Shown here: positions 1 through 64,000 of the stretch, piece after piece
Numbering within the stretch: position 1 is the stretch's first letter
How the letters are laid out: each line of letters opens with the position of its first letter
DNA from: Verrucomicrobiota bacterium
Lineage (GTDB): Bacteria; Verrucomicrobiota; Kiritimatiellia; SS1-B-03-39; UBA6053
Reading direction: 5' to 3'
Assembly (NCBI GenBank): GCA_020831625.1
Contig: JAFIGD010000001.1
Location: forward strand, 62,001-126,000
DNA length: 64,000 bases
Position numbers and translations under genes: made by a program
The notes under the pieces: generated by a model
The model's database searches: none
Told to the model about the DNA's origin: nothing
Seen by the model: the letters and a program-made list of their open reading frames with translations, nothing else

Positions 1-428
1 TTCACCTCATGTTCACGGGCCGTCTCCTCAAGCGCCGCCAAGCCCTCCAGCAAAAAATCAATCTCCTCCCGGGTCACCGCGCCTCTCCACGGCACATGGT
101 ACACCACCGCGTCACCGCCGAACGCCCGCGTCAGCGCGATCCGGTCCCGAAACAGCGCCAGGGCCTGTTCCCGGACCTTGGCCTCCGGCGACCACAGATC
201 CACATTCCTTGGATGACATCCGTGCACATCCTGAACCCTCACCCCGCTGGCCGCCAAAGCCTCCGCCCACTCCGCCCGCTCCTCCGCCGTGAACGGCTCC
301 GGTTTCGTCCACTTCCAGGCCAAATGCAGATGCGTGAACCCCGCCGCGCGAATCCGCCGCAGGTTTTCCTCCACCGACACACCCGGAGCGAACGCCTTGT
401 CCGAAATTGAGAATCCGTCCTGAATCAT
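1..428 (-). CDS. Sugar phosphate isomerase/epimerase-like TIM-barrel protein, 3' part cut off by the window edge
   Basis: The frame is open from an ATG at 428 to the left edge, about 142 codons (N-terminus MIQDGFSISDKAF). The N-terminal half reads like the xylose-isomerase-like TIM-barrel superfamily (AP_endonuc_2): ENLRRIRAAGFTHLHLAW as a first beta/alpha unit, then VQDVHGCHPRNVDL as a second strand with a His, and an Arg/Glu-rich helix. Substrate cannot be read from this fragment; family members act on sugars, inositols or hydroxypyruvate. Its start overlaps the stop of the upstream phosphoesterase as ATGA, so the two are translationally coupled on the minus strand. The C-terminal metal ligands lie outside the window. 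Confidence 0.75.
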   Translation of the reverse strand, partial: MIQDGFSISDKAFAPGVSVEENLRRIRAAGFTHLHLAWKWTKPEPFTAEERAEWAEALAASGVRVQDVHGCHPRNVDLWSPEAKVREQALALFRDRIALTRAFGGDAVVYHVPWRGAVTREEIDFLLEGLAALEETAREHEV

Positions 429-1129
429 TTCTTTTCTCCTTCCGATTCACCCGTCGGCCGTGGCGGATACAACTCCAAAAACCGCGCCCCCAGTTGCTTC
501 CGCTCCAGACTATGGGGATGCATCAGCGAATGAAAATTCACTTTCCCGTCCACCACCGTCATATAGCGGGTCGCGCTGCTTGGATCATCAGGACGGTTAT
601 ACCCCACACTTCCCGGATTCATCCAAAACGAATCCCGGTCCAGATAACAAAGCGCCGGATGATGCGTGTGTCCCAGAACCACCGCGCGCGCCGCCTCCGG
701 CACCTCCGCCGCCGTATCCCCCCGAAACGCGTCAAACGCATACAGCGAGGGAATCAACTCGTATCCCTGATAGCGGTGAATCATAAAATAATCGATCCCG
801 TCATGCGCGAACCGAATTGATTCCGGCAGATTTTCCAAATACACAATATGGTCATCATCCAACTGCGCCGCGTTCAGTTCCGAAAAACTCTCCGGATGTG
901 TCAGCGACGCCTTCCCTTGACGGAAATAGCGGACAATTTTTTCATCATGATTTCCCCGCACGCAGGGGATGCCTCGATCACGGATACAGTCCACCACCTC
1001 GCGGGCATGCAGACCCACATCCACCAGATCCCCGGCGCAATAGATCAGATCCGCATCCCTCTCCGCCTTCAACACCGCCTCCAGACAGCGAATGTTCGCG
1101 TGAATATCCGAAATAAACAATATTTTCAT
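425..1129 (-). CDS. Calcineurin-like metallophosphoesterase (YfcE/MJ0936 type)
   Basis: A 234-residue cytoplasmic phosphodiesterase-like protein. The metallophosphatase motifs appear in order: D-x-H in MKILFISDIHAN, G-D-x-x-D in YCAGDLVDVG, GNHDE in CVRGNHDEK, and the C-terminal G-H-T-H in VVLGHTHHPAL, followed by NPGSVGYNR as in YfcE-type enzymes. These residues bind two divalent metals. The frame is open 11 codons further upstream, but the ATG at 1129 starts directly with the conserved beta-strand and has an AAGGA-type ribosome binding site 8-10 nt before it. It lies downstream of lpd, separated by a palindromic repeat cluster, and is coupled to the isomerase that follows. Substrate unknown; family members hydrolyse phosphodiesters. 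Confidence 0.85.
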   Translation of the reverse strand: MKILFISDIHANIRCLEAVLKAERDADLIYCAGDLVDVGLHAREVVDCIRDRGIPCVRGNHDEKIVRYFRQGKASLTHPESFSELNAAQLDDDHIVYLENLPESIRFAHDGIDYFMIHRYQGYELIPSLYAFDAFRGDTAAEVPEAARAVVLGHTHHPALCYLDRDSFWMNPGSVGYNRPDDPSSATRYMTVVDGKVNFHSLMHPHSLERKQLGARFLELYPPRPTGESEGEKK

Positions 1130-1140
1130 GACCGCCGTCC

Positions 1141-1229
1141 TTTTCCGATCCTCGGAAAACACCTCCCGAAGTTTTCCGAACTTCGGAAAATGAAACGGCG
1201 CGTTTTCCGAACCTCGGAAAATCGCGCCG
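1141..1229. repeat. Three 19-bp palindromes at an exact 31-bp period
   Basis: Copies at 1141-1159, 1172-1190 and 1203-1221 share the form TTTTCCGA-N3-TCGGAAAA (the middle copy differs slightly in the centre: TTTTCCGAACTTCGGAAAA). The start-to-start distance is 31 bp both times, close to three helical turns. The 12-bp spacers differ. The third copy is extended by flanking CGGCGCG (1196-1202) and CGCGCCG (1223-1229) into a longer stem with one unpaired base. The cluster lies between the lpd stop and the phosphoesterase start on the minus strand. It could be a transcription-termination or RNA-stabilising element, or a multi-site operator; the sequence does not decide. Confidence 0.85.
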
Positions 1230-1251
1230 CTCGTTTCCGGGAGGGTTCCGG

Positions 1252-2679
1252 TTACTTTTTCTTTTTCTTGGGCTGATAAAAATGCGGGCTGTGACCGTAG
1301 AAGGCTTCCGCGCTTTCCATCACCGTTTCAGAGAGGGTCGGATGGGGATGGATGGTGAGCGAGAGGTCTTCGACGGTGGCGCCCATTTCAATGGCCAGCG
1401 TGCCTTCGGCGATCAGTTCGCCCGCGCCCGGCCCGCAAATCCCCACGCCGAGAATCTGTTCAGTTTCGGGATGGGTAATGAGCTTGGTGAGTCCGTCGCT
1501 GCGGTCCAGCGTGGTGGCGCGGCCGGAGGCGCTCCAGGGGAATTTCCCGATTTTCACGGCAATGCCCTGGTCTTTGGCCTCCTGCTCGGTGAGTCCCGCC
1601 CAGGCGATTTCCGGATCGGTGAACACCACCGCGGGAATCGCGGCGGGATCGTAGATGGAGCGTTTGCCCATGATGGCCTGCACCGCGACTTTGCCTTCGT
1701 AGGTGGCTTTGTGCGCCAGCATGGGTTCGCCGGCGACATCGCCGATGGCCCAGATGTGCGAATCGTGCGTGCGGCGCTGGGAGTCGGTCTCGATCCAGCC
1801 GCGGTCATTGACTTTGACCCCGGTGTTTTCGAGGCCGAAGCCTTTGGAATTGGGGCGGCGGCCGATGGAGATCAAGACCAGCTCGAAGGACTCTTCGGTC
1901 TTGTTGCCTTTTTCGTCTTCGAAGGTGACCTTCACCGCGTCGCCGGTGTCTTCAAGCCCCGCGACTTTGGTCTTGAGTTTGATTTCCTTGAAGGCCTTTC
2001 GGAGGGTTTTCTCCAGCGGCTGCACCAGATCGCGGTCGGCGGCGGCGAGAAGATGGGGCAGCATTTCGACCACGGTGATCTCAGATCCGAGGGCATGATA
2101 CACCGATCCCATTTCAAGGCCAATGTATCCGCCGCCGATGACGAGCATGTTTTTGGGCTTGAAGGGAAGTTCAAGCGCCCCGGTGGAATCCACCACCCGC
2201 GGGGAGTCAATCGACAGTCCGGGAACTTTGGTGGGATGCGAACCGGTGGCGATGATGGCTTTCTCGAAAGAGATTTCCTCGGTTTCGCCGCCCTCGCGCA
2301 CCACCTTGAGGGTATGGTTGTCGATAAAGGTCGCGGTTCCCTGAATGAATTCGACGTTGCGCTGTTTGGAGAGCATGCCGAGGCCGCCGGTCAGCTTGTT
2401 GACCACGCTCTCTTTAAAGGAGCGGAGCTTGTCGATGTCGACATCAATGGAACCGAAGTTCACGCCCCAGGCGCTTGCCTCTTTGGCCTCATTGACGAGC
2501 TTGGCCACGTGCAACAGCGCTTTGGAGGGAATGCAGCCCTTGAACAGGCACACGCCGCCGGGATTGAGTTCTTTGTCGATCACTGTGACCTTCATGCCGA
2601 GGTCGGCGGCATAAAACGCGGCGGGGTAGCCTCCGGGGCCGCCTCCGATAACGACGAGTTCGCGGGGTTCTTTGCTCAT
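1252..2679 (-). CDS. lpd: Dihydrolipoamide dehydrogenase (E3)
   Basis: A 475-residue flavoprotein that reoxidises dihydrolipoyl groups with NAD+. N-terminal FAD Rossmann motif GGGPGGYPAA; redox-active disulfide C44/C49 in GGVCLFKGCIPSK (the usual N-V between the cysteines is F-K here); second Rossmann motif GGGYIGLEMG for NAD; IWAIGDVAGEPMLAHKA for FAD; C-terminal dimerisation domain with the catalytic pair H446/E451 in HPHPTLSE. It ends in five lysines. It is the third gene of aceE-aceF-lpd, 6 bp after aceF. No other E3 lies in the window, and sucAB has none next to it, so this copy probably serves both dehydrogenase complexes. Confidence 0.96.
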   Translation of the reverse strand: MSKEPRELVVIGGGPGGYPAAFYAADLGMKVTVIDKELNPGGVCLFKGCIPSKALLHVAKLVNEAKEASAWGVNFGSIDVDIDKLRSFKESVVNKLTGGLGMLSKQRNVEFIQGTATFIDNHTLKVVREGGETEEISFEKAIIATGSHPTKVPGLSIDSPRVVDSTGALELPFKPKNMLVIGGGYIGLEMGSVYHALGSEITVVEMLPHLLAAADRDLVQPLEKTLRKAFKEIKLKTKVAGLEDTGDAVKVTFEDEKGNKTEESFELVLISIGRRPNSKGFGLENTGVKVNDRGWIETDSQRRTHDSHIWAIGDVAGEPMLAHKATYEGKVAVQAIMGKRSIYDPAAIPAVVFTDPEIAWAGLTEQEAKDQGIAVKIGKFPWSASGRATTLDRSDGLTKLITHPETEQILGVGICGPGAGELIAEGTLAIEMGATVEDLSLTIHPHPTLSETVMESAEAFYGHSPHFYQPKKKKK

Positions 2680-2685
2680 AATAGT

Positions 2686-4380
2686 TTATCCTTCGAGTGA
2701 AATGAGGAGAGGTTGTTCGATGGCATCGACGATCCAGCGGAGGAAACGGGTTCCGTCCGCGCCGTCGATGAGGCGGTGATCATAGGAGAGCGACAGCGGC
2801 ATGAGCATGCGGGGCTCGAATTTGCCGTCGATCCACACCGGTTTCATGCTGGCGCGTCCCACGCCGAGAATCGCCACTTCGGGTCCGTTGACGATGGGCG
2901 TGAAGTGCTTGCCGCCGAGACCGCCGAGATTGGAGATGGTGATGCAGCCGCCCTGGAGCAGCGCGGGGCTGATTTTGCCGTCGCGCATTTTCCCGGCGAT
3001 GTCGCCGAGTTCTTTGCTGATCTCGATCATGTTCTTGGTGTTCACATCCCGCAGCACCGGCACCACCAGGCCTTTGGGCGTGTCCACCGCGCAACCGACG
3101 TTGATGTATTTCTTGAACACAATTTCCTGAGCGTCGAGATCAATGGAGGCGTTGAAGTTGGGGAACGCTTTGAGCGCGGAGCCGAGAATTTTGATCAGCA
3201 TCGCGGTCATGGTCAGCTTGCCCCCGGCTTTTTCGGCCTTGGGCTGGAAACTCTTGCGCAGGGCCTCCAAATCGGTGACATCGGCGTCGTCGAACTGGGT
3301 GACATGCGGGATGGTGCTCCAGCAGTTGTCCATGTGCTCGACGGTCATCTTGCGGATGGTGCTCATTTTCTCGCGCTCGATCTTGCCGAAGGCGGAGAAA
3401 TCGGGCAGCGGCACTTTCTTCAGCGGTGCCGAGGGTCCGGCGGCGGGCGCGGCGGCTTTTTGCTGATGCAACTGCTTGGACCAGGCTTTGACGTCCGCCA
3501 GGGAAATGCGGTCTTTGGGTCCGCTGCCGGGCACCTCATTGATGTCCACCCCGATTTCGCGGGCGAATTTGCGCACCGACGGCGCGGCAGGGACCGGAGA
3601 ATGATCCGGGCGCTTGGCGGCGGCTTTGAGCGGCGCGTCCTGCCTGGCGGGCGCTTCGTTCGATTTTTGCGCGGGCTTGGGCGCTGAGGCCCCGGCGGGT
3701 TTCGAAGAGTCGGATTTGGCGGATGCCTTGGCCTTTTTGGGCTTGGAGCCGCCGCCGGTGTTTTCGATCACACCCACCGTGTCGCCGACTTTGCCTTCAT
3801 CGCCTTCGCGGATGTCCAGCGATTTGAGGATGCCGGTGCAGGGCGCGGGCAGGTCCACCGTGGCCTTGCCGGTTTCCAGTTCCATCAGCGGCTGGCCCTC
3901 ACTGACCGTGTCGCCGACGGAAACCAGAACCGTGACCACCGTGCCGCCCTCCACTCCCTCGCCGAGGGCGGGAATCACCACCGGCTCATCACCGCCGGAG
4001 TCGTCGGAAGCGTCGGAGGTGTCGGACTCGTCTGACCCGTCGGACCCGTCTGACGGATCGGTCTGATCCGACGGATCGGTCTGCTCGGTCTGATCCGACG
4101 GCTCAGTCTGATCGGTCGGATCAGCCGCCTCTGCACCTGCCCCTTCACCCGACAATCTCCCGATTTTCTGGTCCACTTTAATCGTGTCGCCTTCGCTCAC
4201 GTCGAGGGATTCAATCACCCCGTCCGCCGGAGCGGGCACCTCAACGGTGGCCTTGCCGGTTTCCAATTCAAAAAGCGTCTGGCCTTCCGTCACACTGTCG
4301 CCGACGGCGACGGAGAGGTTGATGATTTCGCCGCCTTCGACGCCTTCACCCAGACTGGGGACAATAATATCAGTTGCCAT
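2686..4380 (-). CDS. aceF: Dihydrolipoyl acetyltransferase, E2 of pyruvate dehydrogenase
   Basis: A 564-residue E2 with two lipoyl domains: residues 1-75 (lipoyl lysine K43 in ETGKATVEV) and about 132-207 (K172 in ETGKATVDL). Between them runs an acidic linker (about 86-132) built from repeated D-P-S-D-Q-T / S-D-G-S-D units, unlike the usual Ala-Pro linker. A Lys/Ala/Pro linker leads to the E1/E3-binding domain (about 265-300, VRKFAREIGVDINEV). The catalytic domain ends with SYDHRLIDGADG, giving H535 and D539 of the H-x3-D-G active site. It transfers acetyl groups from lipoamide to CoA. Spacing to aceE is 17 bp and to lpd 6 bp, one operon. Confidence 0.96.
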   Translation of the reverse strand: MATDIIVPSLGEGVEGGEIINLSVAVGDSVTEGQTLFELETGKATVEVPAPADGVIESLDVSEGDTIKVDQKIGRLSGEGAGAEAADPTDQTEPSDQTEQTDPSDQTDPSDGSDGSDESDTSDASDDSGGDEPVVIPALGEGVEGGTVVTVLVSVGDTVSEGQPLMELETGKATVDLPAPCTGILKSLDIREGDEGKVGDTVGVIENTGGGSKPKKAKASAKSDSSKPAGASAPKPAQKSNEAPARQDAPLKAAAKRPDHSPVPAAPSVRKFAREIGVDINEVPGSGPKDRISLADVKAWSKQLHQQKAAAPAAGPSAPLKKVPLPDFSAFGKIEREKMSTIRKMTVEHMDNCWSTIPHVTQFDDADVTDLEALRKSFQPKAEKAGGKLTMTAMLIKILGSALKAFPNFNASIDLDAQEIVFKKYINVGCAVDTPKGLVVPVLRDVNTKNMIEISKELGDIAGKMRDGKISPALLQGGCITISNLGGLGGKHFTPIVNGPEVAILGVGRASMKPVWIDGKFEPRMLMPLSLSYDHRLIDGADGTRFLRWIVDAIEQPLLISLEG

Positions 4381-4397
4381 AGTGTTTCTCCCTTGAA

Positions 4398-7055
4398 TTA
4401 GGCCTGAAGCGGATTGGGTTTGTCGACATCGATGCCCAGCTCCTTGATTGCTTTAGGCAGGACATCGGCTTTGAGTTCGCCTTTTTTCACCAGCAGGGTG
4501 AGGGTGGCGAGCACCACGTATTTGTGGTCCACCTCAAAGAAATCCCGAAGCGCGGCGCGGCTCTCGGAACGGCCGAAACCGTTGGTGCCGAGCGACTGGA
4601 GGGAACCCGGCATCCAGCGGGCCAGGGTGTCGGACAGCGTCTTCATGTAGTCGCTGCTGGTCACAAACACATCCGGCTCGCCTTTGAAGAGCGTCTGCAC
4701 ATACGGCACTTTCGCCGCTTTCTCCGGATTCAGGAGATTGTAGCGGTCGCACTCCAGCGCGTCGTCGGTGAGTTCTTTGTAACTGGTCACCGAATAGACA
4801 TTGGTCGGGATCTTGTATTTTTCCGCGAGGATTTCAGAGGCTTTCACCACCTCGTTCAGAATCGTGCCGGAGCCGAGCAGGTTGGCTTTGGCTTTGCCTT
4901 TCGCGGGAGCGCGGAATTTGTAGCAGCCCTTGATGATGCCTTCCTTGACGTTTTTGCCCTCGGGAATCGGCGGCATCCGGTAATTTTCGTTCATGGCGGT
5001 GATGTAGTAGAAGACATCCCTGCCTTCGTGGTACATCTCGCGGATGCCGTATTCGATGATCGTCGCCATTTCGTAGGCGTAGGCCGGATCATAGCTCTTG
5101 CAGTTGGGCACCGTGGCCGAGATCACATGACTGTGTCCGTCCTCGTGCTGCAGGCCCTCGCCGTTGAGCGTGGTGCGTCCGGCGGTTCCGCCGATGAGGA
5201 AGCCCTTGGTGCGGCTGTCGGCGGCGGCCCAAATCAGGTCGGCCACGCGCTGGAAGCCGAACATCGAATAGAAAATATAGAACGGAATCATGTTCAGCTG
5301 ATGCACCGAATAACTCGTGCCCGCCGCGATCCAGCTCGCGGTGGCGCCGGCCTCGTTGATGCCCTCCTGGAGCAACTGACCGTCCTTGGCCTCTTTGTAG
5401 TACATCAGCGACTCACGGTCCACCGGTGTGTAGAGCTGTCCGGTCGGGGCATAGATTCCGCACTGCGCGAACAGTGACTCCATCCCGAAGGTCCGCGACT
5501 CGTCGGGAATGATCGGCACAATCAGCTTGCCAACGTTTTTATCTTTCAGGAGTTTGCTGACGATACGGCCGACCACCATGGTGGTGGAGGCTTCGCGGTC
5601 ACCGGTTCCGGCGTCGAACTCATCGAACAAATCATCCTTGGGCAGGTCGAGCGGTTTGGTGATGGACACGCGGGTCGGCACAAATCCGCCCAGGGCCGCG
5701 CGGCGCTCGCGAAGGTATTCCATCTCCACACTGTCTTTGGCCGGACGGTAGAACGGCGCGTTGGCGACATCCTCGTCGCTGATCGGAATTCCAAAGCGGG
5801 TGCGGAAGCTGAGCAGTTCGTCCTCGTTGAGCTTCTTCTGGTTGTGGGCGATATTCTTGCCTTCGCCCGCCTCGCCGAGTCCGTAGCCTTTGACGGTTTT
5901 GGCGATGACGATGGTCGGCATGCCTTCGGTCTCCACCGCCGATTTATAGGCGTTATACACTTTGACCGGATCATGGCCACCGCGTTTGAGTTTCTTCAGT
6001 TCCTGATCGGCCATGTTGGCCACCAGCTTCTTGAGTTCCTCGTTGGCGCCGAAAAAGTTTTCGCGGACATATTTGCCGTCGGAAATCGAGTACTTCTGAT
6101 ACTGGCCGTCGACGGTTTCCTCAAAGCGTTTCACCAGCGCGTTGGTGTTGTCGCGGGCGAGGAGCGTATCCCATTCCGAGCCCCACAGGCATTTGATGAC
6201 GTTCCATCCGGCAGAGCGGAAGCGGGCCTCCATTTCGCGGACAATGCTGCCGTTGCCGCGCACCGGACCGTCCAGGCGCTGCAGGTTGCAGTTCAACACA
6301 AACACCAGGTTGTCGAGTTTCTCGCGGCCGGCGATGCTGATGCAGCCGGTGGTTTCGGGCTCGTCGGATTCACCGTCCCCGATGAAACACCAGACTTTCT
6401 GATTGTCCTTGGGCTTGAGCCCCCGGTTTTCCAAATACTTGAGGAAACGGGCCTGATAAATCGCCATCAGCGGCCCCAGCCCCATGGAAACGGTGGGGAA
6501 TTTCCAGAAATCCTTCATCAGCCAGGGATGCGGATAGGAACTCAGTCCGCCGCCGGGTGCCAGTTCGCGGCGGAAGTTGCCGAGCTGCTGCTCGGAAAGG
6601 CGGCCCTCCACAAAGGCCCGCGCGTAAATCCCGGGAGAGGCGTGCCCCTGGAAAAACACCAAATCGCCCGGATGCTTGTCGGAATGCCCGTGCCAAAAGT
6701 GGTTAAACCCGATTTCGTACAGCGTGGCCGCGGAGGCATAGGTCGAAATGTGCCCGCCGATGCCGTCCAGTTTTTTGTTGGCCCGCGTCACCATCGCCAT
6801 CGCGTTCCAGCGGATGATGCTCTTGATGCGGCGCTCGATCTCGCGGCTGCCGGGGAACGGATGCTGTTTGTCCACGGAAATGGTGTTCAAATAGGGCGTG
6901 TTCAACGGATGCTCGAATTGCAGTCCCGCTTTTTGCGCCTCAGCCTGAAGGGCCGTCATGATGGCTTTCGCCTGTTCCGGCCCGGAGAGCTTCAAAACGT
7001 CCCGTAAAGACTCCTGCCACTCCTGCAACTCGATTTGGTCGTGAATTTCACTCAT
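4398..7055 (-). CDS. aceE: Pyruvate dehydrogenase E1, homodimeric type
   Basis: An 885-residue thiamine-diphosphate enzyme that decarboxylates pyruvate and acetylates the E2 lipoyl group. It is the single-chain E1 of the Escherichia coli AceE type and near its length (887). The ThDP/Mg motif is visible as GDGESDEPETTGCISIA followed by REKLDNLVFVLNCNLQRLDGPVRGNG-type sequence; near the N-terminus YASAATLYEIGFNHFWHGH and FFQGHASPGIYARAF carry conserved cofactor histidines; EGLQHEDGHSH is in the middle domain. First gene of the aceE-aceF-lpd operon, with a 5' leader that holds two hairpins. The ATG at 7055 has only a weak AGGA well upstream as ribosome binding site. Confidence 0.96.
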   Translation of the reverse strand: MSEIHDQIELQEWQESLRDVLKLSGPEQAKAIMTALQAEAQKAGLQFEHPLNTPYLNTISVDKQHPFPGSREIERRIKSIIRWNAMAMVTRANKKLDGIGGHISTYASAATLYEIGFNHFWHGHSDKHPGDLVFFQGHASPGIYARAFVEGRLSEQQLGNFRRELAPGGGLSSYPHPWLMKDFWKFPTVSMGLGPLMAIYQARFLKYLENRGLKPKDNQKVWCFIGDGESDEPETTGCISIAGREKLDNLVFVLNCNLQRLDGPVRGNGSIVREMEARFRSAGWNVIKCLWGSEWDTLLARDNTNALVKRFEETVDGQYQKYSISDGKYVRENFFGANEELKKLVANMADQELKKLKRGGHDPVKVYNAYKSAVETEGMPTIVIAKTVKGYGLGEAGEGKNIAHNQKKLNEDELLSFRTRFGIPISDEDVANAPFYRPAKDSVEMEYLRERRAALGGFVPTRVSITKPLDLPKDDLFDEFDAGTGDREASTTMVVGRIVSKLLKDKNVGKLIVPIIPDESRTFGMESLFAQCGIYAPTGQLYTPVDRESLMYYKEAKDGQLLQEGINEAGATASWIAAGTSYSVHQLNMIPFYIFYSMFGFQRVADLIWAAADSRTKGFLIGGTAGRTTLNGEGLQHEDGHSHVISATVPNCKSYDPAYAYEMATIIEYGIREMYHEGRDVFYYITAMNENYRMPPIPEGKNVKEGIIKGCYKFRAPAKGKAKANLLGSGTILNEVVKASEILAEKYKIPTNVYSVTSYKELTDDALECDRYNLLNPEKAAKVPYVQTLFKGEPDVFVTSSDYMKTLSDTLARWMPGSLQSLGTNGFGRSESRAALRDFFEVDHKYVVLATLTLLVKKGELKADVLPKAIKELGIDVDKPNPLQA

Positions 7056-7087
7056 AGGGTCATGTGTCCTGTGTTGAAAAAAAGGTG

Positions 7088-7106
7088 GGTTTTCCTGCCG
7101 AAAACC
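7088..7106 (-). promoter_or_regulatory. Small hairpin in the aceE leader
   Basis: GGTTTTC (7088-7094), loop CTGCC, GAAAACC (7100-7106): a perfect 7-bp stem 33 nt upstream of the aceE start codon. It might affect ribosome access or mRNA stability; function is inferred. Confidence 0.5.
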
Positions 7107-7242
7107 ATAGGAAAAATGACAGACAGCCGGGGCCGTTTGTCGGCAGACACCTATAACCCGCCCCGGGCGGATTGGAAGGAAAAAAAGGCGGGATTTGGAA
7201 AATCCGGCCTTTTTTACACCTCTAGCAAAAGCCGAAAACCAT
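7097..7242. repeat. 12-bp direct repeat flanking the attenuator-like hairpin
   Basis: GCCGAAAACCAT occurs at 7097-7108 and again at 7231-7242, either side of the strong hairpin. A repeat this long within 150 bp suggests a duplicated regulator site or a small duplication. The first copy overlaps the right arm of the leader hairpin at 7088-7106. Confidence 0.6.
7181..7215 (-). terminator. Attenuator- or terminator-like hairpin upstream of aceE
   Basis: On the + strand AAAAAAGGCGGGATTT (7181-7196), loop GGA, AAATCCGGCCTTTTTT (7200-7215): a 16-bp stem with one mismatch, with poly-A before and poly-T after, so it has the form of an intrinsic terminator on both strands. Read on the minus strand it ends in seven U residues and lies 126 nt upstream of the aceE ATG. 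No minus-strand gene lies upstream to be terminated, so it is either an attenuator in a long aceE leader or an insulator. Confidence 0.7.
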
Positions 7243-7309
7243 TGTTTTTCCCAATTCCCCGATTTTCAGCCCAAAAATTTCCGGATAAAAAACAAAAAAC
7301 AAAAGAAAA

Positions 7310-7471
7310 CCTGAATCCGTGAGATATTTGCAAAGAAGGCGTGCAAGATCGTGTGGCGAAAGAGATTGCCGGGAACCGAGGCATACCCATGCGGTCTGTT
7401 GAGTGTTCCCGGCAATCTCTTGCAGCCCATGAGATTGTGCGGATTCACAGCAAAGTTCTCACGGATTCAGG
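7310..7471. repeat. 162-bp imperfect inverted repeat (possible palindromic or MITE-like element)
   Basis: Left arm 7310-7376 and right arm 7405-7471 are both exactly 67 nt. The outer ends match as CCTGAATCCGTGAGA against its complement, continuing as TTTGC after two mismatches; the inner ends match perfectly over AGAGATTGCCGGGAAC (7361-7376 against 7405-7420). The middle of the arms has diverged. The loop of 28 nt carries a GCATACCCATGC mini-hairpin. No transposase and no obvious target-site duplication are visible. As RNA it would form a very long hairpin upstream of the serine hydrolase. Confidence 0.8.
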
Positions 7472-7571
7472 GAATATACAAAAACCCGCTTGCCTCGATC
7501 TCAAATTGCATGGAGATTTCACGCCCCCTAATCCCCTTGACATCCCCACCGCGTTCAGACACCTTTTCAGA

Positions 7572-8747
7572 ATGATTCGTCTCTTCACAGTTGCTCCCTC
7601 CGCCCGCCAGTGCCTTTTTTCAGGCTTCATGCTCTTCCTGGTATGCACAGGCCTTTCATTGGCGCCGGGATGCCGCCAGCGGAACCGCCTCGTTTATCCT
7701 CAAGAGCATTGGGAATGGAAAACCCCTGAATCCGTTGGATTCTCCGCGGAGAAGCTGGACGCCTTTGCCGAATCAGCCGGGGGCACCGGTCTTGTTGTTC
7801 ATGGGGGGAAACTGATATTTGAATGGGGCGACACCACATTTTCCAATGATATCGCATCCGCCAGCAAGTTTGTGTACACCTTTCTCACCCTGTTGGCGAT
7901 TGAGGAGGGGCTCATCGAATCTCTGGACGACCCGGTGATCAATTGGGCCCCGGAATTACAGGACTTGAACGCCGATTTAGGATTCAAAGACCGGGACATC
8001 ACTTTTCGTCAGCTGTTGAACCAAACCTCCGGCTACGGCTTAACAGAGCCGCCGGGTGAACGGTTCGCATATAATGACCATGCCACCGGTTTTCTGGCCT
8101 GGCTTTTATTTTATCGGGTCTACGGCCTTGAACCCCCGCAATACGACGACATCCTCAACAGCGTGGTTTTCAGAGAATGGATCGGATTTGAACACCCCTT
8201 CACCGCACTTCACAGCAACACCCCCCGGGGACGGTTGAGGATCTCCGCCCGGGATCTGGCCCGCCTCGGCCTGCTGCACCTTCGGAACGGCCGCTGGGAT
8301 ACGAGACAAATTGTGAACCGAAACCTCCTTCAGGATGTGTTCAGCGCAAGCCTGCCGATGGATCTGCCCCGCACCCGGGGCGTGGACGCTGAAGAAATCA
8401 CCGATATGAGGACTCTGGGGGGCGGGAAAGACGCGAAAAACCATCTGGGCAGTCTGGGGTATTTCTGGTGGCAGAACACTGTGACGCCCGACGGCTCCCG
8501 CCTGCTCGAGGCCGCGACACCTGAAACGCGTCTTGCCATGGGGTATGGCGGCAAGTTTGCCATGACCCTGATTCCCGAAGACGATCTGATCATCATTTGG
8601 TTCGATGTCCATCATGGGGAAGTTTGGAGCCCGTTTGACGAAATCGGCAGATTCGAGGTCAATCAAATGCTCGAGGACGTCCTGTCCGCGAGACAGACAG
8701 GTCCGTCGCAACCGCCTGCGGCCCCGGAGCCCCCCGATCCTTTTTGA
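7572..8747 (+). CDS. Beta-lactamase-family serine hydrolase, exported or lipoprotein
   Basis: A 391-residue class C beta-lactamase/penicillin-binding-protein-like hydrolase. The N-terminus (MIRLFTVAPSARQCLFSG) runs into a hydrophobic stretch ending LAPGC, a near-lipobox, so it is probably exported. The nucleophile motif S-x-x-K is SASK in DIASASKFVYTF; the second motif is Y-N-D in GERFAYNDHATGF; the third position is GYGGKF near the C-terminus. Such proteins are esterases, peptidases or transesterases; substrate is unknown. The frame is open upstream into the inverted repeat, but the ATG at 7572 gives a proper signal sequence. It stands alone on the plus strand, convergent with cutA. Confidence 0.8.
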   Translation: MIRLFTVAPSARQCLFSGFMLFLVCTGLSLAPGCRQRNRLVYPQEHWEWKTPESVGFSAEKLDAFAESAGGTGLVVHGGKLIFEWGDTTFSNDIASASKFVYTFLTLLAIEEGLIESLDDPVINWAPELQDLNADLGFKDRDITFRQLLNQTSGYGLTEPPGERFAYNDHATGFLAWLLFYRVYGLEPPQYDDILNSVVFREWIGFEHPFTALHSNTPRGRLRISARDLARLGLLHLRNGRWDTRQIVNRNLLQDVFSASLPMDLPRTRGVDAEEITDMRTLGGGKDAKNHLGSLGYFWWQNTVTPDGSRLLEAATPETRLAMGYGGKFAMTLIPEDDLIIIWFDVHHGEVWSPFDEIGRFEVNQMLEDVLSARQTGPSQPPAAPEPPDPF

Positions 8748-8773
8748 CGTTCTTCAAAGCGGATGGGGCTTTG

Positions 8774-8795
8774 TTCCCGGCGCGTTGCCCGGGAA
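8774..8795. terminator. Hairpin between convergent serine hydrolase and cutA
   Basis: TTCCCGG (8774-8780), 8-nt loop, CCGGGAA (8789-8795) in the 57-bp space between two convergent stops. No T-run follows, so a role in termination is only likely from position. Confidence 0.45.
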
Positions 8796-8804
8796 TCCGG
8801 AATT

Positions 8805-9137
8805 TCAGTCGGATGCGGTCTGCCGCCGCACCCATTCCGCAAAATCGGAATTGGCCTGATCCGGACCGAAGCATAACACACAGGGGCATTCGTACGGGTG
8901 ATATTCCCAAACGAACGCCTCCAGTTCCTCCGCGCGTGCCCGGGTGGTTTTGAGCAGCAACAGGGCTTCGGACGCGGTCTCCATTTTCCCGTTCCACTCG
9001 TAAATACTGGTGATCCCGGGCAGGATATTGCCACAGGCCGCCAGTTTACGGCACACCGCGCCCTCCGCCAGTGCGCGCCCGGCCGCCTCGGAGGGCACCG
9101 GAACGTACACCAGCATCAGGTCGGTGGCTTCAGGCAT
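8805..9137 (-). CDS. cutA: CutA1-like divalent-cation tolerance protein
   Basis: A 110-residue protein with the CutA1 pattern: an N-terminal beta-strand (LMLVYVPVPSE), AEGAVCRKLAACGNILPGITSIYEWNGK with the conserved N-I-x-P-x-x-S-x-Y-x-W stretch, ASEALLLLKTT, and the C-terminal HPYECPCVLCF where the family has H-P-Y-x-x-P. CutA forms a stable trimer; a role in copper tolerance is reported for E. coli but the molecular function is unsettled. It begins 9 bp after the pflB stop, so it is probably co-transcribed with pflB. Confidence 0.9.
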   Translation of the reverse strand: MPEATDLMLVYVPVPSEAAGRALAEGAVCRKLAACGNILPGITSIYEWNGKMETASEALLLLKTTRARAEELEAFVWEYHPYECPCVLCFGPDQANSDFAEWVRRQTASD

Positions 9138-9146
9138 CGTTCGCGC

Positions 9147-11429
9147 TCAGGCTCCCTGCTCGTGGAAGGTGCGGTTGATGATGTCCAACTGCTGCTCGCG
9201 GGTGAGCTTGATGAAGTTCACCGCATAGCCGGAAACGCGCACGGTGAGCTGCGGGTATTTCTCGGGATGCTCCATGGCGTCGATCAAGGTCTCGCGTTCG
9301 AACACGTTGACGTTGATGTGGTGGCCGCCGTCGCCGAAAAAGCCGTCCAGAAGGTGGCAAAGGTTTTCGGAGCGGTCCTCGTCGGTGCGGCCCAGCGCTT
9401 TGGGCACGATCGAGAAGGTATAGCTGATGCCGTCGAGGGCATGCTCGTAGGGGAGTTTGGCCACGGATTTCATGGAGGCGACCGCGCCTTTGCAGTCGCG
9501 CCCGTGCATCGGATTGGCACCGGGGGCGAAGGGCTCGCCGGCTTTCCGTCCGTCGGGGGTGTTGCCGGTTTTCTTGCCGTAGACGACGTTGGAGGTGATG
9601 GTGAGCACCGACTGGGTCGGCATGGCGTTGCGGTACGTGCGGCAGCCGCGGATTTTATCCATGAACGCGCGGACCAGATCCACGGCAATGCGGTCAACCC
9701 GGTTATCGTTGTTGCCGTAGGCGGGATACTCGCCTTCGATTTCATAGTCCACCGCCATCCCGGTTTCGGGATCGCGGATGATCTTCACTTTGGCGTTTTC
9801 AATGGCGCTGAGGGAGTCGGCTACCACCGAAAGGCCGGCGATGCCGCAGGCCATGGTGCGCAGCACGTCTTTGTCGTGCAGCGCCATCTCAATCCGTTCA
9901 TAGCAGTACTTGTCGTGCATGTAGTGGATGATATTGAGAGCCTTCACATACGTGCGTGCCAGCCAGGTCATCATTAGGTCGAAGCGCTCCATGACTTCTT
10001 TTTTCTCGAGCACATCTCCGGTGATGGGTGCGAAGCGGGGGGCGACCTGTTTGCCGGTTTTTTCATCCCGGCCTCCGTTGATGGCGTACAGCAGCGCTTT
10101 GGCGAGGTTGACCCGGGCTCCGAAAAACTGCATCTGTTTGCCGATTTTCATGCCGGATACGCAACAGGCAATGCCGTAGTCGTCACCGTACTGGGCGCGC
10201 ATGAGCTGATCGCTTTCGTACTGAATGCTGCTGGTGTCGATCGAGACCTGCGCACAGAAGTTTTTGAAGCCCTGCGGGAGTTTCTCGTCCCAGAGAATCG
10301 TCAAATTGGGCTCAGGAGCCGGTCCCAGATTGTACAGGGTCTGCAGGAAGCGGAAGCCGGTTTTGGTGACCAGCGGACGGCCGTCGAGCCCGCAGCCGCC
10401 GATGCATTCGGTGACCCAGGTGGGGTCGCCGGAAAACAGTTCGTTGTAATCCGGGGTGCGCGCGAAGCGGACCATTCGGAGTTTCATGACCAGATGGTCG
10501 ATCAGTTCCTGCGCTTCCGGCTCGGTCAGAATCCCCGCGTCCATGTCGCGCTTGATGTAAATATCCAGGAAGGTGGAGATGCGGCCGATGCTCATGGCGG
10601 CGCCGTTCTGCTCTTTCACGGCGGCGAGATAGCCGAAATAGGTCCACTGAACCGCCTCCAGGGCGGTTTGGGCGGGACGGGAGATGTCGAAGCCGTACGC
10701 GGCGGCCATTTGCTTGAGTTCAACCAGTGCGCGGCCCTGTTCGGAGAGTTCTTCGCGGGTGCGGATGGCTTCCTCGTCGTACACCCCGGCACCGGCGGCG
10801 TCATGCTCAACCTCTTTGGCCGCGATCAGACGGTCCACACCGTAGAGCGCGACCCGGCGGTAATCGCCGATGATGCGCCCGCGGCCGTAGGCGTCGGGGA
10901 GTCCGGTGATGATCCCGCTGTTGCGCGCGGCGCGGATTTCGGCATCATACACATCAAACACCCCCTCGTTGTGGGTCTTGCGGTACTGAAAAATCTTTTC
11001 GGTCTCGGGATTCATCGTGTACCCGTAGGCTTCCAGCGCGTTTTTCGCCATACGGAAACCGCCGAAGGGCATCAGTGCGCGCTTGAGGGGCTTGTCGGTT
11101 TGGAAGCCCACGATCTGCTCCAGGCCTTCATCACTCATATAGCCCGGTCCGTGGGAGACAATCGTGGAAATAACCGTGTCATCCGCATCCAGCACCCCGT
11201 TCTTGGCGATTTCCTCTTTTTGCAGACGGTCCATGATCAGCCAAAGCTTTTCGGTCCGTTCAGTGGGGCCTTTCAGGAAGGAGCTGTCGCCTTCAAAAGG
11301 CGTGTAGTTACGCTGAATAAAATCGCGAACATCAATGTCGTACACCCAGTTCCCGGGATTAAAGGGCTTGAGGGTGACGTTTTCAGGCGTTTTGGCGGTC
11401 GAAGCGGCGGAGGCGTCTACAAGGTCCAT
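9147..11429 (-). CDS. pflB: Formate C-acetyltransferase (pyruvate formate-lyase)
   Basis: A 760-residue glycyl-radical enzyme converting pyruvate and CoA to acetyl-CoA and formate without oxygen; same length as E. coli PflB. The two active-site cysteines are C422-C423 in [14 protein letters not shown] (the family has A-C-C-V-S-P-M; Pro is Gly here) and the radical glycine is G734 in [10 protein letters not shown]. The closely matching [21 protein letters not shown] supports PFL over a glycerol dehydratase. No activating enzyme (radical-SAM pflA) is next to it. It has its own promoter and is followed by cutA. Confidence 0.96.
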
Positions 11430-11476
11430 TGCTGTGTTTCCCGGTTAGGATTGATTTTGCACGTTAGAAGTTTGGG

Positions 11477-11505
11477 ACTATACAGCAACTTTAAGCGTTG
11501 AGCAA
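11477..11505 (-). promoter_or_regulatory. Likely sigma70-type promoter of pflB
   Basis: On the minus strand: -35 TTGCTC (11505-11500), 17-bp spacer, -10 TATAGT (11482-11477), 47 bp upstream of the pflB ATG at 11429. Confidence 0.55.
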
Positions 11506-11636
11506 CTAAAAATCACGACATTACACATCCGGTTTATAGAATAATTGGAAGAATGGTGTCGACACGGTGTTCCTGTCACAGCAGGCCCGCCTGTATGTCA
11601 TTGACTCAGAACCGACACTTCAATAGGAAGAGTGGA

Positions 11637-12734
11637 ATGAAATCATCCACAAATAATAAACGCGCCTACTTGTACAAGCAGCTTTCAGACACGTTGCGGA
11701 AAGAGATCCTGGAGGGGGTCTACAAACCCGATGAGCGATTGCCCTCGATGGATGATTTGGCGGAGCAGTACAAAATGAACCGGATCACGGTAAAACGGGC
11801 CTTGTCCGAACTGCGGGCGGAGGGGTTGATCTATTCCATTCCCGCGCAGGGAACATACGTGGCATTGGGTGAACAACACACCGTCAACACCGGTAAAGGT
11901 CGCAAAACCGTCGCCCTGGTGATCTCGGGGCTCCACACCCATTCTCTGGGCGCGTATCATGTGGATGTCATTACCGGTATTCAGGAGGCGTTGGGAGATC
12001 ATGAATGGTACCTCATGTTGGTCAACCTGGATGATCCCTCCGAAGACCGCGCCTATGAACATGTCATGCAAATTCAACTGGACGGCGCCATTTATCTGGG
12101 ATATTTCACACCCTCGCTCCTTCGCCGCCTGGTGCGGAACGGCCCGCCCTCGGTACTCATCGATCAGAAAATCCGCGGCCTGAAATGCGACATGATCAAT
12201 GTCGACAACTACGCCGGAGCCTTCGAGGCCGCGCAGTATCTGATCGAACAGGGACACCGTAAAATCGTCTGTGTGACCGGGTCTCCCGGTATCGTGAGCG
12301 ACGAACGGAAGAACGGGGTTGAGGATGCCTGGAAAGAAAACGGGTATCCCGCCGGCGACCTCACATGGGTGGAGGGTGACTTCCAGCGGGAATCCGGCCT
12401 GAAAGCCGCCGAAAAACTGCTCAAATCAAAGCAGCATCCCACCGCGATTTTTTGTTTTAATGATGAAATGGCCGCCGGAGTCCTGCAAACCCTTCATGAC
12501 CGGAACATACGGGTTCCCGGCGAAATTTCTGTTATTGGCTTTGACAACATCACCTGGACCCTGGCCACCTGGCCGCAGTTGACCACGGTGCAGGTTGAAC
12601 GTTTCGCAATGGGACGACTGGCCATCGAACGCCTTGCGGATCATCTCAACAACAATGACCATACCCCCACCTCCATCGCCGTCAGCACCAAACTGGTGGT
12701 CCGGGACAGCACCGCCGCTGTGTCAGAAAAATGA
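11637..12734 (+). CDS. GntR/LacI hybrid transcriptional regulator
   Basis: A 365-residue regulator. Residues about 10-76 form a GntR-type winged helix (LRKEILEGVYKPDERLPSMD, QYKMNRITVKRALSELRAEG, IPAQGTYVALGE). The rest is a LacI-type sugar-binding domain: TVALVISGLHTHSLG, DGAIYLGYF, VLIDQKIRGL, YLIEQGHRKIVCVTG, and CFNDEMAAGVLQTLHDRNIRVPGEISVIGFDN. This AraR-like architecture senses a sugar and releases DNA. The ATG at 11637 has AGGAAG 9-14 nt upstream; the frame extends further up but without a better start. It is divergent from pflB and directly precedes the glycan island, whose promoters share a pseudo-palindromic site. Confidence 0.92.
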   Translation: MKSSTNNKRAYLYKQLSDTLRKEILEGVYKPDERLPSMDDLAEQYKMNRITVKRALSELRAEGLIYSIPAQGTYVALGEQHTVNTGKGRKTVALVISGLHTHSLGAYHVDVITGIQEALGDHEWYLMLVNLDDPSEDRAYEHVMQIQLDGAIYLGYFTPSLLRRLVRNGPPSVLIDQKIRGLKCDMINVDNYAGAFEAAQYLIEQGHRKIVCVTGSPGIVSDERKNGVEDAWKENGYPAGDLTWVEGDFQRESGLKAAEKLLKSKQHPTAIFCFNDEMAAGVLQTLHDRNIRVPGEISVIGFDNITWTLATWPQLTTVQVERFAMGRLAIERLADHLNNNDHTPTSIAVSTKLVVRDSTAAVSEK

Positions 12735-12839
12735 ACAGACGCTGGATCGTATAACGGCGTACACCGCCGACCGCCCTGTCCGTGTCTGCGCCTCTGGAAC
12801 GAGGTGATTCCCCATTCTGAATCTTTATTTAAAATTCCA

Positions 12840-12883
12840 TTGACATAAAACAAAGTTTAATACTAGTATACAACAAGTATGTT
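12840..12883 (+). promoter_or_regulatory. Promoter with overlapping candidate operator for the GH30 operon
   Basis: -35 TTGACA (12840-12845), 18-bp spacer, -10 TAGTAT (12864-12869). Overlapping the -10 is AGTATAC-AACAA-GTATGTT (12865-12883), matching the site at 26458 in its right half fully and its left half at 5 of 7. A second 10-bp palindrome ATACTAGTAT (12860-12869) overlaps it. The position over the -10 suggests repression. Confidence 0.6.
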
Positions 12884-12973
12884 ATCAATAAATCCAATTC
12901 CCCGCGCTTTCCTGCACCGGTCTCAGCAGTCACCCTATGGAAAAAGGGGAATATCCAAACAGGGAATCTCAAC

Positions 12974-14320
12974 ATGTCTGAATCGTTCTTAACCCTCACG
13001 TCGAAACACACACCGGATCGTCTAAGCACCCGCGCCCACCCGGGCTGGGAGATGACGGGAGACCCGGCGAACGCGCCGACGCTGCATCTGGAACCGGACG
13101 CCTTGCAACAGGAACTTCTGGGTTTCGGCGGCGCGTTTACAGAAGCCTCGGCCTGTGTGTATTCAAAATTGGGCCCTGACAACCGGCGCCGTTTTCTGGA
13201 CGCATATTTTCATCCGACAAACGGCCATGGCTACCGCATGGGCAGAACCCACATCAACAGTTGTGATTTCAGCCTGGGGAATTACGCATATACCGAAGTG
13301 GACGGAGATGTGGCTCTTGACCATTTTTCACTCGATCATGAGCGCACCCTGCTTTTCCCCCTGCTTCGGGACGCGCAGGCGGTCGCACCGGAGCCGATCA
13401 AACTGTTCGCCTCTCCCTGGAGCCCCCCGGCCTGGATGAAAACCAACGGGGAAATGAACAACGGCGGGAAACTCAAACCCGAATACCGAAAGGCCTGGGC
13501 GGCGTATTACGTCCGGTATATTCAGGAAATGGAGAAAGAGGGCTTTCCCATTTGGGGACTGACCGTACAAAACGAGCCCGCTGCCCGGCAGATTTGGGAT
13601 TCATGCGAGTACACCGCCGAGGAGGAGCGGGATTTTGTGCGCGATGACCTGGGTCCGGCGCTGCGTGCCGCCGGACTCGGCGACCGAAAACTGATCATCT
13701 GGGACCACAACCGCGACATCATGCCCGAGCGCGCCCGGGCGGTGCTTTCCGATCCCGAGGCCGCCGCATTCGTCTGGGGAACCGGTTTCCACTGGTACGG
13801 CGAGGACGCCTTCGAAAATGTGGCCGCGGTGCGGGATGAATTTCCGAATCATCATCTGATCTTTACCGAAGGCTGCCAGGAGGGCGGCCCGCACCTTGGC
13901 TCATGGGAACTCGGCGAGCGCTATGCCCGATCCATCATACACGACCTAAATAACGGAACCGAGGCCTGGGTGGACTGGAATTTATTGCTGGATATCACCG
14001 GCGGCCCCAATCATGTCGGCAACCTCTGCAGCGCCCCCGTGATTGCGGATATCGACAACGACAAACTGCTGTTTCAAAGCTCCTACTGGGCGATCGGCCA
14101 TTTCAGCCGCTTTTTCCCCGGCGGCGCCCGGATTATCCCGATTCAAAATGAAAGCACGGAAGTTCTCGCAACCGCCGCGCGGTTCGGCGAAAATATCCGG
14201 GTGGTGCTTCTCAACATACATGAGCGGGAGCATCGGCTCCACCTACAGATCAAAGGGGCACGGACCTCCATCACCCTCCCGCCCCGCTCCATCGCCACTT
14301 TTCAATCCGTCCTGCCATGA
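12974..14320 (+). CDS. Glycoside hydrolase family 30 (glucosylceramidase-like), cytoplasmic
   Basis: A 448-residue GH30 enzyme: QELLGFGGAFTEASA opens the domain; the acid/base is E201 in WGLTVQNEP and the nucleophile is E299 in HLIFTEGCQEGG; the C-terminal beta-sandwich begins near YWAIGHFSRFFPGGARI. GH30 members include beta-glucosylceramidases, beta-1,6-glucanases and xylanases; the catalytic motifs and the FGGAFTEA opening suit the glucosylceramidase-like subgroup, and a beta-1,6- or beta-1,3-gluco-oligosaccharide is a reasonable substrate here. No signal peptide, so it should act on imported oligosaccharides. First gene downstream of the regulator, under the operator-bearing promoter, coupled to the next gene by ATGA. 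Confidence 0.9.
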   Translation: MSESFLTLTSKHTPDRLSTRAHPGWEMTGDPANAPTLHLEPDALQQELLGFGGAFTEASACVYSKLGPDNRRRFLDAYFHPTNGHGYRMGRTHINSCDFSLGNYAYTEVDGDVALDHFSLDHERTLLFPLLRDAQAVAPEPIKLFASPWSPPAWMKTNGEMNNGGKLKPEYRKAWAAYYVRYIQEMEKEGFPIWGLTVQNEPAARQIWDSCEYTAEEERDFVRDDLGPALRAAGLGDRKLIIWDHNRDIMPERARAVLSDPEAAAFVWGTGFHWYGEDAFENVAAVRDEFPNHHLIFTEGCQEGGPHLGSWELGERYARSIIHDLNNGTEAWVDWNLLLDITGGPNHVGNLCSAPVIADIDNDKLLFQSSYWAIGHFSRFFPGGARIIPIQNESTEVLATAARFGENIRVVLLNIHEREHRLHLQIKGARTSITLPPRSIATFQSVLP

Positions 14321-14595
14321 AACCGTTTTTGCATACCCGGAAATATATCACCCTGATCCTGTTCCTGACAGCCGCAGGGTGCGGTCAGCGGGCGCAGAGA
14401 CCGAATCCTGAAAACCGCCGTGTGATTTGTACCGCCTGCGACACCACCCCGTCCATCCCCCCGGGATATCTGGCCACGCTTTCTTCGGATGAAATGATTC
14501 GAACCGCGGAAGGCGACCTCCGCTTGAAATGCCCGGCCTGCGGCGGCATAACCGCCACCCCGCTTCCACAAACTCCTGGAGAACAACTGCCATGA
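14317..14595 (+). CDS. Small lipoprotein with a zinc-ribbon-like Cys pattern
   Basis: A 92-residue protein. Signal sequence ITLILFLTAAGC ends in a plausible lipobox. The mature part has two C-x2-C pairs (CTACD and CPACGG), spaced about 36 residues as in a small zinc ribbon or rubredoxin-like knuckle. It overlaps GH30 by 4 bp at its start and the pseudopilin-like gene by 4 bp at its end, so it is made together with them. The pairing suggests an envelope role together with the pseudopilin-like protein. No family recognised. Confidence 0.75.
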   Translation: MKPFLHTRKYITLILFLTAAGCGQRAQRPNPENRRVICTACDTTPSIPPGYLATLSSDEMIRTAEGDLRLKCPACGGITATPLPQTPGEQLP

Positions 14596-15428
14596 GGATT
14601 CCACCCTACTCCGGATCTCATCAAGAACGGTCCGCATTCACACTTATCGAACTGCTGGTGGTCATCGCCATCATGGTGTTGCTGATCGCTCTCATCTTTT
14701 CCTCAGTCGAGTCCTCCGTGTCACGGGCCAGGGCCGCCGCCTGTCAATCCAACATGAGACAACTCGGACTGGGGGTCATCGCCTTTACGGTGGATAACGA
14801 AGGCCGGCTGCCCGGGGCCTACGGCAATTCCGCCAACCGGAACGTTCGCAACGGCGGGCCGTTTGTCGGGAAAGAGGTGCTGATCCCCGAGGCAAGTTAC
14901 ACGCTTTGGCTGAACGCTCCGGACGAGGTGGGAACCCTGACCGAATATTTGAATATCGGTTCAGGGGACGCCCGCCGCTTTTATCGCTGCCCCGCCCTCC
15001 CCCAGGGAGCGTTTGACAGTGGCATCGGCAGCAACGGCATGTTCGACTACACCTACATCAAAGCGTTCGGGGGCGTGAAACTCTACACGATCCCCGCAAC
15101 CTCCGCACTCCGACACGACGGCAGAACCATCTCCATGCCCACCCCCCTCTTTATGGAGGAGGACCCCTACGCATGGAGCAACAACATGTATATCGACCCG
15201 GGTTTCTCCAATGCCGACCGTCTCGGGACATGGCATCCAAAAAACGCCGGGCACTATATTGCCATCGACGGCAGCGTTCAGGTGATCCGCTCCCGCAACG
15301 ACGGCCAGGGACCCCGCGGTTTCGACTGGAAAGCCGGTGCCAACCCGAATGATTTTGAGAACACCGGCACGCCCTTTTGGGATTCCAACATCAGCTACGG
15401 CCAATGGCGGCCCGGATATCATTTATGA
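14592..15428 (+). CDS. Pseudopilin-like protein with prepilin N-terminal methylation site
   Basis: A 278-residue protein. The type IV prepilin signal is SAFTLIELLVVIAIMVLL: cleavage would fall before F with conserved E at mature position 5, followed by a long hydrophobic helix. A Q-S-N-M-R-Q-L-G pattern follows, then a large globular domain ending with HYIAIDGSVQVI, like the H-x9-DG end of PVC pseudopilin-like proteins. Such proteins are abundant in Planctomycetes and Verrucomicrobia, often next to glycoside hydrolases; their role is unclear, maybe in a type II secretion-like system or glycan binding. The ATG at 14592 is chosen because it overlaps the preceding stop and leaves a short leader before the cleavage site. 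Confidence 0.88.
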   Translation: MRIPPYSGSHQERSAFTLIELLVVIAIMVLLIALIFSSVESSVSRARAAACQSNMRQLGLGVIAFTVDNEGRLPGAYGNSANRNVRNGGPFVGKEVLIPEASYTLWLNAPDEVGTLTEYLNIGSGDARRFYRCPALPQGAFDSGIGSNGMFDYTYIKAFGGVKLYTIPATSALRHDGRTISMPTPLFMEEDPYAWSNNMYIDPGFSNADRLGTWHPKNAGHYIAIDGSVQVIRSRNDGQGPRGFDWKAGANPNDFENTGTPFWDSNISYGQWRPGYHL

Positions 15429-15483
15429 AAACACCTCCCTTTGGGTGCCCAGTAAAAACCCTCCACAAAACTGATTTTTTTTA

Positions 15484-15534
15484 TTTACAAACTCAGATTT
15501 TTTTATTTTTATACCAGTGTACTTCTAGTATGTT
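15484..15534 (+). promoter_or_regulatory. Promoter with second candidate operator, upstream of the PEP-CTERM gene
   Basis: -35 TTTACA (15484-15489) and -10 TTTATA (15508-15513) with an 18-bp spacer in an A/T-rich tract. AGTGTAC-TTCTA-GTATGTT (15516-15534) follows, sharing the full right half with the sites at 12865 and 26458 and 4 of 7 positions on the left. Confidence 0.5.
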
Positions 15535-15563
15535 TAAAACAATCCCAACCGAAGGATGTTCTC

Positions 15564-16475
15564 ATGAATCCGCTACGCTTATTCCTCCCCATGTTCACCT
15601 CCAGGGTGACGGTTGCAATCCCGGCAATCCTTGTTCTGACCGCCACATCAATTTCCCGCGCCAATATCATCCAGTGGGGAGGGACTGACGGAGAATACAC
15701 CACTCCTGCGAACTGGGTCGGAGGAGTGCTTCCGAACACCGCGAACGGGGACACCGCACAAATCAACAGCGGCAATGTCACCTATACACCCGGGGGAGAC
15801 CTCACCCTAAGCAATGGTGGCGTTTTGCAGATCAATGGCGGAAGCTGGACACAAATAAACGAAATAGCCTGGATCCAAATGAGTGGCGGAACGTTGGCAA
15901 TCAACGGAGGTGTCTTCAACCAGGGGTCCTCCGGAAACATTTTAAGGAATGCCGCCAGCGCCATCATTGTGTCAGGCGGAACCGCCAATTTGAATGGCAA
16001 TCTGGAGTATAACCCCACAAGTCTTGGAACCCTCTCCTTGACCAGCGGCACCCTGAATGTGGGGAGCGAATTCAAACCGATTTCAGACTTTTATATGACA
16101 GCCGGAACTCTGTCTGCAAATCTCATTTCGTTTGCCGACGGCCCGGGGAGTATTTATTTCTCCGGGGGCACGATTCAAGTGAACGGGAGTGCATTTGGCA
16201 ACGGACTATACGGCGGCGGGGACAAGTCCATTGATTTCAGCACGGGATCAACCGGCGGATTGTTTTTAGACAATTTAACCCCGTCGGAATTCTTCTCCAC
16301 AGGTTTTTTAACCAATGGTACGATTCGCCACAACGGCGCCATTTCCGAGGCGGACTTCATTGTGTCGGAAAGCGGAAGCGGTACCCTAATAACTGTGATC
16401 CCCGAACCCTCCACGCTTGGATTGGTCATGTTGAGCCTCATGGCCGGCGCAATCGGTTTAAGAAAACGCCGCTAA
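15564..16475 (+). CDS. PEP-CTERM surface protein with a Gly/Asn-rich beta-repeat region
   Basis: A 303-residue exported protein. Signal peptide: hydrophobic VAIPAILVLTATSISRA, cleaved probably after RA. The body is made of short beta-strand units of the type NGGVLQINGGSW / SGGTLAINGGVF / SGGTANLNGNL, typical of a right-handed beta-helix like those in autotransporter-type PVC proteins. The C-terminus VIPEPSTLGLVMLSLMAGAI followed by GLRKRR is a PEP-CTERM sorting signal, which an exosortase cleaves. No exosortase is in the window. The gene sits inside the glycan island behind its own operator-bearing promoter, so it may bind or organise glycan at the cell surface. Function unproven. Confidence 0.88.
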   Translation: MNPLRLFLPMFTSRVTVAIPAILVLTATSISRANIIQWGGTDGEYTTPANWVGGVLPNTANGDTAQINSGNVTYTPGGDLTLSNGGVLQINGGSWTQINEIAWIQMSGGTLAINGGVFNQGSSGNILRNAASAIIVSGGTANLNGNLEYNPTSLGTLSLTSGTLNVGSEFKPISDFYMTAGTLSANLISFADGPGSIYFSGGTIQVNGSAFGNGLYGGGDKSIDFSTGSTGGLFLDNLTPSEFFSTGFLTNGTIRHNGAISEADFIVSESGSGTLITVIPEPSTLGLVMLSLMAGAIGLRKRR

Positions 16476-16497
16476 GCCCCCCCCGAAAATCTCCTGA

Positions 16498-16539
16498 AAC
16501 CCGCCTTTCCCTCATTAGGGGAAGAGGCGGGTTGTTTTT
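16498..16539 (+). terminator. Intrinsic terminator after the PEP-CTERM gene
   Basis: AACCCGCCT (16498-16506) pairs with AGGCGGGTT (16525-16533), with inner TTCCC/GGGGAA extending the stem, followed by GTTTTT. It lies 30 bp before the next ATG, so it may give partial read-through into the transporter operon. Confidence 0.85.
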
Positions 16540-16568
16540 GACATCCACACTCCGCCGAACAATGCTCC

Positions 16569-19500
16569 ATGACTGATTCCAATCACCGAATCGAAAATTT
16601 CGATCAACTGCCGCCCTTCTTCATGACCCTGGTCAGTTCCTCGGACATCTGGGCCTTTCTCTCCAGCACCGGCGGAATCACCGCAGGCCGCCAAAAAGCG
16701 GATTATGCCCTGTTTCCCTATTACACGGACGACCGGGTCAGCGAAAACGCGCACAACACCGGTCCGCTCACCCTGATACGACTGCCTTCCGGTGAATGCT
16801 GGCAACCTTTTTCCGGCGAAATCCCGTCCGCCCATCCCCGCGTCCGCACCCTGTTTAAAAGTGTTGCCGGGGATAAAATCACCTTCAGGGAAGTCCGCCC
16901 GGACCTCGGACTTTGCTTTGAGTACACCTGGTGCGGCAGCCCCCGTTTCGGACTGGTTCGAAAAGTCGTCCTGCACAATCAGAGCGAATCCCCTGTTTCG
17001 CTGGAACTCCTGGACGGCGTACAAAACCTTCTCCCCGCCGACACCACCCGCCAACTCCAAAACGAATTCAGCAATCTGCTCGATGCCTACAAACGCTCCA
17101 CCCTGGAGTCCCCCGGCACGCTGGCCCTGTACACCCTCTCCTCCCTCCTCACCGATCTGGCCGAACCCAGCGAGGCCCTGCGGGCCACCACCGCATGGAG
17201 CTGCGGTCTGGATGTACGGGAAACGCTTCTGAGTCCGGATCAGATTCCCGCCTTCCTCCGGCAGGAGCCCCTGCAAACCGAAACAGATGTCCGCGCCCGC
17301 CGCGGAGCCTTTCTGCTGTCAACCTCCCTGACCCTCCAGCCCGGCGAAACGGCAGAATGGTTCCAGGTGTTCGATGTCCGCCAGGATCACGCCTCCGTCG
17401 TGGAGCTTCAGGCCCTGCTTGCCGACCCCGGGGCTGCGCGGCAGTCCCTCATCGACGACATTCAGGCCGGCACCGGGTCCCTGCTGCAAAAAATGAGCGC
17501 GGCGGATGCCCTTCAGTTCACCGGCGATGTCTCCGCATCCAGCCACCACTTCAGCAACGTGGTGTTCAACTGCATGAGGGGAGGACTGTTCCCGGACGGC
17601 CCCCGGATTCAGAAAAATGACCTGCACACGTATTTAAAAACCTGGCACCACGGCAGTGAGGACGCGGTGGACGAACTGTTTCCGGAGGAAACGGAACACC
17701 TTTCCCTGCTCGAATTCCGGAAACGCCTGCCCGGGCTGACCTCTCCCGACGCCCGCCGGCTCTGCGGCCAATACCTGCCGCTCACCTTCAGCCGGCGCCA
17801 CGGCGATCCCAGCCGCCCCTGGAACACCTTTCACATCAACGTGACCCGCGAAGACGGAAGCCCCCGGCTCGACTATCAGGGCAACTGGCGCGATTTCTTC
17901 CAGAATCTCGAAGCTCTCCTCCTCTCCTGTCCCCCGTTCATTCCCCAGGCCGTCTCCTGTTTCCTCAACGCCACCACCGAGGACGGATACAATCCCTACC
18001 GCGTCACCCGCTCCGGAATCGAATGGGAAAAACCGGAGCCGGAGAATCCCTGGTCCAATATCGGGTACTGGGGAGATCACCAGATCATCTACCTGCTCAA
18101 ACTCCTGGAGGCCAGGGAATCCATCCAGCCCGGCGAGTTGATAAAGACGCTGAACGCCCCCCTTTTCAGTCATGCGGATGTTCCCTACCGCATTCTTCCG
18201 TATGATGAATTGTGTGCCCGCGACGACGGCACCACGGTGCTTTTCGATGCCGGACAGGATCAGTTGATTGAGCGGCGCGTCGCCTCTGTCGGAGCGGACG
18301 GCAAAATGGTTCACGACGCCGAAGGCAAGATCGTTCAGGTCAGCCTTCTCGAGAAACTCCTGATCCTCACCCTGGCCAAACTCGGGAATTTCGTTCCGGA
18401 TGCGGGCATTTGGATGAACACCCAGCGCCCCGAATGGAACGACGCCAACAACGCGCTTGCCGGCAGGGGGCTGTCGGTTGTCACCCTCGGATACCTGCAC
18501 CGCTGGCTGCTGTTTATCCAATCCCGTCTCCAGGAGGATGTCCGGGAACATTATGGCTTTACCCCGAGGGTTGCGGAATGGCTGGAGGAAACCGCGAAAA
18601 TCCTGTCCACCCCGCCCCCGTCCCCCTGTGATGACCGCACCCGGCGTCAGGTCATGAATCGGCTCGGAAGGGCCGCTTCCGAATATCGGAAACAGGTGTA
18701 CGAGAGACTTCCGAATGTCGGAACCCGGTCTGTTCCCCGTGGGGATCTGATCCAATTTGTGGAACAGGCGCTGCGGATCACCGCCGCTTCCCTGCGCGCA
18801 AACCGCAGAGCGGACGGTATGTACCATGCCTACCACGTGCTCGAATTTACCGGGCCGGACCAGGCTTCTGTCCGCAATCTCGACCTCATGCTGGAGGGGC
18901 AGGTCTCCGTTCTGTCGTCAGGAATCCTCCCGGCGGACGAAGCTGCGGATCTGCTGACCGCCCTGCGGCAAAGCGACTTGTACCGGGAGGATCAGCACTC
19001 CTACATGCTCTATCCGAACCGTATTCCGCCGCGCTTCATGGACAAAAATCAGGTATCCGCCTCCGCAGTCACCGGCATCCCGTTCCTCGCCGGATTGGCA
19101 CGGAAAAACAACAGCTTGATCCGGAGGAATGTGAACGGAGTGTTTCATTTTCATCCCGATCTGCGGAACGCCCGTGATGTGGAAACCTGTCTGGACACCC
19201 TGGCTGCCGATCCCGCCTGGTCAGAGGCGGTGCGGAGGGACCGGACCGCAGTTCTGGCCCTGTACGAACAGACCTTCAATCACCGGACCTTCACCGGACG
19301 CTCCGGCTCCATGTTCGGGTATGAGGGTCTCGGCAGTATTTACTGGCATATGGTCGCCAAACTTCTGCTGGCCGTCCAGGAAACCTGTTTGAGCGCGGAG
19401 GCCTGCGGAGCCGACCCCGGCCTTCTGCAAAAATTGCGGGCCGCCTACACCGATGTGAGGAACGGCCTGGGCTTCCGCAAAACTCCGGAACAGTTCGGGG

Positions 19501-19940
19501 CCTTTCCAACCGACCCCTATTCGCATACCCCCATGGGAGGCGGTGCCAAACAACCGGGAATGACCGGTCAGGTGAAGGAGGAAATCCTGACCCGCCTCGG
19601 TGAACTCGGGCTGCGTTTCCGCAAAGGCCGCATCCATTTCTCCTGTGGACTGACTCCGCGGGAAGACTGGCGCACAGAAGCCGGAACCTTTCACTGGCGT
19701 GACATCACCGGAGCCGAACACGTAACCGAAGTCCCCGCGAAGGCCTATGCCTTTACCTGCTGCGGCGTGCTCATTCTCATCCGCCAAACCGAAAGCTCCG
19801 GCATCGGAATTCAGTTCGCCGACGGAACTGCGGAGAATCTCAACACCCTCATCCTTCCCGAAAAATGGAGCCGTTCGCTTTTCTCGCTCACAGGGGAAAT
19901 CAGCGCTCTGATCGTTTCTGTGAATGCAAACTCCCGTTGA
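16569..19940 (+). CDS. Large uncharacterised cytoplasmic protein, possibly GH94-like beta-sandwich plus alpha/alpha barrel
   Basis: A 1,123-residue protein with no signal peptide and no membrane segment. Not assigned to a family with confidence. Residues about 25-300 look like a beta-sandwich (DYALFPYYTDDRVSENAHNT, FGLVRKVVLHNQSESPVSLE), resembling the N-terminal domain of GH94-type phosphorylases. The remainder is rich in helix pairs with aromatic/acidic motifs such as TTEDGYNPYRVTRSGIEWEK, IGYWGDHQIIYLLKLLE, QRPEWNDANNALAGRGLS and SMFGYEGLGSIYWHMVAKLL, in keeping with an (alpha/alpha)6 barrel. It lies between a terminator and the ABC importer genes, with its stop before the binding-protein start, so a role in processing the imported sugar is likely. 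Alternative: a structural or regulatory protein of unknown type. Confidence 0.6.
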   Translation: MTDSNHRIENFDQLPPFFMTLVSSSDIWAFLSSTGGITAGRQKADYALFPYYTDDRVSENAHNTGPLTLIRLPSGECWQPFSGEIPSAHPRVRTLFKSVAGDKITFREVRPDLGLCFEYTWCGSPRFGLVRKVVLHNQSESPVSLELLDGVQNLLPADTTRQLQNEFSNLLDAYKRSTLESPGTLALYTLSSLLTDLAEPSEALRATTAWSCGLDVRETLLSPDQIPAFLRQEPLQTETDVRARRGAFLLSTSLTLQPGETAEWFQVFDVRQDHASVVELQALLADPGAARQSLIDDIQAGTGSLLQKMSAADALQFTGDVSASSHHFSNVVFNCMRGGLFPDGPRIQKNDLHTYLKTWHHGSEDAVDELFPEETEHLSLLEFRKRLPGLTSPDARRLCGQYLPLTFSRRHGDPSRPWNTFHINVTREDGSPRLDYQGNWRDFFQNLEALLLSCPPFIPQAVSCFLNATTEDGYNPYRVTRSGIEWEKPEPENPWSNIGYWGDHQIIYLLKLLEARESIQPGELIKTLNAPLFSHADVPYRILPYDELCARDDGTTVLFDAGQDQLIERRVASVGADGKMVHDAEGKIVQVSLLEKLLILTLAKLGNFVPDAGIWMNTQRPEWNDANNALAGRGLSVVTLGYLHRWLLFIQSRLQEDVREHYGFTPRVAEWLEETAKILSTPPPSPCDDRTRRQVMNRLGRAASEYRKQVYERLPNVGTRSVPRGDLIQFVEQALRITAASLRANRRADGMYHAYHVLEFTGPDQASVRNLDLMLEGQVSVLSSGILPADEAADLLTALRQSDLYREDQHSYMLYPNRIPPRFMDKNQVSASAVTGIPFLAGLARKNNSLIRRNVNGVFHFHPDLRNARDVETCLDTLAADPAWSEAVRRDRTAVLALYEQTFNHRTFTGRSGSMFGYEGLGSIYWHMVAKLLLAVQETCLSAEACGADPGLLQKLRAAYTDVRNGLGFRKTPEQFGAFPTDPYSHTPMGGGAKQPGMTGQVKEEILTRLGELGLRFRKGRIHFSCGLTPREDWRTEAGTFHWRDITGAEHVTEVPAKAYAFTCCGVLILIRQTESSGIGIQFADGTAENLNTLILPEKWSRSLFSLTGEISALIVSVNANSR

Positions 19941-20001
19941 ACCCCCCGCGCAAAGCGTGACCAACCACATCTCACATCCACAGAACCAGATAAACGAAAC
20001 C

Positions 20002-21369
20002 ATGCACACCCTCAGCCTCTCTCCCGGCAGCTGGACCATCCTTGCATTAGCGGGATTCTCCTCGATCGCACTTTTGTTTTACAAGGATCCCCCCGCGGAG
20101 GGACTGGAGTTCTGGCTCTTCTCCAAACATCACGAGAGCATGTACCGGCAAACAATTGTTGGGGAAGCCGATCCGGTCGTCTCACCCGTAGTGATCAGCT
20201 TTCAGGCGTTGGAGCGCCGACTGCTTTCAGGATTTCTTTCCGACACCCCCGTACCGGATGTGGTGGAGGTGGAAATTGCCATGGCGGCCCGTTTTTTTTC
20301 CGGTCCCCTGGAAGCCATCGGCTTTCTCGATCTGAGGGAGCGCATCGAGGCGGAGGGTCTTGACCGGCGGATCAACCCTCCGGCTTTCAGTCCCTGGAGC
20401 CGGGAAGGCCGGATTTTCGGACTGCCCCACGATATGCATCCGGTTTTGCTGGGGTACCGTGCCGATATCGTTGAAGCGGCGGGGATTGATGTGACCGAAA
20501 TCGAAACCTGGGACGATTTTGTGCGGCTGTTCTCCCCCTTGATGCGCGATTTCACCGGCGACGGGGTAATGGACCGCTACCTGCTGGATGTTTGGGAAAC
20601 CGACGCCTTCGCGGTTGAGATTCTCCTCCTGCAGGCGGGGGGCGGATTCTTCGACACCGCCGGACGGCCGGTGCTCCAGTCGGAAATCAACGCCCGGGTG
20701 CTGGCAACGCTGGTCACCTGGACCACCGGGGACACCCGCATCGGAGCGAATGTTCCGCGTTTTGACGCCGGCGGAAACCGACAGCGTCTGGAAGGATTTG
20801 TGATTTGTCATTTGTTGCCGGACTGGTATGCGGGCGGTTTGCAGCGCGAGGTCCCGGGTTTGGCAGGCAAACTCAAACTCATGCCCCTGCCCGCCTGGGA
20901 ACGGGGAGGAAACCGCACCAGTGCCATCGGCGGCACCATGATCTCCATTCCCGCCCGCGCCAGTGACCCGGATGCGGCGTGGGAATTCGCAAAGAAACTC
21001 TATCTCGATAAAGACATCGCCCGTGAGATGTATCAGGAAAGCCTGATTGTATCCCCCGTGATGGATCATTGGGAGGACGCGGTGTATGATGAACCGGTCC
21101 CGTTCTATTCCGGCCAGCCCGTGGGCAGACTCTATCTGGAGGTCGCGCCCGCCATCCCGCCCCGCGCCCCGTCGCCGTTTTTGACGATCGCCCGGGAAAG
21201 CGTCATCGACGCCCTGATCCGCACCCGCCGGGAGGCCATGAACCGTTCGCTTGTCACCGTGGAGGCGATTCTTCCCGTCGCCCGGCGTGAACTCGGGGTG
21301 GCGCAGCGCCACATTGAAGGGAAAATGTCCCGAAACCGCTTTCTGCAGCCTCCCGGAGAAACGCCGTGA
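20002..21369 (+). CDS. ABC sugar importer, extracellular solute-binding protein (family 1)
   Basis: A 455-residue binding protein. The N-terminus has a hydrophobic segment (WTILALAGFSSIALLF) without a clear signal-peptidase site, so it may stay membrane-anchored. The body has the family-1 pattern: DVVEVEIAMAARFFSG, EGRIFGLPHDMHPVLLGYRADI, a DDFVRLFSPLM helix, and TSAIGGTMISIPARASDPDA before the C-terminal helices. The ATG at 20002 is preferred over one 78 bp upstream because it puts the hydrophobic segment near the N-terminus; the ribosome binding site is weak in both cases. It overlaps the first permease gene by 4 bp (GTGA). The D-G-V-M-D motif (GDGVMDRYLL) is EF-hand-like. Confidence 0.88.
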   Translation: MHTLSLSPGSWTILALAGFSSIALLFYKDPPAEGLEFWLFSKHHESMYRQTIVGEADPVVSPVVISFQALERRLLSGFLSDTPVPDVVEVEIAMAARFFSGPLEAIGFLDLRERIEAEGLDRRINPPAFSPWSREGRIFGLPHDMHPVLLGYRADIVEAAGIDVTEIETWDDFVRLFSPLMRDFTGDGVMDRYLLDVWETDAFAVEILLLQAGGGFFDTAGRPVLQSEINARVLATLVTWTTGDTRIGANVPRFDAGGNRQRLEGFVICHLLPDWYAGGLQREVPGLAGKLKLMPLPAWERGGNRTSAIGGTMISIPARASDPDAAWEFAKKLYLDKDIAREMYQESLIVSPVMDHWEDAVYDEPVPFYSGQPVGRLYLEVAPAIPPRAPSPFLTIARESVIDALIRTRREAMNRSLVTVEAILPVARRELGVAQRHIEGKMSRNRFLQPPGETP

Positions 21370-22244
21370 GTTTGTCCCGCACCCACCCGCGATGGGTTCC
21401 GTATTTTTTCATCGCGCCCTTCGCCCTGGTGTTCGGCATTTTTATGTTTTACCCGCTCGTGGATTCACTGTTTATGTCCACCTACCAATCTTTTGGTCCT
21501 CAACACCGCACCTTCGTGGGGTTTGAAAATTTCGTTCATGTTTTCCGCGATGCCGATTTCCGGACCGCCCTCAAAAACACCTCGGTCTATACCCTGGCCT
21601 CCGTCACCGTCCAGCTCCCTCTGGCCCTGGGGCTGGCCCTGTTGCTGAACCGGCCCGGCATCAAAGGCAAAGCCCTCTTCCGCCTCATCTTTTTCTCCCC
21701 CTCCCTGGTCGGACTGGTGTTTGTCGCCATCCTTTTCGGACTGCTTCTGGGATCCCGTGACGGACTGGTCAACGAGGCTCTCCGCGCCGTCATCCCCGGC
21801 TTTCCCTCCGAATTTTTCTGGCTGCAGCGCTATGTGATGGGTTCCCTGATTCTGGCGTCCCTGTGGATGTACACCGGATTCAACATGGTCTATTTTCTCG
21901 CCGCGTTACAGTCCGTGAATCAGGACACCCTGGAAGCCGCCTCGATTGACGGCGCCAACGCCGTGCAGCGGTTTACACATGTGGTGCTGCCGGAAATCAA
22001 GCCCGTCGCCGGTTTCGTGGTCCTGTTGTCAATCCTGGGCAGTCTGCAGTTGTTTGAACTTCCCTGGATCCTTTTCGACGGAGCCGGCCCCGAAAAACGG
22101 GGCCTCACACTGGTCATGTATCTATATCAAAACGGTTTCGAACAGAACGATCTCGGATACGCCAGCGCCATTGGCTGGGTGCTCGCGATCCTGCTGATGT
22201 TTATCGCTGTTCTTCACCGGAAACTCACCCGGGAAGAGGACTGA
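21366..22244 (+). CDS. ABC sugar importer permease, MalF/UgpA type
   Basis: A 292-residue permease with six predicted membrane helices (first FFIAPFALVFGIFMFYPL). The EAA loop that contacts the ATPase is visible as DTLEAASIDGANAVQRFTHV followed by VLPEIKP. It begins with GTG at 21366, overlapping the stop of the binding-protein gene (GTGA), and is followed after 1 bp by the second permease. The ATPase is not in this operon; a shared MsmX-like ATPase elsewhere is the usual solution. Confidence 0.92.
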   Translation: MSLSRTHPRWVPYFFIAPFALVFGIFMFYPLVDSLFMSTYQSFGPQHRTFVGFENFVHVFRDADFRTALKNTSVYTLASVTVQLPLALGLALLLNRPGIKGKALFRLIFFSPSLVGLVFVAILFGLLLGSRDGLVNEALRAVIPGFPSEFFWLQRYVMGSLILASLWMYTGFNMVYFLAALQSVNQDTLEAASIDGANAVQRFTHVVLPEIKPVAGFVVLLSILGSLQLFELPWILFDGAGPEKRGLTLVMYLYQNGFEQNDLGYASAIGWVLAILLMFIAVLHRKLTREED

Positions 22245-22245
22245 C

Positions 22246-23268
22246 ATGCATTCCACGCGCCTGCTGAAACCTTTATCGCTTTGTATTGCGTACGCGCTGC
22301 TTTTGCTGGCGGCCGCGGTGACTCTGGTTCCGTTTGTCTGGCTGGTGTTCGCTTCGCTGCGCGCCCCGGAGGTTTATTTTGAATTCCAATTCGTTCCCCG
22401 GATCCGTTCGGTCCAGCTTGTCGAAGCCAATCCGCGTCCCGACCTTGCGGAACTGTGGCAAACCCTGCAGCCCGCCCGGGGCCTGCGCCTGGAAGAGGCA
22501 CGGGAGAAACTTGGCGCGGAAAACGTGGACCGCGGGTTGACGGAAGGTATGGCCTCCCTCAAATCCGGCGCTGTTGATTGGACGTATCTCACCGGCGACT
22601 ATTTTAAAATCCTGTTGACTCAGCCTGAATTCTCCTTTGTCCGCAACATCCTCAACTCTGTCTTCTACGCCTCTGTCACTGCGGTTTTCGCCACGCTCTT
22701 TGCGGCCATGGGCGGATATGCCCTGGCAAAGTTTGATTTCCGGCTGCGGGGAGCCTTCACCCGGCTGGTCCTGCTCGCCCTGATCCTGCCCGGCGCGCTA
22801 CTGCTGGCCCCCGGATATCAACTGCTGTTCCGTCTGGGACTGCTGGACACCTACGCCGGCCTGATTCTGCCCGGACTGGCCCCCGCTTTCGGGGTGTTTC
22901 TCTTTCGTCAAACCATGCTGAATTCCGTTCCCATGGAACTGATGGAGGCGGCCCGAATGGACGGGTGCGGGGAAATCCGCCTCTTTTTCGCGGTGATTCT
23001 CCCGCTGGTGCGTCCCATGATCGGCGCATTCCTTCTGATCATGTTTCTCGGCGCCTGGAATAATTTCATCGGCCCCCAGATCGTTTTGCAAACCCCTTCA
23101 AAATTTCCGCTCTCGGTGGCCATCGCGCAACTCAAAGGCGTGTACTCCACCGATTACGGTCTGCTGATGGCCGGCACCTTAATTTCAATCGCCCCCATCA
23201 TGGCCCTCTTTCTTCTGTTGCAGAAAGAATTTATTTCCGGACTCACGTCCGGAGCGGTGAAAGGCTGA
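22246..23268 (+). CDS. ABC sugar importer permease, MalG type with an enlarged first outside loop
   Basis: A 340-residue permease, about 60 residues longer than a typical MalG homologue. TM1 is YALLLLAAAVTLVPFVWLVF; then, where the family has a short loop, residues about 40-125 form a charged soluble segment (RPDLAELWQTLQPARGLR, EEAREKLGAENVDRGLTEG) before TM2 (NILNSVFYASVTAVFATLF). The EAA loop is MELMEAARMDGCGEIRLFFA followed by VILPLVRP. The enlarged loop faces outward and may contact the binding protein. Last plus-strand gene of the operon; convergent with the GH-A gene that follows. Confidence 0.9.
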   Translation: MHSTRLLKPLSLCIAYALLLLAAAVTLVPFVWLVFASLRAPEVYFEFQFVPRIRSVQLVEANPRPDLAELWQTLQPARGLRLEEAREKLGAENVDRGLTEGMASLKSGAVDWTYLTGDYFKILLTQPEFSFVRNILNSVFYASVTAVFATLFAAMGGYALAKFDFRLRGAFTRLVLLALILPGALLLAPGYQLLFRLGLLDTYAGLILPGLAPAFGVFLFRQTMLNSVPMELMEAARMDGCGEIRLFFAVILPLVRPMIGAFLLIMFLGAWNNFIGPQIVLQTPSKFPLSVAIAQLKGVYSTDYGLLMAGTLISIAPIMALFLLLQKEFISGLTSGAVKG

Positions 23269-23305
23269 CCCGGCAGTGTCAGAATCCGGAGCGTTGGCCT
23301 TTTCC

Positions 23306-24574
23306 TTACTCCACCACCCGCAGGGTGGATTGGGCGATGGTGAGGTTTCCGGCCTCGTCCAGGCGGTGCATATAGATTTCATAAACACCCGGTGAACGGG
23401 GGGGCTGAAATCTGTAGATCCGGTCGCGCAGCGCCTCATGCTCCAGGGGCAGCACGCGGTTGCGGATGTCCCGGGCCTCCAGGGGGGTGCGATAATAAAA
23501 CGACACCCGTTCTCCGAGGGACGGTCCATTCAGGGGCTCCACGCCCGCCCGGACCCATTCGCCGGGAGCCGGTTCGACCGGAGACATCAACAGGCCGCCC
23601 ACATTCAAATCCAGCCCCTCCGGCTTCCGCCCGCTGAAGGCTTCCCGGGTGGCCCAGTATCCCGGCCGCCGGTGCCCGCGCACAAAAAAATCCAAATGGA
23701 AACTGGTGGGCCCCCAGTCGTCGCCAAAATTAAACGAAAACGCTCCGAGACATCCCTCAGGCCTTTTGGCCTCCACCCATTCCGCCCAGCCGCGGACGAT
23801 CTGGTCGTACTTTTCCCGGTCGGTGGGCGTGACCGGAACGCCCCGGGCATCTTTGGCCGCGTCCCAGGTTCCCTGCGGTCCGAATTCAGTCACCACATAC
23901 GGTTTTTGACTCCCCAACTCCCGCAAAACGGCGGGAATGGCCCCGATTGCAGGGCCATAGGCATTGATGCCGTACACATCCAGGGAGGGACAGTATTTCT
24001 CCCAGTACGGAACCGACACCGTGAACGCGGAAACCGACATCAGCGGATTCACCGGATCAATCTTTCGGATCTCCTGACACAGCGCCTCCAGATATCGGGC
24101 ATACGCGATCTTCTGCTCTTCGGTGGGGATGTTCAGAATCACTTCATTTCCCACTCCCCAGCCCAACAGGGCGGGGTGTTCATGAAACTCCGCCACCTGA
24201 CGCAGAATCTGCCCGGTCTGCCTGCGGGTTCGATCCGTATGCAGGAGATAATTCATGTCGCCGTCACCCTCCGCGCCGTCGCGCCCGTGCTCCAGCCACA
24301 AGCCCAGCATCACCTTGATCCCCTCCGCGTGGGCGGCGTCCAGCAACGCCCGCGTTTCGGAACCTACCCCCCAGGTGCGGATGGTGTTGCCCCCCATCTC
24401 TTTCACATCCCGCAGGGCCGACTCCATGGCCCGGGGATTCTCAGGGGTGTTCTTGATGGTGAAGGTCACCCCCTTCACAAAGAAGGGCTCCCCCCGGGCA
24501 TCGACGGGCCAGCGGGATTCGCCCATCACCAGCCCGCACATCCACAATCCGAAAAGGACGGTCAGATTTTTCAT
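23306..24574 (-). CDS. Exported clan GH-A glycoside hydrolase (GH2-type TIM barrel), second paralogue
   Basis: A 422-residue enzyme with a signal peptide (MKNLTVLFGLWMCGLVMG). FFVKGVTFTIKN opens the barrel, as in GH2/GH5-like proteins; GGNTIRTWGVG follows; the acid/base is E144 in GWGVGNEVILN and the nucleophile E230 in YVVTEFGPQG. A C-terminal beta-sandwich (about 330-422) follows. It is a divergent paralogue of the gene just upstream (15 bp gap), sharing NTIRTWGVG, GLWLEHG and NAYG motifs. Exact family and substrate cannot be fixed by eye; a glucan-active enzyme is suggested by the GH81 next to this operon. The start at 24574 gives the signal peptide. Confidence 0.82.
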   Translation of the reverse strand: MKNLTVLFGLWMCGLVMGESRWPVDARGEPFFVKGVTFTIKNTPENPRAMESALRDVKEMGGNTIRTWGVGSETRALLDAAHAEGIKVMLGLWLEHGRDGAEGDGDMNYLLHTDRTRRQTGQILRQVAEFHEHPALLGWGVGNEVILNIPTEEQKIAYARYLEALCQEIRKIDPVNPLMSVSAFTVSVPYWEKYCPSLDVYGINAYGPAIGAIPAVLRELGSQKPYVVTEFGPQGTWDAAKDARGVPVTPTDREKYDQIVRGWAEWVEAKRPEGCLGAFSFNFGDDWGPTSFHLDFFVRGHRRPGYWATREAFSGRKPEGLDLNVGGLLMSPVEPAPGEWVRAGVEPLNGPSLGERVSFYYRTPLEARDIRNRVLPLEHEALRDRIYRFQPPRSPGVYEIYMHRLDEAGNLTIAQSTLRVVE

Positions 24575-24588
24575 GTCCGGTCTCCTCT

Positions 24589-25866
24589 TCAGGGGCTCAC
24601 ATAAAAAGGCCAGTTGTCCATGCACCCGGCTCCCCGGCCGTCAGTTACGGTGACAAAGACCCGGTAGGCTCCCGGACGCTGGGGCGCGGTTAACAGTGCG
24701 CCTCCCTCCGCATCGGTCGCCCGCACGGCGCCCGGCACCGAATCCGGCCGCTGTTCCCGGTCTCCACCCACCTGACGGTCCGTGCTCTCATGAAACACCT
24801 CCCAGTGATAGGTCAGGGGATCTCCCTCCGGATCTTCATACCGCACCCGGATCTTGAATTGTTCACCGGGCTTCACCCGTTGATTAAACACCGGCACCTC
24901 AACCTCCCTGAGCACCGGGGCACGGTTTTCGGGCCACTCGCCGGTCCAGGCCCGGGTCATGGCGTCCACCCGAACGGTTTTATCCCCGTTGGGCAGGAAC
25001 ATGCCGAACCAACTCGCGGTCGCCTCCTGTTTGTGTCCCCATAAAAAAGCGAATGTGCCCAGGCACAACGTGGTGTCCTCCATGATCTGTTGATATGCGC
25101 CGTAGTAAAACCCCGCTTTTTGACGGCTCAGGGGTTCAATCGGGGCACCCCAGGCGGTTTGTTCCACTTCCCAGGGTCCGGGCAGGCCAAATTCCGCGAT
25201 GGTATACGGCTTGGTCCAGCCATAATTTCTGAGATTCCTCCCGATTCCGCCGGCACCCGCATAGGCATTTACCCCAAGGATATCAATTTCCGGCGCGTAT
25301 TTTTGGATTGCCCGCACTTTGTCCGGATTCACATTCGCCACCACCGTCATCACCGGATGATGGGGATCCAGCGCTTTAATCCGCTTTGCCAGCTCGTTTA
25401 TTTCGCGCCAGATCACCGGACTGTCCCCGCGATTCTGAATCCCCTCCATTTCGTTCCCCAATCCCCACACCAAAAGTGCCGGATGATCTTTAAATTTTTC
25501 AACCGCCTCCTCCACATGCCGGCGTTGTTGTTCCAATTGCTCCGGGTCGCTGTAATCAAACCCGTGGCGCTCATGCCCCAGCCAAATCCCCAGTGATACC
25601 ATGATTCCATGCCGATGTGCCTCATCCAGGAGCGCCGGGGTCTCCTCTCCCACCCCCCACGTCCGCGTCGCGTTGCCCCCGGAGGCCGCCAGCACATCAA
25701 AATGATGACTCCCCCCCACCCCTTTGATGACAAACGGATTGCCATTCACCAACAAATGATACCCCTGTTGCGCATCTCCGGTGATCTCCACCCTCGATTG
25801 TGCTTGAAGAGCGGTTGTAACGATGAACGCTGCGGTCATGGCCATTCCTATTCTGAATTTTTTCAT
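24589..25866 (-). CDS. Exported clan GH-A glycoside hydrolase (GH2-type TIM barrel), first paralogue
   Basis: A 425-residue enzyme: signal peptide MKKFRIGMAMTAAFIVTTAL ending QAQ. GYHLLVNGNPFVIKGVGG is the N-terminal strand typical of GH2 catalytic domains; GGNATRTWGVGEET follows; acid/base E139 in LVWGLGNEMEG and nucleophile E225 in YTIAEFGLPG. From about residue 305 a beta-sandwich with Ig-like/PKD-like features follows (VRYEDPEGDPLTYHWEVF, TAPQRPGAYRVFVTVTDGRG). It sits between a TPR-like gene and its paralogue. The C-terminal PKD-like domain may bind polysaccharide or extend the enzyme from the surface. Substrate inferred as beta-glucan only from context. Confidence 0.85.
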   Translation of the reverse strand: MKKFRIGMAMTAAFIVTTALQAQSRVEITGDAQQGYHLLVNGNPFVIKGVGGSHHFDVLAASGGNATRTWGVGEETPALLDEAHRHGIMVSLGIWLGHERHGFDYSDPEQLEQQRRHVEEAVEKFKDHPALLVWGLGNEMEGIQNRGDSPVIWREINELAKRIKALDPHHPVMTVVANVNPDKVRAIQKYAPEIDILGVNAYAGAGGIGRNLRNYGWTKPYTIAEFGLPGPWEVEQTAWGAPIEPLSRQKAGFYYGAYQQIMEDTTLCLGTFAFLWGHKQEATASWFGMFLPNGDKTVRVDAMTRAWTGEWPENRAPVLREVEVPVFNQRVKPGEQFKIRVRYEDPEGDPLTYHWEVFHESTDRQVGGDREQRPDSVPGAVRATDAEGGALLTAPQRPGAYRVFVTVTDGRGAGCMDNWPFYVSP

Positions 25867-25956
25867 TATGTGTTTCCGATCATTGCTTGTTTTTGGACAC
25901 CCGGGACGGGAGCAGGCCCGCGCCCCGGGTTTTCACGAGATCCAGGCGGTTCCGGG

Positions 25957-26418
25957 CTAATCAAGCAGGGCATCAAATTCCAACTGCTTGACGCGGGCCG
26001 CCGCCGCTTCGGCGGGCCGCCAGAACCAGCCTTTGGGGTCCCAGGTCTGCGCAAATCCAAGCTCGAAAACCAACACCTTGTAGGCCTCCAACGCCTCTTT
26101 GATCTTCCCCTGTTTCTCCAACAGTTGCCCCTCAATAAATAAAGAGGTGCCCACATCATTCAGGGCCCAGTAATCATGCGCTTTTTCCGCGGGAGCGAAG
26201 TCAGACAGAGAAGCCTGCTGCTCTTTGGCGGTTTTCAGGTACAACTCTTTGCACCGGTTGATATACGCCATGGCCATTTCAAAGTTCTCCCTCCCGTATT
26301 CCTCCCAGGCTTTGCCGGTGAGCGTGGCGGAACTGTGGTCACCAAAATCCTGAGCCAACAGGGCCGGCGTCAGAGAACTGAAAACAAGACTGAACAGGAC
26401 TGCATGTATTTTCTTCAT
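25957..26418 (-). CDS. Exported TPR-like protein of the glucanase operon
   Basis: A 153-residue protein with signal peptide MKKIHAVLFSLVFSSLTPAL ending LAQ. Helix pairs AWEEYGRENFEMAMAYINRC and EGQLLEKQGKIKEALEAYKV follow the tetratricopeptide pattern; between them ALNDVGTSLFIEGQLL. The C-terminus has TWDPKGWFWRPAEAAAARV. I recall similar short TPR proteins being annotated as beta-glucanase precursors beside glycoside hydrolases, but this is memory only. It is the first gene after the operator at 26458 on the minus strand. It may scaffold the hydrolases in the periplasm. Confidence 0.78.
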   Translation of the reverse strand: MKKIHAVLFSLVFSSLTPALLAQDFGDHSSATLTGKAWEEYGRENFEMAMAYINRCKELYLKTAKEQQASLSDFAPAEKAHDYWALNDVGTSLFIEGQLLEKQGKIKEALEAYKVLVFELGFAQTWDPKGWFWRPAEAAAARVKQLEFDALLD

Positions 26419-26457
26419 CGATCATCTCCAAGAGTTGGGTTTTCTACTGCGATCAAA

Positions 26458-26476
26458 AACATACTAGGTGTATGTT
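26458..26476. promoter_or_regulatory. Best candidate operator of the GntR/LacI regulator
   Basis: AACATAC-TAGGT-GTATGTT: a perfect inverted repeat with 7-bp arms and a 5-bp spacer, in the 142-bp region between the minus-strand GH-A operon and the plus-strand GH81 gene. A -10-like TATACT (26481-26486) lies just beyond on the plus strand. The same right half is found at 12877-12883 and 15528-15534. Confidence 0.7.
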
Positions 26477-26560
26477 AGTTTATACTTTACACAGACCGGA
26501 AACGTTGTAAAGAAAAATTATCAGCCTTTTTGAACCGCGCCCAGGAGGAAATCCCGCCCC

Positions 26561-29407
26561 ATGAAAATTCATTCTGTTTGTTCCGTTCTCTTTTCAGAAA
26601 GTAGAGGGCGTTCCATTTGCATGGCGGCGTGCCTTCACCTGACGAGCCCGCTTTTCACCTCGGCCCAAATCGCTCCGGAACCGCCCGATCTCCCCGCCAT
26701 CCGGGAACTGTACAACACCCCTCCGGTTCTCGGACCGGACGCCCGCAACCGTCCCCTTCCCAGCAACGACTGGTGGATCACCTTGTTACGGCATTCCCCT
26801 TTCCCCGGCACCCTGTGGGTGATGCCCCTGACCGTCACCCCCGACGAACAGGGACTGAACATCGGATATCCCATGGGCTGGTCCGAAGGAGGACACGAAC
26901 TGATTCAGGGCGCCCCGTTGCGCATTTCAGGTGTCCCCCCTGACCCGGCACTGCCCGGCGGCGCGATTTTGCTCTTCGATTTTGAAGAGGAGATCTGGCC
27001 GGATTCATGGACGGTGACCGGCAACGCCTTCGGTCCCGGCCCCATGCCCGCCAGCCGCCACCCCGCCACCAACCTCAGCGGCAACGCCTACGCCTGCTCG
27101 TTTTACGAGGGGGACCAGGGAACCGGGACCATCACCTCTCCCCCGTTCCGCCTCATCCGCGACTACATGCACCTGCGCGTTTCAGGAGGCAATGACCCTG
27201 ACCGGCTGGGGGTGGAACTGCTGGTGGATGGCGAGGTGGTGCACAGGGCGGTGGGAAATCAATCAAACGATCTCATTCCCCACCGCTGGGATCTTCGCGG
27301 CCATCTCGGCAAACAGGCGCGATTGCGCCTGGTGGACGAACACACCGGCGGCTGGGGATTTATCGCAGCCGATGCGGTTATCCTCAGCAACGATCCCGAA
27401 CCGCCCTCCACCGGTGTCTTTCGCACCTGCTCGGTTCTCGGCTGGGGCGACTGGTCTGTCAAAATGGGGCTGCACGGAAACAACAGTTCCCGCTTTGAAG
27501 TCACCATGGTTCGGGGCATGCCGTTTATCTGGATCCAGCCGGTCAACCTTCCCCCGGTTCTGCATCTCCTCCCCGGAGACGAGGTGCTGACCCCGCGGGG
27601 GGAGACCGCCGCCTTTCCCCATCGGGGCAATCGTCTGATGATCCTGCGGGAGAACCGGCTGTTCGGACTGTATCTTCCCGAGAACGCCGGTTTTAAACGC
27701 GACGGCTCACGATTGATTCCAACCTCATCAGCGGGAATCCCCTTTTTGGCGGTCGCGGCCCTGCCGGATAAAGATCTCGAGGCCGCCTACGCCGCCTTCG
27801 CGTACACCCTGCCGGTAAATACCCGCTTTGAATGGGAATACGCCCCGCGCGAAGCGGAAGTGAGCACCCGATGGCACGTCGAGACCCGCCCGCTGCAGGG
27901 ACAACAGGAACAGGTTCTTCAAGGCTGGCTGCCCCATCACTGGCGGAGCACCCGCCATGACCTCTCCTTCACGCCCGCAACCTATGGCACTCAGCGCGGT
28001 CCCATGAAAATCGCCCGCGGTAAAGACTTTGAGATACACTACCGCTTTCAAGGCCTTCCCGTCACCCTTCCCCTCCCGGACGAAACGCCGGGCGAACCGT
28101 ACTCAAAAGAGACCCTCGACCGCATCCTGACGGCCTGGATCGAAAACGAGCAAAGAAAAACCCCGGAGGAACGCGCGGGCGGAGACACGTACTGGGGGGG
28201 CAAACATATCCTGTCACTGGCCCGCGCCGCCACCCTCTCCGATCAACGGAACCACCCGCTCGCCGGAACGGCACTGGATCATATCCGCGAAGCGCTCACA
28301 GACTGGTTCACCTACACACCCGGTGAGACCGAGCGTTATTTCGCCCGCTATCCCGCGCCCTGGAAGGGCGTTGTCGGATTCAACCCCAGCTACGGCTCGG
28401 AGAATTTTTCGGACGCGCATTTCCATCACGGCCAGTTCATTCTCGCCGCCGCCCTGCTGGCCCGGCTGGATCCCGCCTGGGCGAAACGCTATCAAGATGT
28501 GGCCATACAGGTGGCCAGGCACTATGCCAACTGGGACCGTTCCGATCCGGATTTCCCCTTTCTGCGCACCTTCTCACCCTGGGTCGGCCACTCCTACGCC
28601 GGCGGCGGCTCGAATCCTCAGGACGGCAACAATCAGGAATCCACCTCCGAAGCCATGATGAGCTGGGCCGGACTGTTTCTGCTCGGCGCCGCGCTCGACA
28701 TGCCGGAGATGCGCGACGCCGGCGCCATGGGCTACGCCATCGAAGCCGAAGCCGTCCGCGAATACTGGAACGACTACTACGCATGGAAAGACCCGGAGGC
28801 CCCCGGCATATTCCCGCCCGCCTATCGGGCCGAACACACCCTCGTCAGCGTCCGCCGGGACCGGGACATGGGATTCTGGACCTGGTTCAGCGGCGAGCCG
28901 GTCCACATCTACGGCATTCAATGGCTGCCCACCTGGACACATCTCCAGTACCTCGGCCACGACCCCGAATTTGTACGGTATCAATCCGACCAGATGCGCC
29001 TCCGCCAGGGCAACGGCGTCCCAATCGATTTTGAAGCCCTTGGACGCGACTGGGGACATGTCGCCCTCAGTCATTTGCTCTGGGGCGACCCCGAAAAAGT
29101 GACCGCCGTCCTCGAAGCATCCATGCGCGGCCGGGGGGAATTGGGCGACTGGCGGAACGGCGGCGTCACCTACGCCTTTGCCCATGCCATGCGGCGCCTG
29201 GGACGCGCGGATCCCGATCTCCACAGCAGTCTCCCCACCAGCACGGTCTATCAGGCCCCCGACGGTTCACGAATCTGGACCGGCTGGAACCCCTCCCCCG
29301 CGCCTGTGCGTGTGGAGGTGTACCATCGACAGCGCAAACTGACCGAATTTATCGTGTCCCCGGGAAAAGAGCAGCAGGTCCGGATCCTGCCCCCCGTTCA
29401 AAACTGA
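26561..29407 (+). CDS. GH81 endo-beta-1,3-glucanase with an inserted beta-sandwich module
   Basis: A 948-residue secreted enzyme; a hydrophobic stretch (SICMAACLHLTSPLFTSA) after a charged leader probably serves as signal peptide. The N-terminal GH81 beta-sandwich begins PLPSNDWWITLL and resumes with CSVLGWGDWSVKMGLHG and MPFIWIQ. Between these parts, residues about 136-278 form an extra module (FDFEEEIWPDSWTVTGNAFG, EGDQGTGTITSPPFRLIRDY, LRVSGGNDPDRLGVELLVDG, DEHTGGWGFIAADAVILSN), a pattern known from insert-type beta-sandwiches in levanase-like GH32 proteins. The catalytic region shows D618 in SDAHFHHGQF and E693/E697 in NQESTSEA, as in GH81. It cleaves beta-1,3-glucan internally, pointing to laminarin as the substrate of the island. 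Confidence 0.93.
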   Translation: MKIHSVCSVLFSESRGRSICMAACLHLTSPLFTSAQIAPEPPDLPAIRELYNTPPVLGPDARNRPLPSNDWWITLLRHSPFPGTLWVMPLTVTPDEQGLNIGYPMGWSEGGHELIQGAPLRISGVPPDPALPGGAILLFDFEEEIWPDSWTVTGNAFGPGPMPASRHPATNLSGNAYACSFYEGDQGTGTITSPPFRLIRDYMHLRVSGGNDPDRLGVELLVDGEVVHRAVGNQSNDLIPHRWDLRGHLGKQARLRLVDEHTGGWGFIAADAVILSNDPEPPSTGVFRTCSVLGWGDWSVKMGLHGNNSSRFEVTMVRGMPFIWIQPVNLPPVLHLLPGDEVLTPRGETAAFPHRGNRLMILRENRLFGLYLPENAGFKRDGSRLIPTSSAGIPFLAVAALPDKDLEAAYAAFAYTLPVNTRFEWEYAPREAEVSTRWHVETRPLQGQQEQVLQGWLPHHWRSTRHDLSFTPATYGTQRGPMKIARGKDFEIHYRFQGLPVTLPLPDETPGEPYSKETLDRILTAWIENEQRKTPEERAGGDTYWGGKHILSLARAATLSDQRNHPLAGTALDHIREALTDWFTYTPGETERYFARYPAPWKGVVGFNPSYGSENFSDAHFHHGQFILAAALLARLDPAWAKRYQDVAIQVARHYANWDRSDPDFPFLRTFSPWVGHSYAGGGSNPQDGNNQESTSEAMMSWAGLFLLGAALDMPEMRDAGAMGYAIEAEAVREYWNDYYAWKDPEAPGIFPPAYRAEHTLVSVRRDRDMGFWTWFSGEPVHIYGIQWLPTWTHLQYLGHDPEFVRYQSDQMRLRQGNGVPIDFEALGRDWGHVALSHLLWGDPEKVTAVLEASMRGRGELGDWRNGGVTYAFAHAMRRLGRADPDLHSSLPTSTVYQAPDGSRIWTGWNPSPAPVRVEVYHRQRKLTEFIVSPGKEQQVRILPPVQN

Positions 29408-29431
29408 ACGGCCTCGGAGAAAAAATACGCG

Positions 29432-29453
29432 CCCGATCCTGATCAGAATCGGG
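29432..29453. terminator. Hairpin downstream of the GH81 gene
   Basis: CCCGAT-C-CTGATCAG-A-ATCGGG: a 22-bp inverted repeat with one internal mismatch, 25 bp after the GH81 stop. There is no T-run on the plus strand, so it may act in mRNA 3' end protection or Rho-dependent termination rather than as an intrinsic terminator. Confidence 0.55.
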
Positions 29454-29568
29454 TTCGAAATCCGAATCTCTGCGCGGCTGATTCGTAACGGTCTTGCAAA
29501 ACCGCCGCTTTTTCGTCATAGATAGCACTCTCCCTTCGGGACCTAATGCTAAACATGAGGAACTTTTT

Positions 29569-30375
29569 ATGATCGAATCCGGAAAAACATTTGTGGTGAT
29601 GGGCCTGCTTGACGCGGACTCCATCGCGTTCGCCATCGGTAAAATGCTCGAATCCTTCGGGGGCAAGGTGATTTACACCGTGCAGAGCGAGCGCATGAAG
29701 AAAATCTTTTTTGACCGCAGCAAGAAGCTCACCGACGCGGACCGCGCCAATTTGGACATCCGCTATTGCGACATCACCAAGGACGAGGAGGTCCAGGCAC
29801 TGTATGACGGCATCGAGGGGTCCGTCGCCGGTGTCGTCCACTCCATCGCCTACAGCAACCCCAAAACCTGTCTGGGACCGGAATTCCACACCGACGCCTA
29901 CGACGATCTGGCCGCCGGCTTCCGCATCAGCGCCGTGTCGCTGGCCACCATTGCCCGCTACGCGCAGCCCAAAATGACCGAAGGCGGCGGCATTGTCGCC
30001 CTCACCTTCGCCTCCGAGCGCGCATTCGCTTACTACAACTGGATGGGCGTGAACAAAGCCGCCCTCGAAGCGGTGGTCCGCGGTCTCGCCCGCCGTCACG
30101 GCAAAGAAAAAATCCGGGTCAACGCCGTCTCCGCCGGTCCGGTGTTCACCATTGCCGCCAAACACATCCCGGGTTTTGAAGAGCTTGGCGCCACCTGGGC
30201 CAAATCCAGCCCGCTCAACTGGGATCCGATGAACGCGCAGGTGGAAGTCGCGGGCGCGGTGTCCTTCCTCCTGAGCCCCTTCTCCAAGCAAATCACCGGA
30301 CAGACCCTCTATGTGGACGGCGGCGCCTCGATCATCGGCGGCGAACTGATGCCGCATGAGCGGTTGGACGGCTGA
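29569..30375 (+). CDS. fabI: Enoyl-[acyl-carrier-protein] reductase (NADH)
   Basis: A 268-residue short-chain dehydrogenase-fold enzyme reducing enoyl-ACP in fatty-acid synthesis. FabI-specific cofactor motif MGLLDADSIAFAIGK, HSIAYSNPKT where the family has H-S-I-A-x-A, and the Y-x6-K pair in YNWMGVNKAALE. The C-terminus GQTLYVDGGASIIG is standard. The frame extends 25 codons upstream, but the ATG at 29569 has GAGGAA 8-13 nt before it and starts the first beta-strand at the right distance. Stands alone, upstream of the tRNA-Ser gene. Confidence 0.94.
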   Translation: MIESGKTFVVMGLLDADSIAFAIGKMLESFGGKVIYTVQSERMKKIFFDRSKKLTDADRANLDIRYCDITKDEEVQALYDGIEGSVAGVVHSIAYSNPKTCLGPEFHTDAYDDLAAGFRISAVSLATIARYAQPKMTEGGGIVALTFASERAFAYYNWMGVNKAALEAVVRGLARRHGKEKIRVNAVSAGPVFTIAAKHIPGFEELGATWAKSSPLNWDPMNAQVEVAGAVSFLLSPFSKQITGQTLYVDGGASIIGGELMPHERLDG

Positions 30376-30420
30376 ATTTTCACACACTCGGCGCTTGCCA
30401 GCGTGTCGGTTCCGTAGTAA

Positions 30421-30449
30421 TGGACACCACAATCATTCAGACGTTATCT
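30421..30449 (+). promoter_or_regulatory. Likely promoter of the tRNA-Ser gene
   Basis: TGGACA (30421-30426), 17-bp spacer, TTATCT (30444-30449), 10 bp before the first tRNA base. Confidence 0.55.
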
Positions 30450-30459
30450 TTTCACAGGC

Positions 30460-30551
30460 GGAGAGGTGGCTGAGTGGTCGAAAGCGCTAGATTGCTAATC
30501 TGGTGTACGGGGAAACCCGTACCGTGGGTTCGAATCCCATCCTCTCCGCCA
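30460..30551 (+). tRNA. tRNA-Ser, anticodon GCU
   Basis: The acceptor stem GGAGAGG (30460-30466) pairs with CCTCTCC (30541-30547), followed by discriminator G and an encoded CCA. D-loop region TGGCTGAGTGGTCGAAAGC, anticodon loop TTGCTAA with GCT at 30494-30496, a long variable arm GTACGGGGAAACCCGTAC as expected for serine, and T-arm GGGTTCGAATCCC. Reads AGU/AGC codons. Confidence 0.97.
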
Positions 30552-30560
30552 TTTTTTTCT

Positions 30561-30610
30561 AAAGATCAGAGCGTTCCGGGACCCTGTCCGGGCACCTCCT
30601 GATCTTTTTT
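30561..30610 (+). terminator. Terminator after tRNA-Ser
   Basis: AAAGATCAG (30561-30569) pairs with CTGATCTTT (30599-30607), with additional CCGG/CCGG pairing inside, and the T-run continues to 30610. It ends only 17 bp before the trkA start codon. Confidence 0.8.
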
Positions 30611-30627
30611 CATTTCCCTCTTTAGTT

Positions 30628-31974
30628 ATGCGAATCCTCATTTTAGGCGCGGGAACCTCAGGCAGAATGCTGGCGGCCAGACTCTGCGCCGATCAGCACG
30701 ACGTGGTCTTGATTGACCGGAATCCTCTGGCGCTGGAACAGGTGGAGGCCACCCAGGATCTGCTGACCGTCCAGGGCGATTGCGCGGATCCCCGTATTCT
30801 CGAACAGGCCGGCATTAAAAAGTGCGACATGGTGGTCGCGGTGACCGATCAGGAATCGGTAAACGTCCTGGCCTGTTCCCTGGCGCATATCGCCGGAGTG
30901 CCGCGGAACATCGCCCGGGTCAGCAATCCGAGCTATACCGATCCGAACAGTCCCTTTAATTTGAACCAGCTGGGCATCGACCTGGTGATCAACCAGCAGC
31001 AGGAATGCGCCCGGGATCTTTTCAACATTCTCCGCATTCCGGGTGCGCAGGAGGCGGTGGATCTATTGGACGGCCGGGTGATCTGCGCCGGCTTTCTGAT
31101 GCCGACCGACAGTCCGCTGCTGTTCACTCCGCTGAAGACCAGCCCCCATCACGATCTGCTCTCCACCATCCGTTTTATCGCCTACACCCGCGGCGGCAAA
31201 ATCAGAATCCCCCGGGGCGACACCCAGTTTCAAATCGGCGATCTGGTGTATATGGTCGGTCAGCCGCAGGCGGTGGAAGATTTTATGCACACGATGCTGC
31301 CCAGCGAAACGGACTACACCCGTGTGGTCATCGCCGGAGGGGGCGAACTGGGGCTTCAACTGGCGGGCCTGTTGGCCAAAACGCATCTGGATGTCACCCT
31401 GCTGGAGGAAAACGCCGAGCGGGCCGACTATTGCTCGGAGGCCCTGCACTCCACCCTGGTCATTAACGGCAGTGCTCTCAACCACGATCTCATGGAGGAG
31501 ATGGGCATCAACAAGAGCACCGCGTTTGTGGCGGTGACCGGCGACGATGAGAACAACATCATGTCCTGCCTGGTCGCCGAGAAAATGGGCGCGCACTTCA
31601 CCATCGCCCGGGTGGATAAAAAAAACTATCAGCCGATTATTGATTCGCTGTCGCTGGTGGACCGGGTGGTAAGTCCCCACACCAGTCTGATCAACGCGAT
31701 TTATCACTTTGTGCGCGGATCGAGTGTTCAGGGCGACCGGGTGCTTCAGCGGATTCCCGGCGAAGTGATGGAAGTCCTGCTGGAAGACAAACATCCCTGG
31801 GTGAACCAAACCATCATCGACATCAAACTGCCGCGGGGATGCATCCTCACCACCGTCCTGCGGGGCGATCAGCTCCGGGTCGCCACCGGCCCGGTCACCC
31901 TGAAAGCCGGAGACCGAATTCTGCTGTACGGTCTGCCGAAATATCTCCGCAAACTGGACGATCTTTTTCACTGA
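30628..31974 (+). CDS. trkA: Trk potassium uptake regulatory subunit TrkA
   Basis: A 448-residue cytoplasmic protein with two tandem RCK modules. First Rossmann motif ILGAGTSGRMLAARL, with D at the end of strand 2 (VVLIDRNPLALEQ); GDCADPRILEQAGIKKCDMV follows. The second module starts VVIAGGGELGLQLAGLLA, followed by VTLLEENAERADY and NGSALNHDLMEEMGI. Each is followed by a TrkA-C domain (the last, LPRGCILTTVLRGDQLR). It binds NAD(H)/nucleotides and gates TrkH. It precedes trkH by 11 bp and follows a tRNA terminator too closely for a separate promoter in between. Confidence 0.95.
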   Translation: MRILILGAGTSGRMLAARLCADQHDVVLIDRNPLALEQVEATQDLLTVQGDCADPRILEQAGIKKCDMVVAVTDQESVNVLACSLAHIAGVPRNIARVSNPSYTDPNSPFNLNQLGIDLVINQQQECARDLFNILRIPGAQEAVDLLDGRVICAGFLMPTDSPLLFTPLKTSPHHDLLSTIRFIAYTRGGKIRIPRGDTQFQIGDLVYMVGQPQAVEDFMHTMLPSETDYTRVVIAGGGELGLQLAGLLAKTHLDVTLLEENAERADYCSEALHSTLVINGSALNHDLMEEMGINKSTAFVAVTGDDENNIMSCLVAEKMGAHFTIARVDKKNYQPIIDSLSLVDRVVSPHTSLINAIYHFVRGSSVQGDRVLQRIPGEVMEVLLEDKHPWVNQTIIDIKLPRGCILTTVLRGDQLRVATGPVTLKAGDRILLYGLPKYLRKLDDLFH

Positions 31975-31985
31975 TTCCGTGTGCC

Positions 31986-33434
31986 ATGAACACCCGCAGC
32001 GTATTTCATCTCATCTCCTACCTGGTCTATATGATCGCCGGAGCCATCGGACTCAGCGCCCTGGTGGGACTGGCCTACGGAGATCCTCAAGAGATCGTGC
32101 TGCGGATGTTCGCGTCCGCGCTGCTGGCAGGCGTTCTGGGCGGACTGCTGGGATTTTTCACCCGCGGGGCGGTGGATCTGAGCCGCAAGGACGGCTTCGC
32201 CATTGTCACGCTGGGCTGGCTGGTCGTGGCCCATGTCGGTGCGATTCCTTATCTCCTGACCGGCACCATTCCGCATCCGGTGGACGCGTTTTTCGAAACC
32301 ATCAGCGGATTCACCACCACCGGCTCCACGATTCTGAACAATATTGAGGCGCTCCCCCGCGGGGTTGTCTTCTGGCGCAGCCTGACGCAATGGCTGGGCG
32401 GCATGGGCGTGCTCCTGCTGTGTGTGGCGATTCTTCCGTTTCTCGGCGTCGGCGGCATGCAGTTGTACCGCGCTGAAATGCCCGGCCCCAGCAAGGACCG
32501 CCTCACCCCGCGGATCGCCAACACCGCCAAGCTCCTGTACGGCGTCTATGTTCTCATCACGCTGGTGCAGACCCTGGCGCTGATGGCGGCGGGCCTGTCG
32601 CTGTTCGACGCCATGAATCACGCGCTCTGCACCATGTCCACCGGCGGATTCAGCCCCTACAACGACAGTGTCGCCCACTTCAATTCCCCGGCGGTCACCT
32701 GGATCATCAGTTTTTTTATGCTCCTCGGCGGCATCAATTTCGCCCTGCACTACCGGGCCCTGCGCGGCGATGTCCGGGCCTATTGGCGGTCCACCGAAGT
32801 TAAAGTCTATCTGGCCATCCTTCTGGGAGCCGCCGTGCTGGTCGCGGCGGATCTCATCGCCCATCAACACCTGTCTGCGGGCGAATCCGTGCGGGCGGCG
32901 GTCTTTCAGGCGGTCAGTATCACCACCACCACCGGCTTCGCCACCGAGGATTTTGATCTCTGGCCGTTGTTCAGCCGCACCCTGCTTTTTGTTCTGCTGT
33001 TCAGCGGCGGTTGCGCGGGCTCCACCGCCGGCGGGGTTAAAATCATGCGCACCCTGGTGGTGTTCAAAGAATGCGCCCGCCAAATCCGCCTGTTCATGCA
33101 GCCCCAGGCGGTGCTGAAAGTGCGACTGGACGGCCAAAGCGTGAATCCCGCCATTGTCTCGGGCATCGTCTCGTTTTACATCTGCTACTTTTTCCTGTTT
33201 GGATTTTTCACCCTGCTGATCAGCCTCTTCAGCGAGGATCTGCTCACCGCGGGCTCGGCGGTGATCGCCTGCATCAGCAATGTCGGCCCCGGCTTCGGCA
33301 TGGTGGGCGCGACCGAAAATTTCTCGCATTACTCCAGCGTGCCCAAAATCCTGCTCAGCTTCTGCATGCTCCTCGGACGTCTGGAGCTGTTCACTGTTCT
33401 GGTGATGTTTTCACCGGGCTTCTGGAAGCGGTAA
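31986..33434 (+). CDS. trkH: Trk/Ktr-type potassium channel subunit TrkH
   Basis: A 482-residue membrane protein with the four pseudo-repeated pore loops of the TrkH/KtrB family; selectivity-loop segments are visible as ISGFTTTGSTI, MSTGGFSPYN, TTTTGFATED and NVGPGFGMVG. The glycine-rich turns and the length match TrkH. The partner trkA lies 11 bp upstream, so the pair forms one operon. The frame continues upstream within trkA, but the ATG at 31986 fits the first membrane helix. The 3' end overlaps mutY on the other strand by 44 bp. Confidence 0.95.
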   Translation: MNTRSVFHLISYLVYMIAGAIGLSALVGLAYGDPQEIVLRMFASALLAGVLGGLLGFFTRGAVDLSRKDGFAIVTLGWLVVAHVGAIPYLLTGTIPHPVDAFFETISGFTTTGSTILNNIEALPRGVVFWRSLTQWLGGMGVLLLCVAILPFLGVGGMQLYRAEMPGPSKDRLTPRIANTAKLLYGVYVLITLVQTLALMAAGLSLFDAMNHALCTMSTGGFSPYNDSVAHFNSPAVTWIISFFMLLGGINFALHYRALRGDVRAYWRSTEVKVYLAILLGAAVLVAADLIAHQHLSAGESVRAAVFQAVSITTTTGFATEDFDLWPLFSRTLLFVLLFSGGCAGSTAGGVKIMRTLVVFKECARQIRLFMQPQAVLKVRLDGQSVNPAIVSGIVSFYICYFFLFGFFTLLISLFSEDLLTAGSAVIACISNVGPGFGMVGATENFSHYSSVPKILLSFCMLLGRLELFTVLVMFSPGFWKR

Positions 33435-34518
33435 CCGCCTCCAACACCGGAAAAACCTGGCGGTCGGCCTTGCCGAAGGGCAATTTGTGGCAATCCGCCA
33501 GCGTCACCCAGCGGAAATCCGCGCAGTCCAGCGCCCGGGGGGAATCCCCCTGCCACCGGCAGTTCCATACGTGCAGGGACAGATGAAAATGACTGTAGGT
33601 GTGCCGCACATGGGTGAGCGGCGTCTCCACCCGCACCGTGATCCCCAGTTCCTCCCTCAACTCACGCACAATGCAGTCCGGCATCGACTCTCCGTCCTCC
33701 TGCTTGCCGCCTGGAAACTCCCACATTCCGCCCAAAAGCCCTTTTTCGTGCCGCCGGGCAATCAAAAACCGCCCATCGTCCCGCCAGGTCACCGCCGCGC
33801 CCACCTCCAGCGTGGGAATTTTCGCTTTTTCAGCTTTAACCGGAAAAGCCATCGGGTTCCCTTTTCGTCCACGGCACACACCCGACAATGGACAGGCTCC
33901 GCAGCGCGGCGCCCGCGGCAGGCAGACGGTGGCTCCGAGTTCCATCATCGCCTCATTAAATTCACCGGGAGGATTTCCCGCCATCATCCGGCCCGCCAGG
34001 GCCCGGAGTCCGTCGCGCACGCCCCGGTCGCCCAGCGGAGCGTCAATGGCGCAAAGCCGGGTCAGCACGCGCTCCACATTCCCGTCGAGGACCGGAAGCG
34101 CGTGGCCGAACGCCAGACTCGCAATCGCAGCCCGCGTATACAGCCCGATGCCGGGCAACGCCAGCAACGTCTCCGGGTCCGAAGGAATTTCCCCGCCGTG
34201 GTCCCTCAGAATCACCCCGGCGGCCCGATGCAGGTTGCGGGCCCGCGCATAATATCCCAGCCCCTCCCACACCTTCAGCACCTCCCCGACCTCCGCTTCG
34301 GCCAGGGTCCGGACATCCGGGAAACGCGCCATCCACCGCGTATAATACGCCACCACCGTATCCACGCGGGTCTGCTGCAGCATGGCTTCCGAGATCCACA
34401 CCGAATACGGAGAGCGGTCCCGGCGCCAGGGGAGATCCCGGGCGTGAGCCCCAAACCAGGGCAACAGCGCGTCCGGGACCGAAGCGGCGGTTCCGGCAGG
34501 TAATCGAAATGTGATCAT
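33391..34518 (-). CDS. mutY: Adenine DNA glycosylase (A/G mismatch repair)
   Basis: A 375-residue protein removing adenine paired with 8-oxoguanine. Helix-hairpin-helix LPGIGLYTRAA, catalytic E44 (WISEAMLQQT) and D145 (VLDGNVERVL), and the iron-sulfur cluster C-x6-C-x2-C-x5-C in CLPRAPRCGACPLSGVC. A C-terminal NUDIX-like domain carries the full Nudix box pattern GGKQEDGESMPDCIVREL followed by REELG, and AVTWRDDGRFLIARRHEKGL. Retention of the whole box raises the question whether this domain is catalytic; in most MutY proteins it only recognises 8-oxoG. Its 3' end overlaps trkH by 44 bp. Confidence 0.95.
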   Translation of the reverse strand: MITFRLPAGTAASVPDALLPWFGAHARDLPWRRDRSPYSVWISEAMLQQTRVDTVVAYYTRWMARFPDVRTLAEAEVGEVLKVWEGLGYYARARNLHRAAGVILRDHGGEIPSDPETLLALPGIGLYTRAAIASLAFGHALPVLDGNVERVLTRLCAIDAPLGDRGVRDGLRALAGRMMAGNPPGEFNEAMMELGATVCLPRAPRCGACPLSGVCRGRKGNPMAFPVKAEKAKIPTLEVGAAVTWRDDGRFLIARRHEKGLLGGMWEFPGGKQEDGESMPDCIVRELREELGITVRVETPLTHVRHTYSHFHLSLHVWNCRWQGDSPRALDCADFRWVTLADCHKLPFGKADRQVFPVLEAVTASRSPVKTSPEQ

Positions 34519-34586
34519 AGGGCCTCTCCTTCAGCCCGAATCCAAACTTTCCAAGCATTTTTCATCGTCTTTTATAAGATATTGTT

Positions 34587-34615
34587 TTGACGTGAGCCGA
34601 AAGATACCATTATGT
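34587..34615 (+). promoter_or_regulatory. Likely promoter of the tail-anchored repeat protein
   Basis: TTGACG (34587-34592), 17-bp spacer, TTATGT (34610-34615), 57 bp upstream of the ATG at 34673. Confidence 0.6.
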
Positions 34616-34672
34616 TGAAGAATACCGGAGATAGTATCTGACTGAACTTTGAGAATTCTTGGAGACCTACGC

Positions 34673-36247
34673 ATGTCGCAAAATAAACGCAAAACGCTGA
34701 TGATTAAACGCCCCTCACCCAGTGAGTCCGACAAACCGCGCCCCTTGCCCAAAGTGAACGTCAGTGAATCCGCAGCCGGCGCCACGGAGACAGATAAAAT
34801 CAAACCGGTCGCATCCAAAACTTCAAAGGTAAAACGTCCGGTGCCGGATGACAAGGGTGCAACCGCCCGGATTTCGCTGCCTGACGAGGCCAAAATCCGC
34901 AAAGCCCGGCGTGCGGACGACAAAGATGAGAAACTCCCCGGTGCCTCCGAGATCATGGACGCGTCGAAAAACGCGACCCGCCAGATTGAAATCGACACCG
35001 AGGAGGTCTCTCAGGAGACACAGGCACCCAAGATCGGCGATTCGGACTCCTGGGGCAATAACGATCAAACGATGCAGATCAGCGCCGATGCGCTGGAAAC
35101 CGGCTCGCAGGACCCCGTATCCAAAGTTAAAATTGATGATCACTCTAAAATGACCGAACAGGCCACCCGCGTCGCAACCGGTCAGATTTCGAGAATCAAC
35201 GACGAGGATATCCATCAAGACACCTCTTCAAAAAAACAGCTTGAAGACGCCGACAGGGAACTGAACGGCAATAACGACCAGACCATGCAGATCGACGCGG
35301 ACGCACTGCGGACCGGACCGATTGAAAAGCAGGAATTGCCCATCGGGGACGACGATGCGGACATGAATGACCGGACCATGCAGATCAGCGCCGACGCACT
35401 GAGCACCGGACCCATCGAAAAACAGCTTGAAGAGGCCGATGCCGAACTCAAGAGCAACAACGACCAGACCATGGAAATTGATGCCGAGGCCCTTCAAACC
35501 GCCAACCTGTCCAGAGATGTGCTTGATGAGGCCGACCAGCCGGACATCATGTCGCAGGAAACGATGCGCATGGAAAGTCTGGAGGAGGAAGAACAACCTT
35601 CCGCAGAGGATTTCAACGCCGCCACCGTGGAACTGGAAGCGCCGGATGAAAAAAGCGAAGGCGGCGAAACCGGAAAAATCAAAGACACCTTCAATGCCAT
35701 GACCATGGCCATGGATCCGAGTGAACTTGCACGGGAATTGGAGAAAGACAAGACGCAGCCGACACCGGTTTCGGATGCGGAACGGAACCAGACGATGGAT
35801 CTTTCGGATGTGAAACCGAAAACCATTCTGATTAAACGGCCCTCCCAGAACGAGGCCCCTTCCGCGCCCACCGTAAAAACTGTTCGTCCGGACGCGCAAA
35901 CCGTGCGGACCAGCCGCCCCGCGCCCGGAGAATCGCAGACTGCAGCCGGATCTGACGGCAAAACCGTTAAACTCCGCCGCCCCGGCGGCGCGGGGCAGCG
36001 CCCCGGCGCTCCGGTCTCCCGGGTCGCGTCCAATGCCGGCCTGGACATCAGTGAGGACGGGAGTGTGACCGCAAAAGCCAAAGTGAAAGCGCCTTCCCTC
36101 GGCCCCGCCTGGCTGGCCCTCAGCGTGCTCACCCTGGTCATCATGAGCGGCGCGTTGTGGATTGCGTTGGCGATCAAGATGCCGGAACTGCCCATGCCGG
36201 GACGGATTGTGAATGAAAACAATCAAATCCTTTCTCTAACCTCCTGA
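34673..36247 (+). CDS. Acidic, low-complexity tail-anchored protein with repeated N-N-D-Q-T-M motifs
   Basis: A 524-residue protein of unknown function. Residues 1-475 are charged and predicted disordered; a single membrane helix follows at about 480-500 (LALSVLTLVIMSGALWIALA) with a short tail, so it is anchored at its C-terminus with the bulk most likely in the cytoplasm. Four related units NNDQTMQISADALETG (129-144), 200-215, 232-247 and 262-277 recur, plus looser ETMRMESL and NQTMDL. A second motif recurs: KTLMIKRPS (7-15), KTILIKRPS (383-391), KTVKLRRPG (430-438). The repeated T-M/T-I/T-V sites followed by hydrophobics look like possible phospho-threonine or FHA-binding sites, but this is speculation. 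The ATG at 34673 has GGAGA 11-15 nt before it. Confidence 0.8.
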   Translation: MSQNKRKTLMIKRPSPSESDKPRPLPKVNVSESAAGATETDKIKPVASKTSKVKRPVPDDKGATARISLPDEAKIRKARRADDKDEKLPGASEIMDASKNATRQIEIDTEEVSQETQAPKIGDSDSWGNNDQTMQISADALETGSQDPVSKVKIDDHSKMTEQATRVATGQISRINDEDIHQDTSSKKQLEDADRELNGNNDQTMQIDADALRTGPIEKQELPIGDDDADMNDRTMQISADALSTGPIEKQLEEADAELKSNNDQTMEIDAEALQTANLSRDVLDEADQPDIMSQETMRMESLEEEEQPSAEDFNAATVELEAPDEKSEGGETGKIKDTFNAMTMAMDPSELARELEKDKTQPTPVSDAERNQTMDLSDVKPKTILIKRPSQNEAPSAPTVKTVRPDAQTVRTSRPAPGESQTAAGSDGKTVKLRRPGGAGQRPGAPVSRVASNAGLDISEDGSVTAKAKVKAPSLGPAWLALSVLTLVIMSGALWIALAIKMPELPMPGRIVNENNQILSLTS

Positions 36248-36272
36248 TCTCACCTAAAACATGAAAAGGATG

Positions 36273-36300
36273 AACGCGCCGGATTGACCCGGCGCGTTTT
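36273..36300 (+). terminator. Intrinsic terminator after the repeat protein
   Basis: AACGCGCCGG (36273-36282), loop ATTGAC, CCGGCGCGTT (36289-36298), then TT. A perfect 10-bp GC-rich stem 25 bp after the stop; the T-run is short (four T). Confidence 0.8.
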
Positions 36301-36360
36301 GCATGTAAAGAGAGGATTACGAATTCGCCTATTCAAACCCAAGCATAAGGAGAGCATATC

Positions 36361-36690
36361 ATGGCCGGCAAAACCATTGAAGCCAATCAGAACAACTGGC
36401 AAAGCGACGTTTTAGAATCTTCCGTCCCCGTACTCGTCGATTTCTGGGCGGAGTGGTGCGGCCCCTGCCGCGCGATCATTCCCACATTGGAACAACTGGC
36501 GGAAGAATACGACGGCAAACTCAAAGTGGCCAAAGTGAATGTGGACCAGAACCGTGAACTTGCTCAGCAGTTCGGCGTTCGTTCTATCCCCTTCCTGCTC
36601 ATCATCAAAGACGGCAAAGTGGCCGAACAGATGGTGGGAGCCCTCAGCAAGCCCCAGTTTGTTGAGAAAATTAAGCCTCATCTGGGCTGA
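36361..36690 (+). CDS. trxA: Thioredoxin
   Basis: A 109-residue thioredoxin, the usual length. Active site WCGPC (C33/C36) in [12 protein letters not shown]; the cis-proline segment [13 protein letters not shown] and the C-terminal helix with VEKIKPHL follow. Reduces protein disulfides in the cytoplasm. An AAGGAG ribosome binding site lies 9-14 nt before the ATG. First of a run trxA-aroC-cdd-purB-sugar transferase after the terminator at 36300; the aroC start is 8 bp downstream of its stop. Confidence 0.97.
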
Positions 36691-36698
36691 CGTTCACA

Positions 36699-37781
36699 AT
36701 GTCCGGCAGCACCTTCGGCTCTCTATATCGCGTCACCACCTTTGGCGAATCCCACTGCGCCGGGGTAGGTGCTGTCGTTGACGGCTGCCCTCCGGGACTG
36801 GCCCTCACGGAAGCGGATATTCAAACACAACTGACCCGGCGGCGTCCAGGGCAGAGCAAAGTCAACACACCGCGCGATGAAAAGGACCGGGTTAAAATTC
36901 TGTCCGGTACCGAAAACGGCCTGACCCTGGGCACGCCGATCGGTCTCTTCGTCCCCAACGAGGATCAGCGTCCGAAAGACTACGGAGAGATGAGCCGGAT
37001 TCCCCGGCCCTCCCACGCCGACTTCACCTACGAAAAAAAATACGGCGTTCGCGCCAGCAGTGGCGGTGGACGGAGCAGCGCCCGCGAAACCATCGGCCGC
37101 GTCGCCGCCGGAGCCATCGCCGAGAAATGGCTTTCGGAAATCTACGGCGTTGAAATTGTCGCCTGGGTCAGCGGCTGCGGCGAGATTGAAGCCGCTGAAA
37201 TCGATCCGGTGACAATCACCCGCCAGGAGGTCGACCAAAACATTATTCGCTGCCCCGTATCCGCAATCGCGGACCGAATGATCGAGCGGGTCACCGCGCT
37301 CCGGGAGGAGGGCGACTCCGTGGGAGGCACCCTGACCTGCGTCGTCCGGAACGCCCCCGTCGGTTTGGGCGAACCGGTCTTTGACAAACTCGAGGCAAAA
37401 CTGGCTCAGGCGATGATGTCGATCCCTGCCACCAAAGGATTTGAAATCGGATCAGGCTTCGCGTCAGCAAGAATGACCGGTTCGCGGCACAATGACCCCT
37501 TTGTGATGAAACACGGAAAGCTGGGAACCCTGACCAACCACAGCGGTGGCATTCAGGGTGGAATTTCCAACGGAGAACCCATCCTTTTCCGGATCGCCAT
37601 CAAGCCCCCCGCCACCATCAGCAAGGCGCAGCCCACTGCAGATTTTGACGGAAACGACACCGTTCTAGAAGCCAAAGGCCGCCATGATCCGTTTGTGGTC
37701 AACCGGGCGGTCCCCATTGTTGAGACCATGGCCGCTCTTGTGCTCATGGATATGGCCCTCATTCAGCGGGCCCGCGCCTGA
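36699..37781 (+). CDS. aroC: Chorismate synthase
   Basis: A 360-residue enzyme forming chorismate from EPSP, using reduced FMN. Signatures [19 protein letters not shown] near the N-terminus, [14 protein letters not shown] (the GHADF-type motif), [21 protein letters not shown] and [29 protein letters not shown] near the C-terminus. Full length. Directly follows trxA. Confidence 0.97.
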
Positions 37782-37857
37782 ACGGTTTCAGCAAACCCGG
37801 AGAAAGCTGAGCTTCGTTTTTCCTTTCCCATTCCGGTCAATAGCCTATAAGGCCAGA

Positions 37858-38271
37858 ATGACTCCCCCATCCGTTCACACCACGTTTCTTGCGGCCCGCG
37901 ATGCCCGGGAACAGGCCTATGCGCCATATTCGGCGTACCGTGTCGGGGCCGCCCTGTGCCTGAAAAATGAAGAAGCCCGCATCGCGGGGTGCAACGTGGA
38001 AAACGCCAGTTACGGAGCCACGATCTGCGCCGAACGGACTGCGGTCTGCCGGGCTGTGGCTGAAAAAGGCCCCAAAGTCGAATTCGAACACCTGGTGCTG
38101 GTCACCCAAACCCCGGCACCACCCTGCGGCATGTGCCTCCAGGTTCTTTCCGAGTTTGTCGGCGGCGAGTTCCCGATCTATCTCGCCACCCCGGAGGGTA
38201 TACAGGAGGCCCTCACTCTGAACGATTTTCTTCCCCGCCGCTTTAACCTTACCCCTCCCTCCAGCTTATGA
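37858..38271 (+). CDS. cdd: Cytidine deaminase
   Basis: A 137-residue homotetramer-type cytidine deaminase. The zinc site shows C57-A-E59 in GATICAERTAV with E59 as proton shuttle, and C90/C93 in PPCGMCLQVL. YSAYRVGAAL and GCNVENASYG bind the nucleoside. The frame is open further upstream inside aroC in another frame, but the ATG at 37858 gives the normal length. The stop overlaps the purB start as ATGA. Pyrimidine salvage. Confidence 0.94.
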   Translation: MTPPSVHTTFLAARDAREQAYAPYSAYRVGAALCLKNEEARIAGCNVENASYGATICAERTAVCRAVAEKGPKVEFEHLVLVTQTPAPPCGMCLQVLSEFVGGEFPIYLATPEGIQEALTLNDFLPRRFNLTPPSSL

Positions 38272-39695
38272 CCGATCTCATTCCCAACGTCCTCGCCGAA
38301 CGCTACGCTTCCCCCGCCATGACCGACATCTGGTCGGCCACCGGAAAAGTCCGTCTGGAACGCGAATTCTGGATCGCCGTCCTCAAAGGTCAACGAGACC
38401 TTGGACTGACAATCCCCGAGGGAACCGTCGAAGCCTATGAGGCGGTCATCGATCAAATTGATCTCGAGGATATCCGCCAACGGGAAGCCGTCACCCGTCA
38501 TGATGTGAAGGCCCGCATCGAATCGTTCTGCGCACTTGCAGGCTGCGAGCATATTCACAAAGGCATGACCAGCCGGGACCTCACTGAGAATGTTGAACAG
38601 CTGCAGGTTCTGAAATCACTGGAGCTTATTCGAGGCAAAACCGTCACTGTGCTGCACCGCATGGCGGAACTGGCGGACCGCACCCGTCATCAGGTCATGA
38701 CCGCCCGCACTCACAATGTCGCCGCCCAGCCCACTACCCTTGGAAAACGCGTGGCCATGTTCGGTCAGGAACTCCTCATCGCCCTGGAGCGGCTGGATCA
38801 CTTAAACGAGCGTTATCCTGTGCGGGGCCTGAAAGGAGCCGTCGGCACCCAACTGGATCAACTGACCCTGTTCGGAGGGGATGTCAAAAAAGTTCAGGAA
38901 CTGGAGCAACGCATCCTCGATCACCTGGGCTGCGGACACTGCCTGAACAATGTCGGGCAGGTCTATCCGCGCAGCCTGGATTTTGATGTGATCAGCGCCC
39001 TGGTGCAGGCCGCGTCCGGTCCGGGCAGCTTCGCCAAAACGCTGCGGATCATGGCCGGACACGAAACCGCCTCCGAAGGCTTCGCCAAAGGACAGGTGGG
39101 CTCTTCCGCCATGCCGCACAAGATGAACAGCCGCAGTTGTGAACGCGTGAACGGCCTGCACGTCATCCTGAAGGGCTATTTGACCATGGCCGAGGGCCTC
39201 GCGGGCGACCAGTGGAACGAAGGCGATGTGTCCTGCTCCGTGGTGCGGCGCGTGATGCTTCCCGACGCCTTTTTCGCGATTGACGGACTCTACGAAACCT
39301 TCCTCACGATCCTGAACCAGTTCGACAGTTATCCCGCCGTCATCGACCGCGAAAACCAGCATTATTTTCCGTTCCTCGCCACCACCACCCTGCTGATGCG
39401 CGCGGTTCAGGCCGGCGCCGGACGGGAAGAGGCGCATGAGGCCATCAAAGAACACGCGGTCGCCACCGTGCTGGATCTGCGGAACGGCTCCATTTCCGAA
39501 AACAATTTGGCGGAACGCCTGGGTCAGGACACCCGGCTCGGTCTCGACACCCCGGCCATCGAAGCCGTTATCGCCGACGCCGCCTCGCTCACCGGAGCCG
39601 CGCAGCTGCAGATCGACACCTTCCTTAAAGAGGTTCGCGACTGGGAGCAACAGTACCCCGAAGCCCTCATGTATCAGCCCGGACAAATCCTGTGA
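38268..39695 (+). CDS. purB: Adenylosuccinate lyase
   Basis: A 475-residue fumarase-superfamily lyase, acting twice in purine synthesis. The superfamily signature is GSSAMPHKMNSRSCERVNGL; HKGMTSRDLTENVEQLQVL and ARTHNVAAQPTTLGKRVAMF carry active-site residues. The overall pattern is closer to the longer type of eukaryotes and some bacteria (about 475) than to the short Bacillus type. It starts inside the cdd stop (ATGA) and precedes the sugar transferase by 49 bp. Confidence 0.96.
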   Translation: MTDLIPNVLAERYASPAMTDIWSATGKVRLEREFWIAVLKGQRDLGLTIPEGTVEAYEAVIDQIDLEDIRQREAVTRHDVKARIESFCALAGCEHIHKGMTSRDLTENVEQLQVLKSLELIRGKTVTVLHRMAELADRTRHQVMTARTHNVAAQPTTLGKRVAMFGQELLIALERLDHLNERYPVRGLKGAVGTQLDQLTLFGGDVKKVQELEQRILDHLGCGHCLNNVGQVYPRSLDFDVISALVQAASGPGSFAKTLRIMAGHETASEGFAKGQVGSSAMPHKMNSRSCERVNGLHVILKGYLTMAEGLAGDQWNEGDVSCSVVRRVMLPDAFFAIDGLYETFLTILNQFDSYPAVIDRENQHYFPFLATTTLLMRAVQAGAGREEAHEAIKEHAVATVLDLRNGSISENNLAERLGQDTRLGLDTPAIEAVIADAASLTGAAQLQIDTFLKEVRDWEQQYPEALMYQPGQIL

Positions 39696-39744
39696 CCGTC
39701 CTTTTTTCATTGTATGCCTTTCGAAATCCTGACAAATTGATGTC

Positions 39745-41655
39745 ATGATTTCCGCCACCCTCAATCCGCTTGTTCTGGCCTTTTTTACGGCTTTCGCGCT
39801 CGGATTGATCCTGACACCCCTGTCGATGAGGGTTGGACGCCGTCTCGGCTTAATGGACATTCCGGGAGGGCGCAGACTGCACCAAACGCCAACACCCCGA
39901 AGTGGCGGTCTCGCCGTTTTCAGCGCGTACCATTTGAGTCTCTTTACCCTCTGCATCCTGGGTCTAACCTGCAAACTTCTACCAGAATTTCATCAATGGT
40001 CCCTTCAGGTTCTGTGGGTCAGTTTGCTGGTTGTGGCGTTTGGTCTCATCGATGACCGGTTTGAAGTGTCGCCGCTGTTTAAAATCATCGGCCAGTTTCT
40101 CGCCTCCACAGCCGCATGGTATTTTGGTCTGCGCCTGGAACGCCTCATCGGGATCGAATTGCATGTGCTGATTGATTTTTTGGCAACGGTCTTCCTTTTT
40201 CTTGTCGGTATGAATGCCTATAACCTGATCGACGGCATGGACGGGCTAGCCTCAGGCCTCGCAACCGTCACCGCCGTCGGTCTCGGGAGCCTGAACATCA
40301 TCATGGATAACCCTGAAATGGCCACCGCCTGCTTTGTGCTTGCCGGGGCCTGTATGGGATTTCTCCGCTACAACTTCCATCCGGCCAAGGTTTTTCTGGG
40401 CGATACCGGGAGTATGTTCATCGGATTTCTGCTCATCGCGCTCACCCTCGGCTCCACCGGCCGCAGCGCCGCCACGGTCATGCTGATCGTTCCCCTGCTC
40501 ACGCTGGGTGTACCCCTCATAGACACCGCACTGGCCGTTTGGAGACGAACCCTCCGTAAATCCTACACCCCCGGCACCCGAATCAGCCAGGGCGACCGGG
40601 ATCACCTGCATCATCGGTTGGCCCGCAGCGGTCTGACCCAGCGCCGCGTGGCGATAATACTATACGGTATTCAGGCTTCTGTGTTTATCATCGGGATGGT
40701 CATTCTTTTCGGGCAGAACTACCGGATCGCAATTCTGACCACAACTTTTTTTGTGAGTTCCTACGTGCTGATCCGCTACCTGGCCAGCCTGGAAATAACA
40801 GACAGCGGACGCTTGATTGTCGACGGAATCCGGAAACCCGGCTACCGGAAACTCTTTGCCAGTCTGATGCCTTTTATGGACATTGGCATTCTTCTCATCG
40901 GATTTTACGCCATCCATCACATCGGCCGCGGCCTGTTTTTGCACCTTACCCTGGGCCGTCTGATCCGTGAAGTCGCCCCGCTGGTGGTCGCAGGGCCGGT
41001 GATTCTTTTCTGGGCCGCAAACTTTTACCAGCCGATGTGGACCAAAGCGCGGGCGACGGACTACTTTTACTTTAACCTCATCGCCGCCGCCAGCGTCGTC
41101 ATCGGGATCAGCATGTCTCCCTTGCCTGCCCACCACACCCTTCAAGAGACGCTGGTCTTCACGATGGTCTTTTCCCTGTTGGTCCTGCCGCCCATCGTCG
41201 GCCTGAGAACCTTCCCCCGGCTGGTTCAGGATCTGTTGCATTTCCATCTCCGCCGGAGCAAACACCACGGGCACATCTTTCAAAAACGTGTCCTGATCTA
41301 CGGGGCCGGATTCGGATACACCCTGCTAAACCGGGCGGAAAGCTACGACGACTCTCATCACCGCAAATATTACCATCTTGTGGGATTGATTGATGATGAC
41401 CCGGATTTGCGGAACCGCAAAATCCACGGCCACCCGGTTTTAGGCTCCTTTGCGGAGCTTCCACGCATCCTTGACTCCCAGAAGATCCGCGAAATTATCG
41501 TCACCTGCACATTGCCCCCGGAACGAATGGACGCCCTGATCGATCTGGCCGAAACACGCCAGGTTCGGGTCCGGCAGAACCTCTTCAGCGAAAAAATTAT
41601 CGTTCAGGGACCGGCTCCGGGTGACTCTGTAAACACCTCCACACCGCCTCTGTGA
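39745..41655 (+). CDS. Polyprenyl-phosphate sugar-1-phosphate transferase (WecA/TagO type) fused to a CapD-type nucleotide-binding domain
   Basis: A 636-residue membrane protein. Residues 1-330 are a WecA/TagO/MraY-family transferase: DDRFEVSPLFK, NLIDGMDGLASGL with the catalytic Asp, VFLGDTGSMFIGFLL and the DRDHLHHRL loop. It would load N-acetylhexosamine-1-phosphate onto undecaprenyl phosphate. Then more membrane helices (about 375-495), and a C-terminal soluble domain (about 510-625) with KRVLIYGAGFGYTLL, YHLVGLIDDDPDLRNRKIHG and IREIIVTCTLP, the Rossmann domain found N-terminal in CapD/PglF sugar dehydratases. The active-site part of CapD is missing, so this is a truncated partner or sensor domain. 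It ends 59 bp inside the convergent GT9 gene. Confidence 0.9.
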   Translation: MISATLNPLVLAFFTAFALGLILTPLSMRVGRRLGLMDIPGGRRLHQTPTPRSGGLAVFSAYHLSLFTLCILGLTCKLLPEFHQWSLQVLWVSLLVVAFGLIDDRFEVSPLFKIIGQFLASTAAWYFGLRLERLIGIELHVLIDFLATVFLFLVGMNAYNLIDGMDGLASGLATVTAVGLGSLNIIMDNPEMATACFVLAGACMGFLRYNFHPAKVFLGDTGSMFIGFLLIALTLGSTGRSAATVMLIVPLLTLGVPLIDTALAVWRRTLRKSYTPGTRISQGDRDHLHHRLARSGLTQRRVAIILYGIQASVFIIGMVILFGQNYRIAILTTTFFVSSYVLIRYLASLEITDSGRLIVDGIRKPGYRKLFASLMPFMDIGILLIGFYAIHHIGRGLFLHLTLGRLIREVAPLVVAGPVILFWAANFYQPMWTKARATDYFYFNLIAAASVVIGISMSPLPAHHTLQETLVFTMVFSLLVLPPIVGLRTFPRLVQDLLHFHLRRSKHHGHIFQKRVLIYGAGFGYTLLNRAESYDDSHHRKYYHLVGLIDDDPDLRNRKIHGHPVLGSFAELPRILDSQKIREIIVTCTLPPERMDALIDLAETRQVRVRQNLFSEKIIVQGPAPGDSVNTSTPPL

Positions 41656-42631
41656 CCTCCTCAGCACTCAATTTTGAGATAAACCCGTTTCCCGGGTCTT
41701 TGTACGAACGGTGAGGTGGATATCCACCGGGTCCCGCCTCCGGACGCAAAACAGTATGCCCCTCTCCCACAGGGCCGGTCAACTGCGGGTCTGTCGGGCC
41801 GAACAGCGCCACCACCGGTGTGCCCACCGCCGCGGCGAAATGCATGGGTCCCGAATCATTGCACAGCAAAACGTCAATTTCGGCTAACTGAGTTCCGAGC
41901 TGAATCAGAGGGCTTTGTCCGCACACATTCCAGATCCCGCCGCCACCCGCATCGCGGGCAATCCCGTCGCCAACATCGACATCCCCCGGACCGCCCAATA
42001 TCACCACATCGAGTTCACAACGCTCCCGAAGGGCCCGGATCACCGCTGAAAAACGCTCCTTCGGCCAGTCCTTGGCGGGCCAGCGGGACCGCGGCGCAAT
42101 TCCCAGCCGCGGCCGTTTCCCCGGTAAAGGCGGTGCCGGAGGAAACGCCATCGGATACTCAGGAGAGCTGAATGCAACCCCAAGGTGCCGCAGGGTGTCC
42201 GCCAGCCGGTCCATCGCATGCGGAGTCGCCGCCGACGAAACCGGAATTTCATCCGCAAACCATCCGGCGAACTCGCGGGGCGCGCTCACCGAAATTTTCC
42301 GCCGCCCCCGGGAAAGGCCCAACACCAGTCCGCTCTTGAACAGCCCCTGGAAATCGCAAACCAAATCATACTGTTCACACCGCAAATCCTTCAAAAAGCG
42401 CCTCCACTCACCCACGCCGCCACGCCGGGGATAACACAGCACCCGGTTCACATCCGTGTGGCATGCGGCCAGGTCCGCGTATTCCGGCTGCGTGACCCAA
42501 TCGATCACCCCCCCGTAATGCCGCTTCAGCGCGTGAACAATCGGTACTGCGTGGAACAGATCCCCCAGTGCGCTCAGCTTCACAACCAGGATGCGGGAGG
42601 CGCTGTCCCCGCCGGAATCCGAATCAGCCAT
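41597..42631 (-). CDS. Glycosyltransferase family 9 (heptosyltransferase-like)
   Basis: A 344-residue GT-B enzyme for lipopolysaccharide core assembly. N-terminal RILVVKLSALGDLFHAVP with the catalytic Asp of the L-G-D motif, RLGIAPRSRWPAKDWPKERF, and the C-terminal LCNDSGPMHFAAAVGTPVVALFGPTDP, all typical GT9. It probably adds heptose from ADP-heptose to the inner core. Its ATG (42631) overlaps the argF stop by 8 bp; it overlaps the WecA-type gene on the other strand by 59 bp. The frame extends further up inside argF but the chosen start gives normal spacing to the first strand. Confidence 0.92.
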   Translation of the reverse strand: MADSDSGGDSASRILVVKLSALGDLFHAVPIVHALKRHYGGVIDWVTQPEYADLAACHTDVNRVLCYPRRGGVGEWRRFLKDLRCEQYDLVCDFQGLFKSGLVLGLSRGRRKISVSAPREFAGWFADEIPVSSAATPHAMDRLADTLRHLGVAFSSPEYPMAFPPAPPLPGKRPRLGIAPRSRWPAKDWPKERFSAVIRALRERCELDVVILGGPGDVDVGDGIARDAGGGGIWNVCGQSPLIQLGTQLAEIDVLLCNDSGPMHFAAAVGTPVVALFGPTDPQLTGPVGEGHTVLRPEAGPGGYPPHRSYKDPGNGFISKLSAEEVTEAVWRCLQSHPEPVPER

Positions 42632-43565
42632 GGCGCGCCTGTTCAAGCAAACGCAGCATAACCCCATTCTGAGCGTGCATCCGGTTCTCCGCCTGATCAA
42701 ACACCACCGAACGCGGCCCGTCGATCACCGCCGCCGTCTGTTCATATCCCCGGGCCGCCGGCAGGCAGTTCATAAAAATGGAATCGTTTTTCGTCACCGA
42801 CAGGATATCCTCCGTCACCTGGTACGGCATGAGCTGCTTCACCCGGCGGTCCAATTCACCCGGATCAATATGATAGCTCATCCAACTGTCGGTATAAACC
42901 ACATCCGCGCCCTCGGCGGCGGCTTTGGCATCATGGGTGACCACCACCTCGCTGCCATGCGCGGCCGCAAGACGCCGGGCCTCGGCGATAACGGCGGGCA
43001 ACGGCTCAAACTCTTCGCCGACGGGACACCCCACCCGGATATTCACTCCGGTCATCGCGCAGCCGTGAAGCAGCGAATGCGTCACATTATTCAATCCGTC
43101 CCCCAAAAAACAAAGCGTCTGGCCTTTCAGCGCCCCGCGATGCTCACGAATCGTCAACAAATCCGCCATGATCTGACAGGGATGCGAATAATCCGTCAAC
43201 CCGTTAATGACCGGCACCCCGCTGTGGGCGATCATTTCTTCAAGATCTGAATGTCTAAAAAGCCGTGCCACAATGAGATCCGCGTACCGGCTGACCACTT
43301 TGATCGTGTCGGAAAGACTTTCTTTGCCGGCCCCCAGCGGGCTGGTGTTCACGTCATAATTGATCGCGTGGCCGCCAAGCCGGACGATGCCGGTTTCAAA
43401 ACTGACCCGGGTCCGCAGACTTGGCTTCTCAAAAATCATAAACAGCACTTTTCGTTCCGCCGCCCGGGCAAACGCCTCCGGGTCGGCCTTGAATTCAGCC
43501 GCGCACTGCAAAACCCCGAGAAGGATTTCTTCGTTCCAATCAGTCAATGAGGATAAGTGTTCCAT
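42624..43565 (-). CDS. argF: Ornithine carbamoyltransferase family protein, with a deviating ornithine-binding loop
   Basis: A 313-residue transcarbamylase. Carbamoyl-phosphate motif SLRTR in FEKPSLRTRVSFETG and HPCQIMADLL are normal. The usual H-C-L-P-A is NCLPAARGYE (His to Asn) and the S-M-G loop that binds the ornithine is DSWMSYHIDPGE (S-Y-H instead of S-M-G). I believe a similar variant occurs in other PVC bacteria but cannot check. Ornithine is the most likely substrate; an acylated ornithine is the alternative. argH, the next but one step, is at 50640. The start at 43565 is chosen over one 50 codons upstream because it gives the standard length. Following GT9 overlaps by 8 bp. Confidence 0.88.
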   Translation of the reverse strand: MEHLSSLTDWNEEILLGVLQCAAEFKADPEAFARAAERKVLFMIFEKPSLRTRVSFETGIVRLGGHAINYDVNTSPLGAGKESLSDTIKVVSRYADLIVARLFRHSDLEEMIAHSGVPVINGLTDYSHPCQIMADLLTIREHRGALKGQTLCFLGDGLNNVTHSLLHGCAMTGVNIRVGCPVGEEFEPLPAVIAEARRLAAAHGSEVVVTHDAKAAAEGADVVYTDSWMSYHIDPGELDRRVKQLMPYQVTEDILSVTKNDSIFMNCLPAARGYEQTAAVIDGPRSVVFDQAENRMHAQNGVMLRLLEQARHG

Positions 43566-43639
43566 GATAAATTCCCTGTTCTCAAGAGCAAAAAAAACGT
43601 ATACCCTCACAAACAGATCGGATAAAGCAGAAAAGACGA

Positions 43640-44128
43640 TTAACCCGCACGCATAGCCAGGGCCAGCGCCAGAAAAAAAGCGAGAATCCCGAAGCCAAGC
43701 GTCAGAGGCTTCCAAAGCGTCTGTTTAGGGACAGGAGTCCAGCTTTCCGGAATTACAATCGATTCGGACGGGCTCTGCTTAAAGTGCACCGGCTCCAGAT
43801 GCCGTTCAAAAACCATCAGTCTTTCCCGGGTGACCGCCACCGCGTCGCCAATAAGAGCAATCAGCCGCTCCTGGTCCTCCGCTTTCCGTGCAAGAGACTC
43901 TGCCGCCTCCTGAACATCATAAACCATATCGGTGATTCTCGATTTCAACAACGGACCCGGGGTGCGCTCCGAACCCGAACGAATTGGGGAAGCGAGCGAA
44001 GCCGTTTTAACCACAGGCACCAGAACCTCCTCTTCACAGATCGGACACATAATCCGTGTTCCCGCCGCGGCCTCCTCCACCATCAGAGGCTTTTCACATG
44101 CCGGACAGGAAAACACCAGGTCATTCAT
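43640..44128 (-). CDS. Zinc-ribbon, coiled-coil, tail-anchored membrane protein
   Basis: A 162-residue protein with three parts: an N-terminal zinc ribbon with paired C-x2-C knuckles (SCPACEKPLM and CPICEEEVLV, residues about 8-38), a helical middle likely to form a coiled coil (residues 60-110, AAESLARKAEDQERLIALIG), and a C-terminal membrane helix (LTLGFGILAFFLALALAM). Its start lies 1 bp beyond the sucB stop, so it is made with the oxoglutarate dehydrogenase genes although no functional link is known. No family recognised. Confidence 0.82.
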   Translation of the reverse strand: MNDLVFSCPACEKPLMVEEAAAGTRIMCPICEEEVLVPVVKTASLASPIRSGSERTPGPLLKSRITDMVYDVQEAAESLARKAEDQERLIALIGDAVAVTRERLMVFERHLEPVHFKQSPSESIVIPESWTPVPKQTLWKPLTLGFGILAFFLALALAMRAG

Positions 44129-44129
44129 A

Positions 44130-45458
44130 TCACAATTGCAGCATCAGCTGCGCTGGATCTTCAAGGGACTGTTTCAAACTGACCAGGAATTGAACCGCGT
44201 CCCGGCCGTCAATGATCCGGTGGTCATAGGTCAGGGCCAGATACATCACCGGACGAACCACCACCTGCCCGCCCTCGACCCAGGGACGTTCCTGAATAGC
44301 GTGCATCCCGAGAATCGCGCTCTGCGGCGCGTTGATAATGGGTGTGGACAACATCGAACCGAAAGTTCCCCCGTTAGTGATGGTGAAGGTGCCACCAATC
44401 AAATCCTCATACGCAAGCTTGGCGTCTTTGGCTTTACCGGCCAGCAAGCGGATCTGCTTTTCCACCTCCGCGAAACTCATGGTTTCGGCATTGCGCAGCA
44501 CCGGAACCACCAAGCCGCGGGGAGAATCCACCGCAATGCCGATGTGATAGGCCTCATGATAAAGAATATCTTTCCCGTCCATGGAGGCGTTGATGATCGG
44601 AAACTTTTTCAGCGCCTCCACTGCGGCTTTCACAAAAAAGGACATGAACCCGAGCTTCACCCCATAGTCTTTTTCAAACCGCTCTTTATACTTTCCCCGG
44701 ATATCCATCACCGGCTTCATATTCACCTCGTTAAAGGTGGTCAGCAGCGCCGCGGTGTTTTGCACTTCTTTCAGGCGGGCGGCCACGCGCTGACGCAACT
44801 GAGACATCGGCACCCGTTTAACGCTCGGATCATCCTCTACCGGTTTCGGCGCGGCGGTCTTTCCCGCAACCGAAAGATCCAGAACGCGCTCGGGAACGCC
44901 AAGCCCCAAATTCTTTTTCGCCTCCGGCGTTTCCTCAATAAAGCGAACCACGTCCTGACGGGTTATCCGGTTGTCTTTACCGCTTCCCTGAATCTGCCCC
45001 GGCTGCAAATTATGCTCCATCAGAAGCTTGCGGACCGCCGGACTCAATCCCTGAAGCGACGAAACATCCACTTTTTGCTCCGCATCGGTGTTTGGAAGCG
45101 CCTCCCCCTTCTCATCTGTTCGGGGAGCGTCGCGCTCTTCAGATTTTTGAGCGGAAATCTCTTGATCCGGTAACGTAGACGTGCGGCTTTCCCTGGCGTT
45201 ATCTTCCGTTGAAGATTCGGCGCCGCCCTCTTTGAGCACCGCCATCACATCGCCCCGCTTCAGCGTTCCGCCCTCCTCAACCTTCAACCCCATCACCCCG
45301 TCCGCCGGTGCGAAAACCTCCAGAACAATTTTATCTGTTTCCACATCCGCGAGCTTGTCGTCCCGCGTCACCTTGTCCCCGTCATTCACATGCCACGTCA
45401 GCAGGGTCGCTTCATCAACAGATTCGGGAAGTTCGGGGGTTTTGATATCAATGCTCAT
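44130..45458 (-). CDS. sucB: Dihydrolipoyl succinyltransferase, E2 of 2-oxoglutarate dehydrogenase
   Basis: A 442-residue E2. One lipoyl domain (residues 1-75) with the lysine in [10 protein letters not shown], typical of SucB rather than ETGKATVEV of AceF. A Glu/Lys/Ser-rich linker, then an E3-binding domain ([20 protein letters not shown], about 185-220) and the catalytic domain ending [15 protein letters not shown]. The start at 45458 ([10 protein letters not shown]) fits the E2 N-terminus. sucA lies 47 bp upstream. No lpd in this operon. Confidence 0.94.
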
Positions 45459-45505
45459 GGATTCACTCGGAAAGGTTGGGTTCATGTAAAGAAAAAGGAA
45501 ACATG

Positions 45506-48346
45506 TCAGGTAAAGGAGGGAACTTCAAGATCAAGCGCCTGATGAATCAGTAATTGTTCGCGCTGATTATGCCGAAGCGGACTGCCACCGGCCGGTGCCG
45601 AGCAGGCCACCCGCCCGGCGAAACTGAGGGTGTGGTGATTGCGGATGCACTGGTGCAGCCGATGCTGGATCTGGTACCAGGCACCCTGGTTAATCGGCTC
45701 CTCCTGACACCAAACCACATCCCGCAGGTTCGGGTAGTGCTCCAATTCCTGTTTCAAGGCCTGCTCATCAAAGGGATACAGCTGCTCAATCCGGATCAGC
45801 GCCACGTTGCGAAGTTCGCGGTCCGCTCGTTTAGCCGCCAGTTCGTAATACACCTTGCCGCTGCACAAGACCAGCCGGGTGATTTTTTCCGGCTTCATAT
45901 GGGTGTCGACTTCCGGAATCAAATTCAGAAACCGTCCCTTGGACAGGTCTTCCAAACTGGAGAACGACTCTTTCTTGCGAAGCATACTCTTCGGGCTCAT
46001 GATAATCAGCGGAATCCGGAGTTTGCGGACCAACTGACGCCGCAGCGCGTGAAACATCTGCGCCGCCGTCGACGGCACAATCACCTGCATGTTCTCCTGG
46101 GCGCACAACTGCAGAAACCGCTCAAGCCTCGCCGAGGAATGCTCCGGCCCCTGGCCCTCCCAGCCGTGCGGCAACATCATCACCAGCCCCGAAAACAAAT
46201 TCCACTTCTGCTGGGAGGAGCTGATGAACTGGTCCACCAGCACCTGCGCCCCGTTCGCAAAATCCCCGTACTGCGCCTCCCAGAGGGTCAGGGTTCCGGG
46301 CTCCGTCATGCTGTACCCGTATTCAAAACCCAGCACCGCCTCCTCAGAGAGGATCGAATCAAACACGTTGAAGTTCGTGCCCCGCTCCGCGGCCATTCGG
46401 GCCAGGGGAATAAACTTGCGGCCGGTGTTGTAATCATGCAGGGCCGCATGCCGGTGGAAAAACGTGCCCCGCCCGCTGTCCTGGCCCGAAATCCGAACCC
46501 GGAACCCCTCGTCAATCAGCGACGCGTACGCCAGCGTTTCCGCGCAGCCCCAATCCAGCGGTGAATCTCCGTTCACCATCGAAATCCGGTCGTCAATCAG
46601 TTTGCGCACCCCCGGATGCAGCGAGAAATCCTCCGGAACCGAACAGGCTTCGCCGCCCAGTTTTTTCAATTTGCGGACGCTCACGGCGGTCTTGGCCTTG
46701 TCCGACCATTTTCCGTTCAAATAGGGCCGCCAGGCAGTGTAATACTTTGTGTGCAGATCCCGCGGAACAATGTTGGGGGCCACCTGTTCGCCTTCATCCA
46801 GCGCATCCCGATACGCCATGAACATTTCTTTTTGCGTATTCTTCTCTATCACCCCTTCGCGCTCCAGTCGGCTGGCGTACACCGTCGGTGTTCCCGGATG
46901 TTTACGGATCACCCGGTACATCATCGGCTGGGTCACAGAAGGTTCATCCCCCTCGTTGTGTCCGTGCCGCCGGAAACACATCAAATCAATGTAGACATCC
47001 TTTTTAAATTTCATCCGGAAATCCACCGCGGTCCGCACCGCCCAAATCACCGCCTCGGGATCATCCCCGTTCACATGGAAAATCGGACAGTTGTTCACTT
47101 TTCCCACATCCGTGCAATAGAGAGAAGACCGCGAATCCAGGGGATGGCTTGTCGTGAATCCGATCTGATTGTTGATCACCACATGCAGCGCCCCGCCGGT
47201 GCTGTACCCCCGGGTCTGCGCAAGCTGCGCCGTCTCATACACCACCCCCTGACCGGCCAGCGCCGCGTCCCCGTGCACCAGTACCGGCAACACCTTCGTG
47301 AGCGTCGCATCCCCGGCGCGGTCCATCCGCGCCCGGGAACTCCCGCAAATCACCGGATTGATAATCTCAAGATGTGACGGATTAAACGCCAGCGCCAGGT
47401 GAACAATGCCTCCGGGCGTTTTCACATCCGAACTGAACCCCTGATGATACTTCACATCCCCGGTCATTTTGTCGTCCAGCCCCTGTACATGATCCCCGAA
47501 CTCCCGGAAAAGCGCGCTCGGCGCCTTGCCCATCACATTGGTCAAAACATTCAGCCGCCCGCGGTGGGCCATCCCGATCACCACCTCATCCACCCCCTGC
47601 GCCCCCGCCCGCTGAATCGCCTCATGCACCAGCGGAATAAACGACTCCCCGCCCTCCAGCGAAAACCGCTTCTTTCCCGAGAACTTCACATGCAAATACT
47701 TTTCCATCCCCTCACTCGCCGTCAAATGCGACAGCAGGTTCAGCCTCTCCTCCGTCGAAAGGTTTTCCTTCGCCCGCGTGCTCTCAATCCGTTTCATCAG
47801 CCAGTTTTTCTGATCCGCGTCCGAAATGAACATGTATTCAATCCCGATCGATCCCGTATACGTCTCCCGCAACATGTCCACGATATCCCGAAGCTTCATG
47901 TAATCCGGCGCCACCAGATTGCCGGTGTTGAATTCAACGTCCATGTCCTGCTCGGTCAGGCCCAGTGCATACGGGTCCAAATCCGGCACGTTCGGCTGCA
48001 CCCGGAGCCGAATCGGATCCGTCTTCGCCGCCACATGCCCGAGAATCCGGTACGCCTGAATCAGCCGCAATACCGCCGCCTGCTTTGCCATCCACCCCTG
48101 ATCCATCGCCGGCTCAATGTGCGCCGGCGCCAAAACCAACGAGCAGGCCGAACGCGTCCGCACCTGCCTGGAAATTTCCTCCTGCAAAGAACGGTGATTC
48201 ACAAACCCCGGACCGCCAGCCTCCTCTTCAAACACCTCCCGCCATTCGGCCGACACCGAACCAGGGTCTTTAATGAACTCTTCCTGTAAAGATTCCAAAT
48301 AAGCCAGCGCGCTGGCATCGGGCAAACCGTTTCCGTTTAATTGCAT
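45506..48346 (-). CDS. sucA: 2-oxoglutarate dehydrogenase E1
   Basis: A 946-residue thiamine-diphosphate enzyme of the citric acid cycle, near the usual 930-950. The N-terminal E2-binding helix [85 protein letters not shown] with the ThDP motif region, [20 protein letters not shown], and [20 protein letters not shown] are all canonical. The ATG at 48346 (MQLNGNGL) is chosen; the frame extends 79 codons further without homologous sequence. Leads the sucA-sucB-zinc-ribbon operon, divergent from the dioxygenase. Confidence 0.96.
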
Positions 48347-48487
48347 AAGGGTCCGTGGATAAAAGGGTATTTGATTTTCATATGATCCTAACCGTAATCC
48401 ATCGGCGTTCAACCTTTTTCCACTCTGGAAAACACAGAGATAACATTCCGCCGTTCTTTCGCTTGCAACCCTGAAAAAACCGATTAC

Positions 48488-48499
48488 CTTGACGTCAAG
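48488..48499. promoter_or_regulatory. 12-bp perfect palindrome upstream of the ring-cleaving dioxygenase
   Basis: CTTGACGTCAAG, followed by ATATAAAC, 25 bp before the ATG at 48525 and within the 178-bp region divergent to sucA. Its size and place fit a repressor operator near a promoter, for example of the MarR type that often controls quinone-responsive dioxygenases. Inference. Confidence 0.5.
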
Positions 48500-48524
48500 A
48501 TATAAACCATCAGAGAGATCCACC

Positions 48525-49418
48525 ATGAACCACCCCACAACCGGCCTGCACCACATCACCGCCATCGCGTCCGACGGCCCCAAAAACCTTCATTTCTATC
48601 AAGACATCCTCGGAATGCGGCTGGTCAAAAAGACCGTCAATTTCGATGTGCCCGGCTCCTACCATCTCTACTACGGCAATAAGGCCGGAGACCCGGGCAC
48701 CGCCCTCACGTTTTTCCTGTGGCCCGATTTATCCCCGGCCCGGCCCGGGGCGGGCGTCACATCCCTGACCCGGCTGGCAATCCCCCAGGGCTCTCTGTCG
48801 CACTGGGAATCCCGCCTGACCGGGCACCGGATCGATCACACCCGCGAACGCCGGTTTGACGAGGACATCCTTCGGTTTTCCGATCCCGACGGACTCGCGC
48901 TCGCGTTGGTCGAACGCCCGCTGGGCGAAGGAGAAGACATCATTGGATTTGACGGAGCCGAACTGCGCCTCCGCGCCGCGGCCCCGACCCAGGATCTGCT
49001 CTTCGCCATGGGCTACAAGCCCTACAAAACGGACGCGGACCGCGAACGCTTGATCGCCGGAAACCCCGCCGCATGGGGGCAGTATATCGATCTGTGGGCC
49101 GACCCGGAGGCCCCCGGCGCCCGACAGGGTCTCGGCGCGGTCCACCACATCGCCTTCCGCGCCGCCGACGACACCCACCAGGCCGCGTTTCACACCCTGG
49201 CGGAATCGCGCCGCCTCATGCCCTCTCCGGTGATGGACCGGAGCTATTTCCGATCCATCTATTTCCGCGAGCCCGGAGGCATCCTCTTCGAAGTCGCCAC
49301 CGATGAACCCGGGTTCACCGTGGATGAACCGCTGGAAAGTCTGGGGCGGGCCCTCAAACTTCCCCCGCCACTCGAAGGCCGCCGCGCCGAAATCGAAGCC
49401 CTGCTGCCGCCGCTATGA
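48525..49418 (+). CDS. Ring-cleaving dioxygenase of the glyoxalase superfamily (MhqO/MhqA type)
   Basis: A 297-residue protein made of two vicinal-oxygen-chelate modules. N-terminal LHHITAIASDGPKNLHFYQD then LGMRLVKKTVNFD; YHLYYGNKAGDPGTALTFF; the second half has AVHHIAFRAADDTHQ and DRSYFRSIYFREPGG, ending ILFEVATDEPGF. H in LHHITA, H in VHHIAF and E in LFEVATD would bind the metal. Related proteins in Bacillus (MhqO, MhqA) remove hydroquinones. Divergent from sucA, with a 12-bp palindrome upstream that may be an operator. The ATG at 48525 is chosen because the extra upstream codons are not family-like. Confidence 0.88.
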   Translation: MNHPTTGLHHITAIASDGPKNLHFYQDILGMRLVKKTVNFDVPGSYHLYYGNKAGDPGTALTFFLWPDLSPARPGAGVTSLTRLAIPQGSLSHWESRLTGHRIDHTRERRFDEDILRFSDPDGLALALVERPLGEGEDIIGFDGAELRLRAAAPTQDLLFAMGYKPYKTDADRERLIAGNPAAWGQYIDLWADPEAPGARQGLGAVHHIAFRAADDTHQAAFHTLAESRRLMPSPVMDRSYFRSIYFREPGGILFEVATDEPGFTVDEPLESLGRALKLPPPLEGRRAEIEALLPPL

Positions 49419-49532
49419 TGTGTAGATCCACACCAGCGGGACCATCAGCAACAGGCCGACGAACATCGCCGCCAGCCAGAGTAAGCCTCGAATATCGGAT
49501 TCTTTCATCAGTTCATGTCGGATTCGGGACAT
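49413..49532 (-). CDS. Possible 39-residue single-pass membrane protein
   Basis: A short frame: MSRIRHELMKESDIRGLL then a hydrophobic helix WLAAMFVGLLLMVPLVWIYT. A charged start followed by one clean membrane helix is unlikely for random GC-rich sequence. It starts inside the end of the TIM-barrel gene (20-bp overlap) and overlaps the dioxygenase stop on the other strand by 6 bp. An alternative start lies at 49508 (MKESDI). Function unknown. Confidence 0.5.
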   Translation of the reverse strand: MSRIRHELMKESDIRGLLWLAAMFVGLLLMVPLVWIYTS

Positions 49533-50460
49533 AGTTTCCGCCCCGACAGCGTTTTAGATAATTGAGCGCATGCACCTGACCGGTCATTTCCAGATCACCC
49601 TTATAAACGGGGTCGTGCCAGCCTTCGATATCAATGCACCCCCGGAAGCCGCCCTGACGCAGTTTGGAAATGATCGCGGTCCAGTCGCTGTCGCCGAACC
49701 CGGGAGTCCGATGAAACACAAAGGGCTGCACCGCCTGAGCCACGGAGGGACGGGCAATGTCGTCATGCACCGAACTGTGAATGCCGTATTTCCGAATCCG
49801 GTCCCAGAACACCGTGGCATCTTTGCCGTGCACATGAAAAATCCGGTCGATCCAGTCGTCCAGCTGAGGCATGGGATCTATCAGGCTGACCAGCTGATGG
49901 CAGGGCTCCCATTCCAGACCAATATTCGGAAGCGGCACCGCGTCAAACATCAGTTCCCAGGCGGCGGGATTGTGAGCGATATTCCAGTCGCCCTGTTGCC
50001 AGGTGCCGCCCATGTCGCAGTTCTCAAACGCGATGCGGACCCCGTGCTCCCCCGCAAGTTCGGTTAACGGCAGAAACACCTCCCGGAAGCGGTCCATGCT
50101 CGCATGAATGGGCTGATCCCGCAACCGCCCCGCAAATCCCGCGACAATGTCGCACCCGAAGGCCTTCGCATTCAGAATTGCCTCCCGGAACGCTTTGCGG
50201 GTCACCTCCGCTTTTTCGTCATGCTCCAGTGGATTGCCGAACACGCCCAGACTGGAAACCACCGCCCCGCTCTCCTCGACGAGTGGAAGCACCGAAGCCG
50301 CCAGGGCATCCAGCCGGGTCTCCCCCAGCGTTTCCCAGAACGTGATACTGAACGACTCAAAGCCGTGCGGCAGAATCTGACGGATATAGTCGGCGCTTTT
50401 CGGAGATCCGGGCACAAGCGTTCCGATACGGATATCCTGATGATTTTCGCGGTTTTTCAT
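49513..50460 (-). CDS. Sugar phosphate isomerase/epimerase-like TIM-barrel protein
   Basis: A 315-residue AP_endonuc_2 superfamily protein. The metal-binding glutamates and histidines fall at barrel positions: IAFENCDMGG (E), GLEWEPCHQL (E, H), FHVHGKDATVF (H), and CIDIEGWHDP (E). AFGCDIVAGFAGRLRDQP fits a beta/alpha unit. Acts probably on a sugar or polyol phosphate or ketose. The ATG at 50460 has AGGAA 8-12 nt upstream and is preferred over the one 6 codons earlier. Its start is divergent from argH, and it may share a transcript with the small membrane protein that overlaps its 3' end. Confidence 0.82.
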   Translation of the reverse strand: MKNRENHQDIRIGTLVPGSPKSADYIRQILPHGFESFSITFWETLGETRLDALAASVLPLVEESGAVVSSLGVFGNPLEHDEKAEVTRKAFREAILNAKAFGCDIVAGFAGRLRDQPIHASMDRFREVFLPLTELAGEHGVRIAFENCDMGGTWQQGDWNIAHNPAAWELMFDAVPLPNIGLEWEPCHQLVSLIDPMPQLDDWIDRIFHVHGKDATVFWDRIRKYGIHSSVHDDIARPSVAQAVQPFVFHRTPGFGDSDWTAIISKLRQGGFRGCIDIEGWHDPVYKGDLEMTGQVHALNYLKRCRGGNYVPNPT

Positions 50461-50577
50461 AAAAAAATTCCTAAGCATTAAGGTTCAAACGATGCAACCC
50501 CGTCCATAATCATCAAACCGGACTCTGTCCACCCCAACCGGAATTTAACCAACGATTCTTTAAATTACCTGTTAATA

Positions 50578-50621
50578 TATAATACTTTTTCACCCCGAAA
50601 AGGTTTGGCGTTTTGTCGGGG
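50578..50621 (+). promoter_or_regulatory. -10 element and leader hairpin of argH
   Basis: TATAAT at 50578-50583 without a good -35 17 bp upstream. Ten bases on, CCCCGA (50593-50598) pairs with TCGGGG (50616-50621), with further A/T pairing inside, forming a leader hairpin 18 nt before the argH ATG at 50640. Confidence 0.45.
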
Positions 50622-50639
50622 AATCGGTAAATCGCATGT

Positions 50640-52010
<1,371 letters not shown>

Positions 52011-52029
52011 CGTTTGATACAGCCCGTTT

Positions 52030-53277
52030 TCAGGAGATCTCGGCCACCCGCACCACCAGATTGCTGCCGTAGGGATAGCCTTTGCAGTAGAGCTGAAACC
52101 CGTCGCCCTCGGGAATAATGTCAAGCTCCTCGCCGGTGTCCAGCCAGCGCGCGGAGGACGGAACCTCCAGTCCCGTAATCCGTCGCGGTCCTTCATGTGC
52201 GCCGGCCTCTTTGGTTTTGTGATCGTTATTGGTGATTGGCAGATCGTGCGCGAAATAGTAGCGCTTGCCGGTTTCTTTGTGACGCAGCACAAAATCCCGA
52301 CCTTCAGAGCCGCAGGCCACGGGCCGGGTCTCGTACAGGGCCGGAGCCATCAGATTCGCCCAATCCCCCACCCGCTCCAGACAGGCCGCTTCATAGGGCG
52401 GCACGCGCCCGCCCGCCGTGGGGCCGATATTCAACAAATAATTCGCTCCGGCCCGGCGGCAGGCGGCTAAATCGGTAATGACCTCGGCCGGTGATTTGTA
52501 CATGAAATCGCGCGAGCCGATCCCCCAGTGCAGATTCATTGTCTGACACATCTCGGCGGCCACATATTTCGCCATCCCGCCGCGGTCCATCGGCTCGGGA
52601 CGTCCCTGCTCATAGGTCACCACATCCAGCATCGGATGTCCTTTGGCTCCGAGGGCGTTGATGCTGGAATTGTTGACGATAATCGCCTCCGGCTGGTGAC
52701 GGCGGATCATGCTGTAGAGGCGGTCCTCCTGCCAGTCCGCACCGGGCCGGGACCAGTTGCCGTCGAACCAAAGGCCTCCGATATCCCCGTATTGCGTGCA
52801 GAGGATTTCGACGGACGCGATCAGATAATCGATATACTCCGCAAACGCCTTGTCATCACATGTTTCCGTGTCACGGGACCAGTCGAGGGTGGTATGATAA
52901 AAAAACGGCACGATGCCCTCACCGCGGCAGGCCACCACAAATTCGGAGATCAGATCCCGGCCGGCCGGACTGTGCGGCGCATCGTAGGTGTTCAATCCCC
53001 GCGTGTCATAGAGCGAAAATCCGTCATGATGCCGCGTGGTCAGACAGATATACTTCATCCCGCACCGTTTTGCGAACCGGGCCAGTTCCCCCGCGTTGAA
53101 GGCCTCCGCCGTAAACCCTTTTATCAGTTCCCGATAGGTGTCCATCGGAACGCCGTGCCATTTTTTATACCATTCGCCCTGTCCGACCTGGCTGTACAGG
53201 CCCCAGTGGACAAACAGGCCGTAAGCCAGGGATTCAAAACGGTCGATATACGGTGCGGGAGCGGGGGTGGTTTTCAT
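52030..53277 (-). CDS. Alpha-L-fucosidase-like glycoside hydrolase family 29
   Basis: A 415-residue GH29 enzyme without signal peptide. LAYGLFVHWGLYSQVGQGEW, YICLTTRHHDGFSLYDT with conserved His-His, and IGGLWFDGNWSRPG with the nucleophile Asp are family hallmarks. No clear C-terminal beta-sandwich beyond about residue 340-415 (VPSSARWLDTGEELDIIPEG). Fucose from algal or host glycans is the expected product; the cytoplasmic location implies imported oligosaccharides. The ATG at 53277 has AGGAA 8-12 nt upstream. It follows the small membrane protein by 21 bp and leuB before that. Confidence 0.9.
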   Translation of the reverse strand: MKTTPAPAPYIDRFESLAYGLFVHWGLYSQVGQGEWYKKWHGVPMDTYRELIKGFTAEAFNAGELARFAKRCGMKYICLTTRHHDGFSLYDTRGLNTYDAPHSPAGRDLISEFVVACRGEGIVPFFYHTTLDWSRDTETCDDKAFAEYIDYLIASVEILCTQYGDIGGLWFDGNWSRPGADWQEDRLYSMIRRHQPEAIIVNNSSINALGAKGHPMLDVVTYEQGRPEPMDRGGMAKYVAAEMCQTMNLHWGIGSRDFMYKSPAEVITDLAACRRAGANYLLNIGPTAGGRVPPYEAACLERVGDWANLMAPALYETRPVACGSEGRDFVLRHKETGKRYYFAHDLPITNNDHKTKEAGAHEGPRRITGLEVPSSARWLDTGEELDIIPEGDGFQLYCKGYPYGSNLVVRVAEIS

Positions 53278-53298
53278 ATAATGTTCCTTTTTAATCAT

Positions 53299-53634
53299 CT
53301 ACTTCAACATCGGCCAAAGTGGAAGGCTGAAGAGGCCCGCCAGAAGCGGAAGAAAATTGGGCAATCCGAGACTTTTGACGAAGACGCCGTACCCGATCAG
53401 CACCACACCCGTGATGATCAGGTAGATTATGCTCCAGCGGCGCATCCGCCACAGACCGATGTAGCCCACAAAGCCCAGCGAAAGCAGGATCAGCATGTTC
53501 CGGATATAGTCCGGGTGAATGTTGGCAAAGGCCTCCTCCACATCCGACCGCCCGATGCTGTTCAAAAAGATCGTGTACACCGCGAAATACACGCCGCAGT
53601 GAAACACGATCATTAAAGGCCGGTGCTTCATCAT
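53299..53634 (-). CDS. Small multi-pass membrane protein
   Basis: A 111-residue protein with about four membrane helices (PLMIVFHCGVYFAVYTIFL, NMLILLSLGFVGYIGLW, WSIIYLIITGVVLIGYGVF, FLPLLAGLFSLPLWP). Its ATG overlaps the leuB stop (ATGA) and the fucosidase follows 21 bp on. No family recognised. Confidence 0.75.
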   Translation of the reverse strand: MMKHRPLMIVFHCGVYFAVYTIFLNSIGRSDVEEAFANIHPDYIRNMLILLSLGFVGYIGLWRMRRWSIIYLIITGVVLIGYGVFVKSLGLPNFLPLLAGLFSLPLWPMLK

Positions 53635-54710
53635 ACAAGCGCGGCCAGCGCCGCTTCGCGAACGCGCCCGGCCATTTCCGCCGTGCTCACCCGCTTCGTT
53701 TTGCCTTCGCGGTGCAGATCCGCAGTCCGCAGCCCTTCATTCAGAGCGGCATCCACTCCTGCGCGGATGGCGTTGGCGATGTCCCCCTGCTCAAGCTCGT
53801 CCATCATCATCGCCGTGCTCAGCAGCATCGCGACCGGATTGGCGATGCCCTGTCCGGCAATGTCCGGGGCACTGCCGTGCACCGGCTCGAAAAGGCCCAC
53901 ATTTCCGCCCACACTGGCGGAGGGCAGCAGCCCCAGCGATCCGCCCAGGGTGGCGGCCGCGTCCGACAAAATATCGCCGAACAGGTTTCCGGTCAGAATC
54001 ACATCAAACTGCGAGGGACGCACCACCAGTTGCATGGCGGCGTTGTCGACATACATGTGGGTCAGCTCCACATCGGAAAATTCATCTTTGTGCAGTTGCG
54101 TGACCACATCGCGCCAGAGCTGCGAGACCACCAGGACATTCGCTTTGTCCACGGAACAGACCCGCCCGCCTCTGCGGCGGGCCCAGGTGAAGGCCACCCG
54201 CGCAACCCGCTCAATTTCCGGGGTTGTGTAGCGCATGGTGTTGAACGCGTCCTCCGCGCCCGGCTCCCCGGAACGCCCGCGGGGTTCGCCGAAGTAAATC
54301 CCCCCGGTCAGTTCACGCACCACCAGCATGTCGGTTCCGGCGATCGCCTCCGGCCGCAGCGGCGAGGCGTCGGCAAGGGCGGCGCTGACCGACACCGGAC
54401 GCAGGTTGGCGAACACCCCCAGTTCCTTGCGGATTTTCAGCAGACCGGACTCCGGACGCATCGCCCCGGTGTGATGGTCCCACTTCGGCCCGCCCACCGC
54501 GCCCAGCAGAACCCCGTCGGAAGCTTTGGCCTTGGCAATCACCGCATCGGGCATGGGATCCCCGTACGTGTCAATTGCCGAACCGCCGGCGTGATCCTCT
54601 TCAAACGAGATCGACACACCTTTTTTCGCGGCCAGAACCTCCAGCGTTTTCACCGCCTCATTGCACACTTCAGGACCAATCCCGTCACCGGGGAGAACAA
54701 GAATCTTCAT
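53631..54710 (-). CDS. leuB: 3-isopropylmalate dehydrogenase
   Basis: A 359-residue enzyme of leucine synthesis, NAD-dependent. MKILVLPGDGIGPEVCNEAV begins the fold; GAVGGPKWDHH and SGLLKIRKELGVFANLRPV bind substrate; RELTGGIYFGEPRG, and the DILSDAAATLGGSLGLLPSA and LFEPVHGSAPDIAGQGIANP segments are family signatures. The usual leucine-pathway partners leuACD are not in the window. Coupled to a small membrane protein and a fucosidase downstream, an unusual combination. Confidence 0.96.
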   Translation of the reverse strand: MKILVLPGDGIGPEVCNEAVKTLEVLAAKKGVSISFEEDHAGGSAIDTYGDPMPDAVIAKAKASDGVLLGAVGGPKWDHHTGAMRPESGLLKIRKELGVFANLRPVSVSAALADASPLRPEAIAGTDMLVVRELTGGIYFGEPRGRSGEPGAEDAFNTMRYTTPEIERVARVAFTWARRRGGRVCSVDKANVLVVSQLWRDVVTQLHKDEFSDVELTHMYVDNAAMQLVVRPSQFDVILTGNLFGDILSDAAATLGGSLGLLPSASVGGNVGLFEPVHGSAPDIAGQGIANPVAMLLSTAMMMDELEQGDIANAIRAGVDAALNEGLRTADLHREGKTKRVSTAEMAGRVREAALAALV

Positions 54711-54871
54711 CTGTTAACCTCTATAAATGTAAAAATTAGATTGAAAGGCGCTCTCTAACCATTTAGCAAAGGCTTGCAAAGCGGAAAACCTCGTGCATTT
54801 TTGAAAACCGGGATTTCACGTGACCCGCAACCCTTTTAAAACAGCAACAACCCGCAACCAAGGATCGCTCA

Positions 54872-56170
54872 ATGAGTCTGGATATTGAAAAAGACATGGC
54901 CACTGTCACCATCAAGGATAAAACGTTCACAACCGATGTTCTGACCGGCACGGAAAACGAGGTGGCCCTTGACCTGCAGGCTCTGCGGAAAAACACCGGG
55001 ATTATCGGCCTGGACCCGGGTTTCGGCAACACCGGCAGTTGCAAAAGCGCCATCACCTTTCTTGACGGCGAAAAGGGACTGATCCGCCACCGGGGGTATG
55101 AACTGAAAGAACTCGCCGACAACTGCACCTTTCTGGAAGTGGCCTATCTGTTGATTCTCGGCGAGCTGCCCACCCCGCATCAGCACCGCCAGTTCATGGA
55201 AAAAGTCAAAGAAAACAATTTCCTTGGACCCAGCCTGCAGGAGCTGCTCAACCACTATCCCAGCAATTCCCACCCCATGGCTGTTCTCGCCTCCGTGGTC
55301 CTCTCCCTGACCGGATTTTACGCGGACCTGGGCAAAGAAAAATTCTATGAACTGGATATGGACGCGGTGCGCCTGCTGGTCAAGACCCCGCTGATCGCCG
55401 CCCACAACTACCGGCGCAAACGCGGCATGAAATATATTATCCCCGACAACACCCTCGGATACGCGGAAAACTTTCTCTACTGCATGTTCGGCCGCTCGCT
55501 CGATCCGGAGCGCCGTAAAATCATGGCCGACGCCATGGAAAAGCTTCTGATCATCCACGCCGACCACGAGCAAAACTGCTCCACCTCCACCGTCCGCATG
55601 ATCAGCAGCTCCAACGCAAACGTCTACGCCGCCATCGGCGGCGGCATCGGCGCGCTCTGGGGCCCGCTCCACGGCGGAGCCAATGAGGCGGTAATCAACA
55701 TGCTTGAATACATCAACATGACCGGCGGCAATATCGATGCCGTCATCAAGCGCGCCAAAGACAAAGACGACGAATTCCGCCTCATGGGCTTCGGTCACCG
55801 CGTCTACAAAACCTACGATCCGCGCGCTCACATCGCCAAGGCGGTGGTTGACGATCTACTCGAAAAACTCGGAGTGGAGGAGCCCCTGGTGGACATCGCC
55901 ATGCAACTGGAGCAGGTCGCCATTCACGACGAATACTTTGTCTCCCGCAATCTGTATCCCAACGTCGATTTTTACACCGGCACCGCATACAAGGCCATGG
56001 GCATTCCCAAGGAAATGTTCACCGTGCTCTTCGCCATGGGGCGCATGGCCGGATGGCTCGCCCATCTCATCGAATTCCGGAACGACGAGGACCGCCGCAT
56101 CAGCCGCCCCCGCCAAATTTACACCGGCGCCCCGCAACGCCCCTTTGTTCCCATGGATCAACGGGGCTAA
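54872..56170 (+). CDS. gltA: Citrate synthase
   Basis: A 432-residue type II citrate synthase. Catalytic region: LIIHADHEQNCSTSTVRMIS with the first active-site His, GALWGPLHGGANEAVINML with the second, MGFGHRVYKTYDPRAHIAKA with the third and the Asp-like environment, and the C-terminal VLFAMGRMAGWLAHLIEF with the Arg. N-terminal GLDPGFGNTGSCKSAIT and GLIRHRGYELKEL. It condenses acetyl-CoA and oxaloacetate, linking the Pdh complex to the cycle that sucAB completes. AAGGA lies about 10 nt before the ATG. A small exported protein follows after 22 bp. Confidence 0.96.
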   Translation: MSLDIEKDMATVTIKDKTFTTDVLTGTENEVALDLQALRKNTGIIGLDPGFGNTGSCKSAITFLDGEKGLIRHRGYELKELADNCTFLEVAYLLILGELPTPHQHRQFMEKVKENNFLGPSLQELLNHYPSNSHPMAVLASVVLSLTGFYADLGKEKFYELDMDAVRLLVKTPLIAAHNYRRKRGMKYIIPDNTLGYAENFLYCMFGRSLDPERRKIMADAMEKLLIIHADHEQNCSTSTVRMISSSNANVYAAIGGGIGALWGPLHGGANEAVINMLEYINMTGGNIDAVIKRAKDKDDEFRLMGFGHRVYKTYDPRAHIAKAVVDDLLEKLGVEEPLVDIAMQLEQVAIHDEYFVSRNLYPNVDFYTGTAYKAMGIPKEMFTVLFAMGRMAGWLAHLIEFRNDEDRRISRPRQIYTGAPQRPFVPMDQRG

Positions 56171-56192
56171 ACCCGACCGGGGGCCGCGGCAC

Positions 56193-56696
56193 ATGCGCCT
56201 GCCAGCCTGCATTATACTTCTCTGGATGCCGCTCGGCGTCCGGAGTTTCGCGCAGCAGCTCCCGGACGTCTATTTTGTTGCCGAGGGCTACTATACCCTC
56301 GCCCCGGCACGGACGGGAATGAACCGGCTCAAAGTGCCCGTCCCCCCTGCGAAACGGGAGCACAACTGGGTTCTCATGGATGAACAGGGGCACACCTGGC
56401 CCTTTTCCCGCATCAATACCGAAGCGAGTGACCTTTTGGTGTTCGACGCCCCCGCCGAAAGACCCCTCCGGTTTTTGTACGGAAACATTCCCGAACCCTT
56501 CCTAACCGAGCCCCCGCGTCCGCCCCCCGATCCCGAGACCTATATTCTGGTCCGGTTCACCGGACACCGAAGCCTCGAAGGCCTTCAAAAAACCGCCGGG
56601 CTCAGGCGCCCGCTCCAAATGCTCGCCCTCTGGTGTATTGTGGCCGTCTTCTCTTTCACCGCCCTCGGCACCTGGTACCGGAAACAAATTCAGTGA
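56193..56696 (+). CDS. Small exported membrane-anchored protein of unknown function
   Basis: A 167-residue protein: N-terminal signal peptide (ACIILLWMPLGVRSFA, cleaved before QQ), a soluble beta-rich middle (ADGYYTLAPARTGMNRLKVP-like opening at VAEGYYTL, then EHNWVLMDEQGHTWPFSRIN) and a C-terminal helix LALWCIVAVFSFTALGTW. The central part has a proline-rich stretch PPRPPPDPETY. No family recognised. The ATG at 56193 is 22 bp after gltA. Confidence 0.65.
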   Translation: MRLPACIILLWMPLGVRSFAQQLPDVYFVAEGYYTLAPARTGMNRLKVPVPPAKREHNWVLMDEQGHTWPFSRINTEASDLLVFDAPAERPLRFLYGNIPEPFLTEPPRPPPDPETYILVRFTGHRSLEGLQKTAGLRRPLQMLALWCIVAVFSFTALGTWYRKQIQ

Positions 56697-56749
56697 AGAT
56701 CCACCCGAAACCCCTCTTTTAAATCAAACAGGATATATTGGACGTTTTC

Positions 56750-56802
56750 ATATGGACAACACAGCCATATTTTGAGTTCCGGCAAGATCACCTTGCCTTT
56801 TT
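56750..56802 (+). promoter_or_regulatory. Two tandem hairpins in the queF leader
   Basis: ATATGG/CCATAT (56750-56755 and 56765-56770, 9-nt loop) followed by GGCAAG/CTTGCC (56781-56786 and 56792-56797, 5-nt loop) and TTTTT. The second hairpin with U-run has a terminator shape 22 bp before queF, so it either ends the gltA transcript or works as an attenuator. It does not match the preQ1-I riboswitch consensus that I know. Confidence 0.5.
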
Positions 56803-56823
56803 GAAGAAGAAACTTAGAAGTAA

Positions 56824-57234
56824 ATGATTATGGATGAATTAACCCTTCTCGGCGCAAGCCGCACCCCCGTTCCCGACTCGCCGGACGAGGCGACCCTCGA
56901 AACCTTCGCCAACACCCATCCCGGCCGGGACTATGTGATCCGCTTCGACTGTCCGGAATTCACCGCCCTCTGCCCGCTCACCGGTCAGCCGGATTTTGGT
57001 CACATTACCATTGAATACGTGGCCGACGCCCGTTGCATTGAGAGCAAAGCTTTAAAGATTTATCTTTTCAGTTTCCGCAACCACGGAAGCTTTCACGAGG
57101 AGGTCACCAACCGCATCCTCGACGATATCGTCGCCGCCTGCGCCCCGCGCCGCGCCAAAGTCATCGGCAACTTCCGCCCCCGCGGCGGCATTGCCATCCA
57201 CGTCACCGCCGAATACGAAGGCCCCGCATCATGA
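56824..57234 (+). CDS. queF: NADPH-dependent 7-cyano-7-deazaguanine reductase
   Basis: A 136-residue short (YkvM-type) QueF, reducing preQ0 to preQ1 for queuosine. The catalytic Cys is C50 in EFTALCPLTGQPDFG, with the conserved Asp D57; ESKALKIYLFSFRNHGSFHEE is the family QueF motif. The rest of the pathway (queC, queD, queE) is not in the window. The ATG two codons in (M3) is an alternative start. The 3' end overlaps the next gene as ATGA. Hairpins in its leader suggest regulation. Confidence 0.95.
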   Translation: MIMDELTLLGASRTPVPDSPDEATLETFANTHPGRDYVIRFDCPEFTALCPLTGQPDFGHITIEYVADARCIESKALKIYLFSFRNHGSFHEEVTNRILDDIVAACAPRRAKVIGNFRPRGGIAIHVTAEYEGPAS

Positions 57235-57533
57235 AATTCCTGCTGCTCTGCTTAACCGCCCTGCTCCTCAACGCCTGCGGGCGCGCACCCGCCGCCCCGG
57301 AATCTGAAACCGCGCATGTTTCCATCCGGGGCATGACCTGCGAAAACTGCGTCCAGGGCATTCTCTCCACGTTGGAACGTGTTCCGGGATTTGCCGCTGC
57401 GACGATCAATCTGGAGACCGAATCCGCCGAAATTCAGTTCGATCCCTCCAAAGTGAACGGCGTCGAAATTGCGGAGCGGATTTCCCGCATCGGTTACCCC
57501 GCCTCGGTGGTGACCGAAGACGTCCGGGAATAA
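57231..57533 (+). CDS. Lipoprotein with a heavy-metal-associated domain
   Basis: A 100-residue protein: signal MKFLLLCLTALLLNAC with lipobox L-N-A-C, a short Ala/Pro linker, then a copper-chaperone-like HMA domain with metal motif GMTCENC, VPGFAAATINLETESAEIQF and the final helix. Probably binds Cu(I) or another soft metal at the outer face of a membrane. Overlaps queF by 4 bp and precedes coaBC by 8 bp, so it is co-expressed with genes of unrelated function. Confidence 0.88.
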   Translation: MKFLLLCLTALLLNACGRAPAAPESETAHVSIRGMTCENCVQGILSTLERVPGFAAATINLETESAEIQFDPSKVNGVEIAERISRIGYPASVVTEDVRE

Positions 57534-57541
57534 AACGTCTC

Positions 57542-58729
57542 ATGAAACCGAAAAAAACCATTCTGGCGGGCATCTGCGGCGGGGTCGCCGCTTATAAAGC
57601 TCTCGATGTCGTCTCCGGACTGGCGAAACAAGGTCACAACGTACGGGTGATCATGACCGAAGCCGCCCGGCATTTTGTGGAGCCCGCCGCCTTTGCCGCC
57701 GCGAGCGGCGCGCCCGTCCTCACCACCCTCTGGCAGGAGGGAGACGGCGAAGACAAATATCCGCACCTCTACCCCTCCACCCGCGCCGACCTCTGCATCG
57801 TTCTCCCCGCCACCGCCAACAGTCTCGCGAAAATCGCGCACGGTATCGGCGATGATCTCCTCAGCACCGCCTGCCTTTCCCTGCCCGCGAGCTGCGAAAA
57901 AGTCTTTTGCCCCGCCATGAACGTGGAAATGTGGCGGAATCCCGCCGTTCAAGACAACGTCCGCATCCTCGAATCCCGCGGCTGGCTCCGGCTCGGGCCC
58001 GAAGACGGACACCTCGCCTGCGGCATGACCGGCCCCGGACGCCTGCGCGAACCCGCAGACATCCTCAACAATCTCGCCCCCCTGCTCCGTGACACCAAAC
58101 CCCTCTCCGGCAAGACGGTGCTGATTCTCTCCGGCCCCACCCGCGAATATCTCGACCCTGTCCGCTACATCGGCAACGCCAGCAGCGGACGAATGGGCAA
58201 AGCCCTGGCGGAGGAGGCTCTACGCCGGGGGGCAGCAGTCCGGTTTGTCAGCGGACCCGTATCCAGCGAAAACCTTCCGGGCGGCGTTGATCTCAAACGC
58301 GTCACCTCCGCCGAGGAAATGCTCAGCGCCGCCCGCGAGGCGCTTCCGGGAAGCGACGCCGTTATTTTCGCCGCCGCGGTGGCCGACTACCGGGCTTCAA
58401 GCTACAGCCCGGAGAAACGCGCAAAATCCGAGGCCGGTCTGCGAATTGACCTGTCCCCCAATCCCGATATCGCCGCCACACTGTGCCGCGACCGCGCCCA
58501 CCCCTTCAAGGCCGTCGGCTTTGCACTCCAGTCTCATGACGGCGAAACCTGCGCGCGGAAAAAACTGGAAGCCAAACATATCGACGCCATTATTCTTAAC
58601 GCGCCCGATTCCATGGGCTCCGAAAGCGGTACGTTCAGTTGCCTGATCAACGGACAGGAGGAATTCACCTCCTGGGGCCGGATTCCGAAACACGATGCCG
58701 CAAAAAAGATCTTGAACTTGCTTGTCTGA
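57542..58729 (+). CDS. coaBC: Bifunctional phosphopantothenoylcysteine decarboxylase/phosphopantothenate-cysteine ligase
   Basis: A 395-residue fusion of coenzyme A synthesis. N-terminal CoaC flavoprotein: GICGGVAAYKALDVVSGL, PAMNVEMWRNPAVQDNV (P-A-M-N-x-x-M-W motif) and the lid ACGMTGPGRL carrying the cysteine. C-terminal CoaB ligase: ILSGPTREYLDPVRYIGN, SSGRMGKALAEEALRRG, AAAVADYRASSYS (AAAVADY) and KAVGFALQSHD. It decarboxylates after ligation in the usual order. coaE, the last CoA enzyme, is nearby at 62001. GH10 follows 43 bp on. Confidence 0.96.
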   Translation: MKPKKTILAGICGGVAAYKALDVVSGLAKQGHNVRVIMTEAARHFVEPAAFAAASGAPVLTTLWQEGDGEDKYPHLYPSTRADLCIVLPATANSLAKIAHGIGDDLLSTACLSLPASCEKVFCPAMNVEMWRNPAVQDNVRILESRGWLRLGPEDGHLACGMTGPGRLREPADILNNLAPLLRDTKPLSGKTVLILSGPTREYLDPVRYIGNASSGRMGKALAEEALRRGAAVRFVSGPVSSENLPGGVDLKRVTSAEEMLSAAREALPGSDAVIFAAAVADYRASSYSPEKRAKSEAGLRIDLSPNPDIAATLCRDRAHPFKAVGFALQSHDGETCARKKLEAKHIDAIILNAPDSMGSESGTFSCLINGQEEFTSWGRIPKHDAAKKILNLLV

Positions 58730-58772
58730 CAGGTTTCGATCAGGGTTTAGTTTATTAAACCGGAATCGCACC

Positions 58773-60050
58773 ATGTTTCGTTCTCACATTTTCAGGATTA
58801 GCCTCTGTATGATTCAAGTCACAGCCATGGCCGACTGGCGCGCGGAAGCCGACCGGCGCATCGAACTCCACCGCAAAGGCTCCCATACCCTCCAGCTGCT
58901 GGACCGGGACGGTCAGCCGGTCACACAGGCTGAAGTCCGCATCGAACAAACCGGTCACGCCTTTCACTTCGGCACCTGCGTCAGCCACACTTGGCTTGAA
59001 CGGGACACCCCGCCCGCGCGGCAATACCGGGAATTTATCGCCCGCCATTTCAACACCGTTGTCGGCGAAAGCTCGATGAAGTGGGCCTATACCGAACGCG
59101 AGCGCGGCACCCATGATTTCACCTGGGCGGATCAACTCCTGGATTTTGCCGGAGAGAACAACCTCGCGGTCCGGGGACACACGCTTTTCTGGACCAAAAT
59201 CAGGTATAAGGCGGATTGGGTCAAAGAACTGCGGGGCGAAGAACTTCAGGAAGCCATGGAAAATCACCTCCGCCAGATCCTGCCCCGCTATCAGGGTCGA
59301 CTGATCGCCTGGGACGGCATCAATGAAATGATCACCGCGAACTTTTTTGAGGAGCGGATCGGCGGCCATATCCGCCCCCATATTTATCGCCTGGCCCATG
59401 AGATCGATCCGGGCACCCCGCTGTACACCAACGAATATTCAATTCTCTGCAACGACACCGGCTCGGACGCCTACATCAAACTGTTGCGGGAGTTTATCAA
59501 CGGGGGCGTGCCCGTCGGCGGCATTGGCATTCAGGAGCACGCGGCCGAACGCATTGCCGATGTCGCCCCCGAAGGCGACCAAATGGAGCGCCTTTCCCAA
59601 TTCAAGCTCACCCCTCACGGCATGTGGACCCGGCTGGACCGTCTTGCGGAATTCAATTTGCCGATACACCTGACCGAAATCAGCTTCCGGGCGGAGGATG
59701 ACGAAAAACGCGCCGAGGCCGTCGATAAATTCTTCCGGGTCGCGTTCGCTCATCCCGCCGTGGAGGCCATTATGCTCTGGGGCTTCTGGCAGCGGGCGCA
59801 TTGGCTGGGGCGGCCGGCGGCGCTTTTTGACGAGGCGTTTAATCCGCTCCCCGCCGGTGAAGCCCTGCTCAACCTGCTTGAAAACGAATGGAAAACACGG
59901 GAAACGCTGGCGCCGGATGCCGACGGGTATATCAGCTTCCGGGGGTTTTTCGGACCCTATCAGGTCCGAATCACCGACGAAGCGGGTAAAACCAGCCTGC
60001 ACACCTTCGACCTCAGCCCGGAAAACCGGGAAACTGTCCTTACACACTGA
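58773..60050 (+). CDS. Endo-1,4-beta-xylanase-like glycoside hydrolase family 10
   Basis: A 425-residue protein. The N-terminal helix (HIFRISLCMIQVTAMA) may be a short signal peptide. Residues about 30-65 form a beta-sandwich opening (KGSHTLQLLDRDGQPVTQAE) found in PVC GH10 proteins. The barrel has FNTVVGESSMKW, RGHTLFW, acid/base E185 in WDGINEMIT and nucleophile E302 in HLTEISFRA, where xylanases usually have T-E-L-D. A C-terminal strand-rich part (DGYISFRGFFGPYQVRITDE) ends it. The substitutions around the nucleophile make the exact substrate uncertain. The ATG at 58773 is preferred over one 17 codons earlier because it leaves the signal-like helix intact. Confidence 0.85.
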   Translation: MFRSHIFRISLCMIQVTAMADWRAEADRRIELHRKGSHTLQLLDRDGQPVTQAEVRIEQTGHAFHFGTCVSHTWLERDTPPARQYREFIARHFNTVVGESSMKWAYTERERGTHDFTWADQLLDFAGENNLAVRGHTLFWTKIRYKADWVKELRGEELQEAMENHLRQILPRYQGRLIAWDGINEMITANFFEERIGGHIRPHIYRLAHEIDPGTPLYTNEYSILCNDTGSDAYIKLLREFINGGVPVGGIGIQEHAAERIADVAPEGDQMERLSQFKLTPHGMWTRLDRLAEFNLPIHLTEISFRAEDDEKRAEAVDKFFRVAFAHPAVEAIMLWGFWQRAHWLGRPAALFDEAFNPLPAGEALLNLLENEWKTRETLAPDADGYISFRGFFGPYQVRITDEAGKTSLHTFDLSPENRETVLTH

Positions 60051-60068
60051 CCCCTTGCGCCACCGCCG

Positions 60069-61997
60069 TTAAGCGTTCTGCAGCGCAAGCAGGAACTCGG
60101 CGTTGGACTTGGTCTTCTTCAGACGGCTGATCAGCACCTCCATGGCTTCAACCGGCGGAACACTGTTCACCGCCTTGCGAAGAATCCAGGTGCGCTGCAA
60201 CTCGTCGGGATGCATCAGAAGATCCTCTTTCCGGGTGCCGGACTGAGAGATGTTGATCGCGGGATACACCCGTTTCTCCACCAGTGCCCGGTCCAGCGCC
60301 AGTTCCATGTTGCCGGTGCCTTTGAACTCCTCGAAAATAACTTCGTCCATCCGCGAACCCGTATCCACGAGCGCGGTGGCAATGATAGTCAGACTCCCGC
60401 CGTTTTCAATGTTGCGGGCCGCGCCGAAAAAGCGCTTCGGTTTCTGCAGGGCGTTCGCGTCCACCCCGCCGGACAGAATCTTTCCACTGTGCGGCTGGAC
60501 CGTATTATAGGCCCGGGCCAGACGGGTGATGCTGTCCAGAAGAATCACCACGTCCGCGCCATGCTCCACTTTGCGCTTGGCCATTTCAATCACCATCTCG
60601 GCGACCTGCACGTGCCGGTCCGGGGGCTCGTCAAAGGTGGAACTCAACACTTCAGCCTTGGTGTTGCGCTGCATATCCGTCACTTCTTCGGGCCGCTCAT
60701 CAATCAGCAGAATGAATAATTCCACTTCGGGATGATTCGTCGAAATCGAGTTCGCGATATCCTGAAGCAGCACGGTTTTACCGGTCCGGGGCGGCGCCAC
60801 AATCAACCCGCGCTGCCCTTTGCCGATGGGAGCCACCAGATCAATCACCCGCATCGAAACCGTGGGATTCTCTTTGGTGCGCTCCATCACCAAACGCTGG
60901 TCCGGAAACAGCGGGGTTAAATGTTCGAAAGGAATCGTGGTGCGGCGACCTTTTTTGGGTTCCTGGCCGTTGGTTTTATCCACACGCCCCAGTCCGAAGA
61001 AACGTTCCTTCGGACGCGGCGTCCGCAGTTCCCCTTCCACAAAGTCTCCGGCGCGCATTCCATAATGCCGTATCTGAGACGCCGAGACAAACACATCCTC
61101 CGGCGTCGCCAGATAATTGTACAGCGGTGAACGGAGAAATCCGCAGCCGTCCTGCATGATTTCCAACACCCCGCGGGCGAAAACCGCGCCATTCAGCTGA
61201 GCGTTGGCCCGGACAATCTCTGTGATCAGCTCGCTCTTCCGAAGCCCGGCGGGATCGGGGATCTCCATCTGTTCCGCTTTAAGGACCAGATCCGGAACCG
61301 ACAGTTTCTGCAGCTCATATAGCTTCAGTTCGGGGCCGTCTTTGGGCCCTTCATCCGCAAGGACATCCTCCATGCCGTACCGGGAATTCCCGCCCCGCCG
61401 GGGACCCTGAGGGCCTTGAGGACCTTGACGGGACGGTGGGCCTGCATTGGGCGCTCCCGGGGTGTTGCGGCCACGTCTGCGGCGGCGCCGGGCCAGTTTG
61501 GACTCACGGTCCTGGGCGGAAAAACGGCCGCCATCATCGCCGCGGTCGCTTCGGTCGTTTCGCTCCGAATTCCGGCGGCTCCGGTCCGGATTCCGTTCCT
61601 GACCGCGATCATTGGAATCGCTCCGCTCACTCCGGTCTGCATTGCGTTCTTGACCGCGGGAGTCTGCATCGTTCCGCTCATTCCGTCCCGAATTCCGCTC
61701 ATCCCCGCGGGCGTCCCGTTCCTGACCCTCTTGTTTGTTACGGTCGGAAGACGTATCAGACTCACTGGCGGAAGCCGCAACCCGCTCACGGGGCTGGCGG
61801 ACCGATTTCACCACGGATTCCGGAATGGGATTGGGGCCGGGCTCTTGCGGTTTTTGATCTCCGCCTCCGGCCGGGGAAGTGTCCTCCGCCTCTTTTTTCG
61901 TTTTCCTCGGCGCTCTTGCGCGGGGTTTGCGGACGGGCTTGGACTGCGACTCCGCTGCGGATGCGTCAGCGGATTGAGAAGTGGGTTCATCAGACAT
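60069..61997 (-). CDS. rho: Transcription termination factor Rho with a long disordered N-terminal insert
   Basis: A 642-residue Rho, about 220 longer than E. coli Rho (419). The C-terminal half has the RNA-binding and ATPase core: [20 protein letters not shown] (primary RNA-binding site), [20 protein letters not shown] with Walker [16 protein letters not shown] with Walker B, and the Q-loop and R-loop regions. Residues 1-200 are low-complexity: Lys/Ala/Glu-rich first, then repeats of R-N-E-R-N / R-S-E-R-S / G-Q-E-R-N type (about 95-175), and a proline/glycine-rich part. Long inserts occur in Rho of several phyla and can bind RNA or phase-separate. It lies 3 bp after coaE and is convergent with GH10. 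Confidence 0.95.
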
Positions 61998-62000
61998 ACG

Positions 62001-62606
62001 TTACCTCGGTTTTGTAAGAAATTGATGCAGCCAACATAAAACCTGTTGTTTCAGATCCTCTAAACTGCCATCATTGGTGATCGACCATGTGGATGCCGCA
62101 CGTTTGCGGTCCACAGGCCATTGTGACTGAATTCGTTGTTTTGCCTGAGACTCGGTCAGTCCACGGGTCAACAGGCGTTTTATCATAAGCGGTTCAGGAG
62201 CCCAGACACAAAGGGTTCCGTCAAAATGGTTTTGCAACCCACATTCAAACAAGAGCGGAATCGATATAACGGCCAGAGGCGCGGATTGGCCGGACAACCA
62301 TTCACGCCAGCGGCGGCCGACTTCAGGGTGAACCATCGCATTGAGCGCCAGCCGCTGCTCATCATCGGAAAAAACAATCTCCCCCAGGCGCCTGCGGGAA
62401 ATCTGTCCGTCTCCCTGAAGGATTTCCCGCCCGAAATGATCCACAATCCGGAGATAAGCCTCTTCGCCGGGCTGAATCACATCATGTGCAACACAATCCG
62501 TATCCAATACCGGCACATGCTGCTCCAGCAAGATACGCTGGGCTTCACTTTTTCCGGCGGCAATGCCGCCGGTTAATCCCAAAGCATACGGTTTTACATC
62601 CATCAT
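62001..62606 (-). CDS. coaE: Dephospho-CoA kinase
   Basis: A 201-residue P-loop kinase, last step of CoA synthesis. Walker A GLTGGIAAGKSEAQRIL, LDTDCVAHDVIQPGEEAYLRI (with the D-x-D motif), MVHPEVGRRWREWL, and VISIPLLFECGLQNHFDGTLC with V-x-x-P-L-L-F-E are family hallmarks. Its ATG overlaps the stop of the upstream membrane protein gene as ATGA; rho follows after 3 bp. Confidence 0.95.
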   Translation of the reverse strand: MMDVKPYALGLTGGIAAGKSEAQRILLEQHVPVLDTDCVAHDVIQPGEEAYLRIVDHFGREILQGDGQISRRRLGEIVFSDDEQRLALNAMVHPEVGRRWREWLSGQSAPLAVISIPLLFECGLQNHFDGTLCVWAPEPLMIKRLLTRGLTESQAKQRIQSQWPVDRKRAASTWSITNDGSLEDLKQQVLCWLHQFLTKPR

Positions 62607-64000
62607 CGTTCACGTTCACGGGGAATCCCGAGAATTCCAATCAGTTCCATCGCGCCTTCGTGCTTCCAATGATACTCGGACAAAACACGCCAGGCCAGGC
62701 GTCTGGCCTGATCCGGATCACCTCTCCGGGCGGCAGAGAACGCGAGCTCCGTCAGGGTGTCGGCGAATTCAAGATCCTCATCGGTTATCACTCTGAAAAT
62801 CTGATATCGCTCATTTGCCCAGAGGGGTTGAAACCAGACCGCTTCACGGGAAGCCCGCTCGAGGACATGCACCGCCGCGTGAGCGGGAGGATTAACAGCA
62901 TCCACCATGTATCGGGGCGTTTCTCTGGGATCATTTTCCGCCCCCAGGCTTCCGAAAGCATGCACATAAATCCGCGCGCCGTGTGAGACAGCCCAGTCGC
63001 GAAACTCGCGCTCCGTTTGCAGATAAAGGTGTTCGTAGAAAGCACGAACTTTCTCCCGAATACCCGGCGATTCAAACTTGGGGTGCAGCAAAATCGGCAT
63101 GCCGGTATCCGCCAGGATGGAGCCACTGACTCCAAAACCGGCTAAAACAGGCGCGGACGGCACTTCCAGCGCATTTAAAGCGCTGGTTAAACTCCGCAGC
63201 GCGTCATAAGACTGACCCGGATGCCCCCAGCGGTTGAACACACGGGGCTGCGAAAGCCCCATCTCTTCAAGCGCGCGGCGCATCATGGCCTGGTCAGCCG
63301 TTTCCATTCTTGCATTTGTGGGTTCAAAGAACAACATCCGGTGCAATTCAACGCCCGGAAGGATTAAAAGAAGTAATCCGGCAATCAGTTTACCAAGTCG
63401 GGGGATATTGGATAACCTTGCCAGTGCACCAAGCATACCGCCAATGGATGCCGCTGCAAAAAGGATCAAGTACACATGCATTCTGAAAAAAAGCACGTAC
63501 ATCGTCAACGTCACCAACGTGAACAGCAGAACATGCCTGGGAAACACGTCAGTGGATCGCTTTACAGCCCTGAACAAAAAAACCACCCCTGTAAGCAATG
63601 CCCAGAGAATGACCGGGAAATACGATTTTGTCAACAACCAAGTTGATGAATTCAAGGCGGGCGTCCACATGATCCGCTGGGCGTAACTCAGAACAGACGG
63701 GTCATACGGCTTTTGGTTGAGGTGAACAAGTTTAGCCCAAAACAACTCTCCAAAATGACTGTAATTGGTGACAAACACCCTTCCAATAAGCGTCCAGCAG
63801 ACTGCAAACAGGATGAACACAGCCGATAATGCCGGAAGCCTCAATGCGGTCAACCTCTTATGTCCAAGCAAGCAGAGAACCATGCACAAAATCATCACCG
63901 GGGAAAATAAAAAACCCTGTCCCCTCAAATATGGATGGGCAAGCGAGGCGAGCATCAGTCCGGCCGTCACAGAAATCCAATCCAATCGTCTGGCATCACG
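62603..64000 (-). CDS. Large membrane protein, probably a lipid-linked-sugar glycosyltransferase; 5' end beyond the window
   Basis: The frame is open to the right edge (466 codons inside). The N-terminal two thirds carry several membrane helices (AVFILFAVCWTLIGRVFV, FPVILWALLTGVVFLF, LLFTLVTLTMYVLFF, VYLILFAAASIGGMLGAL, LIAGLLLLILPGV). The rest is a soluble domain with TPR-like ends (AFSAARRGDPDQARRLAWRV). The multi-helix plus soluble C-terminal layout fits PMT/GT83-like glycosyltransferases; no catalytic motif is inside the window. It overlaps coaE by 4 bp (ATGA). The true start is outside the window. Confidence 0.7.
   Translation of the reverse strand, partial: RDARRLDWISVTAGLMLASLAHPYLRGQGFLFSPVMILCMVLCLLGHKRLTALRLPALSAVFILFAVCWTLIGRVFVTNYSHFGELFWAKLVHLNQKPYDPSVLSYAQRIMWTPALNSSTWLLTKSYFPVILWALLTGVVFLFRAVKRSTDVFPRHVLLFTLVTLTMYVLFFRMHVYLILFAAASIGGMLGALARLSNIPRLGKLIAGLLLLILPGVELHRMLFFEPTNARMETADQAMMRRALEEMGLSQPRVFNRWGHPGQSYDALRSLTSALNALEVPSAPVLAGFGVSGSILADTGMPILLHPKFESPGIREKVRAFYEHLYLQTEREFRDWAVSHGARIYVHAFGSLGAENDPRETPRYMVDAVNPPAHAAVHVLERASREAVWFQPLWANERYQIFRVITDEDLEFADTLTELAFSAARRGDPDQARRLAWRVLSEYHWKHEGAMELIGILGIPRERER

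Follow-up and report, generated by a model that had tools for sequence, protein, structure and literature searches.

A domain of predicted jelly-roll fold is inserted in a loop of the N-terminal beta-sandwich of a GH81 endo-beta-1,3-glucanase encoded in the window (the whole stretch of 64,000 nucleotides that was analysed). The reading that we favour, by a modest degree, is that an old mobile module of ~140 residues has settled in this loop, in an enzyme that belongs to a probable laminarin-type gene cluster, and that it acts as a CBM-like accessory domain which holds glucan.

The GH81 gene and its neighbours

A search of PDB sequences with the 948-aa ORF returned GH81 enzymes, with E as low as 5.6e-71, and the relatives of the complete enzyme that bear a name belong to Kiritimatiellota and Lentisphaerae. 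The C-terminal domain is assigned to PF17652 by Pfam (residues 514-814, 134.5 bits for a cut-off of 25.6). PF03639 alone gave a partial, sub-threshold Pfam match (residues 297-491, 16 bits for a cut-off of 25.6), and membership of the N-terminal GH81 domain follows from colinearity with the enzyme BH0236 (BhGH81, PDB 5T4A) over residues 8-730 after removal of the insert. The sequences SDAHFHHG and DGNNQESTSE are both present, and D618, E693 and E697 are invariant in an alignment of four close homologues; we take these motifs to hold the catalytic Asp and Glu residues. The ORF encodes a GH81-family protein with intact catalytic motifs, which would act as an endo-beta-1,3-glucanase. The protein is probably secreted, since its N-terminus looks signal-like by eye. 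The features of the gene and of its surroundings are as follows.

12974-14317: GH30 gene
15564-16472: PEP-CTERM protein gene
19924-23265, plus strand: sugar-type ABC importer, comprising a solute-binding protein and two permeases (PF01547, PF00528 twice)
23309-24625, minus strand: second GH158-like gene (PDB 9oro, E = 1.2e-34)
24592-25866, minus strand: GH158 gene, a beta-1,3-glucanase family (PDB 9oro, GH158, E = 3.4e-88)
26561-29407, plus strand: GH81 endo-beta-1,3-glucanase gene, 948 aa (PF17652, E = 7e-39; GH81 matches in the PDB)
26693-26956, plus strand: GH81 N-terminal beta-sandwich, first part, residues ~45-132 (alignment with insert-free GH81 relatives and insert-removed match to 5T4A)
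26957-27409, plus strand: predicted jelly-roll insert, residues ~133-283, profile core 137-274 (alignment borders, profile match, fold predicted alone, Foldseek)
27410-28060, plus strand: GH81 N-terminal domain, second part, residues ~284-500 (partial PF03639, 5T4A alignment)
28100-29002, plus strand: GH81 C-terminal catalytic domain, residues 514-814 (PF17652; SDxHFHxG and DGNNQESTSE motifs)

The importer genes and both GH158 genes lie upstream of the GH81 gene, and the GH158 pair, the ABC importer and the GH81 enzyme likely form a laminarin or beta-1,3-glucan utilization cluster. The two GH158-like genes overlap each other and are read from the strand opposite to the importer. Between the PEP-CTERM protein and the importer, a 1123-aa ORF (16569-19937) had no Pfam match at E <= 0.001.

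Insertion of the module in the N-terminal beta-sandwich

The profile of the module core matches residues 137-274 (26969-27382). The borders of the insert were placed at about residues 133 and 283 (26957-27409), where insert-free GH81 proteins of the same phylum show a gap and align on both flanks. The best match of the intact protein to 5T4A (E = 2e-49) started only at residue 283; after excision of the insert it ran colinearly through the junction, over residues 8-730 of 759 (E = 3.5e-52). Since relatives align across the site and the 5T4A match becomes continuous on excision, the N-terminal beta-sandwich is interrupted by the module, and no part of it is evidently replaced. A preliminary description of this DNA had put the interruption at residues ~136-278; this proved true with slightly wider borders, and the four motifs quoted there were all found in the 948-aa ORF. 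BH0236 and other GH81 enzymes are like the present protein in both GH81 domains and in the catalytic motifs, and are colinear with it without the insert; BH0236 lacks the module.

No inverted or flanking repeats were found around the insert, and no GC step was found at it, its GC content being the same as that of the remainder of the gene. The insert thus bears no mark of recent arrival, and a recent mobile insertion was rejected.

Predicted fold and sequence relationships

Predicted alone, the module gave a compact ten-strand all-beta domain (pLDDT 76.4, pTM 0.77), in a model built on four sequences in which the loop at construct residues 34-45 is of low confidence. The Foldseek neighbours of this model were MAM, reelin and gingipain adhesin domains, as well as CBM4, CBM6, CBM29, CBM35 and one porphyran-binding CBM, all with TM ~0.5 and with E-values from 2e-5 to 1e-3; identities were 8-18% and rmsd mostly above 4 A, so that these matches point to a jelly-roll fold class and to nothing narrower. 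The jelly-roll proposed for the insert in the preliminary description is borne out to that extent, by the isolated prediction and by Foldseek.

Comparisons with Pfam and PDB sequences tied the module to no known family. A Pfam search of the insert returned no significant match, DUF4980 (PF16352) included, and among the CBM models in Pfam the best was CBM60, with E = 0.18 for one of 17 members, which does not place the module in a known CBM family. The module used as a single sequence had no match in the PDB, and its profile matched PDB sequences at chance level only (for example a bean amylase inhibitor, E = 0.025 over 29 positions). The jelly-rolls of CBM4, CBM6, CBM29, CBM35, MAM and cleaved-adhesin domains are thus alike in predicted fold class, but no significant sequence match links them to the module. 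Its invariant residues are mostly glycines, possibly buried aromatics, and Asp or Glu, as expected from a common scaffold, and no binding face was identified among the conserved residues. A model of the whole enzyme, also from four sequences, was too poor (pLDDT 43.7) to show where the module stands with respect to the cleft. Searches of viral contigs and of phages for relatives of the module or the enzyme were negative, and no paper describing the insert or the module was found among open-licence papers.

The module is carried by many other proteins

Homologues of the module are present in 49 of the 289 sampled genomes of the phylum, with E-values that reach 2e-34 beyond its own family, which excludes a chance match. 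Thirty-eight module proteins, chosen among the better matches, so that the shares are not those of a random sample, were scanned with Pfam. The hosts were GH32 (15), GH116 (9), DUF7133/HEAT/cytochrome (7), HZS_alpha-like (3), GH81 (2), DUF2961 (1) and LRR/PSCyt1 (1) proteins, so that 26 of 38 are glycoside hydrolases of families GH32, GH116 or GH81. The preliminary description had linked the insert to levanase-like GH32 enzymes; the module does occur on GH32 proteins, but a restriction to them does not hold, in view of the GH116, DUF2961, PVC haem-binding (DUF7133), HZS-alpha-like, LRR/PSCyt1 and GH81 hosts.

The position of the module varies among hosts, being N-terminal, C-terminal or internal. 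GH32 proteins (for example L077, L099, L092, Catenovulum adriaticum WP_326498607.1 and Actinomyces oris WP_271289540.1) carry a homologous module with roughly 33-49% identity to the insert; they differ from the GH81 protein in catalytic family and substrate, and the module stands before, after or sometimes within the propeller. Plasmid records contain it in GH32 genes from three genera (Catenovulum, Actinomyces, Pseudalkalibacillus) and, in three others (Streptomyces, Arthrobacter, Sinorhizobium), in DNA that has no annotation. In the GH116 hosts (L081, L080, L076, L094, L101, L102, L082, L106, L074) the module is again internal and inserted in the N-terminal domain, whose domain model matches in two parts, one on each side of it. 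A comparison by hhalign revealed no homology of the GH116 hosts to the GH81 hosts (E = 0.12) that might have accounted for a common insertion; the GH116 insertion is therefore regarded as separate.

In three GH32 proteins (L103:638-2767, L073:2218-4749, L087:2599-5370) the module is followed directly by a further, partial copy of itself. DUF4980 adjoins the module in some GH32 hosts, and in L103 the second copy overlaps a weak DUF4980 match, suggesting a possible distant relationship between DUF4980 and the module. L085, L084 and L097 bear the module close to the N-terminus; they possess a hydrazine synthase alpha middle domain and show weak matches of haem-binding-like type. L088, L095, L079, L069, L083, L075 and L071 are PVC-type DUF7133/HEAT/cytochrome proteins that also have it close to the N-terminus, and in the module tree these seven copies group as a single clade. 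In the labels of that tree, L098 is wrongly marked GH32, being the LRR/PSCyt1 protein, and the label of PVC haem protein given to L072, L078, L089 and L107 does not come from a Pfam scan.

History of the module within GH81

Among 33 GH81 proteins of the phylum that were inspected, drawn from two overlapping sets (289 genomes of the phylum and 346 of the class), nine have the module. The alignment included seven of these nine, and in all seven the module occupies one and the same site; in L133 and L144, the remaining two, it falls in the corresponding range of residues. Since GH81 proteins from several families in the phylum have the module at this site, the acquisition is old. In the backbone tree the nine proteins require two or three changes, and their grouping as a single clade was not rejected (p-AU 0.11); a single gain followed by a loss is possible. 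The GH81 copies require three changes in the module tree, the inner support of which is weak. Nine plasmid GH81 genes (Haloarchaea, Deinococcus, Flammeovirga, Streptomyces, Vibrio) gave no match to the module and aligned only from residue ~285. The combination, presented at first as unfamiliar in GH81, is thus recurrent within the phylum and has no counterpart among these nine genes of other taxa.

Role of the module

The most likely function of the module is that of a non-catalytic, CBM-like accessory domain, and substrate binding is plausible from its fold class and context. This is favoured by the prevalence of glycoside hydrolases among the scanned hosts, with one DUF2961 protein in addition, by the CBM neighbours in Foldseek and by the glucan gene context. 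Against it, the module is also found on haem- and HZS-alpha-like proteins, for which a polysaccharide ligand is not obvious, the conserved residues resemble those of a scaffold, and the structural matches reach the fold class only. The module would keep glucan near the enzyme, whose catalytic domain would hydrolyse it; the products would then be processed by the GH158 enzymes and taken up by the ABC importer. Because GH32 and other proteins share the module, any ligand preference would be tuned copy by copy. A bolder form of this proposal, to which we give somewhat less than even chances, is that the insert represents a wide-ranging carbohydrate-binding family with no Pfam model, which in this phylum entered GH81 and GH116 by separate insertions and became joined to GH32 and further proteins, and which in GH81 binds beta-1,3-glucan and is built into the catalytic unit. 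BH0236 has CBM6 and CBM56 modules beside its GH81 domain, and in a characterized GH81 enzyme a separate CBM56 aids action on insoluble linear glucans, not on laminarin (PMC9609564).

The chief rival to the CBM-like reading is that the module binds no sugar and stabilizes its host as a brace, a solubility domain or an oligomerization domain, for which the CBM-like domain of BT1760 offers a precedent (PMC6560043). The same scaffold-like conservation would suit such a role, as would hosts that have unlike substrates and include non-glycosidases; nevertheless, GH81 relatives in the same phylum manage without the module, and its varied position suggests a self-contained domain and not a brace fitted to one interface. 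We hold a structural role to be less likely than not. Tethering of the host to cell-surface or matrix glycans or proteins, as MAM or cleaved-adhesin domains may do, and not to the substrate of the enzyme, would fit with the MAM, reelin and gingipain adhesin domains among the best Foldseek neighbours and with the functional diversity of hosts in the phylum. We consider it improbable, as the annotated copies outside the phylum are on GH32 proteins of distant bacteria that have no surface in common with it. Finally, the location inside the N-terminal domain might suggest a mere lineage variant of the ordinary GH81 sandwich, an outcome against which the preliminary description had set its own proposal. 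This is scarcely credible: it is already refuted by homologous modules on other proteins and by the 5T4A match that becomes continuous on removal of the insert, and GH81 relatives whose alignment spans the site lack the module.

In conclusion, the GH81 insert is one case of domain shuffling that is common in the phylum, and the combination is not unique in GH81. It concerns a domain without a Pfam model, widespread in the phylum and inserted inside both GH81 and GH116 enzymes. In the characterized CBM-bearing GH81 enzymes known to us, the CBMs sit beside the GH81 domain; a module within a loop would be a different way of keeping glucan near the cleft, and the proteins that carry the module supply concrete cases on which the idea of a new CBM family can be tested.
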